64,000 nt of DNA from Blastococcus sp. DSM 46786. Its GTDB lineage: Bacteria; Actinomycetota; Actinomycetes; Mycobacteriales; Geodermatophilaceae. The notes under the pieces were generated by a model that worked only from the letters and a program-made list of their open reading frames with translations, did no database searches and was not told the DNA's origin. Each line of letters begins with the position of its first letter. The first letter of the stretch is position 1. Where the stretch lies: NCBI RefSeq assembly GCF_900109665.1, contig NZ_FOAO01000002.1, forward strand, positions 186,001 to 250,000, in the 5' to 3' direction. Shown piece after piece: positions 1 to 64,000 of the stretch. Both the position numbers and the translations under genes were made by a program.

Positions 1-800
1 AGGGCGCGGCCAACGCGGTGCTCAAGATGATCGAGGAGCCGCCGCCGCGGACGGTCGTCATGCTGTGCGCGCCGAGCCTGCACCCCGACGACATCTCCGT
101 GACCGTCCGGTCCCGCTGCCGGGTGATCGGCCTGCGGACGCCGACGGTGGACGCGATCGCCGACGTCCTGATCCGGCGCGACGCCGTCGACCCCGCGCTG
201 GCCGCCTGGTCGGCGGGTGCCTCCGGCGGCCACGTCGGCCGGGCCCGCCGGCTCGCCCGCGACGAGGAGGCCCGGCTCACCCGCAAGGCGGTGCTGGACG
301 TGCCGCTGCGGCTGGTGTCGCTGGCCGCCTGCCTCGACGCTGCCGACGATCTCCTGGGCGCGGCCAAGGAGGAGACCGAGGCGGCCACCGGGGTCCGGGA
401 CGCCGCCGAGACCGAAGCGCTGAAGGCGAGCCTGGGCGTGGGCGCCCGCGGGCCCGGCGTGGCGGCCGGCCGGGGCGGTGCCGGGCAGCTGAAGGAGCTG
501 GAGCGCCAGCAGCAGCGGCGAGCCACCCGCATCGGCCGCGACTCCTTCGACCGGGCACTGGTCGACCTCGCCGGGCTCTACCGGGACGCGCTCGTCCGGT
601 GCTCCGCACCGGGGGAGACCCTGCCGCTCAACCACCCCGACCGTCGGGCGGACGCCGAGGAGCTGGGCCGGCGGATCGGGGCGGAGGGGGCGCTGCGCCG
701 CATCGAGGCGATCCTCGACTGCCGCCGTGCGCTGGAGCAGAACGTGAAGCCGCAGGTCGCTCTGGAGGCGCTCACCGTCGCGCTCCGCCTGCCGTCCTGA
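1..800 (+). CDS. holB: DNA polymerase III delta-prime subunit, 3' part
   Basis: Clamp-loader subunit that helps load the sliding clamp during replication. The reading frame is already open at base 3, so the 5' end lies outside the window. The first visible residues (GAANAVLKMIEEPPPRT) match the conserved clamp-loader motif, and the SRC motif (VRSRCR, near base 108) is the arginine-finger region of the family. The C-terminal part (LYRDALV, ending LRLPS) fits the oligomerisation domain. No AAA+ Walker A is visible because of truncation. The downstream gap to the tRNA carries a repeat-family-B copy. The family call is secure. Confidence 0.93.
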   Translation, partial: GAANAVLKMIEEPPPRTVVMLCAPSLHPDDISVTVRSRCRVIGLRTPTVDAIADVLIRRDAVDPALAAWSAGASGGHVGRARRLARDEEARLTRKAVLDVPLRLVSLAACLDAADDLLGAAKEETEAATGVRDAAETEALKASLGVGARGPGVAAGRGGAGQLKELERQQQRRATRIGRDSFDRALVDLAGLYRDALVRCSAPGETLPLNHPDRRADAEELGRRIGAEGALRRIEAILDCRRALEQNVKPQVALEALTVALRLPS

Positions 801-814
801 GGAAGGGTCTCCGA

Positions 815-842
815 CGCTCGCGCCGGACCCTGCAGGAGGGCC
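815..842 (+). repeat. Dispersed repeat family B, copy 1
   Basis: Short GC-rich element whose core reads roughly CGCTCGCGSCGGGACCCTGC, followed by a G-rich run and CC. Similar copies lie at 3400-3428, 16809-16844 and 25123-25157, all intergenic. This copy follows holB directly. Confidence 0.5.
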
Positions 843-873
843 ACCCCTGCGCCGATCCGGCGGCGCGGTGTCG

Positions 874-879
874 TAGGCT
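874..879 (+). promoter_or_regulatory. Candidate -10 box for tRNA-Thr(CGT)
   Basis: TAGGCT lies 13 nt before the first tRNA base. The same hexamer recurs before several start codons in this window. No convincing -35 hexamer was picked out. Confidence 0.5.
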
Positions 880-892
880 GTGCGGGCAGTTC

Positions 893-965
893 GCCGCCTT
901 AGCTCAGTCGGTAGAGCATCTCACTCGTAATGAGAAGGTCGTCGGTTCGATTCCGACAGGCGGCT
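893..965 (+). tRNA. tRNA-Thr (anticodon CGT)
   Basis: Complete cloverleaf. The acceptor arms GCCGCCT and AGGCGGC pair perfectly. The D arm is GCTC/GAGC and the anticodon stem TCTCA/TGAGA encloses loop CTCGTAA, giving anticodon CGT for codon ACG. The T arm GTCGG/CCGAC has loop TTCGATT. The discriminator base is T and CCA is not encoded. A second threonine tRNA (TGT) lies at 44803. Confidence 0.97.
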
Positions 966-973
966 CGCGCAGC

Positions 974-1001
974 ACGGGCCCGTCCACCAGGACGGGCCCG
1001 T
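974..1001 (+). terminator. Hairpin after tRNA-Thr
   Basis: Perfect 11-bp stem, ACGGGCCCGTC against GACGGGCCCGT, with a 6-nt loop, 8 nt after the tRNA. There is no strong T run (TCGTCGTC follows), which is usual for intrinsic terminators in high-GC actinobacteria. Confidence 0.75.
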
Positions 1002-1052
1002 CGTCGTCCCGGGGTCCGCGGGCGCCGCAGCTCCCCGTCCGCGGGGTCGGCT

Positions 1053-1086
1053 GACGGCGGCACGCCCCGGAGGGTGTGCCGCCGTC
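1053..1086 (-). terminator. Hairpin downstream of ppa
   Basis: A 15-bp stem with one G-T wobble (GACGGCGGCAC arm) and a 4-nt loop lies about 40 nt past the ppa stop codon. It could also stop transcription arriving from the tRNA side. Confidence 0.65.
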
Positions 1087-1126
1087 GGTGCGTCCGGCGC
1101 CCGGACCCGAGGGTCCCGGCGATCGG

Positions 1127-1621
1127 TCAGTGGTGCGCGGAACCGTTCTTGGCGCGCTCGATCGAGGCGTTGATCTCGGCCTCGGCGGCCTCGCGGCCCA
1201 CCCACTCGGCGCCCTCGACCGACTTGCCCGGCTCGAGGTCCTTGTAGGTCTCGAAGAAGTGCTGGATCTCGAGGCGATCGAACTCCGACACGTCCTCGAT
1301 CTCCTTGAGGTGCGCCACCCGCGGGTCCGTCGCCGGCACGCAGAGGACCTTGTCGTCCCCTCCGGCCTCGTCGGTCATGCGGAACATGCCGATGGCCCGG
1401 CACGTGACCAGGCACCCGGGGAACGTGGGCTCCTCGAGGATCACCAGGGCGTCCAGCGGGTCGCCGTCCTGCCCCAGGGTGTTCTCGATGTAGCCGTAGT
1501 CCGCCGGGTAGCGGGTGGAGGTGAACAGCATCCGGTCCAAGCGGATGCGTCCGGTCTCATGGTCCAGCTCGTACTTGTTCCGCTGGCCCTTCGGGATTTC
1601 TACCGTCACGTCGAACTGCAC
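1127..1621 (-). CDS. ppa: Inorganic pyrophosphatase
   Basis: Soluble family I pyrophosphatase, 164 aa. It hydrolyses PPi to phosphate and pulls biosynthetic reactions forward. The protein begins [20 protein letters not shown] and carries the signature DGDPLDALV, whose acidic residues bind Mg2+. The GTG at 1621 gives the family-typical N-terminus, and a -10-like CACACT (1628-1633, bottom strand) lies 6 nt upstream, suggesting a leaderless message. An in-frame GTG at 1639 would add six residues. Divergent from dacB. Confidence 0.95.
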
Positions 1622-1677
1622 GGACGTAGTGTGGCCCACGGGGGACGATCCGGTCGGCGCAGGCCCCCCTGTAGGGG

Positions 1678-3102
1678 GTGGGCACCATCTCGTCGAGCGG
1701 CTCGACGATCGTCACGGCCAACTACGGCCGGTTCCGGCGGCGGATGACCATCGGCATCGTCCTGCTCGTCACCCTCCTCGTCGGAGGCGGTGTCGGGCTG
1801 GGTGTCTTCCTGGGCACCGACCCGGGCGCGGGGGACGGCGCCGTCGCCGTCCCCGACGCCGTGCTGCCCGACCTCGGCGAGGCCGATCCCGTGCTGGCCG
1901 CGCTCTCCGCCGACGCCCCGGTGCCCGACCCCGCCGTCCTCGACGCCGTGCTCACCCCGCTGGTCAGCGGCCCCCCGCTGGGGCCCGGGACGACGGCCCA
2001 GGTCGTCGACGTGGCCACCGGTGCGGTCCTCTACGACCGGGACGCCGGGGCCCCGCTGACGCCGGCCTCCACCGCCAAGCTGCTCACCGCCACCGCCGCG
2101 CTCACCACCCTCGACCCGGCCGAGACGTTCGAGACCCGCGTGGTGGCCGGCTCGGTGCCCGGTGAGGTGGTGCTCGTGGGCGGTGGGGACCCGACGCTGT
2201 CGCGCACCGAGCCCTCGCTGACCTACCCCGGCGCCCCGACGATGGCCGACCTCGCGACCCAGGTGGTCGCCGCGCTCCCCGCCGGTACCCCCGTCACCCG
2301 CATCGTGGTCGACAGCTCCCTGTTCAGCGGCGCGCTCACCGCCAGCGGCTGGGGCCCGGGGGACGCGCCCTCCAGCTACGCCGCACCGATCACCGCCACC
2401 GCCGTCGACGGCGCGCGGGTCAGCCCCGGGGCGCTCGCGCGCAGCGGCCAGCCCGGCCTCGACGCGGGCGCCGCGCTGGCCGACGCCCTGGGTGCCCCCG
2501 GTGCCGCGGTGGTCCTCGGCCAGGCCCCCGCCGGCGCGCGGACCCTCGGCACCGTGGAGTCCGCGCCGGTCGCGCGGCTGGTCGAGCAGGCGCTGTCGCA
2601 GTCGGACAACGTGCTCGCCGAGGTGCTGGCCAGGCACGTGGCGCTGTCGCGGGGGGAGCCGGCCACGTTCGAGGGCGCGGCGCGGGCCGTCGTCGCCGCG
2701 CTGGACGAGGCCGGGCTCGACGTCACCGGCGTCACCCTGGCCGACGGCAGCGGCCTGTCCCGGGAGGACGTCGTGACGGCCGAGCTGCTCACCGCCCTGG
2801 TGCGCGGTGCGGCCGACGGCAGCCTCGGCGACGCCGCCGGGCTGCTGCCCGGCCTGCCGGTGGCCGGCTACGACGGCACGCTCGCCGACCGCGGCGACGA
2901 CGACCCCACGACCGCGCCGGGCACGGTGCGCGCGAAGACCGGCACGCTGCTGGGCGTCAACGCCCTCGCCGGCACGGTCGTGACCGCGGACGGGCGGCTG
3001 CTGGCCTTCGCGGTGGTGGCCGACGAGGCGACCGGCAGCGAGGTGGCCGCGGAGGCCGCCCTGGACCAGTTCGCCGCCACGCTGGCCGCCTGCGGCTGCT
3101 AG
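1678..3102 (+). CDS. dacB: D-alanyl-D-alanine carboxypeptidase/endopeptidase (PBP4 type)
   Basis: Class C penicillin-binding protein that trims peptidoglycan side chains outside the membrane. Up to 474 aa. A cytoplasmic stub is followed by a membrane/signal segment ([20 protein letters not shown], from residue 23). The three active-site motifs are present in order: STAK ([11 protein letters not shown]), SDN (QSDNVLAEV) and KTG ([16 protein letters not shown]). The large insert between STAK and SDN is typical of PBP4/DacB. The start is uncertain: GTG 1678 or ATG 1744, the latter leaving almost no cytoplasmic tail. Next to ppa and tilS as in mycobacteria. Confidence 0.93.
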
Positions 3103-3440
3103 GAGGACCCCCGCTCGCACGAGTACGGCACAGGTGCGCGGTCCTGTGGGACATCACCACGGGAGCCGAGACTCCGACGCGCCGGCCCCTCACGGATCTC
3201 ACCGGCCGGCGTGTGCGCTGACGACCCCTTCTGGCCACCCTCGGAATCGGACATCAGCGCGCGCGCTGGTCGGTGTTCGATCGTCTGGTCTGAGCGTGGG
3301 CCCGGTCCGATGTCCCACATCCATGCCCACCTGTTTGCCGCACCGGTGCCCGCAGGTTGCGGTGAGCCTCTGGACGGGGCCGGACGGCAACCGGTCGCAC
3401 GCTCGCGGCGGGCCCCTGCGGCAGGGCCTACGGTGAAGCG
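3103..3440. other. 338-bp gap between dacB and the metalloprotease gene
   Basis: No convincing coding sequence. It holds a repeat-family-B-like segment at 3400-3428 and a TACGGT box at 3429-3434 just before the next start codon. Several short GC-rich inverted repeats are scattered through it, but none is strong enough to name a terminator. Confidence 0.6.
3400..3428 (+). repeat. Dispersed repeat family B, divergent copy 2
   Basis: CGCTCGCGGCGGG followed by CCCCTGCGGCAGGGCC resembles the other family B copies but is less exact. It abuts the -10 box of the next gene. Confidence 0.35.
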
Positions 3441-4526
3441 ATGAGCAGCGCCTCCTCGATGGTCGACTGGGACCTGGCCGGACGTACGGCCCGCCGGCTG
3501 GTCAGCGGCGGCCCGAGCACCACCCGGGAGGAGGCCGCCGCGGTCGTCGCCGAGCTGCACCGCGCCGCGGCCACCGCCGTCGCGCACGTCGAGGAGCTCA
3601 CCGGGCTGCGGCCGGTGCCCGGGGGGCCGGTCCCCGAGGTCGCCGTCGTCGACCGGCCGGGCTGGGCCGACGCCAACGCCCGCGGCATGGCCGCCCTGCT
3701 CGACCCGCTGGTCGAGAAGCTGGCCGAGCGCACGGGCAACCGCCCCGGCGCCCTCGCCACCGCGATCGGCTCGCGCGCCACCGGGTTCCAGGCAGGCGGG
3801 CTGCTGGCCTTCCTCTCGTCGCGGGTCCTGGGGCAGTACGAGATCTTCGGGACCGGCGGCCGGCTGCTGCTCGTGGCGCCGAACATCGTGGCGACCGAGC
3901 GGAAGCTGGGCGTCGACCCCTCGGACTTCCGGCTCTGGGTCTGCCTGCACGAGGTCACCCACCAGCTCCAGTTCACCGGGGTGCCGTGGCTGAGCGGCTA
4001 CCTCGAGGCGCAGATCGCCGAGTTCGTCGCCGCCACCGACCTGGCACCGGACGTGCTGCGCGAGCGCCTGCAGGACCTGCTGCGCAGCCTCGCCGACGCG
4101 GTCCGGGGTGGTGGGGACGGCGCCCCGGAGGGCCTGATGGCGCTCGTGCGCGACCCGCGGCAGCGGGCGGTGCTGGACCGGGTGACCGCGGTGATGAGCC
4201 TGGTCGAGGGGCACGCCGAATACGTCATGGACGGCGTCGGCCCCGACGTCGTGCCGTCGGTGCGCACGCTGCGCAAGCGGTTCGCGCAGCGCCGCAAGGG
4301 CCGGGGGCCGCTGGACCGGGTGCTGCGCCGGCTGCTGGGCCTGGAGCAGAAGATGAAGCAGTACGCCGACGGCCGGCACTTCGTCGGCGGCGTGGTGGAG
4401 CTCGCGGGCATGGAGGGCTTCAACCGGGTCTGGGAGGGGCCGGCGAACCTGCCGCTCGTCGAGGAGCTCACCGCCCCGCACCTGTGGGTCGAGCGGGTGC
4501 TCGGGCGCCCCGCCCTGCCCGCCTGA
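3441..4526 (+). CDS. Zinc-dependent metalloprotease family protein (DUF2342)
   Basis: 361 aa, related to the actinobacterial DUF2342 / F420-biosynthesis-associated hydrolase family. A zincin motif HEVTH ([10 protein letters not shown], about residue 175) supplies two zinc-binding His and the catalytic Glu. The second half carries the conserved [10 protein letters not shown] and [14 protein letters not shown] blocks. No signal peptide, so probably cytoplasmic. Substrate unknown. TACGGT (3429-3434) lies 6 nt before the ATG, so the message is probably leaderless. It sits just before tilS, as Rv3626c does in M. tuberculosis. Confidence 0.88.
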
Positions 4527-4531
4527 GGCCG

Positions 4532-5560
4532 GTGGCAGGACCACCCCGCGCGGTCGCGGAGGTGCGGCGCGCGGTCCGCGACGGGCTGCGCGCCGACGAC
4601 CGGCCGGTGCTCGCCGCCTGCAGCGGCGGAGCGGACTCGGTGGCCCTGGCCGCCGCGCTCGCCTTCGAGGCCCGCCACGCGGGGGCGCGGGTCGGCGGGG
4701 CCACCGTCGACCACGGGCTGCAGCCCGGATCGGCCGGGCGCGCGAAGGGCACGGCCGCGGTGCTGCGCCGGCTCGGCCTGGACCCGGTGCTCGTGCTGAC
4801 CGTCCGGGTGGGGGACGACGGCGGCCCCGAGGGCGCGGCGCGCACCGCCCGCTACGCGGCGCTGGCGACCGCGGCCCGGGAGCACGGCGCCCGCGTCGCG
4901 CTCGGGCACACCCTGGACGACCAGGCCGAGACCGTCCTCCTCGGCCTGGGCCGCGGCTCGGGCCCGCGGTCGGTCGCCGGCATGGTGCCCGAGCGCGAGG
5001 TCGACGGCGTCGGCTGGTGGCGCCCGTTCCTGGGCGTCCGCCGGGTGACCACCCGGCAGGCGTGCGCCGACCAGGGCCTGCCGGTCTGGGACGACCCGTG
5101 GAACGCCGACTCCGCCTACACCCGGGTCCGGCTGCGGACGGAGGCGCTGCCGCTGCTGGAGGAGGTGCTCGGCGGCGGGGTGGCCCCCGCGCTGGCCCGC
5201 ACCGCGGTGCTGCTGCGGGAGGACCTCGACGCCCTCGACGCCCTGGCGGCCGCGGAGCTCGCGCGGCTGGCGGCCGGGTCCGGGGACGGCGGGCTCCCGG
5301 CCCGGCCGCTCGGGGCGCTGCCGGCCGCGCTCCGCCGGCGGGTGCTGCGCGGCTGGCTGCGCGGCGCCGGCGTCCCCGACCTGCAGGCGGTGCACCTCCG
5401 CGCGGTCGAGACGCTGGTCACCCGCTGGCGGGGGCAGGGCGTGGTCGACCTACCCGGCGGCGCAGGTGTCGTCCGGGCGTCTGGCACCCTGGTGCTGCTG
5501 CCGCCGGAGCACCGGCGCGGCACCCCCGGACCCGCACCCCACGAGGAGCTCACTCCGTGA
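4532..5560 (+). CDS. tilS: tRNA(Ile)-lysidine synthase
   Basis: 342 aa. Uses ATP and lysine to convert C34 of tRNA-Ile(CAU) to lysidine, changing the codon read from AUG to AUA; essential in most bacteria. The N-terminal PP-loop SGGADS ([11 protein letters not shown], about residue 29) binds ATP, and [12 protein letters not shown] is the family's second signature. GTG at 4532 follows the previous stop by 5 nt. The longer open frame upstream only shadows the metalloprotease gene. The stop overlaps the hpt start (GTGA). Confidence 0.94.
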
Positions 5561-6141
5561 CGGAGCCTGCCAGCACGCCCGGCGCACTCGGTCCCGACCA
5601 CGGCTACGGCCCGGACATCGACCACGTCCTGCTCAGCGAGGAGCAGATCCGCGAGAAGATCGCCGAGCTCGCCGCGGCGGTCGCCGCCGACTACGCGGGC
5701 CGGGAGGTCCTCCTGGTCGGCGTGCTCAAGGGTGCGGTGCTCTTCATGAGCGACTTCGCCCGCGCGCTGCAGCTGCCCACCCAGATGGAGTTCATGGCGG
5801 TCTCGTCCTACGGGTCGTCCACCAGCTCCTCGGGGGTCGTGCGCATCCTCAAGGACCTCGACCGGGACATCACCGGCAAGCACGTGCTGGTGCTCGAGGA
5901 CATCATCGACTCCGGGCTGACGCTCTCGTGGCTGCTGAAGAACCTGGGCGGCCGTGCACCGGCGTCACTGGAGGTCTGCGCCCTGCTGCGCAAGCCCGAC
6001 GCGGTCAAGGTCGAGGTGCCGGTCAAGTACATCGGCTTCGACATCCCTAACGAGTTCGTCGTCGGGTACGGCCTGGACTACGCCGAGCGATACCGCGACC
6101 TGCCCTACATCGCCACCCTGAAGCCCGAGGTCTACCAGTAA
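5557..6141 (+). CDS. hpt: Hypoxanthine phosphoribosyltransferase
   Basis: 194 aa purine-salvage enzyme converting hypoxanthine or guanine plus PRPP to IMP or GMP. The PRPP-binding motif is [18 protein letters not shown]. The C-terminal [20 protein letters not shown] block is characteristic of bacterial HPRT. GTG at 5557 overlaps the tilS stop by 4 nt, with GAGGAG about 10 nt upstream. The tilS-hpt-ftsH order is conserved in many bacteria. Confidence 0.96.
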
Positions 6142-6532
6142 CTCTGTCGTCCTCCGGACGACGACCGCCACCAGGTGCCGTCCCCCGGTTGCGCTGAGCC
6201 CTGTCGTCGCAGCCGGCGAGGACCCTCCGGGCCCGTCACCGTCTCCGACCCTCGCGGGGCGGCTCACCTCGGTGCCGCGACTCCCGACTGCCCCCGGCTC
6301 GGGCTCGGCGGCCTCGTCGTGTCCGCCGAGGACCCTCCGGGCCCGTCGCCGGCCACGACACCCGGGCGGGTGGGCTCCCAGCTCGCACGCAGGAGTTCTC
6401 CAGGTCCACCGGTGTACCGTCGATCCCGACGACGCTGCACCCGAGCGCCGGGGTCCGTACCCGGGCCGTTCGAGGCGTCCCCGGGACGATCAGGAGGGTC
6501 GACGGGCGCCATCCGGCGCCCGGTATCGGTGT
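6142..6532. other. 391-bp gap between hpt and ftsH with repeats
   Basis: No coding sequence supported. It contains repeat family A copy 1 (6144-6261) and a 21-bp segment at 6217-6237 (starting CGAGGACCCTCCGG) that recurs exactly at 6327-6347. It must also hold the ftsH promoter, which I could not place. An AGGAGG at 6492 is too far from the ftsH ATG to act as its ribosome site. Confidence 0.6.
6144..6261 (+). repeat. Dispersed repeat family A, copy 1 (118 bp)
   Basis: Begins CTGTCGTCCTCCGGACGAC and ends GACCCTCGCGGGGCG. The second copy at 28106-28223 has the same length, identical ends and a clearly similar middle. The first 19 bases include a 7-bp stem (GTCGTCC/GGACGAC), so the element may end transcription after hpt. 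Both copies begin near the 3' end of a gene (hpt, and clpC after its terminator). Confidence 0.8.
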
Positions 6533-8503
<1,971 letters not shown>

Positions 8504-8516
8504 GCCGGGCCGACCG

Positions 8517-9134
8517 ATGAGCGAGATCCCGGCCGAGCCGGAGGACCAGCTGCTGACCCCGGCCCCCGGGGTCGACCAGGAGCGGGCCGCGGCGGCGATC
8601 CGCGAACTGCTGGTCGCGGTCGGTGAGGACCCCGACCGCCCGGGCCTGCAGGACACCCCGGCGCGCGTCGCCCGGGCCTACGCGGAGACCTTCGCCGGTC
8701 TCCGGCAGGACCCGTTCGACATCCTCGCGACGACGTTCGACGAGGACCACGACGAACTGGTGCTGGTCAAGGACATCCCGATGTACTCGACCTGCGAGCA
8801 CCACCTGGTGCCCTTCCACGGGGTCGCGCACGTCGCGTACATCCCCGGGGAGGACGGGCGGGTCACCGGGTTGTCCAAGCTCGCCCGGCTGGTCGAGGTC
8901 TACGCCCGGCGCCCCCAGGTGCAGGAGCGGATGACCCGGCAGATCGCCGACGCGCTCAACGACGCGCTGAAGCCGCGCGGCGTCCTGGTGGTCGTGCAGG
9001 CCGAGCACCTGTGCATGGCCATGCGCGGCATCCGCAAGCCCGGCTCCTCCACGGTCACCTCCGCGGTCCGCGGCATCTTCCGCGAGAACGCGGCGACCCG
9101 CAGCGAGGCGATGGGCCTCGTCCTCGGCCGGTGA
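8517..9134 (+). CDS. folE: GTP cyclohydrolase I
   Basis: 205 aa. Catalyses the first step of folate synthesis, GTP to 7,8-dihydroneopterin triphosphate. Zinc ligands lie in [10 protein letters not shown] and in the later [10 protein letters not shown] segment; [20 protein letters not shown] is the usual core. ATG 8517 was preferred over an upstream in-frame GTG at 8478 that lies inside ftsH. First gene of folE-folP-folB-folK. Confidence 0.97.
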
Positions 9135-9147
9135 GCAGGAGAGGGCG

Positions 9148-10008
9148 ATGACCGCGGCGGAGCTGCCGCGGCCGGGCCGCTGCCTGGTGATGGGCGTCCT
9201 CAACGTCACTCCGGACTCCTTCTCCGACGGCGGCTGCTTCGCCGACGCGGGCAGCGCGATCGCGCACGGCCTGGCGATGCACGCCGCGGGCGCGGACTAC
9301 GTCGACGTCGGCGGCGAGTCGACCCGTCCCGGCGCCGACCGGGTCGACGCCGAGGAGGAGTCCCGCCGCGTCGTCCCCGTGATCCGGGAGCTCTCCGCGG
9401 CGGGGGTGCGCACCAGCGTCGACACCACCCGTGCCGAGGTGGCGGAGGCGGCGCTGCACGCGGGCGCGGTGCTGGTCAACGACATCAGCGGCGGGCTGGC
9501 GGACAAGAACATGGCCGACCTGATCGCCGAGGCCGGTGTGCCGTGGGTGCTCATGCACTGGCGCGGGCACAGCCGGGAGATGTACGCGGCCGCGCAGTAC
9601 GGCGACGTCGTCACGGAGGTCTGCGCCGAGCTGACCGCCCGGGTGGAGGACGTCGTCGCCGCCGGCGTGCGTCCCGGGCAGCTCGTGCTCGACCCGGGCC
9701 TGGGCTTCGCCAAGCGCGCCGAGCACAACTGGGCGCTGCTCGCCGGGCTGGACCGGCTGGTGATCCTGGGGCTGCCCGTGCTGGTCGGCGCGTCCCGCAA
9801 GACGTTCCTGGGCCGGCTGCTGGCCGGGCCCGACGCCCAGCCCCGCCCGGCCGAGGAGCGCGACGCCGCGACCCTCGCCACCACGGTGCTCGCCGCGGAG
9901 GCCGGTGCCTGGGGCGTACGCGTCCACGACGCCGCTGCCTCGGTGGACGCCGTCCGAACCGTGGCCGCCGTGCGCGCGGCGAGAGGAGCCGGCCGTGGCC
10001 ACCCCTGA
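9148..10008 (+). CDS. folP: Dihydropteroate synthase
   Basis: 286 aa TIM-barrel enzyme joining para-aminobenzoate to dihydropterin pyrophosphate; the sulfonamide target. Pterin-site motifs are MGVLNVTPDSFSDGG and DVGGESTRPGA, with SRKTFLG near the C-terminus. AGGAGAGG precedes the ATG. Its 3' end overlaps folB by 14 nt. Confidence 0.96.
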   Translation: MTAAELPRPGRCLVMGVLNVTPDSFSDGGCFADAGSAIAHGLAMHAAGADYVDVGGESTRPGADRVDAEEESRRVVPVIRELSAAGVRTSVDTTRAEVAEAALHAGAVLVNDISGGLADKNMADLIAEAGVPWVLMHWRGHSREMYAAAQYGDVVTEVCAELTARVEDVVAAGVRPGQLVLDPGLGFAKRAEHNWALLAGLDRLVILGLPVLVGASRKTFLGRLLAGPDAQPRPAEERDAATLATTVLAAEAGAWGVRVHDAAASVDAVRTVAAVRAARGAGRGHP

Positions 10009-10363
10009 CCGCATCACCGTGCGCGGGGTCCGCGCCCACGCCCACCACGGCGTCTACGACTTCGAGCGCGAGCGCGGGCAGGTGTTCCGCGTCGACGCCG
10101 TCCTGGAGCTCGACACTTCGGCGGCCGCGGCCGACGACGACCTGGCGCGCACGGTCAACTACGCCGACCTCGCCCAGCAGCTGCACCACGTGCTGTCCGG
10201 CGAGCCGGTCCACCTGCTGGAGACGCTCGCCCAGCGGCTGGCCGACGTCTGCCTCGCCGACGAGCTGGTCGACGCCGTCGAGATCACCGTGCACAAGCCG
10301 GAGGCGGAGCTCGGGGTGCCCTTCGACGACGTCGCCGTCACCATCCGGCGCGAGCGCGCATGA
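9995..10363 (+). CDS. folB: Dihydroneopterin aldolase
   Basis: 122 aa. Converts 7,8-dihydroneopterin to 6-hydroxymethyl-dihydropterin and glycolaldehyde. The start ITVRGVRAHAHHGVYDFERE and the later TVNYADLAQQ and TVHKPEA blocks are typical. GTG 9995, with GAGAGGAGC upstream, overlaps folP; the stop overlaps the folK ATG (ATGA). Confidence 0.94.
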   Translation: MATPDRITVRGVRAHAHHGVYDFERERGQVFRVDAVLELDTSAAAADDDLARTVNYADLAQQLHHVLSGEPVHLLETLAQRLADVCLADELVDAVEITVHKPEAELGVPFDDVAVTIRRERA

Positions 10364-10866
10364 GCCGCGCCGTCCTCTCCCTGGGCGCCAACCTCGGTGA
10401 CCGCGCGAACGAGCTGCGCACCGCGCTCACGGCGCTCAAGGGCGACGGCGTGCTGGTCGCCCGCTCCACCCTCTACGAGACCCCGCCGTGGGGGCCGGTC
10501 GAGCAGCCGCCGTACCTGAACGCCATCGCCGTCGTCCGCGGCGACCGGGACGCCGGCGGCTGGCTGGCGCGGGCCCAGGAGCTGGAGGAGGCGGCCGGCC
10601 GCACCCGCGAGGTGCGCTGGGGCGCCCGCACCCTGGACGTCGACGTGGTCACCGTGACCGGGGACGACGGCGCGCCGGTGATCTCCGACGACCCGGCCCT
10701 GACCCTGCCGCACCCGCGGGCGCACGAGCGGGCGTTCGTGCTGGTGCCCTGGGCGGTCCTGGACCCGACCGCCGTGCTGCCCGGCCGCGGCCGGGTCGCC
10801 GACCTGGTGGCCGCGCTCGACCCCGCCGACGTGGCGGCGGTCGTGCGCTGGGACCACCTCCACTAG
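10360..10866 (+). CDS. folK: 6-hydroxymethyl-7,8-dihydropterin pyrophosphokinase
   Basis: 168 aa. Transfers pyrophosphate from ATP to hydroxymethyl-dihydropterin, making the folP substrate. LSLGANLGDR at the N-terminus, the RxxARTLDVDVV catalytic segment (RWGARTLDVDVV) and LPHPRAHERAFVLVPW are diagnostic. Translationally coupled to folB. Confidence 0.96.
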   Translation: MSRAVLSLGANLGDRANELRTALTALKGDGVLVARSTLYETPPWGPVEQPPYLNAIAVVRGDRDAGGWLARAQELEEAAGRTREVRWGARTLDVDVVTVTGDDGAPVISDDPALTLPHPRAHERAFVLVPWAVLDPTAVLPGRGRVADLVAALDPADVAAVVRWDHLH

Positions 10867-10875
10867 GCGCCGGCC

Positions 10876-11391
10876 GTGACCCCCGTCCGCCGCCGCGACC
10901 TCGTCGTCCTCGCGCTCGGGCTCACGCTCGCCGCGTGGCTGCTGGTCCGTGCCTGGTACGGGGACCTGCCGCCGCTGCGCTGGTGGCTGCCGGCGCCGGT
11001 GGCCGTCCTGGCGCTCGCCGAGGCGCTGGGGGCGCGGGTGCTCCGCACCCGGCTGCAGGCGTTGCGCGAGGCGCGGGCGGGCCGGGGCCCCACCGGGCGC
11101 GATGCCGCGGGCGTCCGCCCGGTGGAGCCGATGCTGGTCGCGCGGCTGGCGGTGCTGGCCCAGGCCAGCGCCTACGTGGGTGGGGTCTTCACCGGCATCT
11201 GGCTCGGCGTGCTCGCCTACGCCGGCCCCGCGGTCGGCCGGCTGCAGGCGGCCGGGAGCGACACGGTGACCGCGTCGCTGGGCCTGCTGGCCTCCCTCGC
11301 CCTGGTCGCCGCGGCGCTGCGGCTGGAAACCGCCTGCCGGGTCCCGCCCGGCTCGGCCGACGACGAGCCGTCCCCGGGGGTGGCGGCCTAA
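10876..11391 (+). CDS. DUF3180 membrane protein
   Basis: 171 aa with about four predicted membrane segments (LVVLALGLTLAAWLLVRAW; WLPAPVAVLALAEAL; YVGGVFTGIWLGVLAYA; LGLLASLALVAAALR). Matches the DUF3180 family that follows folK in many actinobacteria (Rv3605c position). Function unknown. GTG start 9 nt after folK, so probably the last gene of the folate operon. Confidence 0.85.
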   Translation: MTPVRRRDLVVLALGLTLAAWLLVRAWYGDLPPLRWWLPAPVAVLALAEALGARVLRTRLQALREARAGRGPTGRDAAGVRPVEPMLVARLAVLAQASAYVGGVFTGIWLGVLAYAGPAVGRLQAAGSDTVTASLGLLASLALVAAALRLETACRVPPGSADDEPSPGVAA

Positions 11392-11455
11392 CCGGATCGG
11401 GTGCCGCGCAAGAACGGTCAAGCGCCGGCGCCGGTCGAGCCAGCACCCTGGACGC

Positions 11456-12382
11456 ATGACGGGACGTGACCGGCTCCGCGAGCTGCTCGACGCAGTGCTG
11501 GACGAGGAGAACCACACCCTCGCCGAGATGGCCGGCGACGCGTACGCCTCGCCGTTCCACTTCAGCCGCACGCTGTCCCGCGACGCCCGCGAGGCGCCGG
11601 TGGCGATGCGGCGGCGGGTGATGCTGGAGCGCGCCGCCTGGCAGCTGCAGCAGGGCAGCAGCGTCACCGACGCCGCATGGGCGGCCGGCTACGAGTCGGT
11701 GGAGGGGTTCAGCCGGGCCTTCACCCGCGCCTACGGCCGGCCGCCCAGCGCGGTCGACGCCGGGTCCGGGCACTGGCTGCCGGCGCCCAACGGCATCCAC
11801 TTCCACCCGCCCACCTCCCTGTGGGTGCAGAGCACGGAGCACGCGATGAACCCGCTCACCGAGCAGCTGGTGGCCCACGGCCTCGACGACACCCGGTACC
11901 TCATCGACGTGGCGAAGGGGCTCACCGACGAGGCCTTCCGTGCCCAGCGGCTGCCCGGCCTGGTCGTGCTGCCGTGGGACGGCCCGGAGGAATCGGTGCA
12001 GACCGTGCTCGAGCACCTGGTGTTCACGGTGGAGGTCTGGCTGGCCTCGATCGAGGGCCGCGACCTCCCCGAGCGGGCCGACGACCCCGACGCCGCCGCG
12101 CTGCTGGCGCGGCACGACGCGGTCGCCCCGCGGTGGCTCGCCACGGTGCGGGAGATCGACCGCCGAGGCGGCTGGGACGACCGGCTGGTCGACGCCCTCT
12201 GCGACCCGCCGGAGAGCTTCGTGCTCAGCAGCGTCGTCGCGCACGTGCTCACCTACTCGGCCCACCGGCGCCAGCTGGTGCGGCACCTGCTGCGGACGGC
12301 CGGCCACGAGGCCGGTACCGGCGATCCCATCCTCTGGCTCCGCGCGCGGCGCGGCGACACCCCGGGAGGCACCCCGTGCTGA
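11456..12382 (+). CDS. AraC-type HTH regulator fused to a DinB-like domain
   Basis: 308 aa. Residues 1 to about 100 form an AraC helix-turn-helix pair (LAEMAGDAYASPFHFSRTLSRD; VTDAAWAAGYESVEGFSRAFTRAYGRPPS). From about residue 125 the protein resembles DinB four-helix metal-binding proteins (HGLDDTRYLIDVAKGL, VLEHLVFTVEVWLASIEG, VAHVLTYSAHRRQLVRHLL) with plausible metal-binding His. The HTH is N-terminal, whereas classical AraC regulators have it C-terminal. Overlaps the next gene by 7 nt, so the two are probably coupled. Ligand unknown. Confidence 0.8.
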   Translation: MTGRDRLRELLDAVLDEENHTLAEMAGDAYASPFHFSRTLSRDAREAPVAMRRRVMLERAAWQLQQGSSVTDAAWAAGYESVEGFSRAFTRAYGRPPSAVDAGSGHWLPAPNGIHFHPPTSLWVQSTEHAMNPLTEQLVAHGLDDTRYLIDVAKGLTDEAFRAQRLPGLVVLPWDGPEESVQTVLEHLVFTVEVWLASIEGRDLPERADDPDAAALLARHDAVAPRWLATVREIDRRGGWDDRLVDALCDPPESFVLSSVVAHVLTYSAHRRQLVRHLLRTAGHEAGTGDPILWLRARRGDTPGGTPC

Positions 12383-12918
12383 CGTACCACACCGCCACCA
12401 CCCTCGATGGCTGGATCGCCGACCCCGACGACTCCCTCGAGTGGCTCTTCCGCCAGAAGCAGGGCGACGCCGGAGAGCTCGGCTTCGACGCCTTCATGGC
12501 CCGGGTCGGCGCCCTGGTCATGGGCCGCACGACCTACGAGTGGGTGCTGGAACACGAGAACGGGTCCTGGCCGTTCACGCTGCCGACCTGGGTGATGACC
12601 CACCGCGAGCTGCCGGCGGCCGGCCGCGACGTCCGGTTCACCTCCGGCGACGTCCGCACCGTGCACGCCGAGATGACCGCCGCGGCGGGCGACCGGGAGC
12701 TCTGGCTCGTCGGCGGGGGAGACCTGGCCGGCCAGTTCGCCGAGGCCGGGCTGCTCGACGAGGTCGTCGTCTCGATCGCACCGGTGACCCTCGGCGCGGG
12801 GCGACCGCTGCTGCCGCGGCGGCTGGACCTCGAGCTGGTGGAGGCGGCGGTGAACGGCTCGTTCGTCAGCGCCCGGTACCGCGTGGCCGGCCCGCTGCTG
12901 GAGGACCGCCCGCGTTAG
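12376..12918 (+). CDS. Dihydrofolate reductase / RibD-C family protein
   Basis: 180 aa. TYHTATTLDGWIADPDDSLEWLF at the N-terminus, VMGRTTYEWVL, and WLVGGGDLAGQFAEAGLLDEVVVSIAPVTLGAGRPLLP are hallmarks of the YwjB/YyaP DHFR-like group, usually annotated 'dihydrofolate reductase family protein'. It is probably an NADPH-dependent reductase of unknown substrate rather than the housekeeping FolA. GTG 12376 follows GGGAGG and overlaps the regulator. Its 3' end overlaps the convergent ATPase gene by 4 nt. Confidence 0.85.
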   Translation: MLTYHTATTLDGWIADPDDSLEWLFRQKQGDAGELGFDAFMARVGALVMGRTTYEWVLEHENGSWPFTLPTWVMTHRELPAAGRDVRFTSGDVRTVHAEMTAAAGDRELWLVGGGDLAGQFAEAGLLDEVVVSIAPVTLGAGRPLLPRRLDLELVEAAVNGSFVSARYRVAGPLLEDRPR

Positions 12919-14105
12919 GCGGAGGCGGCGCCGGCGGTCTCGGGGACCCGGCCCTCCACCGAGCGGCGCAGCGCCGAGTGCAGCGACTCGGGGGTGAGGA
13001 CGCCGAGGAACTGGTCGCCGTCGAGGACGGCGACCCAGCCCGCCTCGTGCTGCAGCATCGTCGCGAACGCCGCCTTCAGCGATGCGTCCCGGGGCACCCA
13101 GGCCTCCATGCGCCGGGCCGCGGCGCCGACGGTCCCGGTGCCGGCGGCGCGGTCCAGCGACAGCCAGCCGTGCAGGTGGTCGGCGTCGTCGAGGACCACG
13201 GCCCAGCGCGCACCGGAGCGCTGCAGCGCCGCCCGTGCGTCGGCCAGCCCGTCCTCGGCGTGCAGCACCGGAGGGTGCTCCAGGTCCTCGGCGTCGATCC
13301 CGGTGACGGCCAGCCGCTTGAGGCCGCGGTCGGCGCCGACGAAGTCGGCCACGAAGCCGTTCGCCGGCCGGCCCAGCAGGTCGGCGGGCGTGGCGAACTG
13401 CTCGACCCGGCCACCTTCGCTCATGACGGCGATGCGGTCGCCGATGCGCACGGCCTCCTCGATGTCGTGGGTGACGAACACGATGGTCTTGCGCACGGTG
13501 GCCTGCAGCCGCAGGAACTCCGCCTGCAGCCGCTCGCGCACCACCGGGTCGACGGCGGAGAACGGCTCGTCCATCAGCAGCACCGGGGGGTCGGCCGCCA
13601 GCGCCCGGGCCACGCCGGCCCGCTGGCGCTGCCCGCCGGAGAGCTGCCCGGGGTAGCGGTCGCCGTGCACCGCCGGGTCCAGGCCCACGGTGGCGAGCAG
13701 CTCGTCGACCCGCGCCCGGGTCTCCTCCTTGCCCCAGCCCAGCAGCCGGGGGACGGTGCCGACGTTCGCGCGGATCGTCTGGTGCGGGAAGAGCCCGACG
13801 TTCTGGATCACGTACCCGATGCGGCGGCGCAGCTCCACCGGGTCGGCGCGGGTGACGTCGTCGTCGCCGATGACGATGCGGCCGGTGGTGGGCTCGATGA
13901 TCCGGTTGATCATCTTCATCGTGGTCGTCTTGCCGCAGCCGGAGGGGCCGACCAGCACGGTGAGCTCGCCCGCCGCGAAGGTGAGGTCGAGCTCGGCCAC
14001 CCCCACGGTGCCGTCGGCGTAGACCTTGCTCACGCCGTCCAGCCGGATCTCCACCGCCTCGCCGGATCCGCTCGCGGACCGGGGAGCGTGCGCAGTAGCG
14101 TCCAC
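12915..14105 (-). CDS. Glycine betaine/choline ABC transporter ATPase with CBS domains
   Basis: 396 aa OpuCA/ProV-type ATPase energising osmoprotectant uptake. Walker A GPSGCGKTT, signature LSGGQRQR, Walker B VLLMDEPFSAVD and H-loop FVTHD are all present. A pair of CBS-like modules follows (about residues 275-380; ADARAALQRSGARWAVVLDD and LKAAFATMLQHEAGWVAVLD), which in OpuA-type systems sense ionic strength. GTG 14105 has AGGAGG 8 nt upstream. It is divergent from its permeases with only 17 bp between start codons. Confidence 0.92.
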   Translation of the reverse strand: MDATAHAPRSASGSGEAVEIRLDGVSKVYADGTVGVAELDLTFAAGELTVLVGPSGCGKTTTMKMINRIIEPTTGRIVIGDDDVTRADPVELRRRIGYVIQNVGLFPHQTIRANVGTVPRLLGWGKEETRARVDELLATVGLDPAVHGDRYPGQLSGGQRQRAGVARALAADPPVLLMDEPFSAVDPVVRERLQAEFLRLQATVRKTIVFVTHDIEEAVRIGDRIAVMSEGGRVEQFATPADLLGRPANGFVADFVGADRGLKRLAVTGIDAEDLEHPPVLHAEDGLADARAALQRSGARWAVVLDDADHLHGWLSLDRAAGTGTVGAAARRMEAWVPRDASLKAAFATMLQHEAGWVAVLDGDQFLGVLTPESLHSALRRSVEGRVPETAGAASA

Positions 14106-14122
14106 GGGGTGGTCCTCCTGGT

Positions 14123-14833
14123 GTGCGCCCGGTGCTGAGCGCCGAAGCGGGGACGTCCGCGGTCCTCGCCGCGGACGCGGCGCCGAATCCCTGGTTCGAC
14201 GCAACCTATGTGGTCGACAACTGGGACACCATTCTGCGGTACCTCGGCGAGCACGTCAGGCTGACCGTCGCCGCCGTCGTGATCGGGGCCCTGATCGCGC
14301 TGCCGCTGGCGCTGGTCGCCCGCCGCGTCCGGTGGCTGGCCGGCCCCGTGCTGGGCTTCTCCTCGATCGTCTACACGATCCCGTCGCTGGCGATGTTCGC
14401 CCTCATCTTCCCGTTCACGGGGCTGACGGCGACGACGGTGCTGGTGGGGCTGGTCGTCTACTCGCTGGTGATCCTGGTGCGCAACTTCCTGACGGGGCTG
14501 CAGGGCGTGCCCGGTGACGTGCGCGAGGCGGCGCAGGGCATGGGCTACGGCCGGTTCCGGCTGTTCTGGCAGATCGAGCTCCCCCTGGCCCTGCCGGCCT
14601 TCATGGCGGGGCTCCGCATCGCCACGGTGTCCACCGTCGCACTCACCACCGTGGGGGTGCTGGTCGGTCACGGCGGGCTCGGGCAGCTGATCTTCGGCGG
14701 CTTCAACTCGAACTTCTACCGGGCGGAGATCGTCACCGGGGCGGTCGGCTGCGTGCTGCTGGCGCTCGTCGCCGACCTGCTGCTCGCCGGGGCCGAACGC
14801 TTCCTCACCCCGTGGGCGAGGGCGCGGTCGTGA
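14123..14833 (+). CDS. Osmoprotectant ABC transporter permease 1
   Basis: 236 aa, MetI-like inner-membrane subunit with about five or six helices. The EAA loop (DVREAAQGMGYGRFRLFWQIELPLALP) contacts the ATPase. YTIPSLAMFALIFPFTGL is typical of OpuCB/OpuCD. The start is uncertain: GTG 14123 or 14132 leaves no room for a Shine-Dalgarno site next to the divergent ATPase gene, so a start further in is possible. Overlaps the second permease by 4 nt. Confidence 0.9.
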   Translation: MRPVLSAEAGTSAVLAADAAPNPWFDATYVVDNWDTILRYLGEHVRLTVAAVVIGALIALPLALVARRVRWLAGPVLGFSSIVYTIPSLAMFALIFPFTGLTATTVLVGLVVYSLVILVRNFLTGLQGVPGDVREAAQGMGYGRFRLFWQIELPLALPAFMAGLRIATVSTVALTTVGVLVGHGGLGQLIFGGFNSNFYRAEIVTGAVGCVLLALVADLLLAGAERFLTPWARARS

Positions 14834-15564
14834 CCGGCTTCGGTGACGCGGTCGTCTACCTCAACGACCCGTTCAACTGGACCCGGCCCGGCGGGCTGCT
14901 GGACCTGCTCGTCGAGCACCTGGCCGTCTCCGGGACCGCCGTCCTCGCCGCGCTGGTCCTCGCGCTCCCGCTGGGCATCGCGCTGGGCACCAGCGGGCGC
15001 GGCGGGGGAGCGGTCGTCGTCCTGTCGAACGTGAGCCGGGCGGTGCCGACGCTCGCGCTGCTCACCCTCTTCGCGGTCAGCCCGATCGGCTTCGGCAACC
15101 GGGCCACGGCGATCGCCCTGGCCGTGTTCGCGTTCCCCCCGATCCTGACCAACACCTACGTGGGGTTCCGCGGCGTGGACGGCGACGTCCGGGAGGCGGC
15201 CCGTGCCATGGGCATGACCCGGGGTCAGGTGCTGCGCCGGGTGGACCTGCCGCTGGCGCTGCCCCTGGTCATGACCGGCGTGCGCACCGCCGCCGTGCAG
15301 GTGGTGGCCACGGCGGGGCTCGCCGCCCTCGTCGGCGGGGGCGGCCTGGGGCGGGTGGTCAACCTCGGCTTCGGGCAGCAGGACTACGGGCTGATCATCG
15401 CCGGCGCGATCCTCATCGCGGTGCTGGCGCTGCTCACCGAGCTGGTGCTCGTGGGGCTCACCTGGGCGGTGCGGCCCGGCCCGCGGCGGTTGCCCTTCGT
15501 GCCGGGGCGGCGGCGGACCGTGCGCGGCGAGCCCGAGCTGACCGCTACCGGCGTGCCCCAGTGA
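14830..15564 (+). CDS. Osmoprotectant ABC transporter permease 2
   Basis: 244 aa MetI-like permease, partner of the preceding gene. The EAA loop is GDVREAARAMGMTRGQVLRRVDLPLALP; VSRAVPTLALLTLFAV is the conserved pore helix. GTG 14830 overlaps the previous stop (GTGA), with GAGGG upstream; a GTG at 14812 is an alternative. Heterodimeric permeases are usual for OpuC-type systems. Confidence 0.9.
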   Translation: MTGFGDAVVYLNDPFNWTRPGGLLDLLVEHLAVSGTAVLAALVLALPLGIALGTSGRGGGAVVVLSNVSRAVPTLALLTLFAVSPIGFGNRATAIALAVFAFPPILTNTYVGFRGVDGDVREAARAMGMTRGQVLRRVDLPLALPLVMTGVRTAAVQVVATAGLAALVGGGGLGRVVNLGFGQQDYGLIIAGAILIAVLALLTELVLVGLTWAVRPGPRRLPFVPGRRRTVRGEPELTATGVPQ

Positions 15565-15707
15565 TCACACCTCGGTAACGAAGCTCCCAGGGGCGGGAAC
15601 CCGATTGCGTCGTGCACAACGGGACGGTTCGATGGAGCGCGCGGGAATCCTCCCGCCAGACACGCGTGCCGGTCCGGCACGGGACACAGAAGGCGGGGCG
15701 TCCAACC

Positions 15708-16706
15708 ATGCGCGCACGCATCAAGACCCTGGCTCCACTCGTCTTCGCGGTCGCGCTGACCGCGGCCTGCGGGGAGTCGGGCTCCTCGGGCACCGGCGGC
15801 GGCGGTGACACCGGCGGTGGCCAGGCCTCCGGTGACGCCTGCGCCCCGGTCGCCGGCGACCAGCTCGTCGTCCTCGAGGACGACCAGGGCCTGCAGAACG
15901 CCGACAACATCATCCCGGCGGTCAACGCGCAGGCCGCGCAGGCCAACCCGGCGCTGCTGCCCGTGCTGAACCAGGTCTCCGCCGAGATGACGACCGAGGA
16001 GCTGATCCAGCTCAACGCCGCGGTGGAGGTGCAGCGGGAGAGCGCCGAGGACGTCGCGGCCGGCTGGGTCGAGGAGAACATCGACGCCGCCGCCCTCGAG
16101 CAGGGCAGCGGGGCGATCACCGTCGGCGGGGCCAACTTCCCCGAGTCGTCGATCCTCGCCAACGTCTACGCCGACGTGCTGCAGCTGGCCGGCTTCGACG
16201 CCACCGTGCAGGAGGTCGGCAACCGCGAGCTGTACATGCAGGCCCTGATCAACGGTGAGATCCAGGTCTTCCCCGAGTACCTGGCCACCGCCACCGAGTT
16301 CCTCGAGGGCGACGACGCCAACCAGGTGGCCAGCGGCGACGTCGAGGAGACCCGGCAGGCGCTCGAGCCGCTCGCGGCGGAGGCCGGCCTGGTGTTCGGC
16401 GAGCCGTCGGAGGCCGCCGACCAGAACGCGTTCGCGGTCACCCAGGCCTTCGCCGACGAGCTCGGCGTCAGCACCCTCTCCGAGCTGGCGGAGGCGTGCG
16501 GCGACGGCTCGCTGGTCCTCGGCGGTCCGGCCGAGTGCCCGACCCGCCCGTTCTGCCAGCCCGGGCTGGAGGAGACCTACGGCCTGGAGTTCGCCGACTT
16601 CCGCGAGCTGGACGCCGGTGGCCCGCTGACCCGCGCCGCCATCGAGCAGGGCGAGGTCTCCATCGGCCTGGTCTTCAGCTCCGCCGGGTTCCTCGCCCAG
16701 GGCTGA
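15708..16706 (+). CDS. Osmoprotectant-binding lipoprotein with apparently permuted domain order
   Basis: 332 aa OpuAC-family binding lipoprotein. The lipobox LTAAC puts the lipidated Cys at residue 21, followed by a Gly/Ser linker. Residues 53-121 (LVVLEDDQGLQNADNIIPAV, then VSAEMTTEELIQLNAAV and AAGWVEEN) correspond to what is normally the C-terminus of OpuCC/ProX. Residues from about 131 (ITVGGANFPESSILANVY) correspond to the normal N-terminus, and the protein ends at VSIGLVFSSAGFLAQG, where relatives continue into LVVLED. This suggests a circular permutation. The frame is intact and the terminator at 16731 fits a complete gene. Confidence 0.9.
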   Translation: MRARIKTLAPLVFAVALTAACGESGSSGTGGGGDTGGGQASGDACAPVAGDQLVVLEDDQGLQNADNIIPAVNAQAAQANPALLPVLNQVSAEMTTEELIQLNAAVEVQRESAEDVAAGWVEENIDAAALEQGSGAITVGGANFPESSILANVYADVLQLAGFDATVQEVGNRELYMQALINGEIQVFPEYLATATEFLEGDDANQVASGDVEETRQALEPLAAEAGLVFGEPSEAADQNAFAVTQAFADELGVSTLSELAEACGDGSLVLGGPAECPTRPFCQPGLEETYGLEFADFRELDAGGPLTRAAIEQGEVSIGLVFSSAGFLAQG

Positions 16707-16730
16707 TCGACCGTCCTGGCTCACCACCAG

Positions 16731-16766
16731 GGGTCCTGGCTCACCGTCGACCGTGAGCCAGGACCC
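16731..16766 (+). terminator. Terminator of the osmoprotectant operon
   Basis: Perfect 14-bp stem, GGGTCCTGGCTCAC against GTGAGCCAGGACCC, 8-nt loop, followed by TTGTT. The left arm is partly duplicated just upstream (GTCCTGGCTCACC at 16713-16725). Confidence 0.88.
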
Positions 16767-16808
16767 TTGTTGATCAGCAGAAGGACCCCCGTGCCCCCCA
16801 CCGCTCGC

Positions 16809-16844
16809 AAGCTCGCGGCGGGACCCTGCACGGAGGCCGTTCCA
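16809..16844 (+). repeat. Dispersed repeat family B, copy 3
   Basis: AAGCTCGCGGCGGGACCCTGC, then a purine-rich run and CCGTTCCA. It matches the copy at 25123-25157 closely, including the CCGTTCCA tail. It lies between two converging genes. Confidence 0.6.
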
Positions 16845-16849
16845 GCAGC

Positions 16850-17455
16850 TCAGTACCAGCCGCCGGGGGGCAGCTGCTCCCCGGCGGCGACGGGCGTCTC
16901 CACCCGGTTGCCCTCGGGTGCCAGCGGGCAGGACCAGCGCGAGTCGTAGGCGCAGGACGGGTGGTAGGCGAAGTTGAGGTCGACCACCAGCCGCTCGCCG
17001 TCGCCCCCGAGGTCGGCGCCCTTCACGGTGTCCAGCAGGTAGCGCCCCCCGCCGTAGGTCGTGTCGCCGGCGCTGCCGTCGCGCAGCGGCAGGAAGATCC
17101 CGCCGCCGTAGAGCGCCACCCACCAGACGTCGAGCCGGCCCACACCGGGCAGGTCGACGGCACCGATCCGGTCCAGCGGCACCATGCCGTCGGCGGCGGT
17201 GGGGATCTCCAGCCGCAGCGGCGCCACCGGCTCGAGGACGGGCTCGAACCGCAGCGCCGGGTCGTACGGCGCCACCGGCAACCCGCGGAACGCCGCCCGC
17301 CCCGAGGCGTCCAGCGGCGACTGCGGGTGGCCGGCGAACAGCTCGTCGCGGCCCTCCCGCCACCGCAGCCAGCCCTGCTCGGCATCGGGGTGGGCGCGGA
17401 CGTCGGCGTGCAGCGCGGCCACGCGGCGGCGCCAGTCGAGCAGCGAGAGGGTCAC
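16850..17455 (-). CDS. DUF1684 domain protein
   Basis: 201 aa, no signal peptide. The conserved DUF1684 blocks are present: the N-terminal LLDWRRRVAALHADVRA, GGGRYLLDTVKGADLG, VVDLNFAYHPSCAYDSRWSCPLAP and GNRVETPVAAGE. Function unknown; the family is common in actinobacteria. GTG 17455 (VTLSLLDW) was chosen over an upstream start at 17518, which would add a basic tail of unlikely composition. Confidence 0.82.
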   Translation of the reverse strand: MTLSLLDWRRRVAALHADVRAHPDAEQGWLRWREGRDELFAGHPQSPLDASGRAAFRGLPVAPYDPALRFEPVLEPVAPLRLEIPTAADGMVPLDRIGAVDLPGVGRLDVWWVALYGGGIFLPLRDGSAGDTTYGGGRYLLDTVKGADLGGDGERLVVDLNFAYHPSCAYDSRWSCPLAPEGNRVETPVAAGEQLPPGGWY

Positions 17456-17538
17456 CCCAGCACTGTGACACCTGCGACCACTGTGGGCACGGGTGCGCTT
17501 CCTCCCGGTGAGCGCCACTCGTCGCTACGCTGGGTGCC

Positions 17539-18912
17539 ATGCCCCGCCGCGAGGACGACGTCGCCCGCGGCCCCGCCCTCGCCGGCACCCGGGCGCTCCT
17601 GCAGGCCGGCGGGTTCGTGCTCGCCGTCGGCGCCACGCTCGCCGTCTTCCTCACCGACAACGCCCAGTTGCTGCGGGTCGCCGTCGTCGCCGTGGCCTGG
17701 GCGTTCGTGCTCGCCACCTTCGCCGCCGGCCGGCGCGGCACCGACCGGGCGCGCGCCGCGGCCCGGGAGGCGGAGCTGCGCCGCGCCTACGAGCTGGAGC
17801 TGGAGCGCGAGGTCTCCGCGCGCCGGGAGTACGAGCTGGAGCTGGAGAACGAGCTCCGCCGCGAGGCCGAGGACGCGATGCGCGACGAGCTCGACGCGCT
17901 GCGCGGGGAGATCGCCTCGCTGACCGGTCTCCGTGACGAGGTCGCCCGCGTGGCCGGCATGCGCGGTGACATCGCGGCGCTGGGCGAGCTGCGCGACGAG
18001 GTCGCCCGCGTGGCCGCCCTCCGCGACGACGTCGCCGCGCTCGCGGGCCTGCGGGCCGAGCTCGGCCAGCTGGGCGCACTGCGGGAGGACATGGGTCGGC
18101 TGCGCGCCGAGCTCGCCGAGCAGCTGTCCAGCGAGATGCTGGTCGAGCGGATCGTGATGCGCACCCAGGCCAGCCGGCTGGACGGGTCGGCCCGCACCCT
18201 CGAGGGCGCGCCGTGGAGCGACGACGCCCCGCCGCGCGAGCTCACCGGGGGGTGGCCGGCGATCCGGCTGGACGAGCCGCGCCCCACCCAGCAGTTCGAG
18301 CAGGTGCGCACCAGCACCTGGTCCGCGGTCCCGCCGTCCGCCCCCGTCCCGCCGCCGGTGCGCGCGGCCGCGCCGCCCCCGCCGGTGCGACCGCCCGTGC
18401 CGCCGGTGCCGGGCCGCCCGTCCGCGCCATCGGGCTTCGGCCGCCACGAGCGCGCCGCGGCGCACGAGGACGACCCCTACCTCGGCTCGGCCGCCCTGCG
18501 GCGCGGCGTGGCCGAGCCGCCGGTCACCGTGCACTCGCCGGTGGTCACGCCGTCGTCGACGCTGCCCCCGTCGCCGCCGGCCGCTCCGCCGTCGCCGCTG
18601 GAGTGGCTGGCCGCCCGGTCGTTCGTCGAGCCCCCCGCGCCGCCCCGCATCGACGACGCGCCGCGCCGCCGGCGCACCGACGAGGCGGTGGAGCCGGCAC
18701 CGCTCGCCGAGTTCGCCCCCACCACCGCCCAGCCCGCGGTCACGCCGACCTGGGCGGCGCCGCAGGAGCCGGACCGCCCGGCGACCCCGGTCCGCCTCGC
18801 GCAGATCCTGGCCGAGAACGGCGCAACCCCCGCCTCGGGCGGTCGCCGCCGGCGGCGGTACCGGGAGGACGGCGAGAGCGACGACGTCCTGGCCCGGGTC
18901 CTCGGCCGCTGA
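17539..18912 (+). CDS. DUF6779-like membrane protein with coiled coil and Pro-rich tail
   Basis: 457 aa. Two membrane helices at about residues 20-68 (GFVLAVGATLAVFLTDNAQL; VAVVAVAWAFVLATFAAG). Then a long charged coiled coil (residues 70-205; YELELEREVSARREYELELE, repeated LRDEVARVA units) and a low-complexity Pro/Ala cytoplasmic tail ending in a basic patch (GGRRRRRYRE). Occupies the Rv3604c position between DUF3180 and DUF2520. Function unknown; the architecture suggests an envelope scaffold. TACGCT (17526-17531) lies 7 nt before the ATG. Confidence 0.78.
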   Translation: MPRREDDVARGPALAGTRALLQAGGFVLAVGATLAVFLTDNAQLLRVAVVAVAWAFVLATFAAGRRGTDRARAAAREAELRRAYELELEREVSARREYELELENELRREAEDAMRDELDALRGEIASLTGLRDEVARVAGMRGDIAALGELRDEVARVAALRDDVAALAGLRAELGQLGALREDMGRLRAELAEQLSSEMLVERIVMRTQASRLDGSARTLEGAPWSDDAPPRELTGGWPAIRLDEPRPTQQFEQVRTSTWSAVPPSAPVPPPVRAAAPPPPVRPPVPPVPGRPSAPSGFGRHERAAAHEDDPYLGSAALRRGVAEPPVTVHSPVVTPSSTLPPSPPAAPPSPLEWLAARSFVEPPAPPRIDDAPRRRRTDEAVEPAPLAEFAPTTAQPAVTPTWAAPQEPDRPATPVRLAQILAENGATPASGGRRRRRYREDGESDDVLARVLGR

Positions 18913-18915
18913 CCC

Positions 18916-19668
18916 CTAGCGCGGTCCGCGGGAGAGCCCGCCCCCGTCGAGGACGAGCGTCTGGCCGGTGACCCAGCCCGCGCCATCGCCCAGCAGGTAG
19001 GCCGCGGCCTCGCCGATGTCCTCCGGCGTGCCCAGGCGCGCCATCGGGTAGACCGCAGCGACCTCGGCTTCCCGGTTCTCGAACAGCGCGCCGGCGAAGC
19101 GGGTCTTCACCACGGCCGGGGCGACCGCGTTCACCCGCACCTTGGGGGCGAGCTCGACGGCCAGCTGGGTGGTCAGGTTGATCAGCGCCGCCTTGCTCAC
19201 CCCGTACGCGCCGATCTCCTGGGACGAGCGCAGCCCGGCCACCGAGGCGACGAACAGCACCGCGCCGCCGTGCTCGGCCATCCAGGCGCGCCAGGCCTCC
19301 TGCGCCAGGCCGAGCGAGGCCACGACGTTGGTGTCGAGGATCTTGCGGCAGGCGTCGAGGTCGAGGTCCATGAGCGGCCCGTACGCGGGGTTGATGCCGA
19401 CGTTGCCCACGAGCGCGTCGAGGCTGCCGAACGTCTCGACCGCGGTGCGCACCGCGGCGGCCCGGTGCTCCGGGTCGCCGGCGTTGCCGGCCACCGCCAC
19501 GGCGACCTCCGGTCCGCCCAGCGACTCCACCGCCTCGGCCAGCGCATCGGGCTTCCGGGCGGTGAGCACCACCCGGGCGCCGCGCTCCACCAGGCTCCGG
19601 GCGATGCCCAGGCCGATGCCGCGGCTGCCGCCGGTGACCAGTGCGGTCTTTCCCTCGAACGTGTGCAC
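18916..19668 (-). CDS. SDR family oxidoreductase
   Basis: 250 aa Rossmann-fold dehydrogenase of the FabG-like classical SDR group. Cofactor motif TGGSRGIGLG, structural NVGINPA, catalytic Ser in VASVAG, and YGVSK with catalytic Tyr and Lys. C-terminal WVTGQTLVLDGGGLS is typical. GTG 19668 has GGAGG immediately upstream; the longer open frame is rejected. Substrate unknown. It converges on the DUF6779 gene with 3 nt between stops and interrupts the mycobacterial gene order. Confidence 0.9.
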   Translation of the reverse strand: MHTFEGKTALVTGGSRGIGLGIARSLVERGARVVLTARKPDALAEAVESLGGPEVAVAVAGNAGDPEHRAAAVRTAVETFGSLDALVGNVGINPAYGPLMDLDLDACRKILDTNVVASLGLAQEAWRAWMAEHGGAVLFVASVAGLRSSQEIGAYGVSKAALINLTTQLAVELAPKVRVNAVAPAVVKTRFAGALFENREAEVAAVYPMARLGTPEDIGEAAAYLLGDGAGWVTGQTLVLDGGGLSRGPR

Positions 19669-19943
19669 GCTGCCTCCTTCGCCGATGTGCCGGCCGTCAC
19701 GGTAGGGCGGCGCGCGCGGGGGCACTCGGGCGGGTGTACCGAGGTGCGTGAGCCACGACACAGCGACCAGGCGTTGCGACGGCCGCGCGGGCGTCACACA
19801 CTCGCCATCGGCAGGTCGCCCGCGTGACACGGAACGGTTGCAGCGGACGACGAGCCGGAGCTCCGCCCGCACGACCACCGCGATCCCCGGGGATCGATCC
19901 CGACGTCCGGTACCCGCCAGGGACTGGAACGAGAGGTGCACCG

Positions 19944-20909
19944 ATGCCTGCTGCCCGCAGGACCGTCCGCTCGCTGCTGGGCCCCGCCCGCACGCACGCC
20001 CGCCCGTCCGACGCGCCCGCCCGCCTCCGCGTGGGCGTCATCGGCGCCGGCCGCGTCGGCGCCGTCCTGGGCGCCGCCCTCGCCACCGCCGGCCACGACG
20101 TCGTCGCCGCCTCCGGCCTGTCCGCCGCCTCCGCCGAGCGCGCCGCGCGCCTGCTGCCCGGCGTCCCCCTGCTGCCGGCCGACGCCGTGGTGGCCGCCGC
20201 CGACCTCGTCGTCCTCGCCGTCCCCGACGACACCCTGGCCGGGCTCGTCTCCGGGCTGGCCGGGACCGGGGCCTGGCGCGCCGGGCAGCTGGTCCTCCAC
20301 ACGTCCGGGGCGCACGGGCTGGCCGTGCTGGCCCCTGCTGAGCAGGCCGGGGTGCTCGCCCTCGCGCTGCACCCGGCGATGACCTTCACCGGTGCCCCCG
20401 AGGACGCCGACCGGCTCGACGGCGCGCCCTTCGGCGTGACCAGCCGGCCCGAGCACCGCCCCGTCGCCGAGACCCTGGTCCTGGAGATGGGCGGTGAGCC
20501 GTTCTTCGTCGCCGAGGCCGACCGCCCGCTGTACCACGCGGCGCTGGTCACCGGCGCGAACCACCTGGTCACCCTGGTGGCCGAGGCCGCGGACCTGCTG
20601 CGCACCGCCGGCGTGGCCGAGCCGGGTCGCGTGCTGGCCCCGCTGCTCACCGCCGCGCTCGACAACGGCCTGCGCCGGGGCGACCGGGGGCTCACCGGGC
20701 CGGTCAGCCGCGGCGACGCCGGCACCGTCGACCACCACCTGCGGACCCTCGGCGAGCGCGCCCCCGCGTCGGTGGCCGCCTACGTCGCCATGGCGCAGCG
20801 GACCGCCGAGCGCGCCGTGGCGGCCGGCCGGCTGCGCACCCACGACGCAGCGCCGGTGCTCGACGTCCTCGCCGCCGCACGGCACGACGACCCGGCGGGG
20901 TCGCGGTGA
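19944..20909 (+). CDS. Rossmann-like / DUF2520 dehydrogenase upstream of panC
   Basis: 321 aa. N-terminal NAD(P)-binding fold ([22 protein letters not shown]) followed by a DUF2520 helical domain ([20 protein letters not shown]) related to 6-phosphogluconate-dehydrogenase-like C-domains. A GAGAGG site precedes ATG 19944. Overlaps panC by 4 nt (GTGA), matching the Rv3603c-panC arrangement. The coupling suggests a role near pantothenate/CoA synthesis, possibly as a ketopantoate-reductase-like enzyme, but that is inference. Confidence 0.86.
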
Positions 20910-21760
20910 CCGTGGGCACCCGTCCGGCCGTCGCCGGGTCCGCCGCCGAACTGCGCCGGCTGGTGGCCGCGCTCCCCGGCCCGATCGCGCTGGTGCCCAC
21001 CATGGGTGCCTTGCACGAGGGGCACCGCACGTTGGTCCGCGCCGCCCGGGAGCGGGCCGGCGGCGTCGTCGTCTCGGTGTTCGTGAACCCGACGCAGTTC
21101 GGCCCCGGTGAGGATCTCGACCGCTACCCGCGCACCTGGGGCGCTGACCTCGCCGCGCTGGCCGAGGAGGGCGCGGACGTCGTCTTCCACCCGCCGGTCG
21201 AGGAGGTCTACCCGCCCGGCGGGGCAGGCGTCACCGTCGACCCCGGGCCGCTGGGGTCGGTGCTCGAGGGCGCGGTGCGCCCCGGCCACTTCGCCGGCGT
21301 GCTGACCGTCGTCGCCACGCTGTTCGGCCTCGTGCGGCCCGACCTCGCGCTGTTCGGCGAGAAGGACTACCAGCAGCTCACGCTCATCCGGGCCATGGCC
21401 CGGGAGCTCGCCCTCGGCGTCGAGGTGGTCGGCATCCCGACCGTCCGGGAGGACGACGGCCTGGCGCTGTCCAGCCGCAACCGCTACCTCTCGCCGGAAC
21501 AGCGGGCCCGTGCCGCGACGTTGCACCGGGCGCTGCGCGCGGGCGCCGACGCCGGCCCGCAGGGGCCCGACGCCGTCCTGGCCGCCGCCCGCGCCGTCCT
21601 GGCCGAGGCGCCCGACCTGCTGCAGGACTACCTGGAGCTGACCGATACCGATCTGGGACCGACGCCGGCCGCCGGCCCCGCCCGCCTGCTCGTCGCGGTC
21701 CGCGCGGGCAGCACCCGGCTCCTCGACAACACGGCAGTCCGACTGGGAGGCCCCCGATGA
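20906..21760 (+). CDS. panC: Pantothenate synthetase
   Basis: 284 aa. ATP-dependent condensation of pantoate and beta-alanine. [20 protein letters not shown] holds the HIGH-like ATP site (HEGH), and [15 protein letters not shown] and [12 protein letters not shown] the pantoate and ATP sites. GTG start overlaps the DUF2520 stop; the stop overlaps panD (ATGA). Confidence 0.97.
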
Positions 21761-22182
21761 TGCGCACGATGCTCAAGTCCAAGATCCACCGCGCCACGGT
21801 CACCCAGGCCGACCTGCACTACGTGGGGTCGGTGACCGTCGACGAGGACCTCCTCGACGCCGCCGACCTGCTGCCCGGCGAGCAGGTCGCGATCGTCGAC
21901 ATCACCAACGGCGCCCGCCTCGAGACCTACGTCATCCCCGGCGAGCGGGGCAGCGGCGTCATCGGCATCAACGGTGCCGCCGCGCACCTGGTCCACCCCG
22001 GCGACATGGTCATCCTCATCAGCTACGGCCTGATGGACGAGACCGAGGCCAAGAGCTACCTCCCCAAGGTCGTGCACGTCGACGGCGCCAACCGCGTCGT
22101 CGAGCTCGGCGGCGACCCGTCGGCCCCCGTGCCCGGCGCCACCGACCACCGGCGCAGCGACCTCGGCGTCCCGATCCGGTGA
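21757..22182 (+). CDS. panD: Aspartate 1-decarboxylase
   Basis: 141 aa pyruvoyl enzyme producing beta-alanine, the panC co-substrate. The self-processing Gly-Ser bond lies in [31 protein letters not shown] is the conserved core. A second ATG at 21760 directly follows the first; the first overlaps the panC stop. Confidence 0.96.
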
Positions 22183-22186
22183 CGCG

Positions 22187-22993
22187 GTGCTGCTGACCGT
22201 CGACGTCGGCAACAGCCAGACCGTCCTCGCCACTTTCGACGGCGACCGGCGGGTCGGCTGCTGGCGGGTGACGACGGCGCCCCGCGCCACCGCCGACGAG
22301 CTGCGCATGCTGTGGCGCGGTCTGCTCCGCGACACGGAGGTGACCGGCGTCGCCGCCTGCTCGACGGTGCCCGCGCTGCTGCCGGCGCTGCGCCAGCTGC
22401 TGGACTCCCTCGAGGTGCCGGTGGTGCTGATCGGGCCCGGCGTGCGCACCGGCGTCCCGCTGCACGTGGACAACCCCCGCGAGGTGGGCGCCGACCGGGT
22501 GGTCACCGCCCTGGCGGCCGCCGAGCTGTTCGGCCGCGCACCGGACGGCGGCCGGCGTCCGGTGGTCGTCGTCGACTTCGGCACCTCCACCAACGTCGAC
22601 GCCGTCGGCCCCGACGGGCAGTTCCTCGGCGGCGCGCTCGCCCCGGGGGTCGAGGTCAGCCGCGACGCGCTGGCCAACCGGGCGGCGCAGCTGCGGTCGG
22701 TCGAGCTGAGCTGCCCGCCGCACGCCATCGGCAAGAACACCGTCGCCGCCCTGCAGTCGGGGCTGGTGCTGGGGTTCGCCGGTCTGGTCGACGGACTGGT
22801 CGGCCGCATCTCGGCGGAGCTGGTCGCGCAGTTCGGCACCGCGCCGGTCGTCGTCGCCACCGGCGGGCTGGCGCCGCTGCTGGTGGACAGCTGCCGCACG
22901 ATCGGCGAGCGCGAGCCCGACCTGACCGTGCACGGGCTGCGCCTGGCGTTCCAGCGGCAGCAGGCCGCCGAGCGGCGGCCGGCCGCCCCGTAG
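22187..22993 (+). CDS. coaX: Type III pantothenate kinase
   Basis: 268 aa ASKHA-fold kinase, the committed step to coenzyme A. Phosphate-1 motif LLTVDVGNSQTVLA, VGADRVVTALAA and VVVDFGTSTNVDAV are diagnostic. Starts 4 nt after panD. The panC-panD-coaX run supplies CoA precursors; panB and panE are not in the window. Confidence 0.96.
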   Translation: MLLTVDVGNSQTVLATFDGDRRVGCWRVTTAPRATADELRMLWRGLLRDTEVTGVAACSTVPALLPALRQLLDSLEVPVVLIGPGVRTGVPLHVDNPREVGADRVVTALAAAELFGRAPDGGRRPVVVVDFGTSTNVDAVGPDGQFLGGALAPGVEVSRDALANRAAQLRSVELSCPPHAIGKNTVAALQSGLVLGFAGLVDGLVGRISAELVAQFGTAPVVVATGGLAPLLVDSCRTIGEREPDLTVHGLRLAFQRQQAAERRPAAP

Positions 22994-23004
22994 GCTGAGC
23001 CCCC

Positions 23005-24525
23005 GTGACGGACGTGGGACCGAACGGTACGGGCGGCGACGACGGCGGCGAGGAGCTGCCGGAGCAGATGCGGGTCCGCCGCGCCAAGCTCGACCGGCTG
23101 CGCGACTCGGGGGTCGACCCCTACCCGGTGAGCGTCCCGCGCACGACCACGCTCGCCGCGGTCCGCGCCGGCCACCCCGACCTGGAGCCGGACACGATGA
23201 CCGGCGAGCGGGTCGGCGTCACCGGCCGGGTGATCTTCTTCCGCAACACCGGCAAGCTCTGCTTCGCCACGTTGCGTGAAGGGGACGCCGAGCTCCAGGT
23301 GATGCTCTCCCGCGACCGCGTGGGCGAGGAGGCGCTGGCCGCCTGGAAGTCCGACGTCGACCTGGGTGACCACGTCTTCGTCGAGGGCGAGGTCGGGACG
23401 TCGCGCCGCGGCGAGCTCTCCGTCTTCGCCGACTCCTGGCAGCTGACCGCCAAGGCGCTGCGCCCGCTCCCGGTGGCGCACAAGCCGATGAGCGAGGAGC
23501 TGCGGGTCCGCCGCCGCTACGTCGACCTCATCGTGCGCGACGAGGCCCGCCGCACCGTGCGGCAGCGCGCCACCGTCATGTCCACCCTGCGCGCGGGGCT
23601 GGCCCGACGGGACTTCATCGAGGTCGAGACGCCGATGCTGCAGACCGTGCACGGGGGTGCGGCGGCCCGGCCCTTCCGCACCCACATGAACGCCTTCGAC
23701 CTCGACCTCTACCTGCGCATCGCACCGGAGCTGTTCCTCAAGCGGTGCATCGTCGGCGGGCTGGACCGGGTCTTCGAGATCAACCGCAACTTCCGCAACG
23801 AGGGCGCGGACAGCTCGCACTCCCCGGAGTTCGCGATGCTGGAGTTCTACGCGGCCTACCTGGACTACCAGGACATCGCCGTCCTCACCCGTGAGCTGGT
23901 CCAGGAGAGCTGCGCGGCGCTGTTCGGCGACCACGTCGCCCGCCACCACGACGGCACCGAGCTCGACCTGTCGGGCGAGTGGCGGCAGGTGCGGCTGTTC
24001 GACCTGGTCAGCGAAGCGGTGGGGGAGCCGGTGTCGCCGGAGACCCCGGTCGAGCGGCTGCGCGCGCTGGCCGAACGGCACGAGGTCGGCATCGACCCGG
24101 CCTGGATCCACGGCAAGGTCGTCGAGGAGATCTTCGAGGTGCTGGTGCAACCCTCGCTCCAGGAGCCCACGTTCGTCATGGACTACCCGGTGGACACCTC
24201 GCCGCTGACGCGGGCGCACCGCACGGATGCCGGCGTCGCCGAGAAGTGGGACCTCTACATCGGCGGGATCGAGCGGGGCACCGGCTACTCCGAGCTGGTC
24301 GACCCCGTCGTCCAGCGGGAGCGGTTCACGCAGCAGGCGCTGCTGGCCGCGGCCGGCGACCCCGAGGCGATGGTGCTCGACGAGGACTTCCTCGAGGCGC
24401 TCGAATACGGCATGCCGCCCACCGGCGGGGTCGGAATGGGGATGGACCGGTTGATGATGACTCTCACCGGTCTCGGCATCCGCGAGACGATCCTGTTCCC
24501 GTTGGTCCGGCCAATCAGTTCCTGA
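23005..24525 (+). CDS. lysS: Lysyl-tRNA synthetase, class II
   Basis: 506 aa. N-terminal OB-fold anticodon domain ([20 protein letters not shown]), then the class II catalytic core: motif 2 around [20 protein letters not shown] and motif 3 at [14 protein letters not shown]. Charges tRNA-Lys in the cytoplasm. TAGGCT (22991-22996) lies 8 nt before the GTG, so it may be transcribed leaderless from its own promoter as well as from the coaX operon. Confidence 0.97.
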
Positions 24526-24669
24526 TCGGTCCGTATCCCGATTGCTCCCAATGGGAGACCAATCACGCAGCCATTTCCTATTGCCGCGTGCGCGTGCTGT
24601 AATAGGCCTCGCACCCGTCGGGTGCTATTTCAGTCCGGCCCCCGGGTCGTAGCGAAAAGCGAGGAACGA
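24526..24669 (+). promoter_or_regulatory. AT-rich leader upstream of lsr2
   Basis: By eye this 144-bp gap is far less GC-rich than its surroundings. It contains TCCTATTG, TGTAATAGG (possible extended -10), and a hairpin GCACCC-GTC-GGGTGC (24611-24625) followed by TATTT. Lsr2 binds AT-rich DNA, so this is a plausible autoregulatory site. Confidence 0.5.
24540..24564 (+). terminator. Weak hairpin after lysS
   Basis: GATTGCTCCC and GGGAG-AC-CAATC pair as two 5-bp segments with a 2-nt bulge and a 3-nt loop. No T run follows, so the terminator call is tentative. Confidence 0.45.
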
Positions 24670-25020
24670 ATGGCGCGCAAGGTCCAGGTCATCCTGAGCG
24701 ACGATCTCGACGAGAACCTCCCGGCCGACGAGACCGTCAGTTTCGCGCTGGACGGCACGTCGTACGAGATCGACCTGGCGGAGAAGAACGCCCAGGAGAT
24801 GCGCGACGCCTTCGCCCGTTACATCTCGGCGGCGCGCAAGGTCGGTCGCGGCACCCGTTCCTCCGGTGGTGGCCGCTCCCGGGCCACCGGCGGTGGCGGT
24901 CGCATGGACCGCGAGCAGGCCGGCGCGATCCGCGACTGGGCCCGCAAGAACGGCCACGCGGTCAGCGACCGCGGCCGCATCCCGGCCAGCGTCGTCGAGG
25001 CCTACGAGGCCGCGCACTGA
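24670..25020 (+). CDS. lsr2: Lsr2 nucleoid-associated xenogeneic silencer
   Basis: 116 aa H-NS-like bridging protein. N-terminal dimerisation domain ([20 protein letters not shown]), flexible Gly/Ser/Arg linker, and the C-terminal AT-hook-like domain in which RGR of [17 protein letters not shown] inserts into the minor groove. Represses AT-rich, often foreign, DNA. GAGGAACG precedes ATG 24670. Lies between lysS and clpC as in mycobacteria. Confidence 0.97.
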
Positions 25021-25028
25021 CGGCCTCG
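25005..25028 (+). terminator. Hairpin over the lsr2 stop codon
   Basis: CGAGGCCG and CGGCCTCG form a perfect 8-bp stem whose 8-nt loop contains the TGA. TCC follows. Moderate support as terminator. Confidence 0.4.
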
Positions 25029-25083
25029 TCCGGAGGCTCGGCCCGAGCGTGCGAGGGCTGAGAGGGGCGAGGTCCTTCTGCTC

Positions 25084-25127
25084 GCCCCCGGCACTCGCTC
25101 CGCTCGCCCCCGGCACTCGCTCCGCTC
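25084..25127 (+). repeat. 22-bp tandem duplication
   Basis: A 22-bp unit beginning GCCCCCGGCACTCGC occurs twice head to tail, directly before repeat family B copy 4. Confidence 0.9.
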
Positions 25128-25157
25128 GCGCCGGGACCCTGCGAGGGGGCCGTTCCA
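25123..25157 (+). repeat. Dispersed repeat family B, copy 4
   Basis: CGCTCGCGCCGGGACCCTGC, then a G-rich run and CCGTTCCA. Shares the CCGTTCCA tail with the copy at 16809-16844. Confidence 0.6.
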
Positions 25158-25303
25158 CCACCTCACCCGACGTAGTCGGACTTCGACCCGCGTGGCGGGG
25201 GCGCGCAGCGTCCCCACCCGCGGGTCGATTCGTCTCGGCTCCACGCAGCTCGACCCGGTACCTGGCCGCGGTGGAGGCCGACAGGCCGACGGTGTGCACC
25301 GTC

Positions 25304-25314
25304 CGCTCACGGCG
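25304..25314 (+). promoter_or_regulatory. Candidate ClgR operator upstream of clpC
   Basis: CGCTCACGGCG fits the core CGCYNANRGCG recalled for ClgR, the activator of clp genes in actinobacteria. The flanks do not match the extended consensus. Its centre lies about 48 bp before the start inferred from the SigR-like promoter. Confidence 0.4.
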
Positions 25315-25324
25315 TAACGGGGGC

Positions 25325-25350
25325 GGAACAGCACCCCGGGGCCCGTGGTT
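25325..25350 (+). promoter_or_regulatory. Candidate SigR/SigH-type promoter of clpC
   Basis: GGAAC, 18-nt spacer, GTT matches the thiol-stress ECF sigma consensus (GGAAT-N18/19-GTT). clp genes are known SigR-regulon members in Streptomyces. It predicts a 5' leader of about 155 nt. Confidence 0.5.
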
Positions 25351-25512
25351 GGAACGAGCAGCCACCCACGGGACCCGTCGGACGACGACGGGACGGCGTG
25401 GTCCGCGACTACAGTGGAAAGACCGGTGCCCCCGCGCGCCGACGGATGTCGGGTGCTCCTTCCCACACGGGGAGGGCAGTGCCGGACCAGCCGGTCAGAG
25501 GAGAAGCAGCAG

Positions 25513-28050
25513 ATGTTCGAACGGTTCACCGACCGAGCCCGCCGTGTCGTCGTCCTGGCCCAGGAAGAGGCCCGGATGCTCAACCACAACTACATCGGCA
25601 CCGAGCACATCCTCCTGGGTTTGATCCACGAGGGTGAGGGCGTCGCTGCCAAGGCCCTGGAGTCCCTCGGCATCTCGCTCGAGGGTGTCCGCCAGCAGGT
25701 CGAGGAGATCATCGGGCAGGGCCAGCAGGCGCCGTCCGGGCACATCCCCTTCACCCCGCGGGCGAAGAAGGTCCTGGAGCTGTCGCTGCGCGAGGCGCTG
25801 CAGCTCGGCCACAACTACATCGGCACCGAGCACATCCTGCTCGGCCTGATCCGCGAGGGCGAGGGCGTCGCCGCCCAGGTCCTGGTGAAGCTCGGCGCCG
25901 ACCTCAACCGCGTCCGCCAGCAGGTCATCCAGCTGCTGAGTGGCTACCAGGGCAAGGAGCCGGCCGCGGCCGGCGGCCCCGCCGAGGGCACCCCGTCGAC
26001 CTCGCTGGTCCTCGACCAGTTCGGCCGCAATCTGACGCAGGCCGCCCGCGACTCCAAGCTCGACCCGGTCATCGGGCGGGCCAAGGAGATCGAGCGGGTC
26101 ATGCAGGTCCTGTCGCGGCGGACCAAGAACAACCCGGTCCTCATCGGCGAGCCCGGCGTCGGCAAGACCGCCGTCGTCGAGGGCCTGGCGCAGGCCATCG
26201 TCAAGGGCGAGGTGCCCGAGACGCTGAAGGACAAGCAGCTCTACACGCTGGACCTCGGCGCGCTCGTCGCCGGTTCCCGCTACCGCGGTGACTTCGAGGA
26301 GCGCCTCAAGAAGGTCCTCAAGGAGATCCGCACCCGCGGCGACATCATCCTGTTCATCGACGAGATCCACACCCTCGTCGGGGCGGGTGCCGCGGAGGGC
26401 GCGATCGACGCCGCCAGCATCCTCAAGCCGATGCTTGCCCGCGGTGAGCTGCAGACCATCGGTGCCACCACGCTGGACGAGTACCGCAAGCACCTGGAGA
26501 AGGACGCCGCGCTCGAGCGGCGGTTCCAGCCGATCCAGGTGGGTGAGCCGACCCTGGCCCACACGATCGAGATCCTCAAGGGCCTGCGCGACCGCTACGA
26601 GGCGCACCACCGGATCAGCATCACCGACGGCGCCTTGGTGGCCGCGGCGACGCTGGCCGACCGGTACATCTCCGACCGCTTCCTGCCGGACAAGGCGATC
26701 GACCTGATCGACGAGGCCGGCGCCCGGATGCGCATCAAGCGGATGACCGCGCCGCCGGACCTGCGCGAGTTCGACGACAAGATCGCGGCCGTCCGCCGCG
26801 AGAAGGAGTCGGCGATCGACGCCCAGGACTTCGAGAAGGCCGCGTCGCTGCGCGACACCGAGAAGCAGCTGCTGGGCGAGAAGGCCGAGCGCGAGAAGCA
26901 GTGGAAGGCCGGCGACATGGACGTCGTCGCCGAGGTCGACGACGAGCAGATCGCCGAGGTGCTGGCCAACTGGACCGGCATCCCCGTCTTCAAGCTCACC
27001 GAGGAGGAGACCACGCGTCTGCTCCGCATGGAGGACGAGCTCCACAAGCGGATCATCGGCCAGGAAGAGGCCATCAAGAGCGTCAGCCAGGCGATCCGGC
27101 GCACGCGGGCGGGCCTCAAGGACCCGCGCCGTCCCGGTGGTTCCTTCATCTTCGCCGGCCCCTCGGGCGTCGGTAAGACGGAGCTGGCGAAGGCGCTGGC
27201 GCAGTTCCTGTTCGGTGAGGACGACGCGCTCATCCAGATCGACATGGGCGAGTTCCACGACAAGTTCACCGTGTCGCGGCTTGTCGGTGCCCCTCCCGGT
27301 TACGTCGGTTACGACGAGGGTGGGCAGCTGACCGAGAAGGTGCGGCGCAAGCCGTTCTCGGTGGTCCTCTTCGACGAGATCGAGAAGGCGCACGCGGACG
27401 TGTTCAACACACTTCTGCAGGTGCTGGAGGACGGCCGGCTCACCGATGGTCAGGGCCGGGTCGTGGACTTCAAGAACACGATCCTCATCCTCACGACCAA
27501 CCTCGGTACGCGGGACATCTCCAAGGCCGTCGGCCTCGGCTTCCAGGCCGGCAACGACGACCAGTCGAACTACGACCGGATGAAGCTCAAGGTCAACGAG
27601 GAGCTCAAGCAGCACTTCCGGCCGGAGTTCCTCAACCGGATCGATGACATCGTCGTGTTCCACCAGCTGACCGAGAACGAGATCATCCAGATCGTGGACC
27701 TGATGGTCGCCCGGCTCGAGACCCAGCTGGCGAACAAGGACATGTCGCTGGAGATCACCCCTGCGGCCAAGAAGCTGCTGGCCTCCCGTGGCTTCGACCC
27801 CGTCCTGGGTGCCCGGCCGCTGCGCCGGACCATCCAGCGCGAGATCGAGGACGCGCTGAGCGAGAAGATCCTCTACGGCGACCTGACCGGTGGTCAGATC
27901 ATCGTGGTGGACGTCGACGACGCCGAGGGCCCCGCGCAGAAGTTCACCTTCCGCGGCGAGGCCAAGCCGATCGACCTGCCCGACACCCCGCCGGTGGCCC
28001 TCTCGGGCGCCGAGGGTGACGAGGACGGTCCGGCGGCGGCCGCCGAGTAA
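25513..28050 (+). CDS. clpC: ATP-dependent Clp protease ATPase subunit ClpC
   Basis: 845 aa Hsp100 unfoldase that feeds ClpP. Two Clp-N repeats (residues 1-145; [18 protein letters not shown], again [18 protein letters not shown]). The D1 ATPase has Walker [13 protein letters not shown]/middle domain follows ([21 protein letters not shown]). The D2 ATPase has GPSGVGKT and [11 protein letters not shown]. The C-terminal [22 protein letters not shown] is conserved. ATG 25513 gives the standard [20 protein letters not shown] start with GAGGAG upstream. Confidence 0.98.
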
Positions 28051-28064
28051 CACCTGCACGACCG

Positions 28065-28101
28065 AAGGGGCCGCTCCCACCGCGAGGTGGGGGCGGCCCT
28101 T
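28065..28101 (+). terminator. Terminator of clpC
   Basis: AAGGGGCCGCTCCCACC pairs with GGTGGGGGCGGCCCTT (one bulge, one mismatch) around loop GCGA, 15 nt after the stop, followed by CTGTCTGTC. Repeat family A copy 2 begins 5 nt later. Confidence 0.85.
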
Positions 28102-28105
28102 CTGT

Positions 28106-28223
28106 CTGTCGTCCTCCGGACGACACCGCGGCCAGTTGCCGTACCCCGCATGCGTTGAGCCGTGTCGCACGCCCTGCCCGGGGAGCCTCCGGCCCCGCCC
28201 GGCAGGTCGACCCTCGCGGGGCG
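28106..28223 (+). repeat. Dispersed repeat family A, copy 2 (118 bp)
   Basis: Same ends and length as copy 1 at 6144-6261: CTGTCGTCCTCCGGACGAC at the left, GACCCTCGCGGGGCG at the right, with recognisable matches between (GCCAGTTGCCGT, TGAGCC-GTGTCG, GCCTCCGGCCCCG). It fills the clpC-mutY convergent gap and stops 2 bp before the mutY stop codon. Confidence 0.8.
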
Positions 28224-28225
28224 TC

Positions 28226-29122
28226 TTACGTCGGCAGCGTGAACCTCCCGCATCTTGTCTGCTCGACCAGGCCATCGGTGAGCAGGGAGTCCAGGCAGCG
28301 GGACCGCTGGACGGCGTCGTCCCACGCGGGTTCGAGCGCCGCGGCGTCCACGGGCTCGTGCGCCGCCCGCAGGACGTCGAGCAGCCGCCCGCGCACCTGC
28401 CGGTCGGTGCCGGCGAACTTCTGCACCCGCCGGGGCGGCCCGTCGTGCGGCGGGGCGCCGGCCAGCCGCCACGCGCACCGGTCGCGCACCGGGCAGGCGC
28501 CGCACCGTGGCGTACCGGCGACGCACACCAGTGCACCCAGCTCCATCACCGCCACCGAGAAGCGCACGGCGCGCGCGTCGTCCTCCGGCGCCAGCGCGGC
28601 GACGTCGGCGAGGTCGGCGGCCCGCGCGTTGCCCGCCTCCGCGCGGCCGTGCACCAGCCGCGCCACCACCCGGCGGACATTGGTGTCGACGACGGTCTGG
28701 CGCCGCCCGTACCCGAAGCACGCGACCGCGCGGGCGGTGTAGGTGCCGACGCCGGGGAGTGCCTCGAGCGCGTCGACGTCCTCGGGGACGATCCCTCCGT
28801 GCCGCTCGGTGATCGCGATCGCCGCCTCCCGCAGCCGCAGCGCCCGGCGCGGGTAGCCGAGCTTGCCCCATGCCCGGATGACCTCTGCGGCCGGCTCTGC
28901 GGCCAGGTCCGCCGGGGTGGGCCACCGGGCCGTCCAGACCCGCCAGACGGGCTCCACGCGCGCCACGGGGGTCTGCTGGAGCATCACCTCGCTGACCAGG
29001 ACGGCCCACGGGTCGACCTCCGGCGTCCGCCACGGCAGGTCACGGGCGGCGGTGGCGTACCAGTCGACGATCAGCTCGCCGACCGGGGTGGCGGTGGGGG
29101 AGGACGGCCGGCTCACGGGCAC
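28226..29122 (-). CDS. mutY: A/G-specific adenine DNA glycosylase
   Basis: 298 aa. Removes adenine mispaired with 8-oxoguanine. HhH motif LPGVGTYTARAV, catalytic Glu in SEVMLQQTPV, catalytic Asp in VVDTNVRRV, and a [4Fe-4S] cluster motif C-x6-C-x2-C-x5-C (CVAGTPRCGACPVRDRC). After the cluster there is only a short tail (KFAGTDRQVRGRLLDVL), so the C-terminal NUDIX-like 8-oxoG domain of E. coli MutY is missing or replaced. Single-gene unit converging on clpC. Confidence 0.93.
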   Translation of the reverse strand: MPVSRPSSPTATPVGELIVDWYATAARDLPWRTPEVDPWAVLVSEVMLQQTPVARVEPVWRVWTARWPTPADLAAEPAAEVIRAWGKLGYPRRALRLREAAIAITERHGGIVPEDVDALEALPGVGTYTARAVACFGYGRRQTVVDTNVRRVVARLVHGRAEAGNARAADLADVAALAPEDDARAVRFSVAVMELGALVCVAGTPRCGACPVRDRCAWRLAGAPPHDGPPRRVQKFAGTDRQVRGRLLDVLRAAHEPVDAAALEPAWDDAVQRSRCLDSLLTDGLVEQTRCGRFTLPT

Positions 29123-29193
29123 CCAGTGTGCCGTGCGCGCGGCGCGGCGTGCCGAGCGGACCAGTCCCGACCGGGCGCACTAGCGTTCCCCGC

Positions 29194-29859
29194 GTGTTGC
29201 ACCCGGTCGGCCCGCTCCCCGCAGCCGTGTACTGGCGGCGCCGGCTGACCGTGCTGGTGCTGCTGCTGGCCCTCCTCGGCGGCCTCACCTGGCTCGCCCT
29301 GACCCTGGTGCCCGGCGGCGGCGGCGGGTCCGCTGCTTCGCCGGCCACCGCGGCCGCACCGACCGAGCCCCCGGCGCTGGAGCGCGTCGTGCCCGCGGTC
29401 TCGGGGGTCCGGACGCCGGGCACCACGGCGCCGCCGAGCGAGCCGCCGGTCCCGGCGGGGCCGGCCCCCGGGGGTCCGTGCACCGACGAGATGCTGGGTC
29501 TGGAGGTGCGCACCCCGGGGACGGCGCCCGTGGGCGGCAAGCCGACGTTCGAGCTGGTCGTCGTCAACACCTCGCCCGTTCCCTGCGTGCGTTCGCTGGA
29601 CAAGCAGCTGCAGGAGCTCGTGATGGTCGACGCCGCCGGGGCGCGGGTCTGGGGCAGCAACGACTGCTTCCCCGAGAGCAGCAGCGACCAGCGCACCCTG
29701 GCGCCGGGGGAGCAGGTGGTCTTCCCGGTCCGGTGGGGCGGGCTCACCAGCGAGCCGACGTGCACCGCTCCGCGGGTGACGCCCTCCCCGGGGAAGTACG
29801 TGCTCCGCGGCCGCCTGGACACCAAGGTCTCCGGCGACGCCCCGCTGACCATCGGCTGA
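29194..29859 (+). CDS. Single-span membrane protein with extracytoplasmic domain, function unknown
   Basis: 221 aa. One membrane helix near the N-terminus (LTVLVLLLALLGGLTWLALTLV), a Pro/Ala/Thr-rich linker (residues 50-100), then a globular domain with four Cys (GGPCTDEMLGLEVRTPG, PVPCVRSLDKQLQEL, SNDCFPESSSDQRTLAPGE, TCTAPRVTPSPGKYVLRG). The beta-rich domain with a PGKYVLRGRL ending resembles DUF4232-like or intracellular-proteinase-inhibitor-like folds, without certainty. TAGCGT (29181-29186) lies 7 nt before GTG 29194. Confidence 0.7.
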   Translation: MLHPVGPLPAAVYWRRRLTVLVLLLALLGGLTWLALTLVPGGGGGSAASPATAAAPTEPPALERVVPAVSGVRTPGTTAPPSEPPVPAGPAPGGPCTDEMLGLEVRTPGTAPVGGKPTFELVVVNTSPVPCVRSLDKQLQELVMVDAAGARVWGSNDCFPESSSDQRTLAPGEQVVFPVRWGGLTSEPTCTAPRVTPSPGKYVLRGRLDTKVSGDAPLTIG

Positions 29860-29886
29860 CGCGTGCGGCCCCCGACGGGGCGGCGA

Positions 29887-30972
29887 TCAGCTGTAGCGGT
29901 CGAGGATCGAGGTCTCGGCCAGCCGGGACAGCCCCTCGCGGATGCCGCGCGCCCGGGCCTCCCCGACGCCTTCCACGGCCAGCAGGTCCTCGATGGTGGC
30001 GGCCAGCAGCTTCTGCAGGCCCCCGAAGTGCTCGACCAGCCGGTCGATGATGCCGGCGGGCAGCCGGGGCACCCGGGCGAGCAGGCGGTAGCCCCGCGGG
30101 CTCACCGGCGAGTCGAGGGCGTCCGGTGACGTGGGCAGGCCGTAGCAGCGGGCGACGGCGGAGAGGTCGAGCAGCTCGGTGGCGGTGAGTGCCCGCAGAT
30201 CGGTGAGCACCTGGTCGATCGTGCGGGTCCGGCGACCGCCCGCGGGGAGGTAGTCGCGGACGAGCAGCCCGCGGTCCTCCTCGACGCCGGCGAGCATCTC
30301 GTCGAGCTGCAGGGCCAGCAGCCGGCCGTCGGTGCCGAGCTCGACGACGAAGCCCTCGATCTCGTCGGCGATCCGGCGCACCATCTCCAGCCGCTGGCTG
30401 ACGCTCATCGCGTCGCGCACCGTCACGAGGTCCTCGATCTCGAGGGCGGAGAGGGTGCTCGCCACCTCGTCCAGGCGGAGCTTGTAGCGCTCCAGCGCGG
30501 CGAGGGCCTGGTTGGCCCGGGCGAGGATCGTCGTCGGGTGCTCGAGGGTGTACCGCCGGCCGGCCACGTACACGCTGATGATGTGCATCGACTGGCTCAC
30601 CGAGATCACCGGGAAGCCGGTCTGGACGGCGACCCGCTCCGCGGTGCGGTGCCGGGTGCCCGACTCCTCGGTGGGGACCGTCGGGTCGGGCATGAGGTGG
30701 ACGCCCGCCCGGACGATGCGGCTGCCGTCGTACGAGACGATCACCGCGCCGTCCATCTTCGCCAGCTCGCGCAGCCGGGTGGCGGAGAGCGCGACGTCCA
30801 GGGCGAAGCCGCCGGTGCAGATCGACTCGACCACCCGGTCGTATCCGAGCACGATCAGCGCGCCGGTGCGGCCGGCCAGGATGCGCTCGAGGCCGTCGCG
30901 CAGCGCCGTGCCGGGGGCGATGCGGCCGAGGAGTTCGCGCAGGGCGATCTCGGGGTCCACGGCGGCGGGCAC
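29887..30972 (-). CDS. disA: DNA integrity scanning diadenylate cyclase
   Basis: 361 aa. Makes the second messenger c-di-AMP from two ATP and scans DNA for damage. DAC-domain motifs are KMDGAVIVS (DGA) and [11 protein letters not shown] (RHR). A helical spine follows, and a C-terminal HhH DNA-binding domain ([19 protein letters not shown]). GTG 30972 has AGGAG 6 nt upstream. Adjacent to radA, whose product binds and inhibits DisA in Bacillus and mycobacteria. No phosphodiesterase gene is seen nearby. Confidence 0.97.
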
Positions 30973-31089
30973 GAGCTCTCCTGACGGTCGAGTGGTACGG
31001 CAGCCGAGTCTACGTACCCGCGTGAGGGGCCGGGCACGCTCGGGCTGCGGGGGCGTCCGCCCCGCGCTCTCATGCGGAACCCTACGGGC

Positions 31090-32454
31090 TCAGAACATGC
31101 GGTGGAAGGCCGCACCCAGGTCGGGGACCTCGATCAGCCGCATGCCGGCCGGCGCGGCCCCGGCGTCCGGCGGCACCAGGGCCACGCGGTAGCCCTGGCG
31201 GGCGGCCTCGGCCAGCCGGCGCCCGGTGCCGCCGACCCGGCGGATCTCCCCGGAGAGGCCGACCTCGCCGAGCGCCACCAGCCCCGGGGGCAGCGGGTGG
31301 TCCTTTGCGGCGGAGGCGATCGCCAGCGCCAGGGCCAGGTCGGCGGCCGGCTCGGCGATCCGCACCCCGCCGACGGAGGCCGCGAACACGTCGGCGTCGG
31401 CCAGCTTGACCCGGCCGCGACGCTCGACCACGGCGTTCACCATCGCCACCCGCTGGGAGTCCAGCCCGCTGACGGCCCGGCGGGGGGAGCCACCACCGCT
31501 CGTGCTCGCCACGAGGGCCTGCACCTCGGCGAGCAGCGGCCGGCTGCCCTCCAGGGTGACGGTGACGCAGCTGCCGGGGACCGGGTCGCTCCGCCGCGAC
31601 ACGAACAACGCCGACGGGTCGGGCACGCCGACGACCCCGCTGTCGCCGATCTCGAAGCAGCCGATCTCGTCGGCCGGGCCGAACCGGTTCTTCGTCGCCC
31701 GGACCATGCGCAGGGTCGAATGGCGCTCGCCGTCGAAGGAGACGACGACGTCGACCAGGTGCTCGAGCGTGCGCGGGCCGGCGATGGCGCCGTCCTTCGT
31801 CACGTGGCCGACGAGGATCGTGGTCATGCCCCGGGTCTTCGCCACGCCGGTCAGCGCCGAGGCCACGGCGCGCACCTGCGTCGAGCCGCCGTCGGTGCCC
31901 TCGGCGGCGGGGGAGCGGACGGTCTGCACGCTGTCGAGGACCAGGAGCGAGGGGTTGACCGCCTCGACGTGGGCCAGCACCGCGGACAGCTCCGTCTCGG
32001 CGGCGAGGTACAGCCGGTCGTGCAGGGCGCCGATCCGCTCCGCGCGGAGCCGGACCTGGCCGGCCGACTCCTCGCCGGAGACCACGAGCGTGGGGCCGCC
32101 GGCCGCGGCGACCCGGTGCGCCACCTCGAGCAGCAACGTGGACTTGCCGACCCCGGGCTCCCCGGCGACCAGCAGCACCGCTCCCGGCACGAGCCCGCCG
32201 CCGAGGACGCGGTCGAACTCGGCGATCCCCGTCGGCACGGCGCGGGCGCCGGCGAGCTCCACCTCGGCGATCGGCCGGGCCGGCGCGCTCACCTGGCCGG
32301 CCGAGACGGCCCGCAGCCCCGTGGCCGGGGCGCCGAGCTCCTGCAGGGTGCCCCACGCCTGGCACTCGGGGCAGCGCCCGACCCACTTGGCCGAGGCGTA
32401 GCCGCACTCGGTGCAGCGGTGGGCGGGGCGGGACTTCACTGCGGGGGAGGGCAC
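31090..32454 (-). CDS. radA: DNA repair protein RadA
   Basis: 454 aa RecA-like helicase for branch migration. N-terminal four-Cys zinc finger (CTECGYASAKWVGRCPEC), Walker A GEPGVGKST, RadA-specific KNRFG (TKNRFGPADEIGCFE), and a C-terminal Lon-like domain. TAACGT (bottom strand, 32462-32467) lies 7 nt before GTG 32454, so this start is preferred. In-frame TTG 32484 and GTG 32478 would add 10 or 8 residues. Confidence 0.95.
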   Translation of the reverse strand: MPSPAVKSRPAHRCTECGYASAKWVGRCPECQAWGTLQELGAPATGLRAVSAGQVSAPARPIAEVELAGARAVPTGIAEFDRVLGGGLVPGAVLLVAGEPGVGKSTLLLEVAHRVAAAGGPTLVVSGEESAGQVRLRAERIGALHDRLYLAAETELSAVLAHVEAVNPSLLVLDSVQTVRSPAAEGTDGGSTQVRAVASALTGVAKTRGMTTILVGHVTKDGAIAGPRTLEHLVDVVVSFDGERHSTLRMVRATKNRFGPADEIGCFEIGDSGVVGVPDPSALFVSRRSDPVPGSCVTVTLEGSRPLLAEVQALVASTSGGGSPRRAVSGLDSQRVAMVNAVVERRGRVKLADADVFAASVGGVRIAEPAADLALALAIASAAKDHPLPPGLVALGEVGLSGEIRRVGGTGRRLAEAARQGYRVALVPPDAGAAPAGMRLIEVPDLGAAFHRMF

Positions 32455-32499
32455 ACCGAGGACGTTAACCGCCGGCACCGACAACTCCCGGGAACGCGT

Positions 32500-32528
32500 G
32501 ATGGCGGCTCCCGGGAGGAGCCGCCATC
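32500..32528 (-). terminator. Hairpin between lpqE-like gene and radA
   Basis: Perfect 12-bp stem GATGGCGGCTCC / GGAGCCGCCATC with loop CGGGA, 37 nt past the lpqE-like stop. Together with the radA -10 box it suggests the two genes are separate transcription units. Confidence 0.75.
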
Positions 32529-32565
32529 GGCGATCTCGGTGGCCTGGGTCGGCCTCTCGGGCGTG

Positions 32566-33117
32566 CTACTCGTGGTGGAAGTCGAAGTGCTCCCCGCGCT
32601 CGAGCACCTCGCCGGCAGCCGCTACCGGGGCCGCGACGGTGACCTCGCCGGCGTCCTCGAAGGTGAAGGTCAGATCGACGGACCCGCCGCTCGTGAGTGA
32701 CTCGTCGAGGCCGCTGAGGGTGATGGTGCGGGGGTCGTCGACGCCGACGAACACGGCCTCGTCGGCCGGGATCTCCAGTTCGTCCGAACCGCCCGTCGTG
32801 CCAGGAACGGCGACGGAGGTGCCGATGACCGCCTCGTCGAAGCCCTCGCCGGAGACGTCGATCAGCGTGTCGTCCTCGTTGCCGTCGTTGATGATCGCGA
32901 CCTGGAGCGAGGCGTCGTCGCCGGCCTCGTAGGCGCCGCCGTCGGGAGAGGCCACGTTGATCGCGCGCAGGGTGAGGTCACCGACCTCGGCCATCGCGCC
33001 GACCCTGTCGCGCTCCTGCTCGACGGTCTGCGTGACCTGGCCGGCGCTGCACGCCGAGAGGGCGAGGGGGGAGAAGAGCAGAACGCCCATCGTGGCGGCG
33101 CGCAGAGCGCGATTCAC
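32566..33117 (-). CDS. LpqE-like lipoprotein
   Basis: 183 aa exported lipoprotein. Signal peptide with lipobox LSAC (LALSACSAGQ), Cys at residue 23. The mature part is acidic and beta-rich (GAYEAGDDASLQVAIINDGNEDDTLIDVSGEG) and ends in His-rich HFDFHHE. Position between radA and carD matches M. tuberculosis lpqE, and the fold resembles PCuAC-type copper chaperones. Metal binding is plausible but unproven. GGAGG precedes GTG 33117. Confidence 0.8.
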   Translation of the reverse strand: MNRALRAATMGVLLFSPLALSACSAGQVTQTVEQERDRVGAMAEVGDLTLRAINVASPDGGAYEAGDDASLQVAIINDGNEDDTLIDVSGEGFDEAVIGTSVAVPGTTGGSDELEIPADEAVFVGVDDPRTITLSGLDESLTSGGSVDLTFTFEDAGEVTVAAPVAAAGEVLERGEHFDFHHE

Positions 33118-33252
33118 GGCTGTCGACCTCCAGCAGGACCGTGCCGGCCACCGGGGATCGGTGGCGCGGAGACCTGCCGAGCGTATCGGTCGGCCACCGG
33201 GCCTGCCCGCAGGGAGCCGTCTGCGCCGCGCCCCGGCGCCCCGCGGAGCCCG

Positions 33253-34110
33253 TCAGGCCAGGCTCGACCCGCTGCCGACCAGCAGGGCGACGTCCAGCAC
33301 CGTCAGCAGCATCACGGCGGGGAAGGCGAGCCCGCGGAAGCGCGCGGTGCCCGCGAGGGCGGCCACCGCGGCCGCGGGCACGGCCAGGGCGAGGGCGGCC
33401 CAGCCGGTGGGCCCGGGTGGGCCCGGCGGGGCCAGCACGAGCAGCAGCGACGCCCCGGCCAGCAGGAGGGCGCCGCAGACCGCGGAGACCTGCGCCCCGA
33501 GCCGGTGCGGCAGCCCGCGGACCCCGGTGGCCGCGTCGTCCTCGAGGTCGGGGGCGACGTTCGCCAGGTGGGCCGCGCCACCGAGCGCCGCACCGGCCGC
33601 CACCAGCCACCAGGGGGGTGCGGGCGTGCCGGGGGCGGCCGCGACCACCCCGGCGGGCAGCGCCCCGAAGCCGACCACGTAACCCGCACCGGACCACACG
33701 GTGCGCTTGAGCCCGGCGTTGTAGGCCCACCCGCTGGCGACGAGCAGCAGCAGGAGCGCGCCGGGGAGGGGGCCCAGCAGCAGCGAGAGGACGACGGCCG
33801 CGGTGGCGGCAGCGAGGGCGGCGCCGCGCAGCACGGCCGGGGCGACGGCGCCCTGCACGACCGGTTTGTCGGCCCGTGCGACGGCGCGGTCGCGGTCGGC
33901 GTCGAGCCAGTCGTTGCTCCAGCCGATGGACGCCTGACCTGCGAGTACGGCCGCGCAGAGGAGGGCTGTGCGCGCCGGTGGGACGTCCGCGGCGACGGCC
34001 AGCAGGGTGGCCGCGGTGGTGACCGCCAGGGTGGGCCCGAGGTGGGTCGCGCGGACCAGCGCGCGGGTCGTCGCGCCCCGCCGGGCGGCGCCCGCAGGCA
34101 CATCAACCAC
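33253..34110 (-). CDS. UbiA-family prenyltransferase
   Basis: 285 aa, seven to nine membrane helices. First Asp-rich motif NDWLDADRD (about residue 67) binds Mg-diphosphate; the second is NVAPDLEDD (about 185). These define UbiA-type enzymes that prenylate aromatic or similar acceptors. The acceptor is unknown; it is shorter and more divergent than MenA. GGAGGGG lies upstream of GTG 34110. Proximity to ispD/ispF may be coincidental. Confidence 0.87.
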   Translation of the reverse strand: MVDVPAGAARRGATTRALVRATHLGPTLAVTTAATLLAVAADVPPARTALLCAAVLAGQASIGWSNDWLDADRDRAVARADKPVVQGAVAPAVLRGAALAAATAAVVLSLLLGPLPGALLLLLVASGWAYNAGLKRTVWSGAGYVVGFGALPAGVVAAAPGTPAPPWWLVAAGAALGGAAHLANVAPDLEDDAATGVRGLPHRLGAQVSAVCGALLLAGASLLLVLAPPGPPGPTGWAALALAVPAAAVAALAGTARFRGLAFPAVMLLTVLDVALLVGSGSSLA

Positions 34111-34231
34111 GCTCTGTCAACCCCTCCGACGCGTCGACTCAGGCCGCTGACCTGCATATTTGCTGCCCGGCGCCGATCCGCTGGTCAGTCTGCCGTGCTA
34201 ACCTTGGGGGAGCGAAAGGGGTCACATCCAC

Positions 34232-34714
34232 ATGGGCTTCACTGTCGGCGAGACCGTCGTCTACCCGCACCACGGTGCCGCGCTCATCGAGGCGATCGAG
34301 AAGCGCACGATCAAGGGTGAAGAGAAGGCCTACCTCGTGCTGAAGGTCGCCCAGGGCGACCTCACCGTGCGTGTGCCGGCCGACAACGCAGAGATCGTCG
34401 GCGTCCGCGACGTCGTCGGTCAGGAGGGGCTCAACCGGGTGTTCGAGGTGCTCCGCGCCCCGCACACGGAGGAGCCGACGAACTGGTCGCGCCGCTACAA
34501 GGCCAACCTCGAGAAGCTGGCCTCCGGCGACGTCAACAAGGTGGCCGAGGTCGTCCGCGACCTGTGGCGCCGCGACAAGGACCGCGGCCTCTCGGCCGGC
34601 GAGAAGCGGATGCTCTCGAAGGCCCGCCAGATCCTGGTGAGCGAGCTCGCGCTCGCCGAGGGCACCAACGAGGACAAGGCCGAGGTCCTGCTCGACGAGG
34701 TCCTCGCCAGCTGA
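34232..34714 (+). CDS. carD: RNA polymerase-binding transcription factor CarD
   Basis: 160 aa. The N-terminal Tudor-like domain ([21 protein letters not shown]) binds the RNAP beta subunit, and the C-terminal helical domain ([41 protein letters not shown]) holds open the promoter bubble with a conserved Trp. Stabilises open complexes, notably at rRNA promoters. TAACCT (34198-34203) is a candidate -10 and GGGGGAGCG/AAAGGGG the ribosome site. Confidence 0.97.
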
Positions 34715-34740
34715 GCGCTCCGCGTCCGCGCAGATCCCAC

Positions 34741-34794
34741 CGAACCGCTCCCGTGCACGCTGTCGCCATCGTCGCAGCGGCCGGGAGCGGTTCG
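34741..34794 (+). promoter_or_regulatory. Inverted repeat enclosing the ispD start codon
   Basis: CGAACCGCTCCC (34741-34752) is exactly complementary to GGGAGCGGTTCG (34783-34794). The GTG start lies at the first loop position. The right arm encodes the conserved AAGSGS nucleotide-binding motif. Folding would cover the region where a ribosome site would lie. Confidence 0.55.
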
Positions 34795-35436
34795 CGTCTG
34801 GGCGCCGGGCAGCCGAAGGCACTGGTCCCGCTCGCCGGGCGGCCACTGGTCGCCTGGGCCGTCGATGCGCTGCTCGCCGGCGGCGTCGACGAGGTGGTCG
34901 TCACCGTGCCGCCCGCGGAGCGCGCCGCGTTCGCCGCTGCGCTGCCCGGGACGGTGCAGCTCGTCGACGGCGGCGTCACCCGCACCGCGTCGGTGCGCGC
35001 CGGGCTCGCCGAGGCCGGCCCGCGGGCCGACGTCGTCCTGGTGCACGACGCCGCCCGGCCGCTCACCCCGCCCGAGGCCGTGGCGCGGGTGCTGGACGCG
35101 CTCGCCGGCGGTGCTCGCGCCGTGGTTCCCGTGCTGCCGGTCGTCGACACCACCGTCCTGGTGGACGACGACGGCGTGGTCGCCGAGGCCGTCCCCCGGG
35201 CGCCGCTGCGCCGGGTGCAGACCCCGCAGGGCTTCGACCGCGCCACCCTGGTCGCCGCCTACGCCGCCCTCGACGACGCCGCCGAGCTCACCGACGACGC
35301 CGCCGTCGTCCGCGCCGCCGGCGTCCCGGTGCGCACCGTCCCCGGTGACGAGCGCTCCGCGAAGATCACCGTCCCCCACGATCTCGCGCTCGCCGAGCTG
35401 AGCGTGGGCCTGACCGCGAGCGAGGTGCACCCGTGA
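34753..35436 (+). CDS. ispD: 2-C-methyl-D-erythritol 4-phosphate cytidylyltransferase
   Basis: 227 aa MEP-pathway enzyme making CDP-methylerythritol. [21 protein letters not shown] is the CTP-binding loop; [26 protein letters not shown] and the later [10 protein letters not shown] block are typical. No convincing Shine-Dalgarno sequence is visible, and the start lies in the hairpin noted separately. The stop overlaps the ispF GTG by 4 nt. Confidence 0.95.
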
Positions 35437-35954
35437 CCGTACTGCCACGCGTCGGCATCGGCACCGACGTCCACCCCGTCGTCGCGGGCCGGCCCTGCCG
35501 GCTGGCGGGGCTCGACTGGCCCGGCACCTACGGCTGCGCCGGTCACTCGGACGGCGACGTGGTGGCCCACGCACTCACCGACGCCGTGCTGTCCGCGGCC
35601 GGGCTCGGTGACATCGGCGGCCTGCTGGGCACCGACGACCCGCGCTGGGCAGGGGCTGCGGGCATCGCCGTCCTCGAGTACGTGCGCGAGGTGGTCACCG
35701 CCCTCGGCTGGGAGATCGGCAACGCGTCGGTCCAGCTGATCGCGAACACCCCCAAGCTCGGCCCCCGCCGGGCCGAGGCCGAGGCGGCGCTCTCGGCCGC
35801 GCTCGGTGCCCCGGTCAGCGTGGCGGCCACCACCACCGACGGCCTCGGGCTGACCGGCCGGGGGGAGGGGCGGGCCGCCGTGGCGACCGCGCTGGTGATC
35901 CGGACGGGGGAGGCGGCCTCGCCGCAGGCGGAAGGGGCCGCAGGCACTCCGTAG
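35433..35954 (+). CDS. ispF: 2-C-methyl-D-erythritol 2,4-cyclodiphosphate synthase
   Basis: 173 aa. Cyclises CDP-ME 2-phosphate to MEcPP. Zinc ligands: Asp and His of GIGTDVHPV, and His of [35 protein letters not shown] is the conserved C-terminal block, followed by a short extra tail. Coupled to ispD. Confidence 0.96.
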
Positions 35955-35964
35955 ACTCCCGGCA

Positions 35965-37368
35965 GTGAGCCTCCGCCTGTACGACACGGCCGCCCGTGCG
36001 GTCCGCGACTTCACGCCCCTGCGTGCCGGTCACGCGTCGGTCTACGTCTGCGGTCTCACGGTGCAGGGCCCGCCGCACGTCGGGCACGTCCGGGCGGCGG
36101 TGTCCTTCGACGTCCTCCGCCGCTGGCTGGTCGCGCGGGGCTTCGAGGTCACCTACGTCCGCAACGTCACCGACATCGACGACAAGATCCTCACCAAGGC
36201 CGGCGAGCACGACGTCCCGTGGTGGGCCTGGGCGTTCGACAACGAGCGCGCCAGTACCCGCGCCTACGACGTCCTCGGCGTCCTGCCGCCCACCTACGAG
36301 CCGCGCGCCACCGGGCACGTCCCCGAGATGGTCGAGCTGATGCAGCGGCTGATCGAGCGCGGGCACGCCTACGCTGTCGACGGCGACGTCTACTTCGACG
36401 TCCGCTCCTTCCCCGGGTACGGGGCACTCACCGGCCAGCGGCTCGACGCGCTCGAGCCCGCCGCCGACACCGACAGCGACGAGCGCAAGCGCGACCCCCG
36501 AGACTTCGCGCTGTGGAAGGCCGCCAAGCCCGCCGAGCCGGCGACGGCCTCGTGGCCGACCCCGTGGGGGCGCGGCCGGCCGGGCTGGCACCTGGAGTGC
36601 TCGGCGATGGCCGGGAAGTACCTCGGCCCCGAGTTCGACATCCACGGCGGCGGACTGGACCTGCGCTTCCCGCACCACGAGAACGAGCAGGCGCAGTCCC
36701 GGGCCGCCGGTGACGGCTTCGCGCAGTACTGGCTGCACAACGGCTGGGTCACCCTCGGCGGCGAGAAGATGAGCAAGTCGCTGGGCAACACCGCCCTGGT
36801 GGACGAGGTCGTCCGGCGGGTGCGGCCGGTGGAGCTGCGGTACTACCTGGTCGCGCCGCACTACCGCTCGACCGTCGAATTCACCGACGCCGCGCTGGAG
36901 GAGGCCGGTCAGGCCTACCGCCGCATCGAGTCCTTCGTGAAGCGGGCGGCCGAGCGGGTCGGCGCCGACGCCGGGGCTCCGGTGCTCTGCGCCGACTTCA
37001 GCAACGCGCTCGACGACGACCTCGGCACCCCGGCCGCGATCGCCGCGATCCACGACATGGTGCGCGAGGGCAACACGGCGCTGGCCGACGGGGACGACCG
37101 GGCGGTCGCGGGGACGCTGGGCTCGGTCCGCGCCATGCTGGGCGTGCTCGGGCTGGACCCGCTCGACCCGCAGTGGGCCGCCGCCGGCGGCGACGACCGC
37201 CTGGCCCGGGCGACCGACGGCCTGGTGGCGCTGGCGCTCGAGCAGCGGCAGGCGGCCCGGGCACGCAAGGACTTCGCGGCGGCGGACGCGATCCGCGACC
37301 AGCTCGCCGCCCTCGGCGTCACCGTCGAGGACACCCCGCAAGGACCCCGATGGGAGCTGACCCGCTGA
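35965..37368 (+). CDS. cysS: Cysteinyl-tRNA synthetase
   Basis: 467 aa class I synthetase. [16 protein letters not shown] carries a zinc Cys and the HIGH-like [13 protein letters not shown] and HHENEQAQS complete the zinc site; KMSKSLGN closes the ATP site. TAGACT (35952-35957) lies 7 nt before GTG 35965, overlapping the ispF stop, so leaderless expression is likely. The stop overlaps the next ATG by one base (TGATG). Confidence 0.97.
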
Positions 37369-38342
37369 TGGCCGGCAACAGCCAGCGCCGCGGCCGCACG
37401 ACCGGTGCGGGCAAGAAGACGGCGACCGCCGGGACCGGTGGCAAGAACCGCCGGTCGCTCGCCGGCCGCGGTGCCACCCCGCCCGCCGAGATGCGCACCG
37501 GGCACCCCGCCCAGCGGCGCGCCCAGGCCGAAGCGCGCCAGCGGGCCGACCGCGCCCGCGCCCGCCAGCGCGCCGAGGAGACGCCGGAGCTGCTGCTCGG
37601 CCGCAACCCGGTCGTCGAGGCGCTGCGCGCTCAGATCCCGGCCACGGCCCTGTACGTCGTCACCGGCGACACCACGCGCGGCGGCACCGACGAGCGGATC
37701 GCCGAGGCCCTCGCGCTGGCGGCCGACCGCGGGCTGCCGCTGCTCGAGGTGGGCAAGGGCGAGTTCGACCGCATGGCGCAGGGCGCCCTGCACCAGGGCA
37801 TCGGCCTGCAGGTGCCGCCCTACGACTACGCCCACCCGGACGACCTGCTGGACATCGCCCGTGACTCGGGCCGGGCGCCGCTGATCGTGGCGATGGACGG
37901 GGTGACCGACCCGCGCAACCTCGGCGCCGTCGTCCGGTCGGCGGCCGCGTTCGACGCTCACGGCGTCGTCGTGCCGCAACGCCGCGCGGTGGGGATGACG
38001 GCGTCGGCCTGGCGCACCAGCGCCGGTGCGGCGGCCCGGCTGCGCGTCGCCCGGGCGGTCAACCTGCCGCGGGCGCTCGCCGCCTACCAGGACGCCGGGC
38101 TGCAGACGGTGGGCCTGGCCGGTGACGGTGACGTCGACCTGCACGAGTACGACGGCTTCGCCGACGCCGTCGCCCTGGTCGTCGGCGCCGAGGGCACCGG
38201 GCTGTCGCGGCTGGTCCGGGAGAAGTGCGACGTCGTCGTCCGCATCCCGATCTCGCGCGAGACCGAGTCGCTCAACGTCAGCGTCGCCGCCGGGATCGCG
38301 CTGTACCAGACCGCGATGCGCCGCAGTCCGGACGCCCGCTAG
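37368..38342 (+). CDS. rlmB: 23S rRNA (guanosine-2'-O-)-methyltransferase RlmB (TrmH/SpoU family)
   Basis: 324 aa. A basic, low-complexity N-terminal extension (residues 1-75) is followed by the substrate-binding domain ([14 protein letters not shown]) and the SPOUT knot domain. Knot motifs are [33 protein letters not shown] and [22 protein letters not shown]. Methylates a ribose in 23S rRNA, G2251 in the E. coli enzyme. Position after cysS matches Rv3579c. An ATG at 37350 is a less likely start. Confidence 0.92.
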
Positions 38343-38440
38343 CGACCCGGTTGCGCCGGGCCGGGCAGTCCGCGCGCCGCACCGTTGCACCCGCGTCGGG
38401 GCAGGAGCACACTCCCGGCACCGCTCCCGAGGAGGACAGC

Positions 38441-38872
38441 GTGCGCATCAGCCAACTGCTCCGGCGCAAGGGGTCCGAGGTCGCCACCGTCGACGGGTCC
38501 GCGAGCATCCGGTCCGCCCTCCAATTGCTGGCGGAGGAGGGGATCGGTGCGCTCGTCGTGTCCTCCGACGGCCGCCGGATCGACGGCATCGTCTCCGAGC
38601 GGGACGTCGCCCGAGGGCTCCACGACCGAGGGGCCGATCTCCTCACGCACCCGGTGTCCAGCGTGATGACCACCGAGGTGCACGTCTGCCCGCCCGACGC
38701 CACCGTGGACGGCCTCGCGCGCACGATGACCGACCACCGGGTCCGGCACGTCCCCGTCGTCGCCGACGGCGTCCTGGTCGGCATCGTCTCGATCGGCGAC
38801 GTCGTCAAGGCGCGGCTGGACGAGCTGGAGGCGGAGCGGCAGCAGCTCGTCGACTACATCCAGACCTCCTGA
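38441..38872 (+). CDS. CBS-domain protein
   Basis: 143 aa consisting of two CBS modules (VATVDGSASIRSALQLLAEEGIGALVV and VHVCPPDATVDGLARTMTDHRVRHVPVV) and a short helical tail (ELEAERQQLVDYIQTS). Such stand-alone pairs bind adenine nucleotides; several actinobacterial versions are dormancy or hypoxia proteins. GAGGAG lies upstream of GTG 38441. Function not known. Confidence 0.88.
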   Translation: MRISQLLRRKGSEVATVDGSASIRSALQLLAEEGIGALVVSSDGRRIDGIVSERDVARGLHDRGADLLTHPVSSVMTTEVHVCPPDATVDGLARTMTDHRVRHVPVVADGVLVGIVSIGDVVKARLDELEAERQQLVDYIQTS

Positions 38873-38893
38873 CGCCCCGCGGGGGCAGCACGC

Positions 38894-40174
38894 TCAGCCG
38901 AGCAGCTGGGCCACCGTGTAGATGACCAGGCCGGCGAGCCCGCCGACGACGGTGCCGTTGACCCGGATCCACTGCAGGTCGCGGCCCACCTGCAACTCGA
39001 TCCGCCGGCTGGTCTCGTCGGTGTCCCACCGGGCGACGGTGCTGCTGACCAGGTCGGCGAGGTCGCCGGAGAGGCGCTCGGCGACATAGCCCGCCACCTG
39101 CCCGCTGTGCCGCTGCACCAGCTCGCGCACGGTCGGGTCGGTCTGCAGCAGGCGCGCGCCGTCGAGGATCAGCCCCGTCACGCGGGCGCGCAGCGGTGAC
39201 GTCGGGTCGGCCGCGGCGGTCAGCACCGCGTCCTTCGCCGTCGTCCACAGCGAGCCCGACCAGTCGCGCACCGCGGGGTGGGCCAGCACCTCGTGCTTGA
39301 ACTCCTCCACCCGGGCGGCGGTGGCGGGGTCGGTGCGCAGCGCGTGCACGTAGGCGCGCAGCCGGGCGTCGTAGGCGCGGCGCAGCTCGTGGCGCGGGTC
39401 GGCGGCGACCTCGGCGAGGAAGCGGTGCACCCCGGCGAAGGCCCGGTCGAAGACCCGGTCGTCCACCCAGTCGGGCACCCAGGCCGGGGAGGCGTCGCCC
39501 AGCTGCGCCCGGAACACCAGCCGGTTCTCGTCGAGGAACCGGGCCGTCAGCCGCATCGCCGCGGACAGCACCTCCTGGTGCCGGTCGCCGTCGACCACGA
39601 GCTCGAGCACCCGGGCCAGCGCGGGGGCGGCGGGGGTCTCGTGCAGCTTGCGCTCGACCAGCGTCGCGACGGCGGGCTGCACGTCGTCGTCCTTGAGCAG
39701 CTGGGTGAGGCCGGTGAGCGCGGTGGCGGCATCGCCACCCAGGCGTTCGGCCCGCCCGGGGGCGGCGAGGAACGCGCCCAGCCGGCCGGGGACGTCGATG
39801 GTGGCGAGCTTCTCCGCGACGACGGCGCGGGTCAGGAAGTTCTCCTGCACGAAGGTGCCCAGGCTCTCGCCGATCTGGTCCTTCTTGCGCGGGATGATCG
39901 CGGTGTGCGGGATGGGCAGCCGCAACGGGTGCCGGAAGAGCGCGGTGACGGCGAACCAGTCCGCCAGCGCCCCGACCATGGAGGCCTCCGCCGTCGCGCG
40001 GACGTAGCCGACCCACGCGCCGGCGTCCTCACCCAGCAGGACGCAGGCGAGGAAGACCAGAGCGGCGAGCAGGAACAGGCCGGTCGCCAGCCGCTTCATG
40101 CGGGCCAGGTCGCGAGCCCTGGCCGGGTCGTCGAGCGAGCCGGCCAGGGGGACGGTCAGTCGGGGGGCGGCCAC
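38894..40174 (-). CDS. DUF445 family membrane protein
   Basis: 426 aa. One or two N-terminal membrane helices (LATGLFLLAALVFLACVLLG), the conserved VGALADWFAVTALFRHPLRLPIPHTAIIPRKKDQIGESLG block, a long helical extracytoplasmic or cytoplasmic region and a C-terminal helix (VNGTVVGGLAGLVIYTVAQLL). Function unknown. TAGGCT (bottom strand, 40182-40187) lies 7 nt before GTG 40174. Confidence 0.9.
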   Translation of the reverse strand: MAAPRLTVPLAGSLDDPARARDLARMKRLATGLFLLAALVFLACVLLGEDAGAWVGYVRATAEASMVGALADWFAVTALFRHPLRLPIPHTAIIPRKKDQIGESLGTFVQENFLTRAVVAEKLATIDVPGRLGAFLAAPGRAERLGGDAATALTGLTQLLKDDDVQPAVATLVERKLHETPAAPALARVLELVVDGDRHQEVLSAAMRLTARFLDENRLVFRAQLGDASPAWVPDWVDDRVFDRAFAGVHRFLAEVAADPRHELRRAYDARLRAYVHALRTDPATAARVEEFKHEVLAHPAVRDWSGSLWTTAKDAVLTAAADPTSPLRARVTGLILDGARLLQTDPTVRELVQRHSGQVAGYVAERLSGDLADLVSSTVARWDTDETSRRIELQVGRDLQWIRVNGTVVGGLAGLVIYTVAQLLG

Positions 40175-40217
40175 CCGGCCCAGCCTAGGGAGCCGGGCCG
40201 GGCGGTCGCCGGAGGTC

Positions 40218-41495
40218 TCAGCTGGTCTCGCCCAGGGTGACCTCGATGGTGCGGGAGCCCGAGCCGCGGCGCACGGTCAGCTCGATCGTCTCGCCGGGGG
40301 TCCGGCTGCGGATGGCGGCGGTCAGCTCCGTGGACGTGGTGACCGGGCGCTGCCCGACGGCGGTGACGACGTCCCCGGGCTGGAGCCCGGACTCCTCGGC
40401 CGCGCTGCCCCGCTCCACGGTGGCCACCTCGGCACCGGTGCCGACCTCGCGGTTCTGGTCGTCGGCGGCGGTGCCGGCCCGGACGCCCAGGTAGGCGCGG
40501 GTGGCGGTGCCGGTCTCGATGATCTCCTGGGCCACCCGCTGCGCGGTGTTGCCGGGGATCGCGAAGCCGACGCCGATGTTGCCGCTCCGCCCCTGCCCGC
40601 CGGGCGTGCCCGAGGCGACGGTGGCGATCGCGGTGTTGATGCCGATCACCTCGCCGGCGCCGTCGACCAGCGCCCCGCCGGAGTTGCCGGGGTTGATCGC
40701 CGCGTCGGTCTGGATGGCGTCGAGCACGGTGGCCTCGAGCGCGGTGGCGTCGTCCTCGGTGGAGCCGGTGGAGCCGGTGGCCACGGCGCGGCCGGTGGCG
40801 CTGATGATGCCGTCGGTCACGGTGTTCGACAGGCCCAGCGGGGCGCCGATGGCGACGGCGACGTCACCGATCTGCACCTCGTCGGAGTCGGCGAAGGTGG
40901 CGGCGACGAGATCCTCCGCGTCGTCCAGCCGCAGCACGGCCAGGTCGAAGGCGGGGTCGGTGCCCACGACCTCGGCGTCGTAGAGGGTGCCGTCGGCGGT
41001 GCGCACCTGGACGGAGCCGGCCCCGCTCGCCCCCTCGGCGACGACGTGATTGTTGGTGAGCACGTAGCCGTCGGCGGTCAGGACGACGCCGGAGCCGCTG
41101 CCCGCGCCGGAGCCGGTGCTCACGTAGACGGTGACGACGCTCGGCGCCGCCTTGGCCGCGGCGGCCGTGGCGGTGGTCGCGCGGTCGGGGTTCTCGATGG
41201 TCACGCTCTGCGCGGTCGTCGTCGACCCGCCGCCCGCGGCCGGCTCGTCGACGAGGGCGATCACGCCGGCGCCGGCGCCACCACCGATCAGGGCGCCGGC
41301 GACGAGGCCGGCCAGGCCGATCCGCAGCCGGCTCCCTCGCCGGGGGGCGGCCGGCTCGGCCGTGGGCGTCGGCAGCCCGCCGTACCCGGGGTAGCCCGGG
41401 GTCGGCACGGGCTGGGGCGTCGTCGGCTGCGGCGTCGGCGGCTGCCAGGCGAACTGCTGTCCCGCGCCGGGGTACTGGTGCTGGTGCTCGGTCAC
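40218..41495 (-). CDS. HtrA/DegP-like serine protease with PDZ domain
   Basis: 425 aa membrane-anchored protease acting in envelope protein quality control. Pro/Gln-rich cytoplasmic N-terminus, one helix (LRIGLAGLVAGALIGGGAGAGVIAL), a trypsin-like domain with His (LTNNHVV), Asp (AFDLAVLRL) and Ser (NPGNSGGAL), then a PDZ domain (GLQPGDVVTAVGQRPV). GTG 41495 with GGAGAGGAA upstream is preferred to a longer start at 41543. Resembles mycobacterial PepD/HtrB. Confidence 0.94.
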   Translation of the reverse strand: MTEHQHQYPGAGQQFAWQPPTPQPTTPQPVPTPGYPGYGGLPTPTAEPAAPRRGSRLRIGLAGLVAGALIGGGAGAGVIALVDEPAAGGGSTTTAQSVTIENPDRATTATAAAAKAAPSVVTVYVSTGSGAGSGSGVVLTADGYVLTNNHVVAEGASGAGSVQVRTADGTLYDAEVVGTDPAFDLAVLRLDDAEDLVAATFADSDEVQIGDVAVAIGAPLGLSNTVTDGIISATGRAVATGSTGSTEDDATALEATVLDAIQTDAAINPGNSGGALVDGAGEVIGINTAIATVASGTPGGQGRSGNIGVGFAIPGNTAQRVAQEIIETGTATRAYLGVRAGTAADDQNREVGTGAEVATVERGSAAEESGLQPGDVVTAVGQRPVTTSTELTAAIRSRTPGETIELTVRRGSGSRTIEVTLGETS

Positions 41496-41603
41496 GCGTC
41501 GTTCCTCTCCTCGCAGCCGTGCGGCCGCTGCGTCGGAACCCACTGTCGGCCCTTCCTCTGGCGCAACGCTGGAGGAGTGCTGTGAGCTTCCTGGATGCCG
41601 GGA

Positions 41604-42377
41604 TCAGCGCGGGATGGGGAGCACCCGGCCGCGGGCGACCAGCTCGGTGACCGCCCAGACGGCCAGTACCTCGGCAGCCAGCAGCCCGACCAGCACCAGC
41701 AGCTGCGCCGCCCCCGCCTCCAGCGGGCTGCCGCCACCGAGCAGCACGCCCACGAAGGCCCCGGGCAGGGTGACCAGCCCGACCGTGCGGGTCTGGTCGA
41801 GGGGCGGCACGAGGGCGGTGCCGGCGACCGGTCGGCCGACCAGCAGGACCGCGTCGCGGGGGAGCAGCCCGACCGCGAGCGCGGCCTCCACCTCGCCGCG
41901 CCGCTGCCCGAGCTCCTCGCGCAGGCGCCGGCCGGCGAGCGAGGTGGCGGTCATGGCGCCGCCGATGAGGATGCCGGCGATGGGGATCACCGCCTCCCCG
42001 CGCAGCGGTACCGTGCCGCTGGCCAGGACGAGGGCGACCACGGGCGCGGCGCCGCCGATCACCGGGACGGCGGTGGCCGTCAGCCGGGCGATGGCGCCGG
42101 GCGAACGCAGCGGCCGGCCGGTGGCCCGCCCGGCCGCGGTGGCGGTCGCCACCGACACCATGAGCAGGACGAAGGCGGCGGAGAGCCAGAGCGACCCGAC
42201 GACCACCAGGAGCAGGGCTGAGACGACGGCGAGCTGCACGGTGGCGCGCCCGACCGCGATCAGCACCGAGCGGCCCTCACCCAGCCCGGACAGCCGCCCG
42301 CTCACGGCGGCCAGCGCGGTCAGCGCGACCAGGACGACACCGAGGCGGAGGTCGACGTCGACCACCGAGGACCCCAC
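41604..42377 (-). CDS. FetB-like ABC export permease (UPF0014)
   Basis: 257 aa, about six or seven membrane helices. The UPF0014 signature LVPPLDQTRTVGLVTLPGAFVGVLLGG is present. In E. coli FetB works with the ATPase FetA in iron export. No fetA-like ATPase is adjacent here. Expected in the plasma membrane; substrate unknown. Confidence 0.88.
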   Translation of the reverse strand: MGSSVVDVDLRLGVVLVALTALAAVSGRLSGLGEGRSVLIAVGRATVQLAVVSALLLVVVGSLWLSAAFVLLMVSVATATAAGRATGRPLRSPGAIARLTATAVPVIGGAAPVVALVLASGTVPLRGEAVIPIAGILIGGAMTATSLAGRRLREELGQRRGEVEAALAVGLLPRDAVLLVGRPVAGTALVPPLDQTRTVGLVTLPGAFVGVLLGGGSPLEAGAAQLLVLVGLLAAEVLAVWAVTELVARGRVLPIPR

Positions 42378-42525
42378 GGCGCCGATCCTGCCTGGTCACC
42401 TCCGCTTCCCGGCGGTGCGGGTGGCAGTTCGCGCAACTCCGTGTGCAGCAGCGCCCGCGGGCGGGTAGTGGGCGGGCCTGAGCCGGGGTCCGCACCCGCG
42501 GCCCGCTGCCCGTCCCGTCGGCCTC

Positions 42526-43197
42526 GTGGAGCTGTCCGTGCCCGTCCGTGGTCCTCTCGTCCGGTTCCTCATCGGCCTCGGTCTGGTCTGCGCGGCCGTC
42601 CTGGCGGTCGTCGGCGGCATCGCGCTCCGCGGGCCGGGGCTGGTGGCGGTCTGCGTCTCCGGCGCGCTCGCCGGGTGCGTGGCCGCCGGGGTGGCTCGCG
42701 AGGCGCCGAGGCCGGCAGGCCGGTCGGTGCTCGAGTCGGCGGGCCAGGCGGCGGCCGTGACGATCGGGGCCCTGCTGGTGGTGAGCGGGACGGCGGTGCT
42801 GGCCGGTGGCGCGGTGGCGCTGCTGCTGGTCGGGTCCGGCGCCGCCGGCTGGGCGGTGCTCCGGTGGGCGCGCGACCGGCGCGAGGCCGCACTCCGCGCC
42901 GTGCCGCCGGCGGGCACCGGTGCCGGGTCCGCGGCCGCCGTGGCCGGTGCGTCGACGGCGGCCCTGGGGGAGGAGTGGCGGCGCACCGGTGCCCAGCTGC
43001 AGCGCCCCCTGGCGCCCGCGGCGCGGCAGCGGGTGGTGACCCGGCGGGCGCAGGTGCTCGACGAGCTGGAGCGCCGCGACCCGGACGGTTTCGCCCGCTG
43101 GCTGGCCGCCGGGCCGCTGGGCAGCGTCGACCCGACCGGCTTCGTCCGCGGCACGCCGCCGCGCGCCGACCCCAGCACGGAGACCGAGGCGGCCTGA
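42526..43197 (+). CDS. Two- to four-helix membrane protein, function unknown
   Basis: 223 aa. N-terminal half hydrophobic (LVRFLIGLGLVCAAVLAVVGGIAL; GLVAVCVSGALAGCVAAGVA; VTIGALLVVSGTAVLAGGAVALLLVG), C-terminal half soluble and charged (QRVVTRRAQVLDELERRDPDGFARWLAAGPLGS). I do not recognise the family. Codon use looks native. Start GTG 42526 or 42538. A stand-alone gene facing the opposite way to its neighbours. Confidence 0.7.
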   Translation: MELSVPVRGPLVRFLIGLGLVCAAVLAVVGGIALRGPGLVAVCVSGALAGCVAAGVAREAPRPAGRSVLESAGQAAAVTIGALLVVSGTAVLAGGAVALLLVGSGAAGWAVLRWARDRREAALRAVPPAGTGAGSAAAVAGASTAALGEEWRRTGAQLQRPLAPAARQRVVTRRAQVLDELERRDPDGFARWLAAGPLGSVDPTGFVRGTPPRADPSTETEAA

Positions 43198-43257
43198 CCT
43201 GCGTCCCTCGGGCAGCGCGACCACCGGGAGGGTGACCGGGCCCGAGGGCGAGCCGGG

Positions 43258-43710
43258 TCAGGCTCGCTCGGCGGCCGCCGCGATGTCGTCCAGGTCCTGC
43301 TGCAGCGCCTTGGTCACGGCCCGGCGTCCCAGCGGCGCGGTGACCGCGCCGAGCAGCCGCGCCACGTTGCTCGTCGGCCGGCCGCCGAAGGTCATCGTCA
43401 TGTCCGTGCCGCCGTCAGCGGACGGGGCGACGGCGAAGGTCGAGACGTAGTGGGCGCCCCGGCTCGCTGCCTCGACCCGGTAGGAGCGCTGCGGTTCCAC
43501 CGCGGTCACGGCCATCTCCTCGGTCGCCGACCGGCCCATCATCGTGCGGGTCTCCCGCCAGCGCGTACCGACGCCGAAGGGCTCCGGGGTGAGCACCTCC
43601 ACGGCATCGACCCCGCGGAGCACGTGCGGGGAACCCGTCAGGTCGGTCGCCACCTGCCACACCCGCTGCACCGGCGCCGCCACGTGCTGGCGGACCTCCA
43701 CTTCCTGCAC
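43258..43710 (-). CDS. SRPBCC (START-like) family protein
   Basis: 150 aa. The N-terminal VEVRQHVAAPVQRVWQVATDL, then EVLTPEPFGVGTRWRETRTMMGRSATEEMAVTAVEP, and a C-terminal helix (LLGAVTAPLGRRAVTKALQQDLDDIAAAAE) fit the helix-grip polyketide-cyclase/START fold, which holds hydrophobic ligands. Ligand unknown. GGAGGGAGC lies upstream of GTG 43710; the much longer open frame is a shadow of the next gene. Confidence 0.82.
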   Translation of the reverse strand: MQEVEVRQHVAAPVQRVWQVATDLTGSPHVLRGVDAVEVLTPEPFGVGTRWRETRTMMGRSATEEMAVTAVEPQRSYRVEAASRGAHYVSTFAVAPSADGGTDMTMTFGGRPTSNVARLLGAVTAPLGRRAVTKALQQDLDDIAAAAERA

Positions 43711-43814
43711 GGCTGCTCCCTCCCTCGGCTCCTCGCGCCGCCGCTCTGCGGCACGGTCAGCCTGCCACCGGGGGACGACGGGATCGAGGGAGAGCGTCAT
43801 GGCCCGGGATGACG

Positions 43815-44696
43815 TCAGGCACGGGACCACACCTGCTGCAGCCGCCCGTAGTCGGTGACCACGATGCCCTCCGCCGCCACGACGTCGCGGGTCAGCGGGG
43901 ACACGAGGAAGGCGTGGTCGGAGCGACGCACCGCCCAGCCCAGGTCGGCCGCCGTGGTGGGCTCCGTGCCCAGGGCCGGGTGCACGGCCCACTCGCTCAG
44001 GCCGGCGGGCAGCTCGCGCAGCAACTGGAGGAAGCGGTCGTCCTTCCCGGCGACCGGGAGCGCGAAGCTGTCGAGGAAGTCGTGGTCGACGACCGGTAGC
44101 CCTCTCTCCCGCGCACGCCGGCGCCCGTCGTCCAGCCACACCCTGGCTGACAGTCCGTGCTCCAGCGCCAGAGCGATCGTCAGCTCGAGGACGTCGCCGC
44201 GTCCACCGTCGGCCATGACGTGCCAGTCCAGGTGCGTGGGGTCCAGGCCGTGCCGCACCACCGTGTCGATCTGCGCCCGCAGCTCGCGCTCGACCTCCTC
44301 GATGCGGGCGCGCTCCAGGAGCTGTGCCGATTCCGCGCCCGTGTGCAGCAGCCCGTGCTCGTCGAGGAGCGAGGGGACGTCGTCGCGGGCGCTCACGGGT
44401 GCCCAGCGGTGGGCCGGGCCGTCGCGGGTCAGCGTCAGGTGGATGCCGAAGGGCACCTCCGGCTCGGCATGGAGGAGTTCCAGCGCCTGCGCGGCCGCCG
44501 GGGCGGGGACCATGAGGCTCGTCGAGCTCGCCACCCCCTGCCGCACCGCCTCGAGCACGGCCGCGTTCACCGACGGGTGGAGGCCGAGGTCGTCGCAGTT
44601 GACGATCAGGACCCGGGCGCCCGCGGGGAAGCCGAGCGCCAGCGCGGCCGTCTGCCCCTGCGTCTCCCCTTCGGGCGGCTTCGCCTGCTGGGCCAC
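43815..44696 (-). CDS. ChbG/YdjC-type carbohydrate deacetylase
   Basis: About 293 aa. NCDDLGLHPSVNAAVLEAV (metal-binding Asp and His), GIHLTLTRDGPAHRWAPV, HLDWHV (metal His pair) and WAVHPALGTEP match YdjC/ChbG deacetylases, which remove N-acetyl groups from chito-oligosaccharide-like substrates. The start is uncertain: GTG 44696 is the first good one after the tRNA; the longer frame runs through the tRNA gene and is rejected. Confidence 0.83.
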   Translation of the reverse strand: MAQQAKPPEGETQGQTAALALGFPAGARVLIVNCDDLGLHPSVNAAVLEAVRQGVASSTSLMVPAPAAAQALELLHAEPEVPFGIHLTLTRDGPAHRWAPVSARDDVPSLLDEHGLLHTGAESAQLLERARIEEVERELRAQIDTVVRHGLDPTHLDWHVMADGGRGDVLELTIALALEHGLSARVWLDDGRRRARERGLPVVDHDFLDSFALPVAGKDDRFLQLLRELPAGLSEWAVHPALGTEPTTAADLGWAVRRSDHAFLVSPLTRDVVAAEGIVVTDYGRLQQVWSRA

Positions 44697-44802
44697 CAGG
44701 TGACGATGGCAGCACCCCGACGGCTCGCAACCCCGAGGGCGGCGCAGGACCCCGCCGGTCGCCCTGTCCCTAGACTCGTCCCGGGGACTGTCCCCACGTC
44801 TC

Positions 44803-44875
44803 GCCGGCGTGGCGCAACTGGTAGCGCACCCGACTTGTAATCGGGCGGTTAGGGGTTCGAGTCCCCTCGTCGGCT
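44803..44875 (+). tRNA. tRNA-Thr (anticodon TGT)
   Basis: Acceptor arms GCCGGCG and CGTCGGC pair with one G-T. The anticodon stem CCCGA/TCGGG encloses CTTGTAA, giving TGT (codons ACA, ACG). T arm AGGGG/CCCCT with loop TTCGAGT. Discriminator T; CCA not encoded. TAGACT at 44771-44776 is a candidate -10 box. Its last base is shared with the stop codon of the convergent DUF5313 gene. Confidence 0.96.
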
Positions 44876-45273
44876 CAGTCGAAGCTCCCCGCGCCGTCGC
44901 GCCGGTAGGGGGAGAGCCGCTCCACCCGCGCCCGCTCGACCCGTTCGGCGCGCAGCCGGGCCGCCGTCCCCGGCTCGTAGCCGGCCTTCGCCACCCGGTG
45001 CTCGGTGGTCTCGACCATGTAGGCCAGCGAGAACAGCAGGCCCAGCAGCAGCCCGCCACCGGCCGCGGAGACCCGGTAGGCCAGCGGGACGGGGACGAGC
45101 AGCAGGCACGCCACGACGAACGGCAGCAGCTGCACGAGCGCCCGGGTCAGGTGCCGCCACACCCAGGTGCTGCGGGTGGTGTCGGCCAGCACCCACGGTG
45201 CCAGCTCGCGGGGCAGCCCCCCGCCGTACGCGTACCAGACCCACTGCAGGAGGCCGGGGTGCCGCGTGCTCAC
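44875..45273 (-). CDS. DUF5313-like membrane protein
   Basis: 132 aa with two adjacent membrane helices (ALVQLLPFVVACLLLVPVPLAY; GGGLLLGLLFSLAYMVETTE) flanked by RHPGLLQWVWYAYGGGLPRELAPWVL and a basic C-terminus (RLRAERVERARVERLSPYRR). Matches DUF5313; function unknown. TACCGT (bottom strand, 45281-45286) lies 7 nt before GTG 45273, so that start is preferred to 45303. Confidence 0.78.
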   Translation of the reverse strand: MSTRHPGLLQWVWYAYGGGLPRELAPWVLADTTRSTWVWRHLTRALVQLLPFVVACLLLVPVPLAYRVSAAGGGLLLGLLFSLAYMVETTEHRVAKAGYEPGTAARLRAERVERARVERLSPYRRDGAGSFD

Positions 45274-45338
45274 GCCCTCGACGGTAGGCCCATCCGGCCG
45301 CACGCGGCCGGCCCCGGCCCCGGGCGTACGGTGCCGCC

Positions 45339-46256
45339 GTGGACGAGCGTCGCCTGGGGGTGGTCTCCGGGCTCGGCGCCTACGCCCTCTGGGGCATCTT
45401 CCCGCTGTACTTCCCGCTCCTGGAGCCCGCCGGCGGCTTGGAGATCGTGGCCCACCGGGTGCTCTGGTCGCTGCTGTTCGTCGGGCTGCTGCTCACCGTC
45501 GTCCGCCGGTGGGGGCACGTGCGGGCCGCGGTCGCCAGCCCCCGCACGCTCGTGGTCCTGGCGGGCGCGGCGGTGCTGATCGCCACGAACTGGCTGATCT
45601 ACGTCTACGGCGTCAACTCCGGGCAGGTCGTGGAGACCTCGCTCGGCTACTTCATCAACCCGCTGGTCAGCGTGCTCCTGGGGGTGGTCGTCTTCGCCGA
45701 GCGGCTGCGTCCCCTGCAGTGGGTCGCCGTCGGCATCGCGGCCGTCGCCGTCGTGGTGCTGACCGTCGACTACGGGCGCCCTCCGTGGATCGCCCTCGGC
45801 CTGGCGCTGTCCTTCGGCCTGTACGGGCTGATGAAGAAGCTGGTCCGGGTCGAGGCGGCGCCGGGGTTGTTCCTCGAGACGGCGCTGGTCGCCATCCCGG
45901 CCGGTGTGGTCCTCGCCGTCCTGCACGGCGGTGGCGCGGGCACGTTCGCCAACGCGGGCGCCGGCCACGCCCTGCTGCTGGCCAGCGCCGGTGTGGCGAC
46001 GGCGGTGCCGCTGCTGCTGTTCGCCGCGGCGGCCCGGCGCATCCCGCTCTCCACGGTGGGACTGCTGCAGTACCTGACCCCGCTGATGCAGCTGGCGATC
46101 GGCGTCTTCGTCTACGACGAGCCCATGCCCCCGGCCCGGCTGGCCGGCTTCGTCATCGTCTGGGTGGCGCTGGCGGTCTTCACCGCCGACACCTGGCGAC
46201 ACGCCCGGGCCGGGGCGCGCCGAGCGGCCCGCGACGCGGTGGTCGCCACGCCCTGA
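45339..46256 (+). CDS. rarD: RarD-type EamA transporter
   Basis: 305 aa, ten membrane helices in two EamA repeats. GLGAYALWGIFPLYFPLLEPAGGLEIVAHRVLWSLLF and TNWLIYVYGVNSGQVVETSLGYFINPLVSVLLGV are the RarD signatures. A drug/metabolite-superfamily permease, substrate unclear. TACGGT (45327-45332) lies 6 nt before GTG 45339. Confidence 0.93.
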   Translation: MDERRLGVVSGLGAYALWGIFPLYFPLLEPAGGLEIVAHRVLWSLLFVGLLLTVVRRWGHVRAAVASPRTLVVLAGAAVLIATNWLIYVYGVNSGQVVETSLGYFINPLVSVLLGVVVFAERLRPLQWVAVGIAAVAVVVLTVDYGRPPWIALGLALSFGLYGLMKKLVRVEAAPGLFLETALVAIPAGVVLAVLHGGGAGTFANAGAGHALLLASAGVATAVPLLLFAAAARRIPLSTVGLLQYLTPLMQLAIGVFVYDEPMPPARLAGFVIVWVALAVFTADTWRHARAGARRAARDAVVATP

Positions 46257-46374
46257 ACGGGTAGCCGGGCCCGTCGTGTCGCGGGGCCCGGAATCGTCGG
46301 AGGGCGGCGCTACCGTCGTGCCCGAGCCGCCGGGAGCGCCCGGCCGGTGGAGCAGCTCAGGAGATGGTCCGACG

Positions 46375-46713
46375 ATGAACAGCGACCCAGCCCCCGTGGT
46401 CTCCCCGCCCCGGGTCGACGGGTCAGGGGAGGGATCCGTGCAGGCCGGAGACGCAGGCCTCTCGCGGCGCGAGCACGAGATGCTCGGTTTCGAGCGCCAG
46501 TGGTGGCGGCGTGCCGGCGCGAAGGAGACGGCGATCCGCGACCTGTTCGACACGACGCCGACCAGGTACTACCAGGCGCTCAACGCCCTCGTCGACCGCC
46601 CGGAGGCGCTGGCGGCCGACCCGCTCCTCGTGCGGCGCCTGCGCCGGGTGCGGACGGCGCGTCAGCGGACGCGTTCCGCGCAGGTCCTGGGCAAGGGGAA
46701 TGACATGGATTAG
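46375..46713 (+). CDS. DUF3263 protein
   Basis: 112 aa. An unordered N-terminus, then LSRREHEMLGFERQWWRRAGAKETAIRDLFDTTPTRYYQALNALVDRPEAL, the helix-turn-helix-like DUF3263 block found across actinobacteria, probably DNA-binding. AGGAG precedes ATG 46375. Its TAG stop is part of the -10 box of the next gene; in other actinobacteria a LytR_C gene also follows. Confidence 0.9.
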   Translation: MNSDPAPVVSPPRVDGSGEGSVQAGDAGLSRREHEMLGFERQWWRRAGAKETAIRDLFDTTPTRYYQALNALVDRPEALAADPLLVRRLRRVRTARQRTRSAQVLGKGNDMD

Positions 46714-46724
46714 ATTTGCTCACC

Positions 46725-48245
46725 GTGGGCAGGCACGCCGCGTCAGGCAGTGACGGACTGGGTCAGGGACACGTGTCTCCAGCCGCTGGGCGGCGCCGGA
46801 CCGACACCCCGGACGGGTCCTTGCCCCACGCCGGCCTGAGCGACCACCCGACCGCTCCCGGGCGCGACCGCGCCGACCTTCGGCGTGACGTCGTGGCGGA
46901 TGCCCCCGCCGAGGCGGCCCGCCAGGTCTCCCGCTCCCGGCTGCCGCTACCGCCCGTGCCGGCCGGCCCGCGCGCCGCGGGTGCCTCCGCACCGGCCGGT
47001 CCGCGCGCTGCGGGTGCCTCTGCACCGGCCGGTCCGCGCGCCGGGGCCGTCCCCGCACCGCACACCAGCGCCGCGCCGTTCCGCGCGGTGCCCTCGCCCG
47101 CTCCGGCCCCCGCCGTCCTCGGGGACGTCCCCGCGCCGGTCCGCGCCGCCGACGTCCCCGCGCCGGTCCGCGCCGCCGACGTCGTCGCGCCCCGGGGCGC
47201 CGACGCGCCACTGCCCGGCGCCCACCTCGTGGGCAAGGTCGCCAGCCCGACGGGCCTCCTGGTCGACGACGAGCCGCTGGCCAGCACCGGCCCGGCCCGC
47301 GGCCTGGGCCGCAGCGCCCCCGCGCCGCGCGTCCCCCGGGTGCCGCGGCAGACCACCCCGTCCGGCGCGCCCTCGTCCTCCTACGGCGACTGGACCAAGC
47401 CCTCGCGCACCGACGAGACGGGCCGCTCGCGGCTCGGGCCGGCGCTGCAGGCGCCGGCCACCACGGCGATCCCCGAGCGCGGCACCGCCGCCCGCCGCGA
47501 CGACGTGGCCGACCTCGGTTACGACGACTTCGGCTACGACGAGTTCGGCCACGACGGGCCCGCCTACGACGACGCCCACGACCTCGACGCCGAGCTCGCC
47601 GCTACCGCAGCCGGCGCAGCCAAGGTGAAGGGCGGCCGTGCCGCCTACCGCGCCGAGCGGCAGGCGGCCGACGCCGCGCGTCGGAAGGCGGCCAAGCGCA
47701 ACGGCACCCCCGAGGTGATCTTCGACGACGAGCCCGAGCGCAAGCCGCGCCGGGTGCTCAAGGGCCTGGTCGCCATGGCCGTCGTGGCCGGCGCGGTCCT
47801 CGGCGTCTACACGGTCACCGCTCCGGAGAAGGAGGAAGCCGCCGCCACCTCCCCCCCTGCCAGCGCGCCGACCGTCGCCGTCCCCACGGCCGCCCTGCCG
47901 CCGCTGCCCGAGAACCCCGTGGTCGTCGAGCCGGTGATCACCACCCCGGTGCGCGTGCCCGTCACCGTCCTCAACGCCACGAACATCAGCGGCCTCGCCG
48001 CCACGATCTCCGGCACCGTCGTCGCCGGCGGCTGGGAGTCGCCGGGTGTCGGCGCCTACCCGGGCACCGACGTGTCGGCGACCACCGTCTTCTTCACCGA
48101 GGGCGACGAGCAGCAGCGCCAGGCCGCGCTGCAGCTGGTCGACCAGTTCCCCGAGCTCGCCGGCCCCGCGCCGCGCTTCTTCGACGTGGCCGACGCCCCC
48201 GCTCCGGGGCTGGTCATCGTCGCCACGGGCAACTGGCAGCCCTGA
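46725..48245 (+). CDS. LytR C-terminal domain membrane protein
   Basis: 506 aa. A long low-complexity cytoplasmic region, one membrane helix at about residues 345-367 (RRVLKGLVAMAVVAGAVLGVY), and a C-terminal extracytoplasmic LytR_C domain (VPVTVLNATNISGLAATISGTVVAGGWES). The N-terminal part has DNA-level tandem repeats: an 11-aa unit PAGPRAAGASA (about 46960-47058) and an exact 27-bp unit (47124-47177, DVPAPVRAA). TAGATT (46711-46716) lies 8 nt before GTG 46725; TTG 46716 is rejected as start. Confidence 0.85.
   Translation: MGRHAASGSDGLGQGHVSPAAGRRRTDTPDGSLPHAGLSDHPTAPGRDRADLRRDVVADAPAEAARQVSRSRLPLPPVPAGPRAAGASAPAGPRAAGASAPAGPRAGAVPAPHTSAAPFRAVPSPAPAPAVLGDVPAPVRAADVPAPVRAADVVAPRGADAPLPGAHLVGKVASPTGLLVDDEPLASTGPARGLGRSAPAPRVPRVPRQTTPSGAPSSSYGDWTKPSRTDETGRSRLGPALQAPATTAIPERGTAARRDDVADLGYDDFGYDEFGHDGPAYDDAHDLDAELAATAAGAAKVKGGRAAYRAERQAADAARRKAAKRNGTPEVIFDDEPERKPRRVLKGLVAMAVVAGAVLGVYTVTAPEKEEAAATSPPASAPTVAVPTAALPPLPENPVVVEPVITTPVRVPVTVLNATNISGLAATISGTVVAGGWESPGVGAYPGTDVSATTVFFTEGDEQQRQAALQLVDQFPELAGPAPRFFDVADAPAPGLVIVATGNWQP
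47124..47177 (+). repeat. 27-bp exact tandem repeat in the LytR_C gene
   Basis: Two identical 27-bp copies starting GACGTCCCCGCGCCGG encode DVPAPVRAA twice; a third, partial copy follows. It keeps the frame. Confidence 0.9.
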
Positions 48246-48301
48246 TCCCGGCCGGTACCGACGCCCGGAACACCGGCCGACCCCCGGCCGTTGGGGCCTT
48301 C

Positions 48302-51190
48302 GTGCGTTCCCTCCGCGGGCCCGTGCGTCCCCGCCCGCGCCCCGGTGCGCGCGCCGCGGCCGCCGCCCTGCTCGCCCTCGCCCTGCCGGCCGGTCTGCTC
48401 GTGCTGGCGCCCCCGGCGGTCGCCGCCGAGGTGCGCACGGAGGAGGCCCGGGTGCCTTCGGGCTCCGGTGAGGACGCCGTCGAGCTCGACACCACGCTGT
48501 ACCTCCCCGACACCGACGAGCCCGCGCCCGCGGTCGTGCTCGCGCACGGCTTCGGCGGCAGCAAGCGCTCGGTCGCCGACGACGCCGCCGACCTGGCCGA
48601 CCGCGGGTACGTCGTCCTCACCTACTCCGCCCGCGGGTTCGGGGAGAGCACCGGGCGGATCGGGCTCAACGACCCTCGCTACGAGATCGCCGACCTCTCC
48701 ACGCTGCTCGACCTGCTGGCCGGGCGCGAGGAGGTCGAGCTCGACGCCGCCGGCGACCCGAGGGTGGGGGTCGCCGGCGGGTCCTACGGCGGGGCGCTCG
48801 CCCTGCTCGGCGCCGCCTACGACGAGCGGGTCGACGTCATCGCGCCGCAGATCACCTGGCACTCGCTGACCACGTCGCTCTTCCCGTCACAGACCGGCGA
48901 CCTCGCTGCCGACACGGTCGCCGCGGTCCCGCAGACCGAGGCGGCCGGCGTCTACAAGCAGCTGTGGTCGGGGCTGTTCTTCGGCATCGGCTCGGCGGCG
49001 GGCGGCCTGCTGGACTCCTTCGGGGGCGGCGGCGCCGGTGCTGCCGCGCTGCCCACCGGGCTGCCCGAGCAGCTGCTCGAGCAGGCCGCCGCGGACCCGG
49101 AGGCCGCCGAGCTGCTGCTCACCTGCGGTCGGTTCCGGATCGAGGTCTGCGAGGCCTACCAGACGGCCGCGTCCACCGGCACGCTCACGCCGGAGGTCGC
49201 CGCGGTGCTCGACCGCGGCAGCCCGGCCGGCGTCCTCGGCCGCATCGACGCACCGACGCTGCTGGTCCAGGGCACGCAGGACTCGCTCTTCGGCCTCGGC
49301 CAGGCGGACGCGAACGCGCGCGGGATCGCCGCGGACGGGACCCCGGTCAAGGTGGTCTGGTTCGCCGGCGGCCACGACGCCTCCCCGTCCGGTGAGCAGG
49401 CGCAGGGCCTGCGCGACCAGGTCGCCGGCTGGTTCGACTGGCACCTGCGGGGGCAGGGCGAGGACCCCGGGACCGGCTTCGAGTTCCCCGCGCCCACCGG
49501 CCTCGGCGCCACGGTCGGCCGCGTGCAGGGTGGCGGCCAGACCATCGCGGCGACCGCCTACCCCGGGCTGGACGGCGCCGAGCCGGCCACCCGCCGGGCG
49601 GTGCCCGTCTCCGGCCCCGTGCAGCCCGTCGTCACCCCCGCCGGCGGCACGCCCGCCGCGCTCACCACCGTCCCCGGCCTGGGCGCGCTGACCGCGGCCC
49701 TGGGCGGCGCCACCGCGGAGATCCCCGGCCAGTTCGCCGCCTTCGACAGCGCCCCGCTCGAGGCCCCCGTGGAGGTCGTCGGCGCCTCGACCGTCGACCT
49801 CGCGGTCGCCTCGCCCAGCGGCAGCGCCACCCTGTTCGCCAAGCTCTACGACGTCGGCCCGGACGGCGCGACCACGCTGCCCGGCGGGCTGGTCGCGCCC
49901 CTCGCGCTCACCGGGATCTCCACCGACCCCACCGCCCCGACGCGGGTGAGCGTCACGCTCCCGGGCATCGTGCACCGCTTCGAGACCGGTCACACCATGC
50001 GCGTGCTGGTCTCCTCCACCGACCAGGCCTACGCGCTGCCCGACGAGGCGGCGGTCTACTCGGTCGGGCTGGCCTCGGACGTCGCCCCCAACGGCGTGGC
50101 CGCCGGTGAGACGACCCTCGCTGCTCCCGAGGTGGACGGCCGCAGCGAGTCCGCGACCGGTACCTCCCGCTGGTGGGTGCTGCTCGCCGTCCTCGCCGCC
50201 CTCGGGTTGCTGAGCTGGCTGGCCGCCCGCTGGTGGGGGAGCCGCCGCGACCGGCAGATCTCGCAGGTCGAGCCGGACGGCGAGGACGTCCCGCTGCGCT
50301 TCACCGGGGTGACCAAGGCCTACAAGGACGGCTTCGTCGCCGTCCGCGACCTCTCCTTCGAGGTGCGCCGCGGCCAGGTGCTCGGCCTGCTCGGGCCCAA
50401 CGGCGCCGGCAAGACGACGTCGCTGCGCATGCTGATGGGCCTCATCAAGCCCACGGAGGGGCGGATCAGCATCTTCGGGCACGCCGCCGGCCCCGGGGCG
50501 CCGGTGCTGTCCCGGCTCGGTTCGTTCGTGGAGGGCACCGGCCTGCAGCCGCACCTCTCCGGCCGCGACAACCTCACCCTCTACTGGGCCGCCACCGGCC
50601 GGCCGGCCGAGGACGCGCACATGGAGGAGGCCATCAGGGTCGCGGGGCTCGGCGCCGCCATCGACCGGCCGGTGCGCCGCTACAGCCAGGGCATGCGCCA
50701 GCGGGTCGCGATCGCCCAGGCGATGCTCGGGCTGCCCGACCTGCTGGTGCTCGACGAGCCGACCAACGGGCTGGACCCGCCGCAGATCCACGCCATGCGC
50801 GAGGTGCTGCGCTCCTACGCCGCCACCGGCCGTACGGTGATCGTCTCCAGCCACCTGCTCAGCGAGATCGAGCAGACCTGCAGCCACGTCGTCGTCATGG
50901 CGAAGGGGCAGAAGATCACGCAGGGGACCGTGGAGGAGATCGTCGGTACCGGCGGTTCGGTGCTGGTCGGCCTGGCCGACGACGCCGACACCGACCGGGC
51001 GGTCGCCATCTTGTCGTCGCTGCCCGGGGTGACCGCCGGGCGCACGGACGAGGGTCTCGTGGCCGAGCTCGACGGTGCCCGGCGCGCCGACGTGCTGCAG
51101 GCGCTGGTGGCCGCGGGCATCGCCGTCGAGCAGTTCACGCCGCGCCGCCGGCTTGAGGACGCCTTCCTGGCGCTGGTGGGGGAGTCATGA
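48302..51190 (+). CDS. Exported S15-type hydrolase fused to an ABC ATPase
   Basis: 962 aa, one uninterrupted frame. Residues 1-42: basic start, hydrophobic core and AVAA cleavage site. About 45-390: alpha/beta hydrolase of the CocE/X-Pro-dipeptidyl-peptidase type, with AHGFGGSKRS, nucleophile GGSYGG (Ser about 161), acid in QGTQDSLF (Asp about 326) and GGHDAS (His about 358). About 430-600: PepX_C-like beta domain. About 624-644: membrane helix (WWVLLAVLAALGLLSWLAA). From 663: ABC ATPase with GPNGAGKTT, YSQGM signature, LLVLDEPTNGLDPP and SSHLLSE. Implied topology is hydrolase outside, ATPase inside. Overlaps the permease gene (ATGA). Substrate unknown. Confidence 0.93.
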   Translation: MRSLRGPVRPRPRPGARAAAAALLALALPAGLLVLAPPAVAAEVRTEEARVPSGSGEDAVELDTTLYLPDTDEPAPAVVLAHGFGGSKRSVADDAADLADRGYVVLTYSARGFGESTGRIGLNDPRYEIADLSTLLDLLAGREEVELDAAGDPRVGVAGGSYGGALALLGAAYDERVDVIAPQITWHSLTTSLFPSQTGDLAADTVAAVPQTEAAGVYKQLWSGLFFGIGSAAGGLLDSFGGGGAGAAALPTGLPEQLLEQAAADPEAAELLLTCGRFRIEVCEAYQTAASTGTLTPEVAAVLDRGSPAGVLGRIDAPTLLVQGTQDSLFGLGQADANARGIAADGTPVKVVWFAGGHDASPSGEQAQGLRDQVAGWFDWHLRGQGEDPGTGFEFPAPTGLGATVGRVQGGGQTIAATAYPGLDGAEPATRRAVPVSGPVQPVVTPAGGTPAALTTVPGLGALTAALGGATAEIPGQFAAFDSAPLEAPVEVVGASTVDLAVASPSGSATLFAKLYDVGPDGATTLPGGLVAPLALTGISTDPTAPTRVSVTLPGIVHRFETGHTMRVLVSSTDQAYALPDEAAVYSVGLASDVAPNGVAAGETTLAAPEVDGRSESATGTSRWWVLLAVLAALGLLSWLAARWWGSRRDRQISQVEPDGEDVPLRFTGVTKAYKDGFVAVRDLSFEVRRGQVLGLLGPNGAGKTTSLRMLMGLIKPTEGRISIFGHAAGPGAPVLSRLGSFVEGTGLQPHLSGRDNLTLYWAATGRPAEDAHMEEAIRVAGLGAAIDRPVRRYSQGMRQRVAIAQAMLGLPDLLVLDEPTNGLDPPQIHAMREVLRSYAATGRTVIVSSHLLSEIEQTCSHVVVMAKGQKITQGTVEEIVGTGGSVLVGLADDADTDRAVAILSSLPGVTAGRTDEGLVAELDGARRADVLQALVAAGIAVEQFTPRRRLEDAFLALVGES

Positions 51191-52062
51191 CGACGAGCAC
51201 CGAGCACGTGCAGCCGACCGGCGCGGTCGCCGGCTACCGGCCCGAGCGGACGCTGCGGCTCTCGGTCGAGCTGCGCCGGCAGTTCAAGCGGCGGCGCACC
51301 CTCGGCGTCTTCGCCCTGATGGTCGCGCTGCCGCTGGTGCTCATCGGGGCGCTGCAGCTGGGCGCCAGCGAGGAGGCGGCGGAGAACACCCGGATCAACC
51401 TGGTCGACGTCGCGACGGCCAGCGGGCTGAACTTCACCCTCTTCGTGCTCTTCGCGACCACCGGCTTCTTCCTCGTCGTGGTGTACGCGCTCTTCTTCGG
51501 CGACACCGTGGCGGTCGAGGCGCAGTGGGGGTCGCTGCGGTACGCGCTGGCCACCCCGGTGCCGCGGATGCGGCTGCTCCGGCAGAAGTGGCTGGCGGCG
51601 CTGGTGCAGTCGGTCGCCGCGCTGCTCACCCTCGCGGCGGTGGCGGTGGTCGCCGGGGGCATCGCGTTCGGCTTCGGGGACATCCGGACCCCGGTCGGCG
51701 TGGGGATCGACCAGGGCGAAGGCATGCTGCGGCTGGCCGGGATGCTGGGCTACCTCGCCGTCCACCTGCTCGTCGTCGGCGCGCTGGCGTTCTGGTTCTC
51801 CACCATCACCGACGCGCCCCTGGCCGCGGTCGGCGGGGCGGTGTTCACGATGGTCGTCTTCGCGATCCTCGACCAGGTGGAGCAGCTGGGGTCCATCCGC
51901 GACTGGTTCCCGACGGCGGAGGAGTTCGCCTGGACCGACCTGCTGCAGACGCCGGTCGACGACGGCGACCTGTTCCGCGGCGTGATCCAGTCGCTGGTCT
52001 ACATCGCCGTCTTCACCGCGCTGGGCTTCCGCCACTTCGCCCGCCGCGACGTGACCAGCTAG
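51187..52062 (+). CDS. ABC-2 type permease partner of the hydrolase-ATPase
   Basis: 291 aa, about six membrane helices (LGVFALMVALPLVLIGALQL; FTLFVLFATTGFFLVVVYALFFGD; LVQSVAALLTLAAVAVVAGGIAF; YLAVHLLVVGALAFWFST; AAVGGAVFTMVVFAILD; a last one near the end). SLRYALATPVPRMRLLRQKWLAAL is the typical ABC-2 cytoplasmic motif. ATG 51187 overlaps the stop of the fusion gene, so the two products should be made together and form a transporter. Confidence 0.9.
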   Translation: MTTSTEHVQPTGAVAGYRPERTLRLSVELRRQFKRRRTLGVFALMVALPLVLIGALQLGASEEAAENTRINLVDVATASGLNFTLFVLFATTGFFLVVVYALFFGDTVAVEAQWGSLRYALATPVPRMRLLRQKWLAALVQSVAALLTLAAVAVVAGGIAFGFGDIRTPVGVGIDQGEGMLRLAGMLGYLAVHLLVVGALAFWFSTITDAPLAAVGGAVFTMVVFAILDQVEQLGSIRDWFPTAEEFAWTDLLQTPVDDGDLFRGVIQSLVYIAVFTALGFRHFARRDVTS

Positions 52063-52202
52063 TACTGCGGCCGTCAACGCTCGCCTGCGTCCCGTGACCG
52101 CCGCTGATGGCGATGGAGTGCGCGGATGGTCAGTTCTCGGCACGGGAACGGCGCATCTGCGCACACTGTCCTGGCGCGGAGAGAGCGGGGACGGCGGCTC
52201 GC

Positions 52203-53024
52203 CTACAGGCTGGCGCGCACCGCCTGGGCCCAGCCCTCGCCCATGGCACCGGCGGTGACCGCGGCGTTGGGGACGGCGGCCAGCGCGTCGGCCATGCCGT
52301 CGACCGCGGCGCCGTTCGCGGTGATCCAGAGCCGGCCCACCGCGGGCGCCATCTCCAGGTCGCTGACGCTGTCCCCGATGGCCACGGCATCGGCGGGGGA
52401 GAGGCCGCGCCGCTCCAGGTCCCAGGCGATCGCCGCGCCCTTGGAGATGCCGCGCGGCATCAGGTGGTAGACCCGCGGCGGGGCGGCGTCGTCGGCCAGC
52501 CCCATCCACGGGGCGGCGGGGATCGCCCCGTTGTCCTTGAGCGTCAGCCAGCCCGTCCCGCGCTCGGCCAGCCAGGCGTCGACGGCGAGCGGATCCACCC
52601 GGCCGCGGAGCAGCGCGTCCGTGGCGTGGGTGGCGTGCCAGGGGGCGTGCCACTCCAGCCGCCCCGGGTGGGCGGCGATCAGGTCCTCGACGACGCCGAG
52701 CTCGGCCATGACCTCCATCGGCGTCCGGTCGCCGTACTGCGGGGGCAGCGCGCCGCGCAGCCGGTGCGTCGTGCGCCCCGAGCCCCAGCCGATCGTGGCG
52801 CCCAGCTCGGCGATGGCGCCGTCGGCGGCGAAGATGCGCGCGGCCTCCACCACCTGCTCGTACGTGCGGCCGCTGACCAGCACCAACGCCACCCCGGCGC
52901 GGTGCAGGTCGAGCAGCGCGCCGGCCGGCCCGTCGGTCAGCTCCCGCCCCGCCGTGTGCCAGAAGGAGCCCCGCGGGCCCACCATCGTGCCGTCGAGGTC
53001 GGTGTAGACGACGCGCGCGCTCAC
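52203..53024 (-). CDS. HAD-superfamily phosphatase (Cof/IIB-like)
   Basis: 273 aa soluble hydrolase. Motif I YTDLDGTMVG (nucleophile Asp and acid/base Asp), motif II LVSGRTYEQV, Lys in RGISKGAAI, motif III GDSVSDLEMA. A cap insert (residues 90-185) fits type IIB. Probably acts on a sugar phosphate or similar; substrate unknown. CAGGAT (bottom strand, 53031-53036) lies 6 nt before GTG 53024. Divergent from the thrC riboswitch unit. Confidence 0.88.
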   Translation of the reverse strand: MSARVVYTDLDGTMVGPRGSFWHTAGRELTDGPAGALLDLHRAGVALVLVSGRTYEQVVEAARIFAADGAIAELGATIGWGSGRTTHRLRGALPPQYGDRTPMEVMAELGVVEDLIAAHPGRLEWHAPWHATHATDALLRGRVDPLAVDAWLAERGTGWLTLKDNGAIPAAPWMGLADDAAPPRVYHLMPRGISKGAAIAWDLERRGLSPADAVAIGDSVSDLEMAPAVGRLWITANGAAVDGMADALAAVPNAAVTAGAMGEGWAQAVRASL

Positions 53025-53128
53025 CTGGTCATCCTGTCCGGCCGCCGGCCGCTCTCCGCGACGGGGTCCGTGCGGCGGAGCCGCTCCGGTTCTGCACCGG
53101 AGGTGGGAGGTACAGTTCACGCCGTTCA

Positions 53129-53259
53129 CTCATCCAGAGGGGCAGAGGGACACGGCCCGATGAAGCCCCGGCAACCGCCGCCTGCAGCGCTCCGCGCGAC
53201 GGGCGGGAGGTGCCAATTCCGTCCCGCGCGGCTCGACGGCCCGCAGCGGGGAAGATGAG
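53129..53259 (+). promoter_or_regulatory. SAM-I riboswitch of threonine synthase
   Basis: The conserved SAM-I core is present: CAGAGGG, ACACGGCCCGATGAAGCCCC, GGCAACC, and GGTGCCAATTCC. The closing P1 helix pairs CTCATC (53129-53134) with GATGAG (53254-53259). The right P1 strand shares bases with the AGGAGG ribosome site (53258-53263) of thrC, so SAM binding should hide it. TACAGT at 53111-53116 is a candidate -10 box. Confidence 0.92.
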
Positions 53260-53273
53260 GAGGTAGTCGTCGC

Positions 53274-54575
53274 ATGACACTGACCGCTCCCGGTTCTGCT
53301 CAGGCCGATTCCAGCGCCGGTGGCCCGGTGCCCCCGTGTCCCGCCCGCGGGCTGGTCTGCCGCAACTGCGGCGCCACCTTCGGCCTCATCGCCCAGCACG
53401 CCTGCGCCGAGTGCTTCGGCCCGCTGGAGGTCGACTACGACCCCGAGCTGATGAAGGCCGTCACCCGCGAGCAGATCGAGGCCGGGCCGCAGAACATCTG
53501 GCGGTACGTCGCCCTGCTCCCGGTGGGCCAGCACCCGGCCGACCGCGTCTCGCTCGACCCCGGAATGACCCCGCTGGTGCGCGCCGACCGGCTCGCCGCG
53601 GAGCTCGGGCTCACCGGTGGCCTGTGGGTCAAGGACGACTCGGCCAACCCCACCCACTCCTTCAAGGACCGCGTGGTCAGCCTCGCCGCGACCGCCGCCA
53701 AGGGGCTGGGCTACAAGAAGATCGCCGCCGCCTCCACCGGCAACCTGGCCAACTCGGTGGCCGCCCACGCCGCCCGGGTCGGCCTGCCGTCGTTCGTCTT
53801 CATCCCGAGCGACCTGGAGCCCGGCAAGGTCGTGCAGTCGGCGGTCTACGGCCAGACGCTGGTCGCCGTCGACGGCTCCTACGACGACGTCAACCGGCTG
53901 ACCAGCGAGCTCGGCGAGACCGACGAGTTCGAGGACACCGCGTTCGTCAACCAGAACGTCCGGCCCTACTACGCCGAGGGCTCCAAGACGATGGGCTACG
54001 AAATCGCCGAGCAGCTCGGCTGGCGCATCCCGGCACAGGTCGTCATCCCCATGGCGTCCGGGTCGCTGCTGACCAAGGTCGACAAGGCCTTCCGCGAGCT
54101 GACCGCGGCCGGCATCGTCGAGGCCACCGAGTGGACGATCTACGGCGCGCAGTCGGCCGGCTGCGACCCGATCGCCACCGCGTTCGACAACGGCTGGGAC
54201 GTCGTCAAGCCGGTGAAGCCCACGGGGATCGCGAAGTCGCTGAACATCGGCAACCCGGCCGACGGGCCCTACGCCCTCGACGCGATCCGGCGCACCGGCG
54301 GTGCGGTCGCCCGCGTGGGCGACGACGAGATCGTCCAGGGCATCCGCGACCTCGCCCGCACGACCGGCGTGTTCGCCGAGACCGCCGGCGGGGTGACCGT
54401 CGCGGTGCTGCGCAAGCTGGTCGAGAGCGGTCGGCTGGACCCGGCGAAGGAGACCGTCGTCCTCAACACGGGGGAGGGGCTGAAGACCCTCGACCCGCTC
54501 GAGCCCGTCGTCGGCCCGACGCACCGCGTGGAGCCGTCGCTCAGGTCGGCGCGGGCCGCCGGCCTCATCGGCTGA
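53274..54575 (+). CDS. thrC: Threonine synthase
   Basis: 433 aa PLP enzyme turning O-phosphohomoserine into threonine. An N-terminal zinc-ribbon-like segment (LVCRNCGATFGLIAQHACAECFGPLEV) precedes the fold-type-II domain: PLP Lys in NPTHSFKDRVV, STGNLANSVAAHAA, and the later NTGEGLKTLDPL. This plant-like class is common in actinobacteria. AGGAGG lies 10 nt before ATG 53274. The order thrC-csp-groEL is, from memory, also seen in Streptomyces. Confidence 0.94.
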   Translation: MTLTAPGSAQADSSAGGPVPPCPARGLVCRNCGATFGLIAQHACAECFGPLEVDYDPELMKAVTREQIEAGPQNIWRYVALLPVGQHPADRVSLDPGMTPLVRADRLAAELGLTGGLWVKDDSANPTHSFKDRVVSLAATAAKGLGYKKIAAASTGNLANSVAAHAARVGLPSFVFIPSDLEPGKVVQSAVYGQTLVAVDGSYDDVNRLTSELGETDEFEDTAFVNQNVRPYYAEGSKTMGYEIAEQLGWRIPAQVVIPMASGSLLTKVDKAFRELTAAGIVEATEWTIYGAQSAGCDPIATAFDNGWDVVKPVKPTGIAKSLNIGNPADGPYALDAIRRTGGAVARVGDDEIVQGIRDLARTTGVFAETAGGVTVAVLRKLVESGRLDPAKETVVLNTGEGLKTLDPLEPVVGPTHRVEPSLRSARAAGLIG

Positions 54576-54619
54576 GCCGCGGGTCGCCCGATCCGGCAAC
54601 ACAGCGGCGGGGAAGCTCC

Positions 54620-54634
54620 TGCACCCGGCGGGTG
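54620..54634 (+). terminator. Hairpin after thrC
   Basis: GCACCC-GGC-GGGTGC forms a 6-bp stem about 45 nt past the thrC stop. The same arms occur upstream of lsr2 (24611-24625). Modest support. Confidence 0.4.
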
Positions 54635-54750
54635 CTGATGTACCTTCTCGCGCGGTTCCAGTTCCATGTTCGTGAGATGCGGGCGGAAGAGCTAGGCCCG
54701 GCCCTCCGATCCAGAGGGGCCGTCCGCACGCACGAAACGTGGGAGCACAC

Positions 54751-54951
54751 GTGGCACAGGGCACCGTGAAGTGGTTCAACGCCGAGAAGGGCTTCGGCTT
54801 CATCGCCGTCGACGGCGGCCAGGACGTCTTCGTCCACTACTCGGCCATCCAGATGGACGGGTACAAGAGCCTCGACGAGGGTCAGCGCGTCGAGTTCGAG
54901 GTCGTCCAGGGCGCCAAGGGCCCCCAGGCCGACGCCGTCCGCAGCGCCTGA
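54751..54951 (+). CDS. cspA: Cold-shock protein (CspA family)
   Basis: 66 aa single cold-shock domain that binds single-stranded RNA and DNA. RNP1 KGFGFI and RNP2 DVFVHYS are intact; the start [20 protein letters not shown] is canonical. GTG 54751 was chosen over GTG 54739. The 175-nt gap upstream could include a long 5' leader, as in other csp genes, with a GC hairpin around GGCCCTCCGATCCAGAGGGGCC. Confidence 0.95.
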
Positions 54952-54969
54952 GGACCACCCAGCAGCAGC

Positions 54970-55004
54970 GGAGGCCCGGTCCCCCTCGAGGGGGCCGGGC
55001 CTCC
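54970..55004 (+). terminator. Terminator of cspA
   Basis: Long stem GGAGGCCCGG-CCCCC / GGGGG-CCGGGCCTCC with a one-base bulge and TCGA loop, 19 nt after the stop, followed by GTCCGTTCTT. Confidence 0.9.
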
Positions 55005-55011
55005 GTCCGTT

Positions 55012-55038
55012 CTTGCACTCGCCGGGGTGGAGTGCCAG
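55012..55038 (+). promoter_or_regulatory. CIRCE operator 1 of groEL
   Basis: TTGCACTC, 9-nt spacer, GAGTGCCA: the HrcA-binding inverted repeat, with one mismatched position near the outer end. Confidence 0.93.
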
Positions 55039-55046
55039 ACTCGCTT

Positions 55047-56821
<1,775 letters not shown>

Positions 56822-56852
56822 GTCCGGCCACCTAGCACGAGCACTGCCCGCC

Positions 56853-56883
56853 AGGGGCGGTCCCGCATCGCGGGGCCGCCCCT
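56853..56883 (+). terminator. Terminator of groEL
   Basis: AGGGGCGGTCCCGC pairs with GCGGGGCCGCCCCT (one T-G wobble) around a 3-nt loop, 31 nt after the stop. Confidence 0.85.
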
Positions 56884-56913
56884 GTCGGCGTCTCCGGGGG
56901 CCGTCGCCGCCAC

Positions 56914-56970
56914 CGAGTGCGACGACGTCGTGGTCATCCGACGCTGATGGCCACGACGTCGTCGCACTCG
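56914..56970. repeat. 25-bp intergenic hairpin
   Basis: CGAGTGCGACGACGTCGTGG is exactly complementary to the arm at 56951-56970. An inner T-G wobble and CATC/GATG extend the stem to 25 bp around a 7-nt loop. Each arm also contains the self-complementary ACGACGTCGT. No T run on either side. Confidence 0.92.
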
Positions 56971-57154
56971 CCGCGGCTGTTCGGGTCTCCGGCGGGAAAG
57001 GGCACCACCAGTCGGCGAGCGCGTGGTGGTCGCGGGCGTCGAAACGGAGGGCCTCGGACCGGTCCGGTGCAGCCGTCCTGCCCCCGTCCCTGCACGTCCC
57101 CGAGACGGGGGGCATCGTCGCGTCAGCCACCGGGCCACGGGGTAGCGGCCGGGG

Positions 57155-57937
57155 ATGGCGGTGATCATCGGGACGTCGGGGTGGCAGTACCGCGACTGGC
57201 GCGGAGCCTTCTACCCGCAGAAGCTGCCCCAGCGGCTGTGGCTGGAGCACTACGTCCAGCACTTCGCCACCGTCGAGAGCAACAACGCGTTCTACCGGCT
57301 GCCCGAGCGGGAGACGTTCGAGAAGTGGCGCGAGCGCACCCCGCCGGACTTCCGGTGGGCGGTCAAGGCCAGCCGCTTCCTCACCCACATCAAGCGGCTG
57401 CGCGAGCCCGAGGAGCCGGTCGCCCGCCTGATGGGGCGCGCCGAGGGGCTCGCGCACAAGCTGGACACGGTCCTGCTGCAGCTACCGCCCACCCTGAAGG
57501 CCGACCCCGGGCTGCTGCGCGAGTGCCTGGCGCAGTTCCCGGCCGGTACCCGGGTGGCGGTGGAGCCGCGGCACGAGTCGTGGTGGACCGACGAGGTGCG
57601 CGCGCTGCTCGAGCGCTACGGGGCGGCGCTGTGCTGGGCCGACCGGATGGAGGTACCGGTGGCGCCGCTCTGGCGCACCGCCGGCTGGGGTTACCTCCGT
57701 TTCCACACCGGCCTGGAGAACTGGCGCTACCGGCCGGGCACGCTGCAGCTGTGGGCCGACCGGCTGGCCGCCGCCTACGGGGACGGCGACGTGCTCGTGT
57801 ACTTCAACAACGATCCGGGCTGCGCCGCGGTCATCGACGCGGTGCACTTCGCCGACGCCGTGCGCCGGGCCGGAGGGACACCCACCCGGGTGCCGACCGC
57901 GGACCAGGCCACCGGTCTGGCCTGGCCCGCGGCCTGA
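57155..57937 (+). CDS. DUF72 domain protein
   Basis: 260 aa TIM-barrel-like protein. IIGTSGWQYRDWRGAFYP, VESNNAFYRLPERETFEKW, FRWAVKASRFLTHIKRL and YVYFNND-like LVYFNNDPGCAAV are the DUF72 hallmarks. Widespread (E. coli YecE), function unestablished. No signal peptide. Start ATG 57155. Confidence 0.93.
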   Translation: MAVIIGTSGWQYRDWRGAFYPQKLPQRLWLEHYVQHFATVESNNAFYRLPERETFEKWRERTPPDFRWAVKASRFLTHIKRLREPEEPVARLMGRAEGLAHKLDTVLLQLPPTLKADPGLLRECLAQFPAGTRVAVEPRHESWWTDEVRALLERYGAALCWADRMEVPVAPLWRTAGWGYLRFHTGLENWRYRPGTLQLWADRLAAAYGDGDVLVYFNNDPGCAAVIDAVHFADAVRRAGGTPTRVPTADQATGLAWPAA

Positions 57938-57944
57938 CCGTCGG

Positions 57945-58649
57945 TCAGCCGGCGTCGTCCGCCTTCTCCGCAGCACGCTCGGCGTCCTCGCGGGCCTGCT
58001 CGGCGGCTTCGCGGGCGGACTCCGCGGCCTCCTCGGCGGCTTCGCGGGCGGACTCCGCGGCCTCCTCGGCCTGCTCGCGGGCCTGTTCGGCAGCGTCCTC
58101 GGCGGCGCCCCGGGCGGCCTTCTCGGCGTCGCGGGCGGCCTTCTCGGCCTCGCGGGTGGCTTCGCGGGCCGCCTTCTCCGCGTCCCGGGCGGCCTTCTCG
58201 GCCTCGCGCTCCGCCTCGCGGGCGGCCTTGGCGGCCGTGCCCTCGCCGCGGCTGTGCTCGGCAGCGGGGCCGTCGGCGCTGTCGTCGTCGGCGCCCTCGT
58301 CGTCGGTGCTCTCGGGGCTCTCGACCTCGGGGCTGTCGTCCGCGGTGCCGTCGTCCCCGGTCGTGTCGTCGTCACCGACGCCGTCCACGCCGGAGTCGTC
58401 GGTCTCGACGGGCTCCTCGGTCGAGGAGGTGTCCTCGACGAGGTCGTCGTCGGACCCCGGCAGGTCGAAGGGGGTCACGGTCTCCACCGTGCTGGCCACG
58501 GCGTCCTGCACCGGCGCGGGCAGCGCGCCCACGGCACCGGCGCCGGTGACCCCGGCGGTGGCGATGCCGACGCCGGTCGCCACCTGGGCGACCGTGCCGG
58601 CGCCGGCGAACTTCGCCGCCAGCGCGGCCAGACCTTCGAGCAGTGCCAT
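57945..58649 (-). CDS. Acidic/helical-repeat protein, LEA-like
   Basis: 234 aa. Residues 1-65: Ala/Gly-rich hydrophobic segment ending ALPAPVQDAVASTVETVTPF. 66-135: Asp/Glu/Ser-rich spacer. 136-234: an uninterrupted Ala/Glu/Arg/Lys helix with 7- and 11-residue periodicity (AEEAAESAREA repeated, AEKAARDAEKAAREA). At DNA level a 33-bp unit is exactly duplicated (58001-58033, 58034-58066). Function unknown; the composition recalls group-3 LEA desiccation proteins or a coiled-coil spacer. GAGGGG precedes ATG 58649. Confidence 0.72.
   Translation of the reverse strand: MALLEGLAALAAKFAGAGTVAQVATGVGIATAGVTGAGAVGALPAPVQDAVASTVETVTPFDLPGSDDDLVEDTSSTEEPVETDDSGVDGVGDDDTTGDDGTADDSPEVESPESTDDEGADDDSADGPAAEHSRGEGTAAKAAREAEREAEKAARDAEKAAREATREAEKAARDAEKAARGAAEDAAEQAREQAEEAAESAREAAEEAAESAREAAEQAREDAERAAEKADDAG
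58001..58066. repeat. 33-bp exact tandem repeat inside the helical-repeat gene
   Basis: Two identical 33-bp copies starting CGGCGGCTTCGCGGGCGG encode an 11-residue helical repeat on the bottom strand. Flanking copies are less exact. Confidence 0.9.
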
Positions 58650-58753
58650 GGATGTCGTTCCCCTCGGGCGGATGGCCGTCGGTACGGCCGTTCCCGTTCC
58701 TCTTCGGCAGGTGCCGGCGGTGGCTGGAGCCGAGCCACCCGGTCGGGGGACGG

Positions 58754-59590
58754 TCAGGGGCCCGGCGGGAACCGGTCGGCGAGGTGCTCGGCGAACCTGC
58801 GTGGCGGCCGGCCGAGCAGCGCGGTGAGCACCCGCGGGCTGCCCGTGAAGCCGTGCGCCCGGTACCAGTCGAACATCGTGGTGCGGCAGCGACCGGCGTA
58901 GGTCCCGTCGTCCTCGGCCCGGACGTCGACGGCGGTGACCGGCCGCCCGGCACGCTCGGTGAGCAGCGCGGCGACGTCGGGGGCGGTGAGCGCGTCGGGG
59001 CCCACGGCCTCGAAGGTGCCGCTGTCGAGATCGTCCTCGGTGAGCAGCACGGCCGCCGCCTCGGCGACGTCGCGGAGGTCGACGAAGGACTGCGCCCGCT
59101 CCAGGCCCCACGGGCTGGGCAGCTCACCGGTCGCGACGGCCGCCGTCACCGCACCGTCGAGGTTGCCGGCGTAGGCGCAGGGCTGCAGCACCCGCCACCG
59201 GGCGCCCGTGTCGGCGACGGCGCCGTCGAGCGCCTCCTCGACGACGTCCTTGGCGGCGTGGTGCGGCATCGCGCGCACCTGCGGGCGGAGCACCGAGTGG
59301 TAGACGAGCCGGGGCACCCCCGCCCGGGCGGCGGCGGTCAGCACGGCGGGGGCGCCGGTGGCCTCGCCGGGGTCGAAGTTCGGCCAGATCAGGTACAGGG
59401 CGTCGGCGCCGGCCAGCGCACCCGACAGGTCACCGGTGAGGTCGCCGACGACGACCTCGGCGCCGAGCGCGTCCAGCTCCGGGCGCGGCTTCCGCGAGGG
59501 CACGACCGCGCGCACCCGCTCGCCACGCGCCAGCAGGGCCCGGACGACGGCGGTGCCGGTGGCCCCGCCCGCCGCGGTCACGACGATCAC
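58754..59590 (-). CDS. NmrA-like NAD(P)-binding protein
   Basis: 278 aa atypical SDR. VIVVTAAGGATGTAVVRALLARGE cofactor loop, LVYHSVLRPQVRAMPHHAAKDVVEEAL, and LQPCAYAGNLDG resemble NmrA / quinone-reductase-like proteins, which act as redox sensors or reductases. GTG 59590 overlaps the upstream gene's stop by 4 nt, so it is co-translated with the Gfo/Idh gene. Confidence 0.88.
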   Translation of the reverse strand: MIVVTAAGGATGTAVVRALLARGERVRAVVPSRKPRPELDALGAEVVVGDLTGDLSGALAGADALYLIWPNFDPGEATGAPAVLTAAARAGVPRLVYHSVLRPQVRAMPHHAAKDVVEEALDGAVADTGARWRVLQPCAYAGNLDGAVTAAVATGELPSPWGLERAQSFVDLRDVAEAAAVLLTEDDLDSGTFEAVGPDALTAPDVAALLTERAGRPVTAVDVRAEDDGTYAGRCRTTMFDWYRAHGFTGSPRVLTALLGRPPRRFAEHLADRFPPGP

Positions 59591-60582
59591 AGGACGTCGA
59601 CCGCCTCCGCGTGCCGCACCCCGAGCTGGTCGGCCGCCTGCCCGAGCACGTCCTGCACCACGAGGGTGTCGGCCAGCGGCATCACGGTGCTCTCGGTGCG
59701 GCCGGCGCGCAGGCACCCGGTGACCTCGGCCAGCTCGTGCGCGTACCCGGCGCCGGTCTGCGGGCGGGTGATCTCCTCGGGCTCGGCGCCGTCGCGGTGC
59801 AGCACGACGGTCTGCGGGTGGTGGAAGCGCGGGACGACGTCGATCCAGCCCGTCGTCCCCACCACGCGGGCGGTCCCGGGCAGGGCGTACTTGAGCGAGG
59901 TGGTGAGCGCGGCGTTGCGGCCGTCGTCCCAGCCCAGCAGGATCGCCGCCTCGGCGTCCGCGCCGGACGGGAACAGGGAGCCGGTGGCGACGACGCGGTC
60001 GGGCGTGCCCAGCAGCATCTGGGCGAAGTTCACGACGTAGACGCCGAGGTCGAGCAGGGCGCCACCGCCGAGCTCCAGCGCGAAGAGCCGGTCGACGGGG
60101 TCGTACTCGCGGGAGACGCCCAGGTCGGCCTGCACCGACCGCACCTCGCCGATCGCGCCGTCGTCGATGAGCTCCCGCATCGCCACGACGGCCGGCTGGA
60201 ACCGGGTCCACATCGCCTCCATGACGAAGGTGCCGGTCTCCCGGGCGAGGTCGACGACCTCGGTGGCCCCGGCGGTGGTGGCGGTGAACGCCTTCTCCAC
60301 CAGCAGCGCCTTGCCGGCGCGCAGCGCGGCCAGCGCGAACTGGTGGTGGTGCGGGTGCGGGGTGGCGACGTAGACGACGTCGACGTCGGGGTCGGCCAGG
60401 ATCTCGCCGTAGGAGCCGTAGGCGCGCTCGAGGCCGTGCCGCGCGGCGAACCCGTCGGCCCGCTCCTGCGACCGGGAGGCGACGGCCACCGCGCGAGCGC
60501 CGTCGACGACCGCGAAGTCCTCCACCACCTTCTCGGCGATGCGGCCCGGCCCGACGACTCCCCAGCGGATCTCTGCGCTCAC
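59587..60582 (-). CDS. Gfo/Idh/MocA family oxidoreductase
   Basis: 331 aa. N-terminal Rossmann fold (IRWGVVGPGRIAEKVVEDFAVV) with VATPHPHHHQFALAALRAGKALLVEKAFT, where the Lys of EKAF is catalytic, and the C-terminal substrate domain (GGGALLDLGVYVVNFAQMLLG). Probably oxidises a sugar or cyclitol. TAGCGT (bottom strand, 60590-60595) lies 7 nt before GTG 60582. First gene of a two-gene operon. Confidence 0.92.
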   Translation of the reverse strand: MSAEIRWGVVGPGRIAEKVVEDFAVVDGARAVAVASRSQERADGFAARHGLERAYGSYGEILADPDVDVVYVATPHPHHHQFALAALRAGKALLVEKAFTATTAGATEVVDLARETGTFVMEAMWTRFQPAVVAMRELIDDGAIGEVRSVQADLGVSREYDPVDRLFALELGGGALLDLGVYVVNFAQMLLGTPDRVVATGSLFPSGADAEAAILLGWDDGRNAALTTSLKYALPGTARVVGTTGWIDVVPRFHHPQTVVLHRDGAEPEEITRPQTGAGYAHELAEVTGCLRAGRTESTVMPLADTLVVQDVLGQAADQLGVRHAEAVDVL

Positions 60583-60620
60583 CGGGCAGACGCTAGTCGC
60601 GGCCCGGCAGACTGCTCGCC

Positions 60621-60896
60621 GTGGCCGTGCTGATCGACTTCCCGGTGTGGCCGTGGCGGGGGCGGATGTGGTCCCACCTGGTCAGCGACGTCTCCTACGA
60701 CGAGCTGCACGCCTTCGTCGCCGCGGAGCTGGGCATCCCGCGCCGGGCGTTCCAGGGCGACCACTACGACGTCCCCGCGGACCTCTACGAGATCGCCGTC
60801 GCCGCGGGGGCCCGGCCGGTGGGCTCCCGGGAGCTGCTGCAGCGGCTGCTCACCGCCGGGCTCAGGCTCCGGAAGCGCGGGACCGGAGCAGGGTGA
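60621..60896 (+). CDS. DUF4031 protein
   Basis: 91 aa. VLIDFPVWPWRGRMWSHLVSDVSYDELHAFVAAELGIPRRAFQGDHYDVP is the DUF4031 signature; function unknown. CAGACT (60608-60613) lies 7 nt before GTG 60621. Its last 35 bp overlap the convergent HD-domain gene. Confidence 0.88.
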   Translation: MAVLIDFPVWPWRGRMWSHLVSDVSYDELHAFVAAELGIPRRAFQGDHYDVPADLYEIAVAAGARPVGSRELLQRLLTAGLRLRKRGTGAG

Positions 60897-61494
60897 GCTC
60901 GGCGGTCAGGTTCGCGCGCGCCACCGGCTCCCACTCCGCGGCGGCGGGCAGCCGGTAGAGGCGGGGCAGGTCGAGCAGCCGTTCCAGGACGGCGATCCGC
61001 CCGGTGGTGAACTCGTCGTCGGAGAGGTGCCCGTACTCGGCGCGCACCGCCGAGGCGTAGCCCGCGTACGCAGCCGGGGCCGCGGCCAGCACGGCGAGGT
61101 CGGCGTCGCACAGGGCGGCGCCGTTCGCGTCACCGGGCTCCGGGTCGTGCGCGGCGGTGAGCAGCACCAGCCGGGCCACCTCCTCGGCCCTCGCCTCGGG
61201 CACCAGCCCGCGCAGCCCGGCCCGCGCGCGCTCGGCGCTGACCTGCTCGTTGTCCGCGCGCAGCGGGTCGTAGACGACGTCGTGGTACCAGGCGGCCAGG
61301 GCGACGGCGGCCGGGTCGGGGGCGTCGGCGGAGAGCCGCTCGACCAGCCCGAGCACGGCCGCCAGGTGCGCGAGGTCGTGGTATCGGCGGTGTGGCTCGC
61401 TCCAGGCGGCGACGACCGCGGCCCACTCGGTGCGGGAGATGGGGGAGTCCCCGGCCAGCGCGGCCCAGGCCTCGAACCCGACCGGGCCGCTCAC
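60862..61494 (-). CDS. HD-domain-like metal-dependent phosphohydrolase
   Basis: 210 aa. RRYHDLAHLAAVLGLV and AAWYHDVVYDP give the His and His-Asp metal ligands of the predicted HD family; LTAAHDPEPGDANGAALCDADLAVLAA follows. Substrate unknown. GTG 61494 overlaps the stop of the M20 peptidase gene (GTGA), so it is the second gene of that unit. The longer frame upstream is a shadow. Confidence 0.88.
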   Translation of the reverse strand: MSGPVGFEAWAALAGDSPISRTEWAAVVAAWSEPHRRYHDLAHLAAVLGLVERLSADAPDPAAVALAAWYHDVVYDPLRADNEQVSAERARAGLRGLVPEARAEEVARLVLLTAAHDPEPGDANGAALCDADLAVLAAAPAAYAGYASAVRAEYGHLSDDEFTTGRIAVLERLLDLPRLYRLPAAAEWEPVARANLTAELTLLRSRASGA

Positions 61495-62756
61495 CGGACC
61501 CCGCAGGTGCGCAGCGCCAGCAACGCGAATGCGCGGGCGGCGGTGACCAGCTCGGCGACCGGCACGCGCTCCTGCGGGCCGTGGGCCAGGTGCAGGTCGC
61601 CCGGCCCGTAGTGCAGCGTCGGGATGCCCGCGGCGGCGTAGAGCCGCAGGTCGGTGCCCGCGGGCAGGGCCTGCTCGGCCGGTGGCGGCCCACCGGCGTC
61701 CACGACCGCGGCGCGCACCGCCGGCAGCAGCGGCGAGCCGGCCGGCAGCTGCCCGCTGGCGAACGCGCCGCCGACCCAGGTCAGCCGCACGGGGTGCTCG
61801 GCCAGCCAGGGGTGCGCGGCCGACACCTCGGCGAGGCGGCTCTCCAGTGCGGCGCGGGCCACCTCCACCGGCTCGCCGAGCCGCACCCCGTAGCGCCCCT
61901 CGGCGACCAGCCGGTCGGGCACCGAGCTCGCCCAGTCGCCGGCCCGCACCCGGCCGATCGAGATGCCGTAGGGGAAGCGGGCCCCGCCGAAGCGCGGATC
62001 GGCGTCGCGCTGCCGCTCCGCCTCGAACCCCAGCAGCGCGGCGTGCACGTGCGCGAACAGCTCCACGCTGCTCACCCCGCGGTCGCGCATGGCGGCGTGC
62101 GCGGCGTGGCCGGTGATCTCCAGCCGGAAGGTGAGCGCGCCGGCGTGGGCGGTCACCACGGCCTGCGCCGTCGGCTCGGGGATCACGCACAGCTCGCCGG
62201 TGTGGCCGCGGCGCAGGGTGGCCCAGGCGCCCAGGCCGCCGTCCTCCTCGCCGACGACCCCGTGCACCGCCAGCGGCCGGGCCAGGCGCACCCCCGCCGT
62301 CCGCAGGGCGTGCACCGCGGCGAGGCCGGCGACGACGCCGGCCTTCATGTCGCAGGCCCCGCGCCCGTGCACCGCGCCGCCGGCGAACCGGGGGACGAAG
62401 GGATCGCCGGACCACAGGTCGAGGTCGCCGGGCGGGACGACGTCGGTGTGCCCGGACAGGACCAGCGCCGGGGCGCCCTCGCCGCCGACGGTGCCGACCA
62501 CGCCCCACGCCTCGGTGCGCACGACCTCCTGGCCGGGGGCGTCGGCGGCGGTGACCGCCTCGGCCAGGTCGACCGGCCAGCAGTCGACGTCGCAGCCGAG
62601 TTCGTCGAGCCAGCCGGCGAGCAGGTGCTGCACCTCGCTCTCGGCCGCTGTGCCGCCCACCGACGGGACGGCGATCATCGCTGCGAGCCGGTCCACCGCC
62701 CACCGCTCGTCGACGGCGGAGAGGACGCGGGCCTCCACGTCGGTCAGGTCGGCCAC
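61491..62756 (-). CDS. M20 family metallopeptidase (ArgE/DapE type)
   Basis: 421 aa di-zinc deacylase/peptidase. LVLSGHTDVVPPG, GRGACDMKAGVVAG (bridging Asp) and GVVGEEDGGLGA (catalytic Glu) are in order; TDLRLYAAAGIPTLHYGPGDLHLAHGPQERVPV is the C-terminal metal-site block. Substrate could be an N-acyl amino acid or dipeptide. CAGACT (bottom strand, 62763-62768) lies 6 nt before GTG 62756; a start at 62816 is rejected. Confidence 0.92.
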   Translation of the reverse strand: MADLTDVEARVLSAVDERWAVDRLAAMIAVPSVGGTAAESEVQHLLAGWLDELGCDVDCWPVDLAEAVTAADAPGQEVVRTEAWGVVGTVGGEGAPALVLSGHTDVVPPGDLDLWSGDPFVPRFAGGAVHGRGACDMKAGVVAGLAAVHALRTAGVRLARPLAVHGVVGEEDGGLGAWATLRRGHTGELCVIPEPTAQAVVTAHAGALTFRLEITGHAAHAAMRDRGVSSVELFAHVHAALLGFEAERQRDADPRFGGARFPYGISIGRVRAGDWASSVPDRLVAEGRYGVRLGEPVEVARAALESRLAEVSAAHPWLAEHPVRLTWVGGAFASGQLPAGSPLLPAVRAAVVDAGGPPPAEQALPAGTDLRLYAAAGIPTLHYGPGDLHLAHGPQERVPVAELVTAARAFALLALRTCGVR

Positions 62757-63072
62757 GGTCGGAGTCTGGCACGGGGCTGCCGGGCCCCGGACGGTGTCCA
62801 CGTCCCCCGACCGCACCGCGGCGGCGGCCGCTCCGAGGACATGACGCCGGTTCGTCCGGCGCGTACGGTGGAAGCCGTCCGGGCCGGGTGCATCGTGCCC
62901 CCGGGTGCCATTTGGTTACGCCTTCACGGACTACCGCCCCGACCTCGGTCGGGGGCCTGGAGCCGTGTTGTGCTTCTCGCCGCGAGGCGGCCGTCATCCG
63001 GTCCGGACCTGTACGCACGAGAGCCCCCGCCCTTCCCGGGCGGGGGCTCTCGCGTTCGCCGAGCCGGTCGGC
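62757..63072. other. 316-bp gap, possible small RNA locus
   Basis: No gene supported. It holds TACGGT near 62865, a hairpin CCCCGACC/GGTCGGGG (62938-62955), a smaller stem around GCCGCGAGGCGGC, and the strong terminator at 63018-63052. A top-strand transcript of roughly 180 nt is conceivable. Confidence 0.4.
63018..63052. terminator. 15-bp perfect hairpin downstream of the DUF6458 gene
   Basis: CGAGAGCCCCCGCCC pairs exactly with GGGCGGGGGCTCTCG around a 5-nt loop. It sits 20 nt past the bottom-strand DUF6458 stop; on the top strand CGTT follows. Could act in both directions. Confidence 0.85.
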
Positions 63073-63321
63073 TCAGTAGGTCTCCTCCGTGGTGCTCCGG
63101 TGCGCCGGACCACCTGCTGCCGGGTCGCCGTAGGCGTCGGTCCGGGTGACCCGGCGCTGGCGCGGCCCCCAGACGGCCAGCTCCAGGACGATGCCCAGCG
63201 CACCGACGATCATCAGGATCCAGCCGACGACCTGCAGGTCGACGCCGCTGACGTCCACGCGCAGGGCGAAGGTGAGGATCGCGCCGAGGGCGAGCAGCAC
63301 GATGGCGGTTCCGAGTCGCAT
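63073..63321 (-). CDS. DUF6458-like small membrane protein
   Basis: 82 aa. Two membrane helices (LGTAIVLLALGAILTFALRV; VVGWILMIVGALGIVLELAVW) with DVSGVDLQ between them, then a polar tail. Matches the small actinobacterial DUF6458 family; function unknown. GGAGGAG precedes ATG 63321. Confidence 0.85.
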   Translation of the reverse strand: MRLGTAIVLLALGAILTFALRVDVSGVDLQVVGWILMIVGALGIVLELAVWGPRQRRVTRTDAYGDPAAGGPAHRSTTEETY

Positions 63322-63556
63322 GACCAACTCCTCCGGTGGCGGTCGGCGGGGCGCCGACCTGCGGCGCTCGCCGCGGGGGCAGCGGTTTCCCGCGCGCCGG
63401 CCGGTCAACCGGTCCCGGCCCCGATGTCACCCTCACGGGTGGATCTGAGGCCCCCTTAGGCACAGGTGCCCACCGGGAACGGCGTGGTCGCCCGATGCCC
63501 GGCCCCCCGCCTCAGCACGAACGTTCCTCTCGTCCGCACCGATGAGAGGAACGACC

Positions 63557-63682
63557 ATGACGTACCCCAACCCCGGACTCGAGGCCGAGCTCGCCTACCG
63601 CCGCGAGGTCCTCCAGCACCTCGGCCGCAGCACCAGCACCCGGCGCGGTCCCTGGCTCCGCCGGCCCCGGCGTTCGCGCTGA
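63557..63682 (+). CDS. Small basic protein, 41 aa
   Basis: Reads MTYPNPGLEAELAYRREVLQ and then an Arg-rich tail ending RRPRRSR. GAGAGGAACG precedes the ATG, and third-position GC is as high as in neighbouring genes. Similar short Arg-rich proteins with a helix containing AELAYRRE-like sequence occur in actinobacteria. Function unknown. Confidence 0.6.
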   Translation: MTYPNPGLEAELAYRREVLQHLGRSTSTRRGPWLRRPRRSR

Positions 63683-63744
63683 GCACACCCCGGCCGGGTG
63701 GTGCCGGCCCCGATCGGTCACCCCCGCGTGCCACGATCCCTGCC

Positions 63745-64000
63745 GTGTCACGCTGGGACGACGCCCCGCTCGTGGGCCGGGCCGAGGAGCTCGCCCGCCT
63801 GCTCGCGCAGGTGGAGCGGGCCGTCGCCGGCCGGGCGTGCGCGACGCTGCTCGCCGGCGACGCCGGCGTCGGCAAGACCCGGCTGCTCGACGAGCTGGGC
63901 CGGCGGGCGGCCGAGCGCGGGCTGCGGGTGCTCACCGGGCACTGCGTCGACCTCGGCGACGTCGGGCTGCCCTACCTGCCCTTCGTCGACCTCCTCCGCC
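63745..64000 (+). CDS. LuxR-family ATPase regulator, 5' part
   Basis: Runs off the window. The visible 85 residues read LVGRAEELARLLAQVERAVAG, Walker A GDAGVGKTRLLDEL, then HCVDLGDVGLPYLPFVDLL. This is the N-terminal AAA/STAND ATPase of large LuxR (LAL) regulators, which usually end in an HTH outside this window. CACGAT (63732-63737) lies 7 nt before GTG 63745. Confidence 0.82.
   Translation, partial: MSRWDDAPLVGRAEELARLLAQVERAVAGRACATLLAGDAGVGKTRLLDELGRRAAERGLRVLTGHCVDLGDVGLPYLPFVDLLR

Follow-up and report, generated by a model that had tools for sequence, protein, structure and literature searches.

In Escherichia coli, the ABC transporter YbbAP is bound to the extracytoplasmic esterase TesA, and the complex is proposed to pull hydrophobic molecules from the membrane and pass them to the enzyme (PMC12646458). 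A comparable arrangement is found in FtsEX with RipC, EnvC or CwlO, where an ATPase inside the cell governs a hydrolase outside; mycobacterial FtsEX is reported to activate peptidoglycan hydrolases directly (PMC10694151). Finally, in Mycobacterium tuberculosis and BCG, the exporter Rv1218c/Rv1217c shares a regulon with Rv1216c and the hydrolase-like gene Rv1215c (Bcg_1275c). In two papers, whose authors propose a secreted lipid, Rv1215c was induced about 2- to 3-fold versus 21- to 49-fold for the pump, and its product is called a "peptidase" in one paper and distantly likened to lipid esterases in the other (PMC3993263, PMC4155686).

Here, we analyzed a gene pair from Blastococcus sp. DSM 46786, located in a 64,000-nucleotide stretch of DNA (the window), in which an alpha/beta hydrolase and an ABC ATPase form one chain followed by an ABC-2 permease. 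The pair may share with YbbAP-TesA the extraction-hydrolysis logic proposed for that system, and its enzyme, covalently linked to the ATPase, has a supported position outside the cell. However, YbbAP belongs to the Type VII transporters, and TesA is a protein of its own. Its class has an FtsX/MacB-type permease, whereas the four Pfam families listed for our permease up to an E value of 0.1 are all ABC2_membrane families and include no FtsX match. The fold of TesA differs from the alpha/beta hydrolase of the fusion, in whose enzyme part Pfam finds only alpha/beta-hydrolase types and PepX_C. FtsEX differs in having an FtsX-type permease, cell-wall hydrolases and separate proteins. The Rv1218c/Rv1217c system resembles our pair in combining an actinobacterial ABC exporter with a hydrolase-like gene, but its genes are separate, with a methyltransferase between them, and the likeness is drawn from their published descriptions. 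DrrA and lantibiotic-protection exporters were the top NCBIfam matches of the ATPase, both under their curated cut-offs, and our permease falls in ABC-2 families as well. Those exporters have a free-standing cytosolic ATPase, whereas here hydrolase and ATPase share one frame at 47/47 loci. In line with the preliminary description, which knew of no characterized member, a targeted search of published papers, few of them from subscription journals, found no description of the fusion family.

Architecture and topology of the fusion protein

The proposed single frame of 962 residues from hydrolase to ATPase was borne out: it opens with GTG, is unbroken and leads from an export signal at the N terminus through an alpha/beta hydrolase, PepX_C and one membrane helix to an ABC ATPase (Table 1). 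Three Pfam domains scored above their cut-offs, namely Peptidase_S15 at residues 58 to 329 (70.1 bits versus 23), PepX_C (53.5 versus 22.5) and ABC_tran at residues 682 to 822 (105.5 versus 25). The motifs GGSYGG, QGTQD and GGHD lie at residues 159, 323 and 356, and Walker A, the YSQGM signature and Walker B at 698, 794 and 815; an H-loop is also present, and the ATPase is thus complete. The minus-strand ORF at 48887 to 50887 and other overlapping frames were taken as mirror ORFs of high-GC DNA.

Table 1. Features of the fusion gene and its permease partner (positions in the window)
Feature	Position	Strand	Basis
Fusion protein gene, 962 aa	48302..51190	+	Pfam and orthologues
N-terminal export signal, residues 1-42 (hydrophobic from ~residue 18, AVA-A end)	48302..48427	+	hydropathy; putative cleavage
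Alpha/beta hydrolase core including the lid, residues 43-400 (approximate limits)	48428..49501	+	Pfam, PDB profile search
Catalytic Ser161 (GGSYGG)	48782..48784	+	invariant in 47/47 rows
Cys275 and Cys283 of the lid, probably disulfide-linked	49124..49150	+	both in 46/47 rows
Catalytic Asp327 (QGTQD)	49280..49282	+	invariant in 47/47 rows
Catalytic His358 (GGHD)	49373..49375	+	invariant in 47/47 rows
PepX_C beta-sandwich, residues 477-581	49730..50044	+	Pfam; best alignment of cocaine esterase
Single transmembrane helix, ~residues 624-643, arginines C-terminal of helix	50171..50230	+	hydropathy, charge count
ABC ATPase domain, residues 663-885, complete motifs, Glu744 at Q-loop position	50288..50956	+	Pfam, alignment
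C-terminal extension of ATPase, residues 886-962, conserved LEDAF	50957..51187	+	sequence conservation
ABC-2 permease, 291 aa, ATGA overlap with fusion gene	51187..52062	+	Pfam; next gene in 47/47 loci

A hydropathy scan (19-residue window, threshold above 1.6) detected only two hydrophobic segments, with peak windows starting at residues 18 and 624. In 47/47 sequences, the flank following the helix held more lysines and arginines than the flank preceding it, placing the positive charge on the ATPase side. Furthermore, the two lid cysteines were both present in 46/47 rows and both absent in the remaining one; beyond this pair, Cys860 is the only cysteine within residues 40 to 962. The charge distribution and the joint retention or loss of the cysteines, together with surface-anchor-like tails in some stand-alone relatives, support the proposed topology, with the hydrolase predicted outside and the ATPase inside the cell. 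The claim of a cleaved signal peptide held in part: the AVA-A end makes cleavage plausible in the Blastococcus protein, but several other lineages have an N-terminal hydrophobic stretch in which no cleavage site was evident by eye.

Conservation and kinship of the fusion

We compared 47 loci chosen for spread from three sets (20 + 17 + 10; two loci come from one genome). In the corresponding 47-row alignment (A6, which omits L132, L134 and L190 and adds the Blastococcus fusion, L046 and L061), Ser161, Asp327, His358 and the ATPase motifs were invariant, including in four rows from outside the class, so that the triad first recognized in this one protein is intact throughout. Because the active sites of hydrolase and ATPase are invariant together, neither half is a relic. 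The dN/dS ratio was below 0.45 in each of five regions for 6/6 pairs.

Of 394 genomes sampled from the class, some of them incomplete, 105 contained the fusion (E ≤ 4.7e-50 with the fusion profile; next-best match, 1.1e-32), several with the match at a contig end; it was not found in the other 289. All but one of these matches (104/105) extended through the profile to its Walker A end; G290 stopped before the ATPase part. The phylum sample contained the fusion in 17/246 genomes. Closer to Blastococcus, matches spanning both halves were found in 20/22 further members of the genus (one frame holds a stop, and one match is in two pieces of one open frame; none was found in the other two), in 13/13 genomes from the family's other genera (for one, the match ended at residue 715) and in 15/24 genomes of other families in the order (some in two pieces; none found in nine). 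All these counts were made by hand from match listings. These spanning matches and the low dN/dS ratios speak against an open frame that arose by chance. Close relatives thus carry the same fusion and not separate genes, and we rejected a local fusion or an assembly artefact, since this open frame recurs in genomes of the phylum sample, with the permease next to it in 47/47 loci. Judged by these sequences, the two-gene system is an ancient and common feature of actinobacteria, and the fusion gene is probably present in most Streptomyces-like genomes. Its architecture, intact active sites, permease pairing and wide conservation are thereby established at the level of sequence.

The assignment of the enzyme to S15 stood at the Pfam level, where S15 and PepX_C scored above cut-off and the SYxG nucleophile elbow is that of the CocE-PepX group (cocaine esterase, X-Pro dipeptidyl-peptidase). 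A profile of 28 hydrolase domains searched against solved chains instead ranked 8yzn and 8yzo first, both named "Lipase" and matching the core and the C-terminal part, followed by MHETase and polyester-type hydrolases for the core; cocaine esterase had the top score over the PepX_C part only. CocE has an oxyanion tyrosine, in place of which the fusion has an HGFGG segment. A further difference from CocE-PepX enzymes is the membrane helix and the ABC ATPase to which the hydrolase is joined.

The hydrolase also has 23 stand-alone, exported-looking relatives (L137-L139, L200-L219), which share the domain order through the end of PepX_C; the triad and the cysteine pair were seen in L137 and L138, while the L139 reference, being out of frame in that comparison, was disregarded. 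No ATPase was found in frame in any of the 23, the frame of L219 reaching the end of the DNA stretch analyzed. By eye, three of them (L137, L216 and L217) have sortase- or membrane-anchor-like C-terminal tails, and that of L219 is longer and repeat-like. In a hydrolase tree from a quick search without bootstrap, the fusions formed one side of a single branch against these relatives (SH-aLRT 100).

The permease partner and the gene neighborhood

The predicted ABC-2 permease, overlapping the fusion gene by ATGA, was confirmed by a match to ABC2_membrane_2 (52.8 bits versus a cut-off of 27.2), and a permease is the next gene at 47/47 loci, all with PF12679 and PF12730 at E ≤ 0.001, while the other neighbors vary. 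A profile search of solved chains gave no relative of the permease at E ≤ 0.1. Distances of hydrolase, ATPase and permease were correlated (0.64 to 0.73; mirror test on the 37 loci common to alignments A6 and A7), and 0/999 label permutations reached the hydrolase-permease value, although shared descent alone yields such a correlation too.

Among the neighbors scanned (35/47 upstream and 36/45 second downstream; gene calls by a codon-usage script with approximate start codons), no partner besides the permease recurred: no family had more than three members, and regulators or kinases had no more than two. Separately, a LytR_C (VirR-like) neighbor was noted in 59/65 loci with enough upstream DNA. 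As L110 and L113-L117 (Actinosynnema, Pseudonocardia) lack this neighbor, we regard it as family-level synteny and not as part of a mechanism. We also considered a defense system and rejected it, all four PADLOC matches falling within the ATPase half.

Possible coupling of transport and hydrolysis

The reading we tentatively favor, while giving it somewhat less than even weight, is an extract-and-cleave machine, for which we infer the complex, the direction, the substrate class and the coupling to ATP hydrolysis. The preliminary description had put forward both such coupling and an outer domain that senses substrate to gate the ATPase. Two copies of the fusion and two of the permease would form one membrane complex, a stoichiometry suggested by half-size ABC-2 exporters. 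The N-terminal signal would direct the hydrolase and PepX_C outside and the single helix would span the membrane, leaving the ATPase inside to power the permease. Driven by ATP binding and hydrolysis, the permease would then pull a hydrophobic or amphipathic ester, thioester or acyl/peptide conjugate out of the membrane, or export it, and the tethered hydrolase would cleave it at the outer face. Besides the joint conservation of both active sites, the permease pairing, the correlated distances, the topology and the single branch of fusions, we counted in favor that the solved chains closest to the enzyme part bear the name lipase and that an ABC-esterase complex with such a proposed logic is known in YbbAP-TesA. 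Against it, we counted that the gene is not universal in the genus, order or class samples and that the permease profile matched no solved chain at E ≤ 0.1.

The ATPase cycle might instead act through permease and tether as a mechanical switch without transport, opening and closing the outer hydrolase by analogy with FtsEX. The covalent joining of ATPase and outer enzyme and the activation of hydrolases by mycobacterial FtsEX fit this idea, but we consider it unlikely, as the partner matches ABC-2 families and, up to an E value of 0.1, no FtsX family, its 291 residues seem too few for a large outer domain, and helix and linker rank among the less conserved regions of the fusion, which is odd for a precise lever. 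We attach a similarly low probability to the export of a cell-made compound or peptide from which the outer hydrolase strips a protecting acyl or peptide group. The below-cut-off likeness of the ATPase to DrrA and lantibiotic-protection exporters and the shared regulon reported for Rv1215c and the pump are consistent with this, but no biosynthetic family recurs beside the pair in the scanned neighborhoods.

The hydrolase could also act uncoupled on external substrates with the helix as a mere tether, the transporter anchoring it while transport and hydrolysis proceed independently. The stand-alone relatives with anchor-like (L137, L216, L217) or repeat-like (L219) tails seem to be tethered in other ways, in keeping with this idea. 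Nevertheless, it appears quite improbable, since a plain anchor needs neither an ATPase nor the permease adjoining it in 47/47 loci, nor a confinement of the fusions to one side of one branch. Last, a sensor function, with the ATPase gated by an external ligand that docks on the hydrolase domain, by analogy with antibiotic-detoxification transporters, is very improbable: the ATPase resembles lantibiotic-protection subunits (below cut-off) and has Glu for Gln in its Q-loop, a residue shared by 5/9 ABC paralogues of the same genome and for this reason rejected as a specific lantibiotic-immunity mark, but a binding-only domain does not need an invariant full triad, and no regulator or kinase recurs beyond two members among the scanned neighbors.

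These proteins may carry the name of their enzyme half alone: the one annotated relative examined, which is plasmid borne, is called "alpha/beta fold hydrolase." Going further, the family might represent ancient, phylum-wide single-chain enzyme-motors in which each ATP cycle of an ABC-2 permease pulls out a membrane-held acyl compound and delivers it to the enzyme of the same chain, an extract-and-cleave principle reached independently of YbbAP-TesA; we regard this possibility as rather doubtful. As a single chain with one partner carries both catalytic centers and the tether, single point mutants would permit a clean test of coupling between ATP use and outside hydrolysis. Overall, ABC transporters teamed with far-side enzymes have been recognized only recently, and the fusion family puts both on one polypeptide.

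Architecture and distribution of the fusion

The hydrolase-to-ABC fusion with an ABC-2 permease partner that the preliminary description had proposed was borne out by an open reading frame and by Pfam matches. The window is high-GC DNA whose best-matching named loci belong to Blastococcus; its contig measures 328 kb, in an assembly of 4.59 Mb. The fusion and permease genes share an ATGA overlap. The genome carries one such fusion; its other listed matches correspond to the ATPase part, plus one PepX_C-like stretch.

Features of the fusion gene and its permease partner
Feature	Position	Description
Fusion ORF	48302-51190	962 residues, uninterrupted reading frame
Peptidase_S15 domain of fusion	residues 58-329	Pfam, above curated cut-off
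PepX_C domain of fusion	residues 477-581	Pfam, above curated cut-off
ABC_tran domain of fusion	residues 682-822	Pfam, above curated cut-off
ABC-2 permease gene	51187-52062	directly after fusion, Pfam

We searched for homologues in 60 genomes, the window's own included. By hand count, both halves of the fusion were matched in 20 of the 22 other genomes of the genus, in all 13 from other genera of the family (one match reaching residue 715 only), and in 15 of 24 from other families of the order. Two genomes of the genus (G018 and G019) gave no fusion match spanning both halves. The ATPase half of the frame is broken in locus L103 and in genome G010, the latter by a stop, which may reflect true loss or sequencing error.

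A profile of the junction from PepX_C to Walker A, built from alignment A1, sharply divided fusions from stand-alone hydrolases. Across the class sample, 105 of 394 genomes matched it at E <= 4.7e-50, the next match being at 1.1e-32 (hand count); 104 of these matches extended to the Walker A end of the profile, and several sit at contig ends. Two genomes (G217 and G074) each had two full-span matches, indicating a second copy. The phylum sample yielded the fusion in 17 of 246 genomes, 9 of them outside the class (hand count). A local fusion or assembly artefact is ruled out by the presence of the same fusion in genomes of the genus, family, order, class, and phylum samples. In the large-genome family f33, 38 listed genomes gave some match and 35 of them carried the fusion, and at least one further f33 genome was without it; in genus g19 of family f8, none of the 25 listed genomes had it (14 weak matches, 11 without match). 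Two of 72,556 plasmid records matched at 1e-80, neither across 80% of the query. On a Tsukamurella plasmid, a relative bears the annotation "alpha/beta fold hydrolase"; the gene after it, annotated "ABC transporter permease," overlaps it by the same four bases.

Conservation and topology of the two halves

In the alignment of 47 fusions (A6), Ser161, Asp327, and His358 were invariant; the same was true of Walker A, Walker B, and Glu744, which occupies the Q-loop position. In six pairs of close relatives, dN/dS was 0.16 to 0.44 for the hydrolase core and 0.05 to 0.21 for the ATPase. Close relatives are under purifying selection, and both halves of the fusion are kept. Among nine ABC paralogues from the same genome (L002 to L010), five have Glu at the Q-loop position, two have Asp, and two have Gln, so the replacement is common in this ATPase branch. 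The helix and linker were less conserved in sequence but retained their character: on the Kyte-Doolittle scale (19 residues), the hydrophobic stretch scored 1.6 or more in 46 of the 47 fusions and 1.41 in the remaining one.

The 15 residues after the helix were richer in Lys/Arg than the 15 before it in all 47 sequences (means, 4.3 versus 0.8), an excess that, by the positive-inside rule, supports a cytoplasmic ATPase half. Residues 40 to 962 contain three cysteines, and Cys275 and Cys283 lie in the hydrolase lid. Of the 47 rows, 46 have the two residues and one, L182, has neither; such paired keeping and loss is the pattern expected for a disulfide in an exported domain. The charge bias and the paired cysteines thus lend sequence support to the earlier proposal that the hydrolase lies outside and the ATPase inside. 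The cleaved signal peptide, also part of that proposal, is plausible for the window's protein, whose N terminus resembles one, but several other lineages look by eye as if they carried an uncleaved anchor.

Identity and relatives of the enzyme half

When a profile of 28 hydrolase domains was searched against solved chains, the best matches, along the core and the C-terminal part, were 8yzn and 8yzo, both named "Lipase." MHETase and other hydrolases came next, over the core, and cocaine esterase scored lower, most strongly over PepX_C. HGFGG-type segments are typical of lipases, while CocE builds its oxyanion hole with a tyrosine; the HGFGG segment of the fusion (His82-Gly86) fits a lipase/esterase-like core. 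We thus regard the enzyme half as S15/CocE-like by Pfam, with a core resembling lipases and esterases. The putative substrate leans toward an ester or acyl compound.

No ATPase was found in any of the 23 stand-alone hydrolase frames (L137 to L139 and L200 to L219), that of L219 reaching the end of the fetched stretch. The triad and the cysteine pair are common to stand-alone L137 and L138. Three of the 23 frames (L137, L216, and L217) have C-terminal tails that by eye resemble sortase or membrane anchors; that of L137 is LPxTG-like. The L219 frame, from outside the class, runs about 190 residues beyond the hydrolase match, in what we take to resemble a cell-wall-binding repeat. The L137, L138, and L139 genes, from three genomes, each lie near a gene that by eye is sucD-like; in two of these genomes a sucC-like gene was called as well. 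In a quick tree search, one branch (SH-aLRT 100) separated the hydrolase domains of the 47 fusions from the 23 stand-alone ones, and the four loci from outside the class fell beside the stand-alone side. The simplest reading is that the fusion arose once, early in the history of the phylum, although gain and loss look alike on the tree by itself.

Neighborhood and proposed function

The ABC-2 permease was the next same-strand gene in all 47 loci, which we had chosen for spread over the phylum, and no further family occurred in more than three of the neighbors scanned around them. In another set of loci, LytR_C was the immediate upstream neighbor in 59 of the 65 with sufficient DNA and a convergent HAD gene lay downstream in 69 of 75; a threonine synthase-like neighbor extends to other families of the order. 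In the window, a DUF3263 gene and a LytR_C-domain gene (46276-48245) directly precede the fusion; we take this pair to be the neighbors Rv0430-Rv0431 of M. tuberculosis (VirR, tied to vesicle release). Elsewhere, positions 24001-28000 have a GC content of 68.8%, versus 71 to 77% in the rest of the window, and a ClpC-like frame (25345-28050; named by eye) that fills much of this stretch may account for the dip. Over 37 loci, the three parts (hydrolase, ATPase, and permease) gave pairwise distances that correlated at 0.64 to 0.73; the hydrolase-permease value was reached by 0 of 999 label permutations, and common descent alone would yield the same.

We tentatively favor, as the most likely reading, permease-driven extraction followed by cleavage outside by the tethered hydrolase. 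Fusion and permease would form a 2:2 complex in which the attached ATPases drive the permease; the latter would pull a hydrophobic ester or an acyl/peptide conjugate from the membrane or cell, and the hydrolase at its exit would cleave it. The nearest working analogue is YbbAP-TesA, the likeness being one of logic, not membership: on the basis of cryo-EM and assays, its authors propose that molecules are extracted and hydrolyzed on the outer side, with the extraction step itself remaining a proposal (PMC12646458). The same kind of likeness holds for the mycobacterial exporter Rv1218c/Rv1217c, which shares a regulon with Rv1215c, called a peptidase and induced just ~2- to 3-fold (PMC3993263); another report describes Rv1215c as distantly similar to a lipid esterase (PMC4155686).

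Rather unlikely, and equally so, are an FtsEX-like mechanical switch of the outer hydrolase and export with processing by that hydrolase. That the transporter is a plain tether for the hydrolase is less probable still, and a sensor role is the most improbable.

Relatives of the fusion are already in public databases, and literature searches aimed at it found no description. An ABC transporter with an outside hydrolase is a known kind of system; the variant here has enzyme and motor on a single chain.
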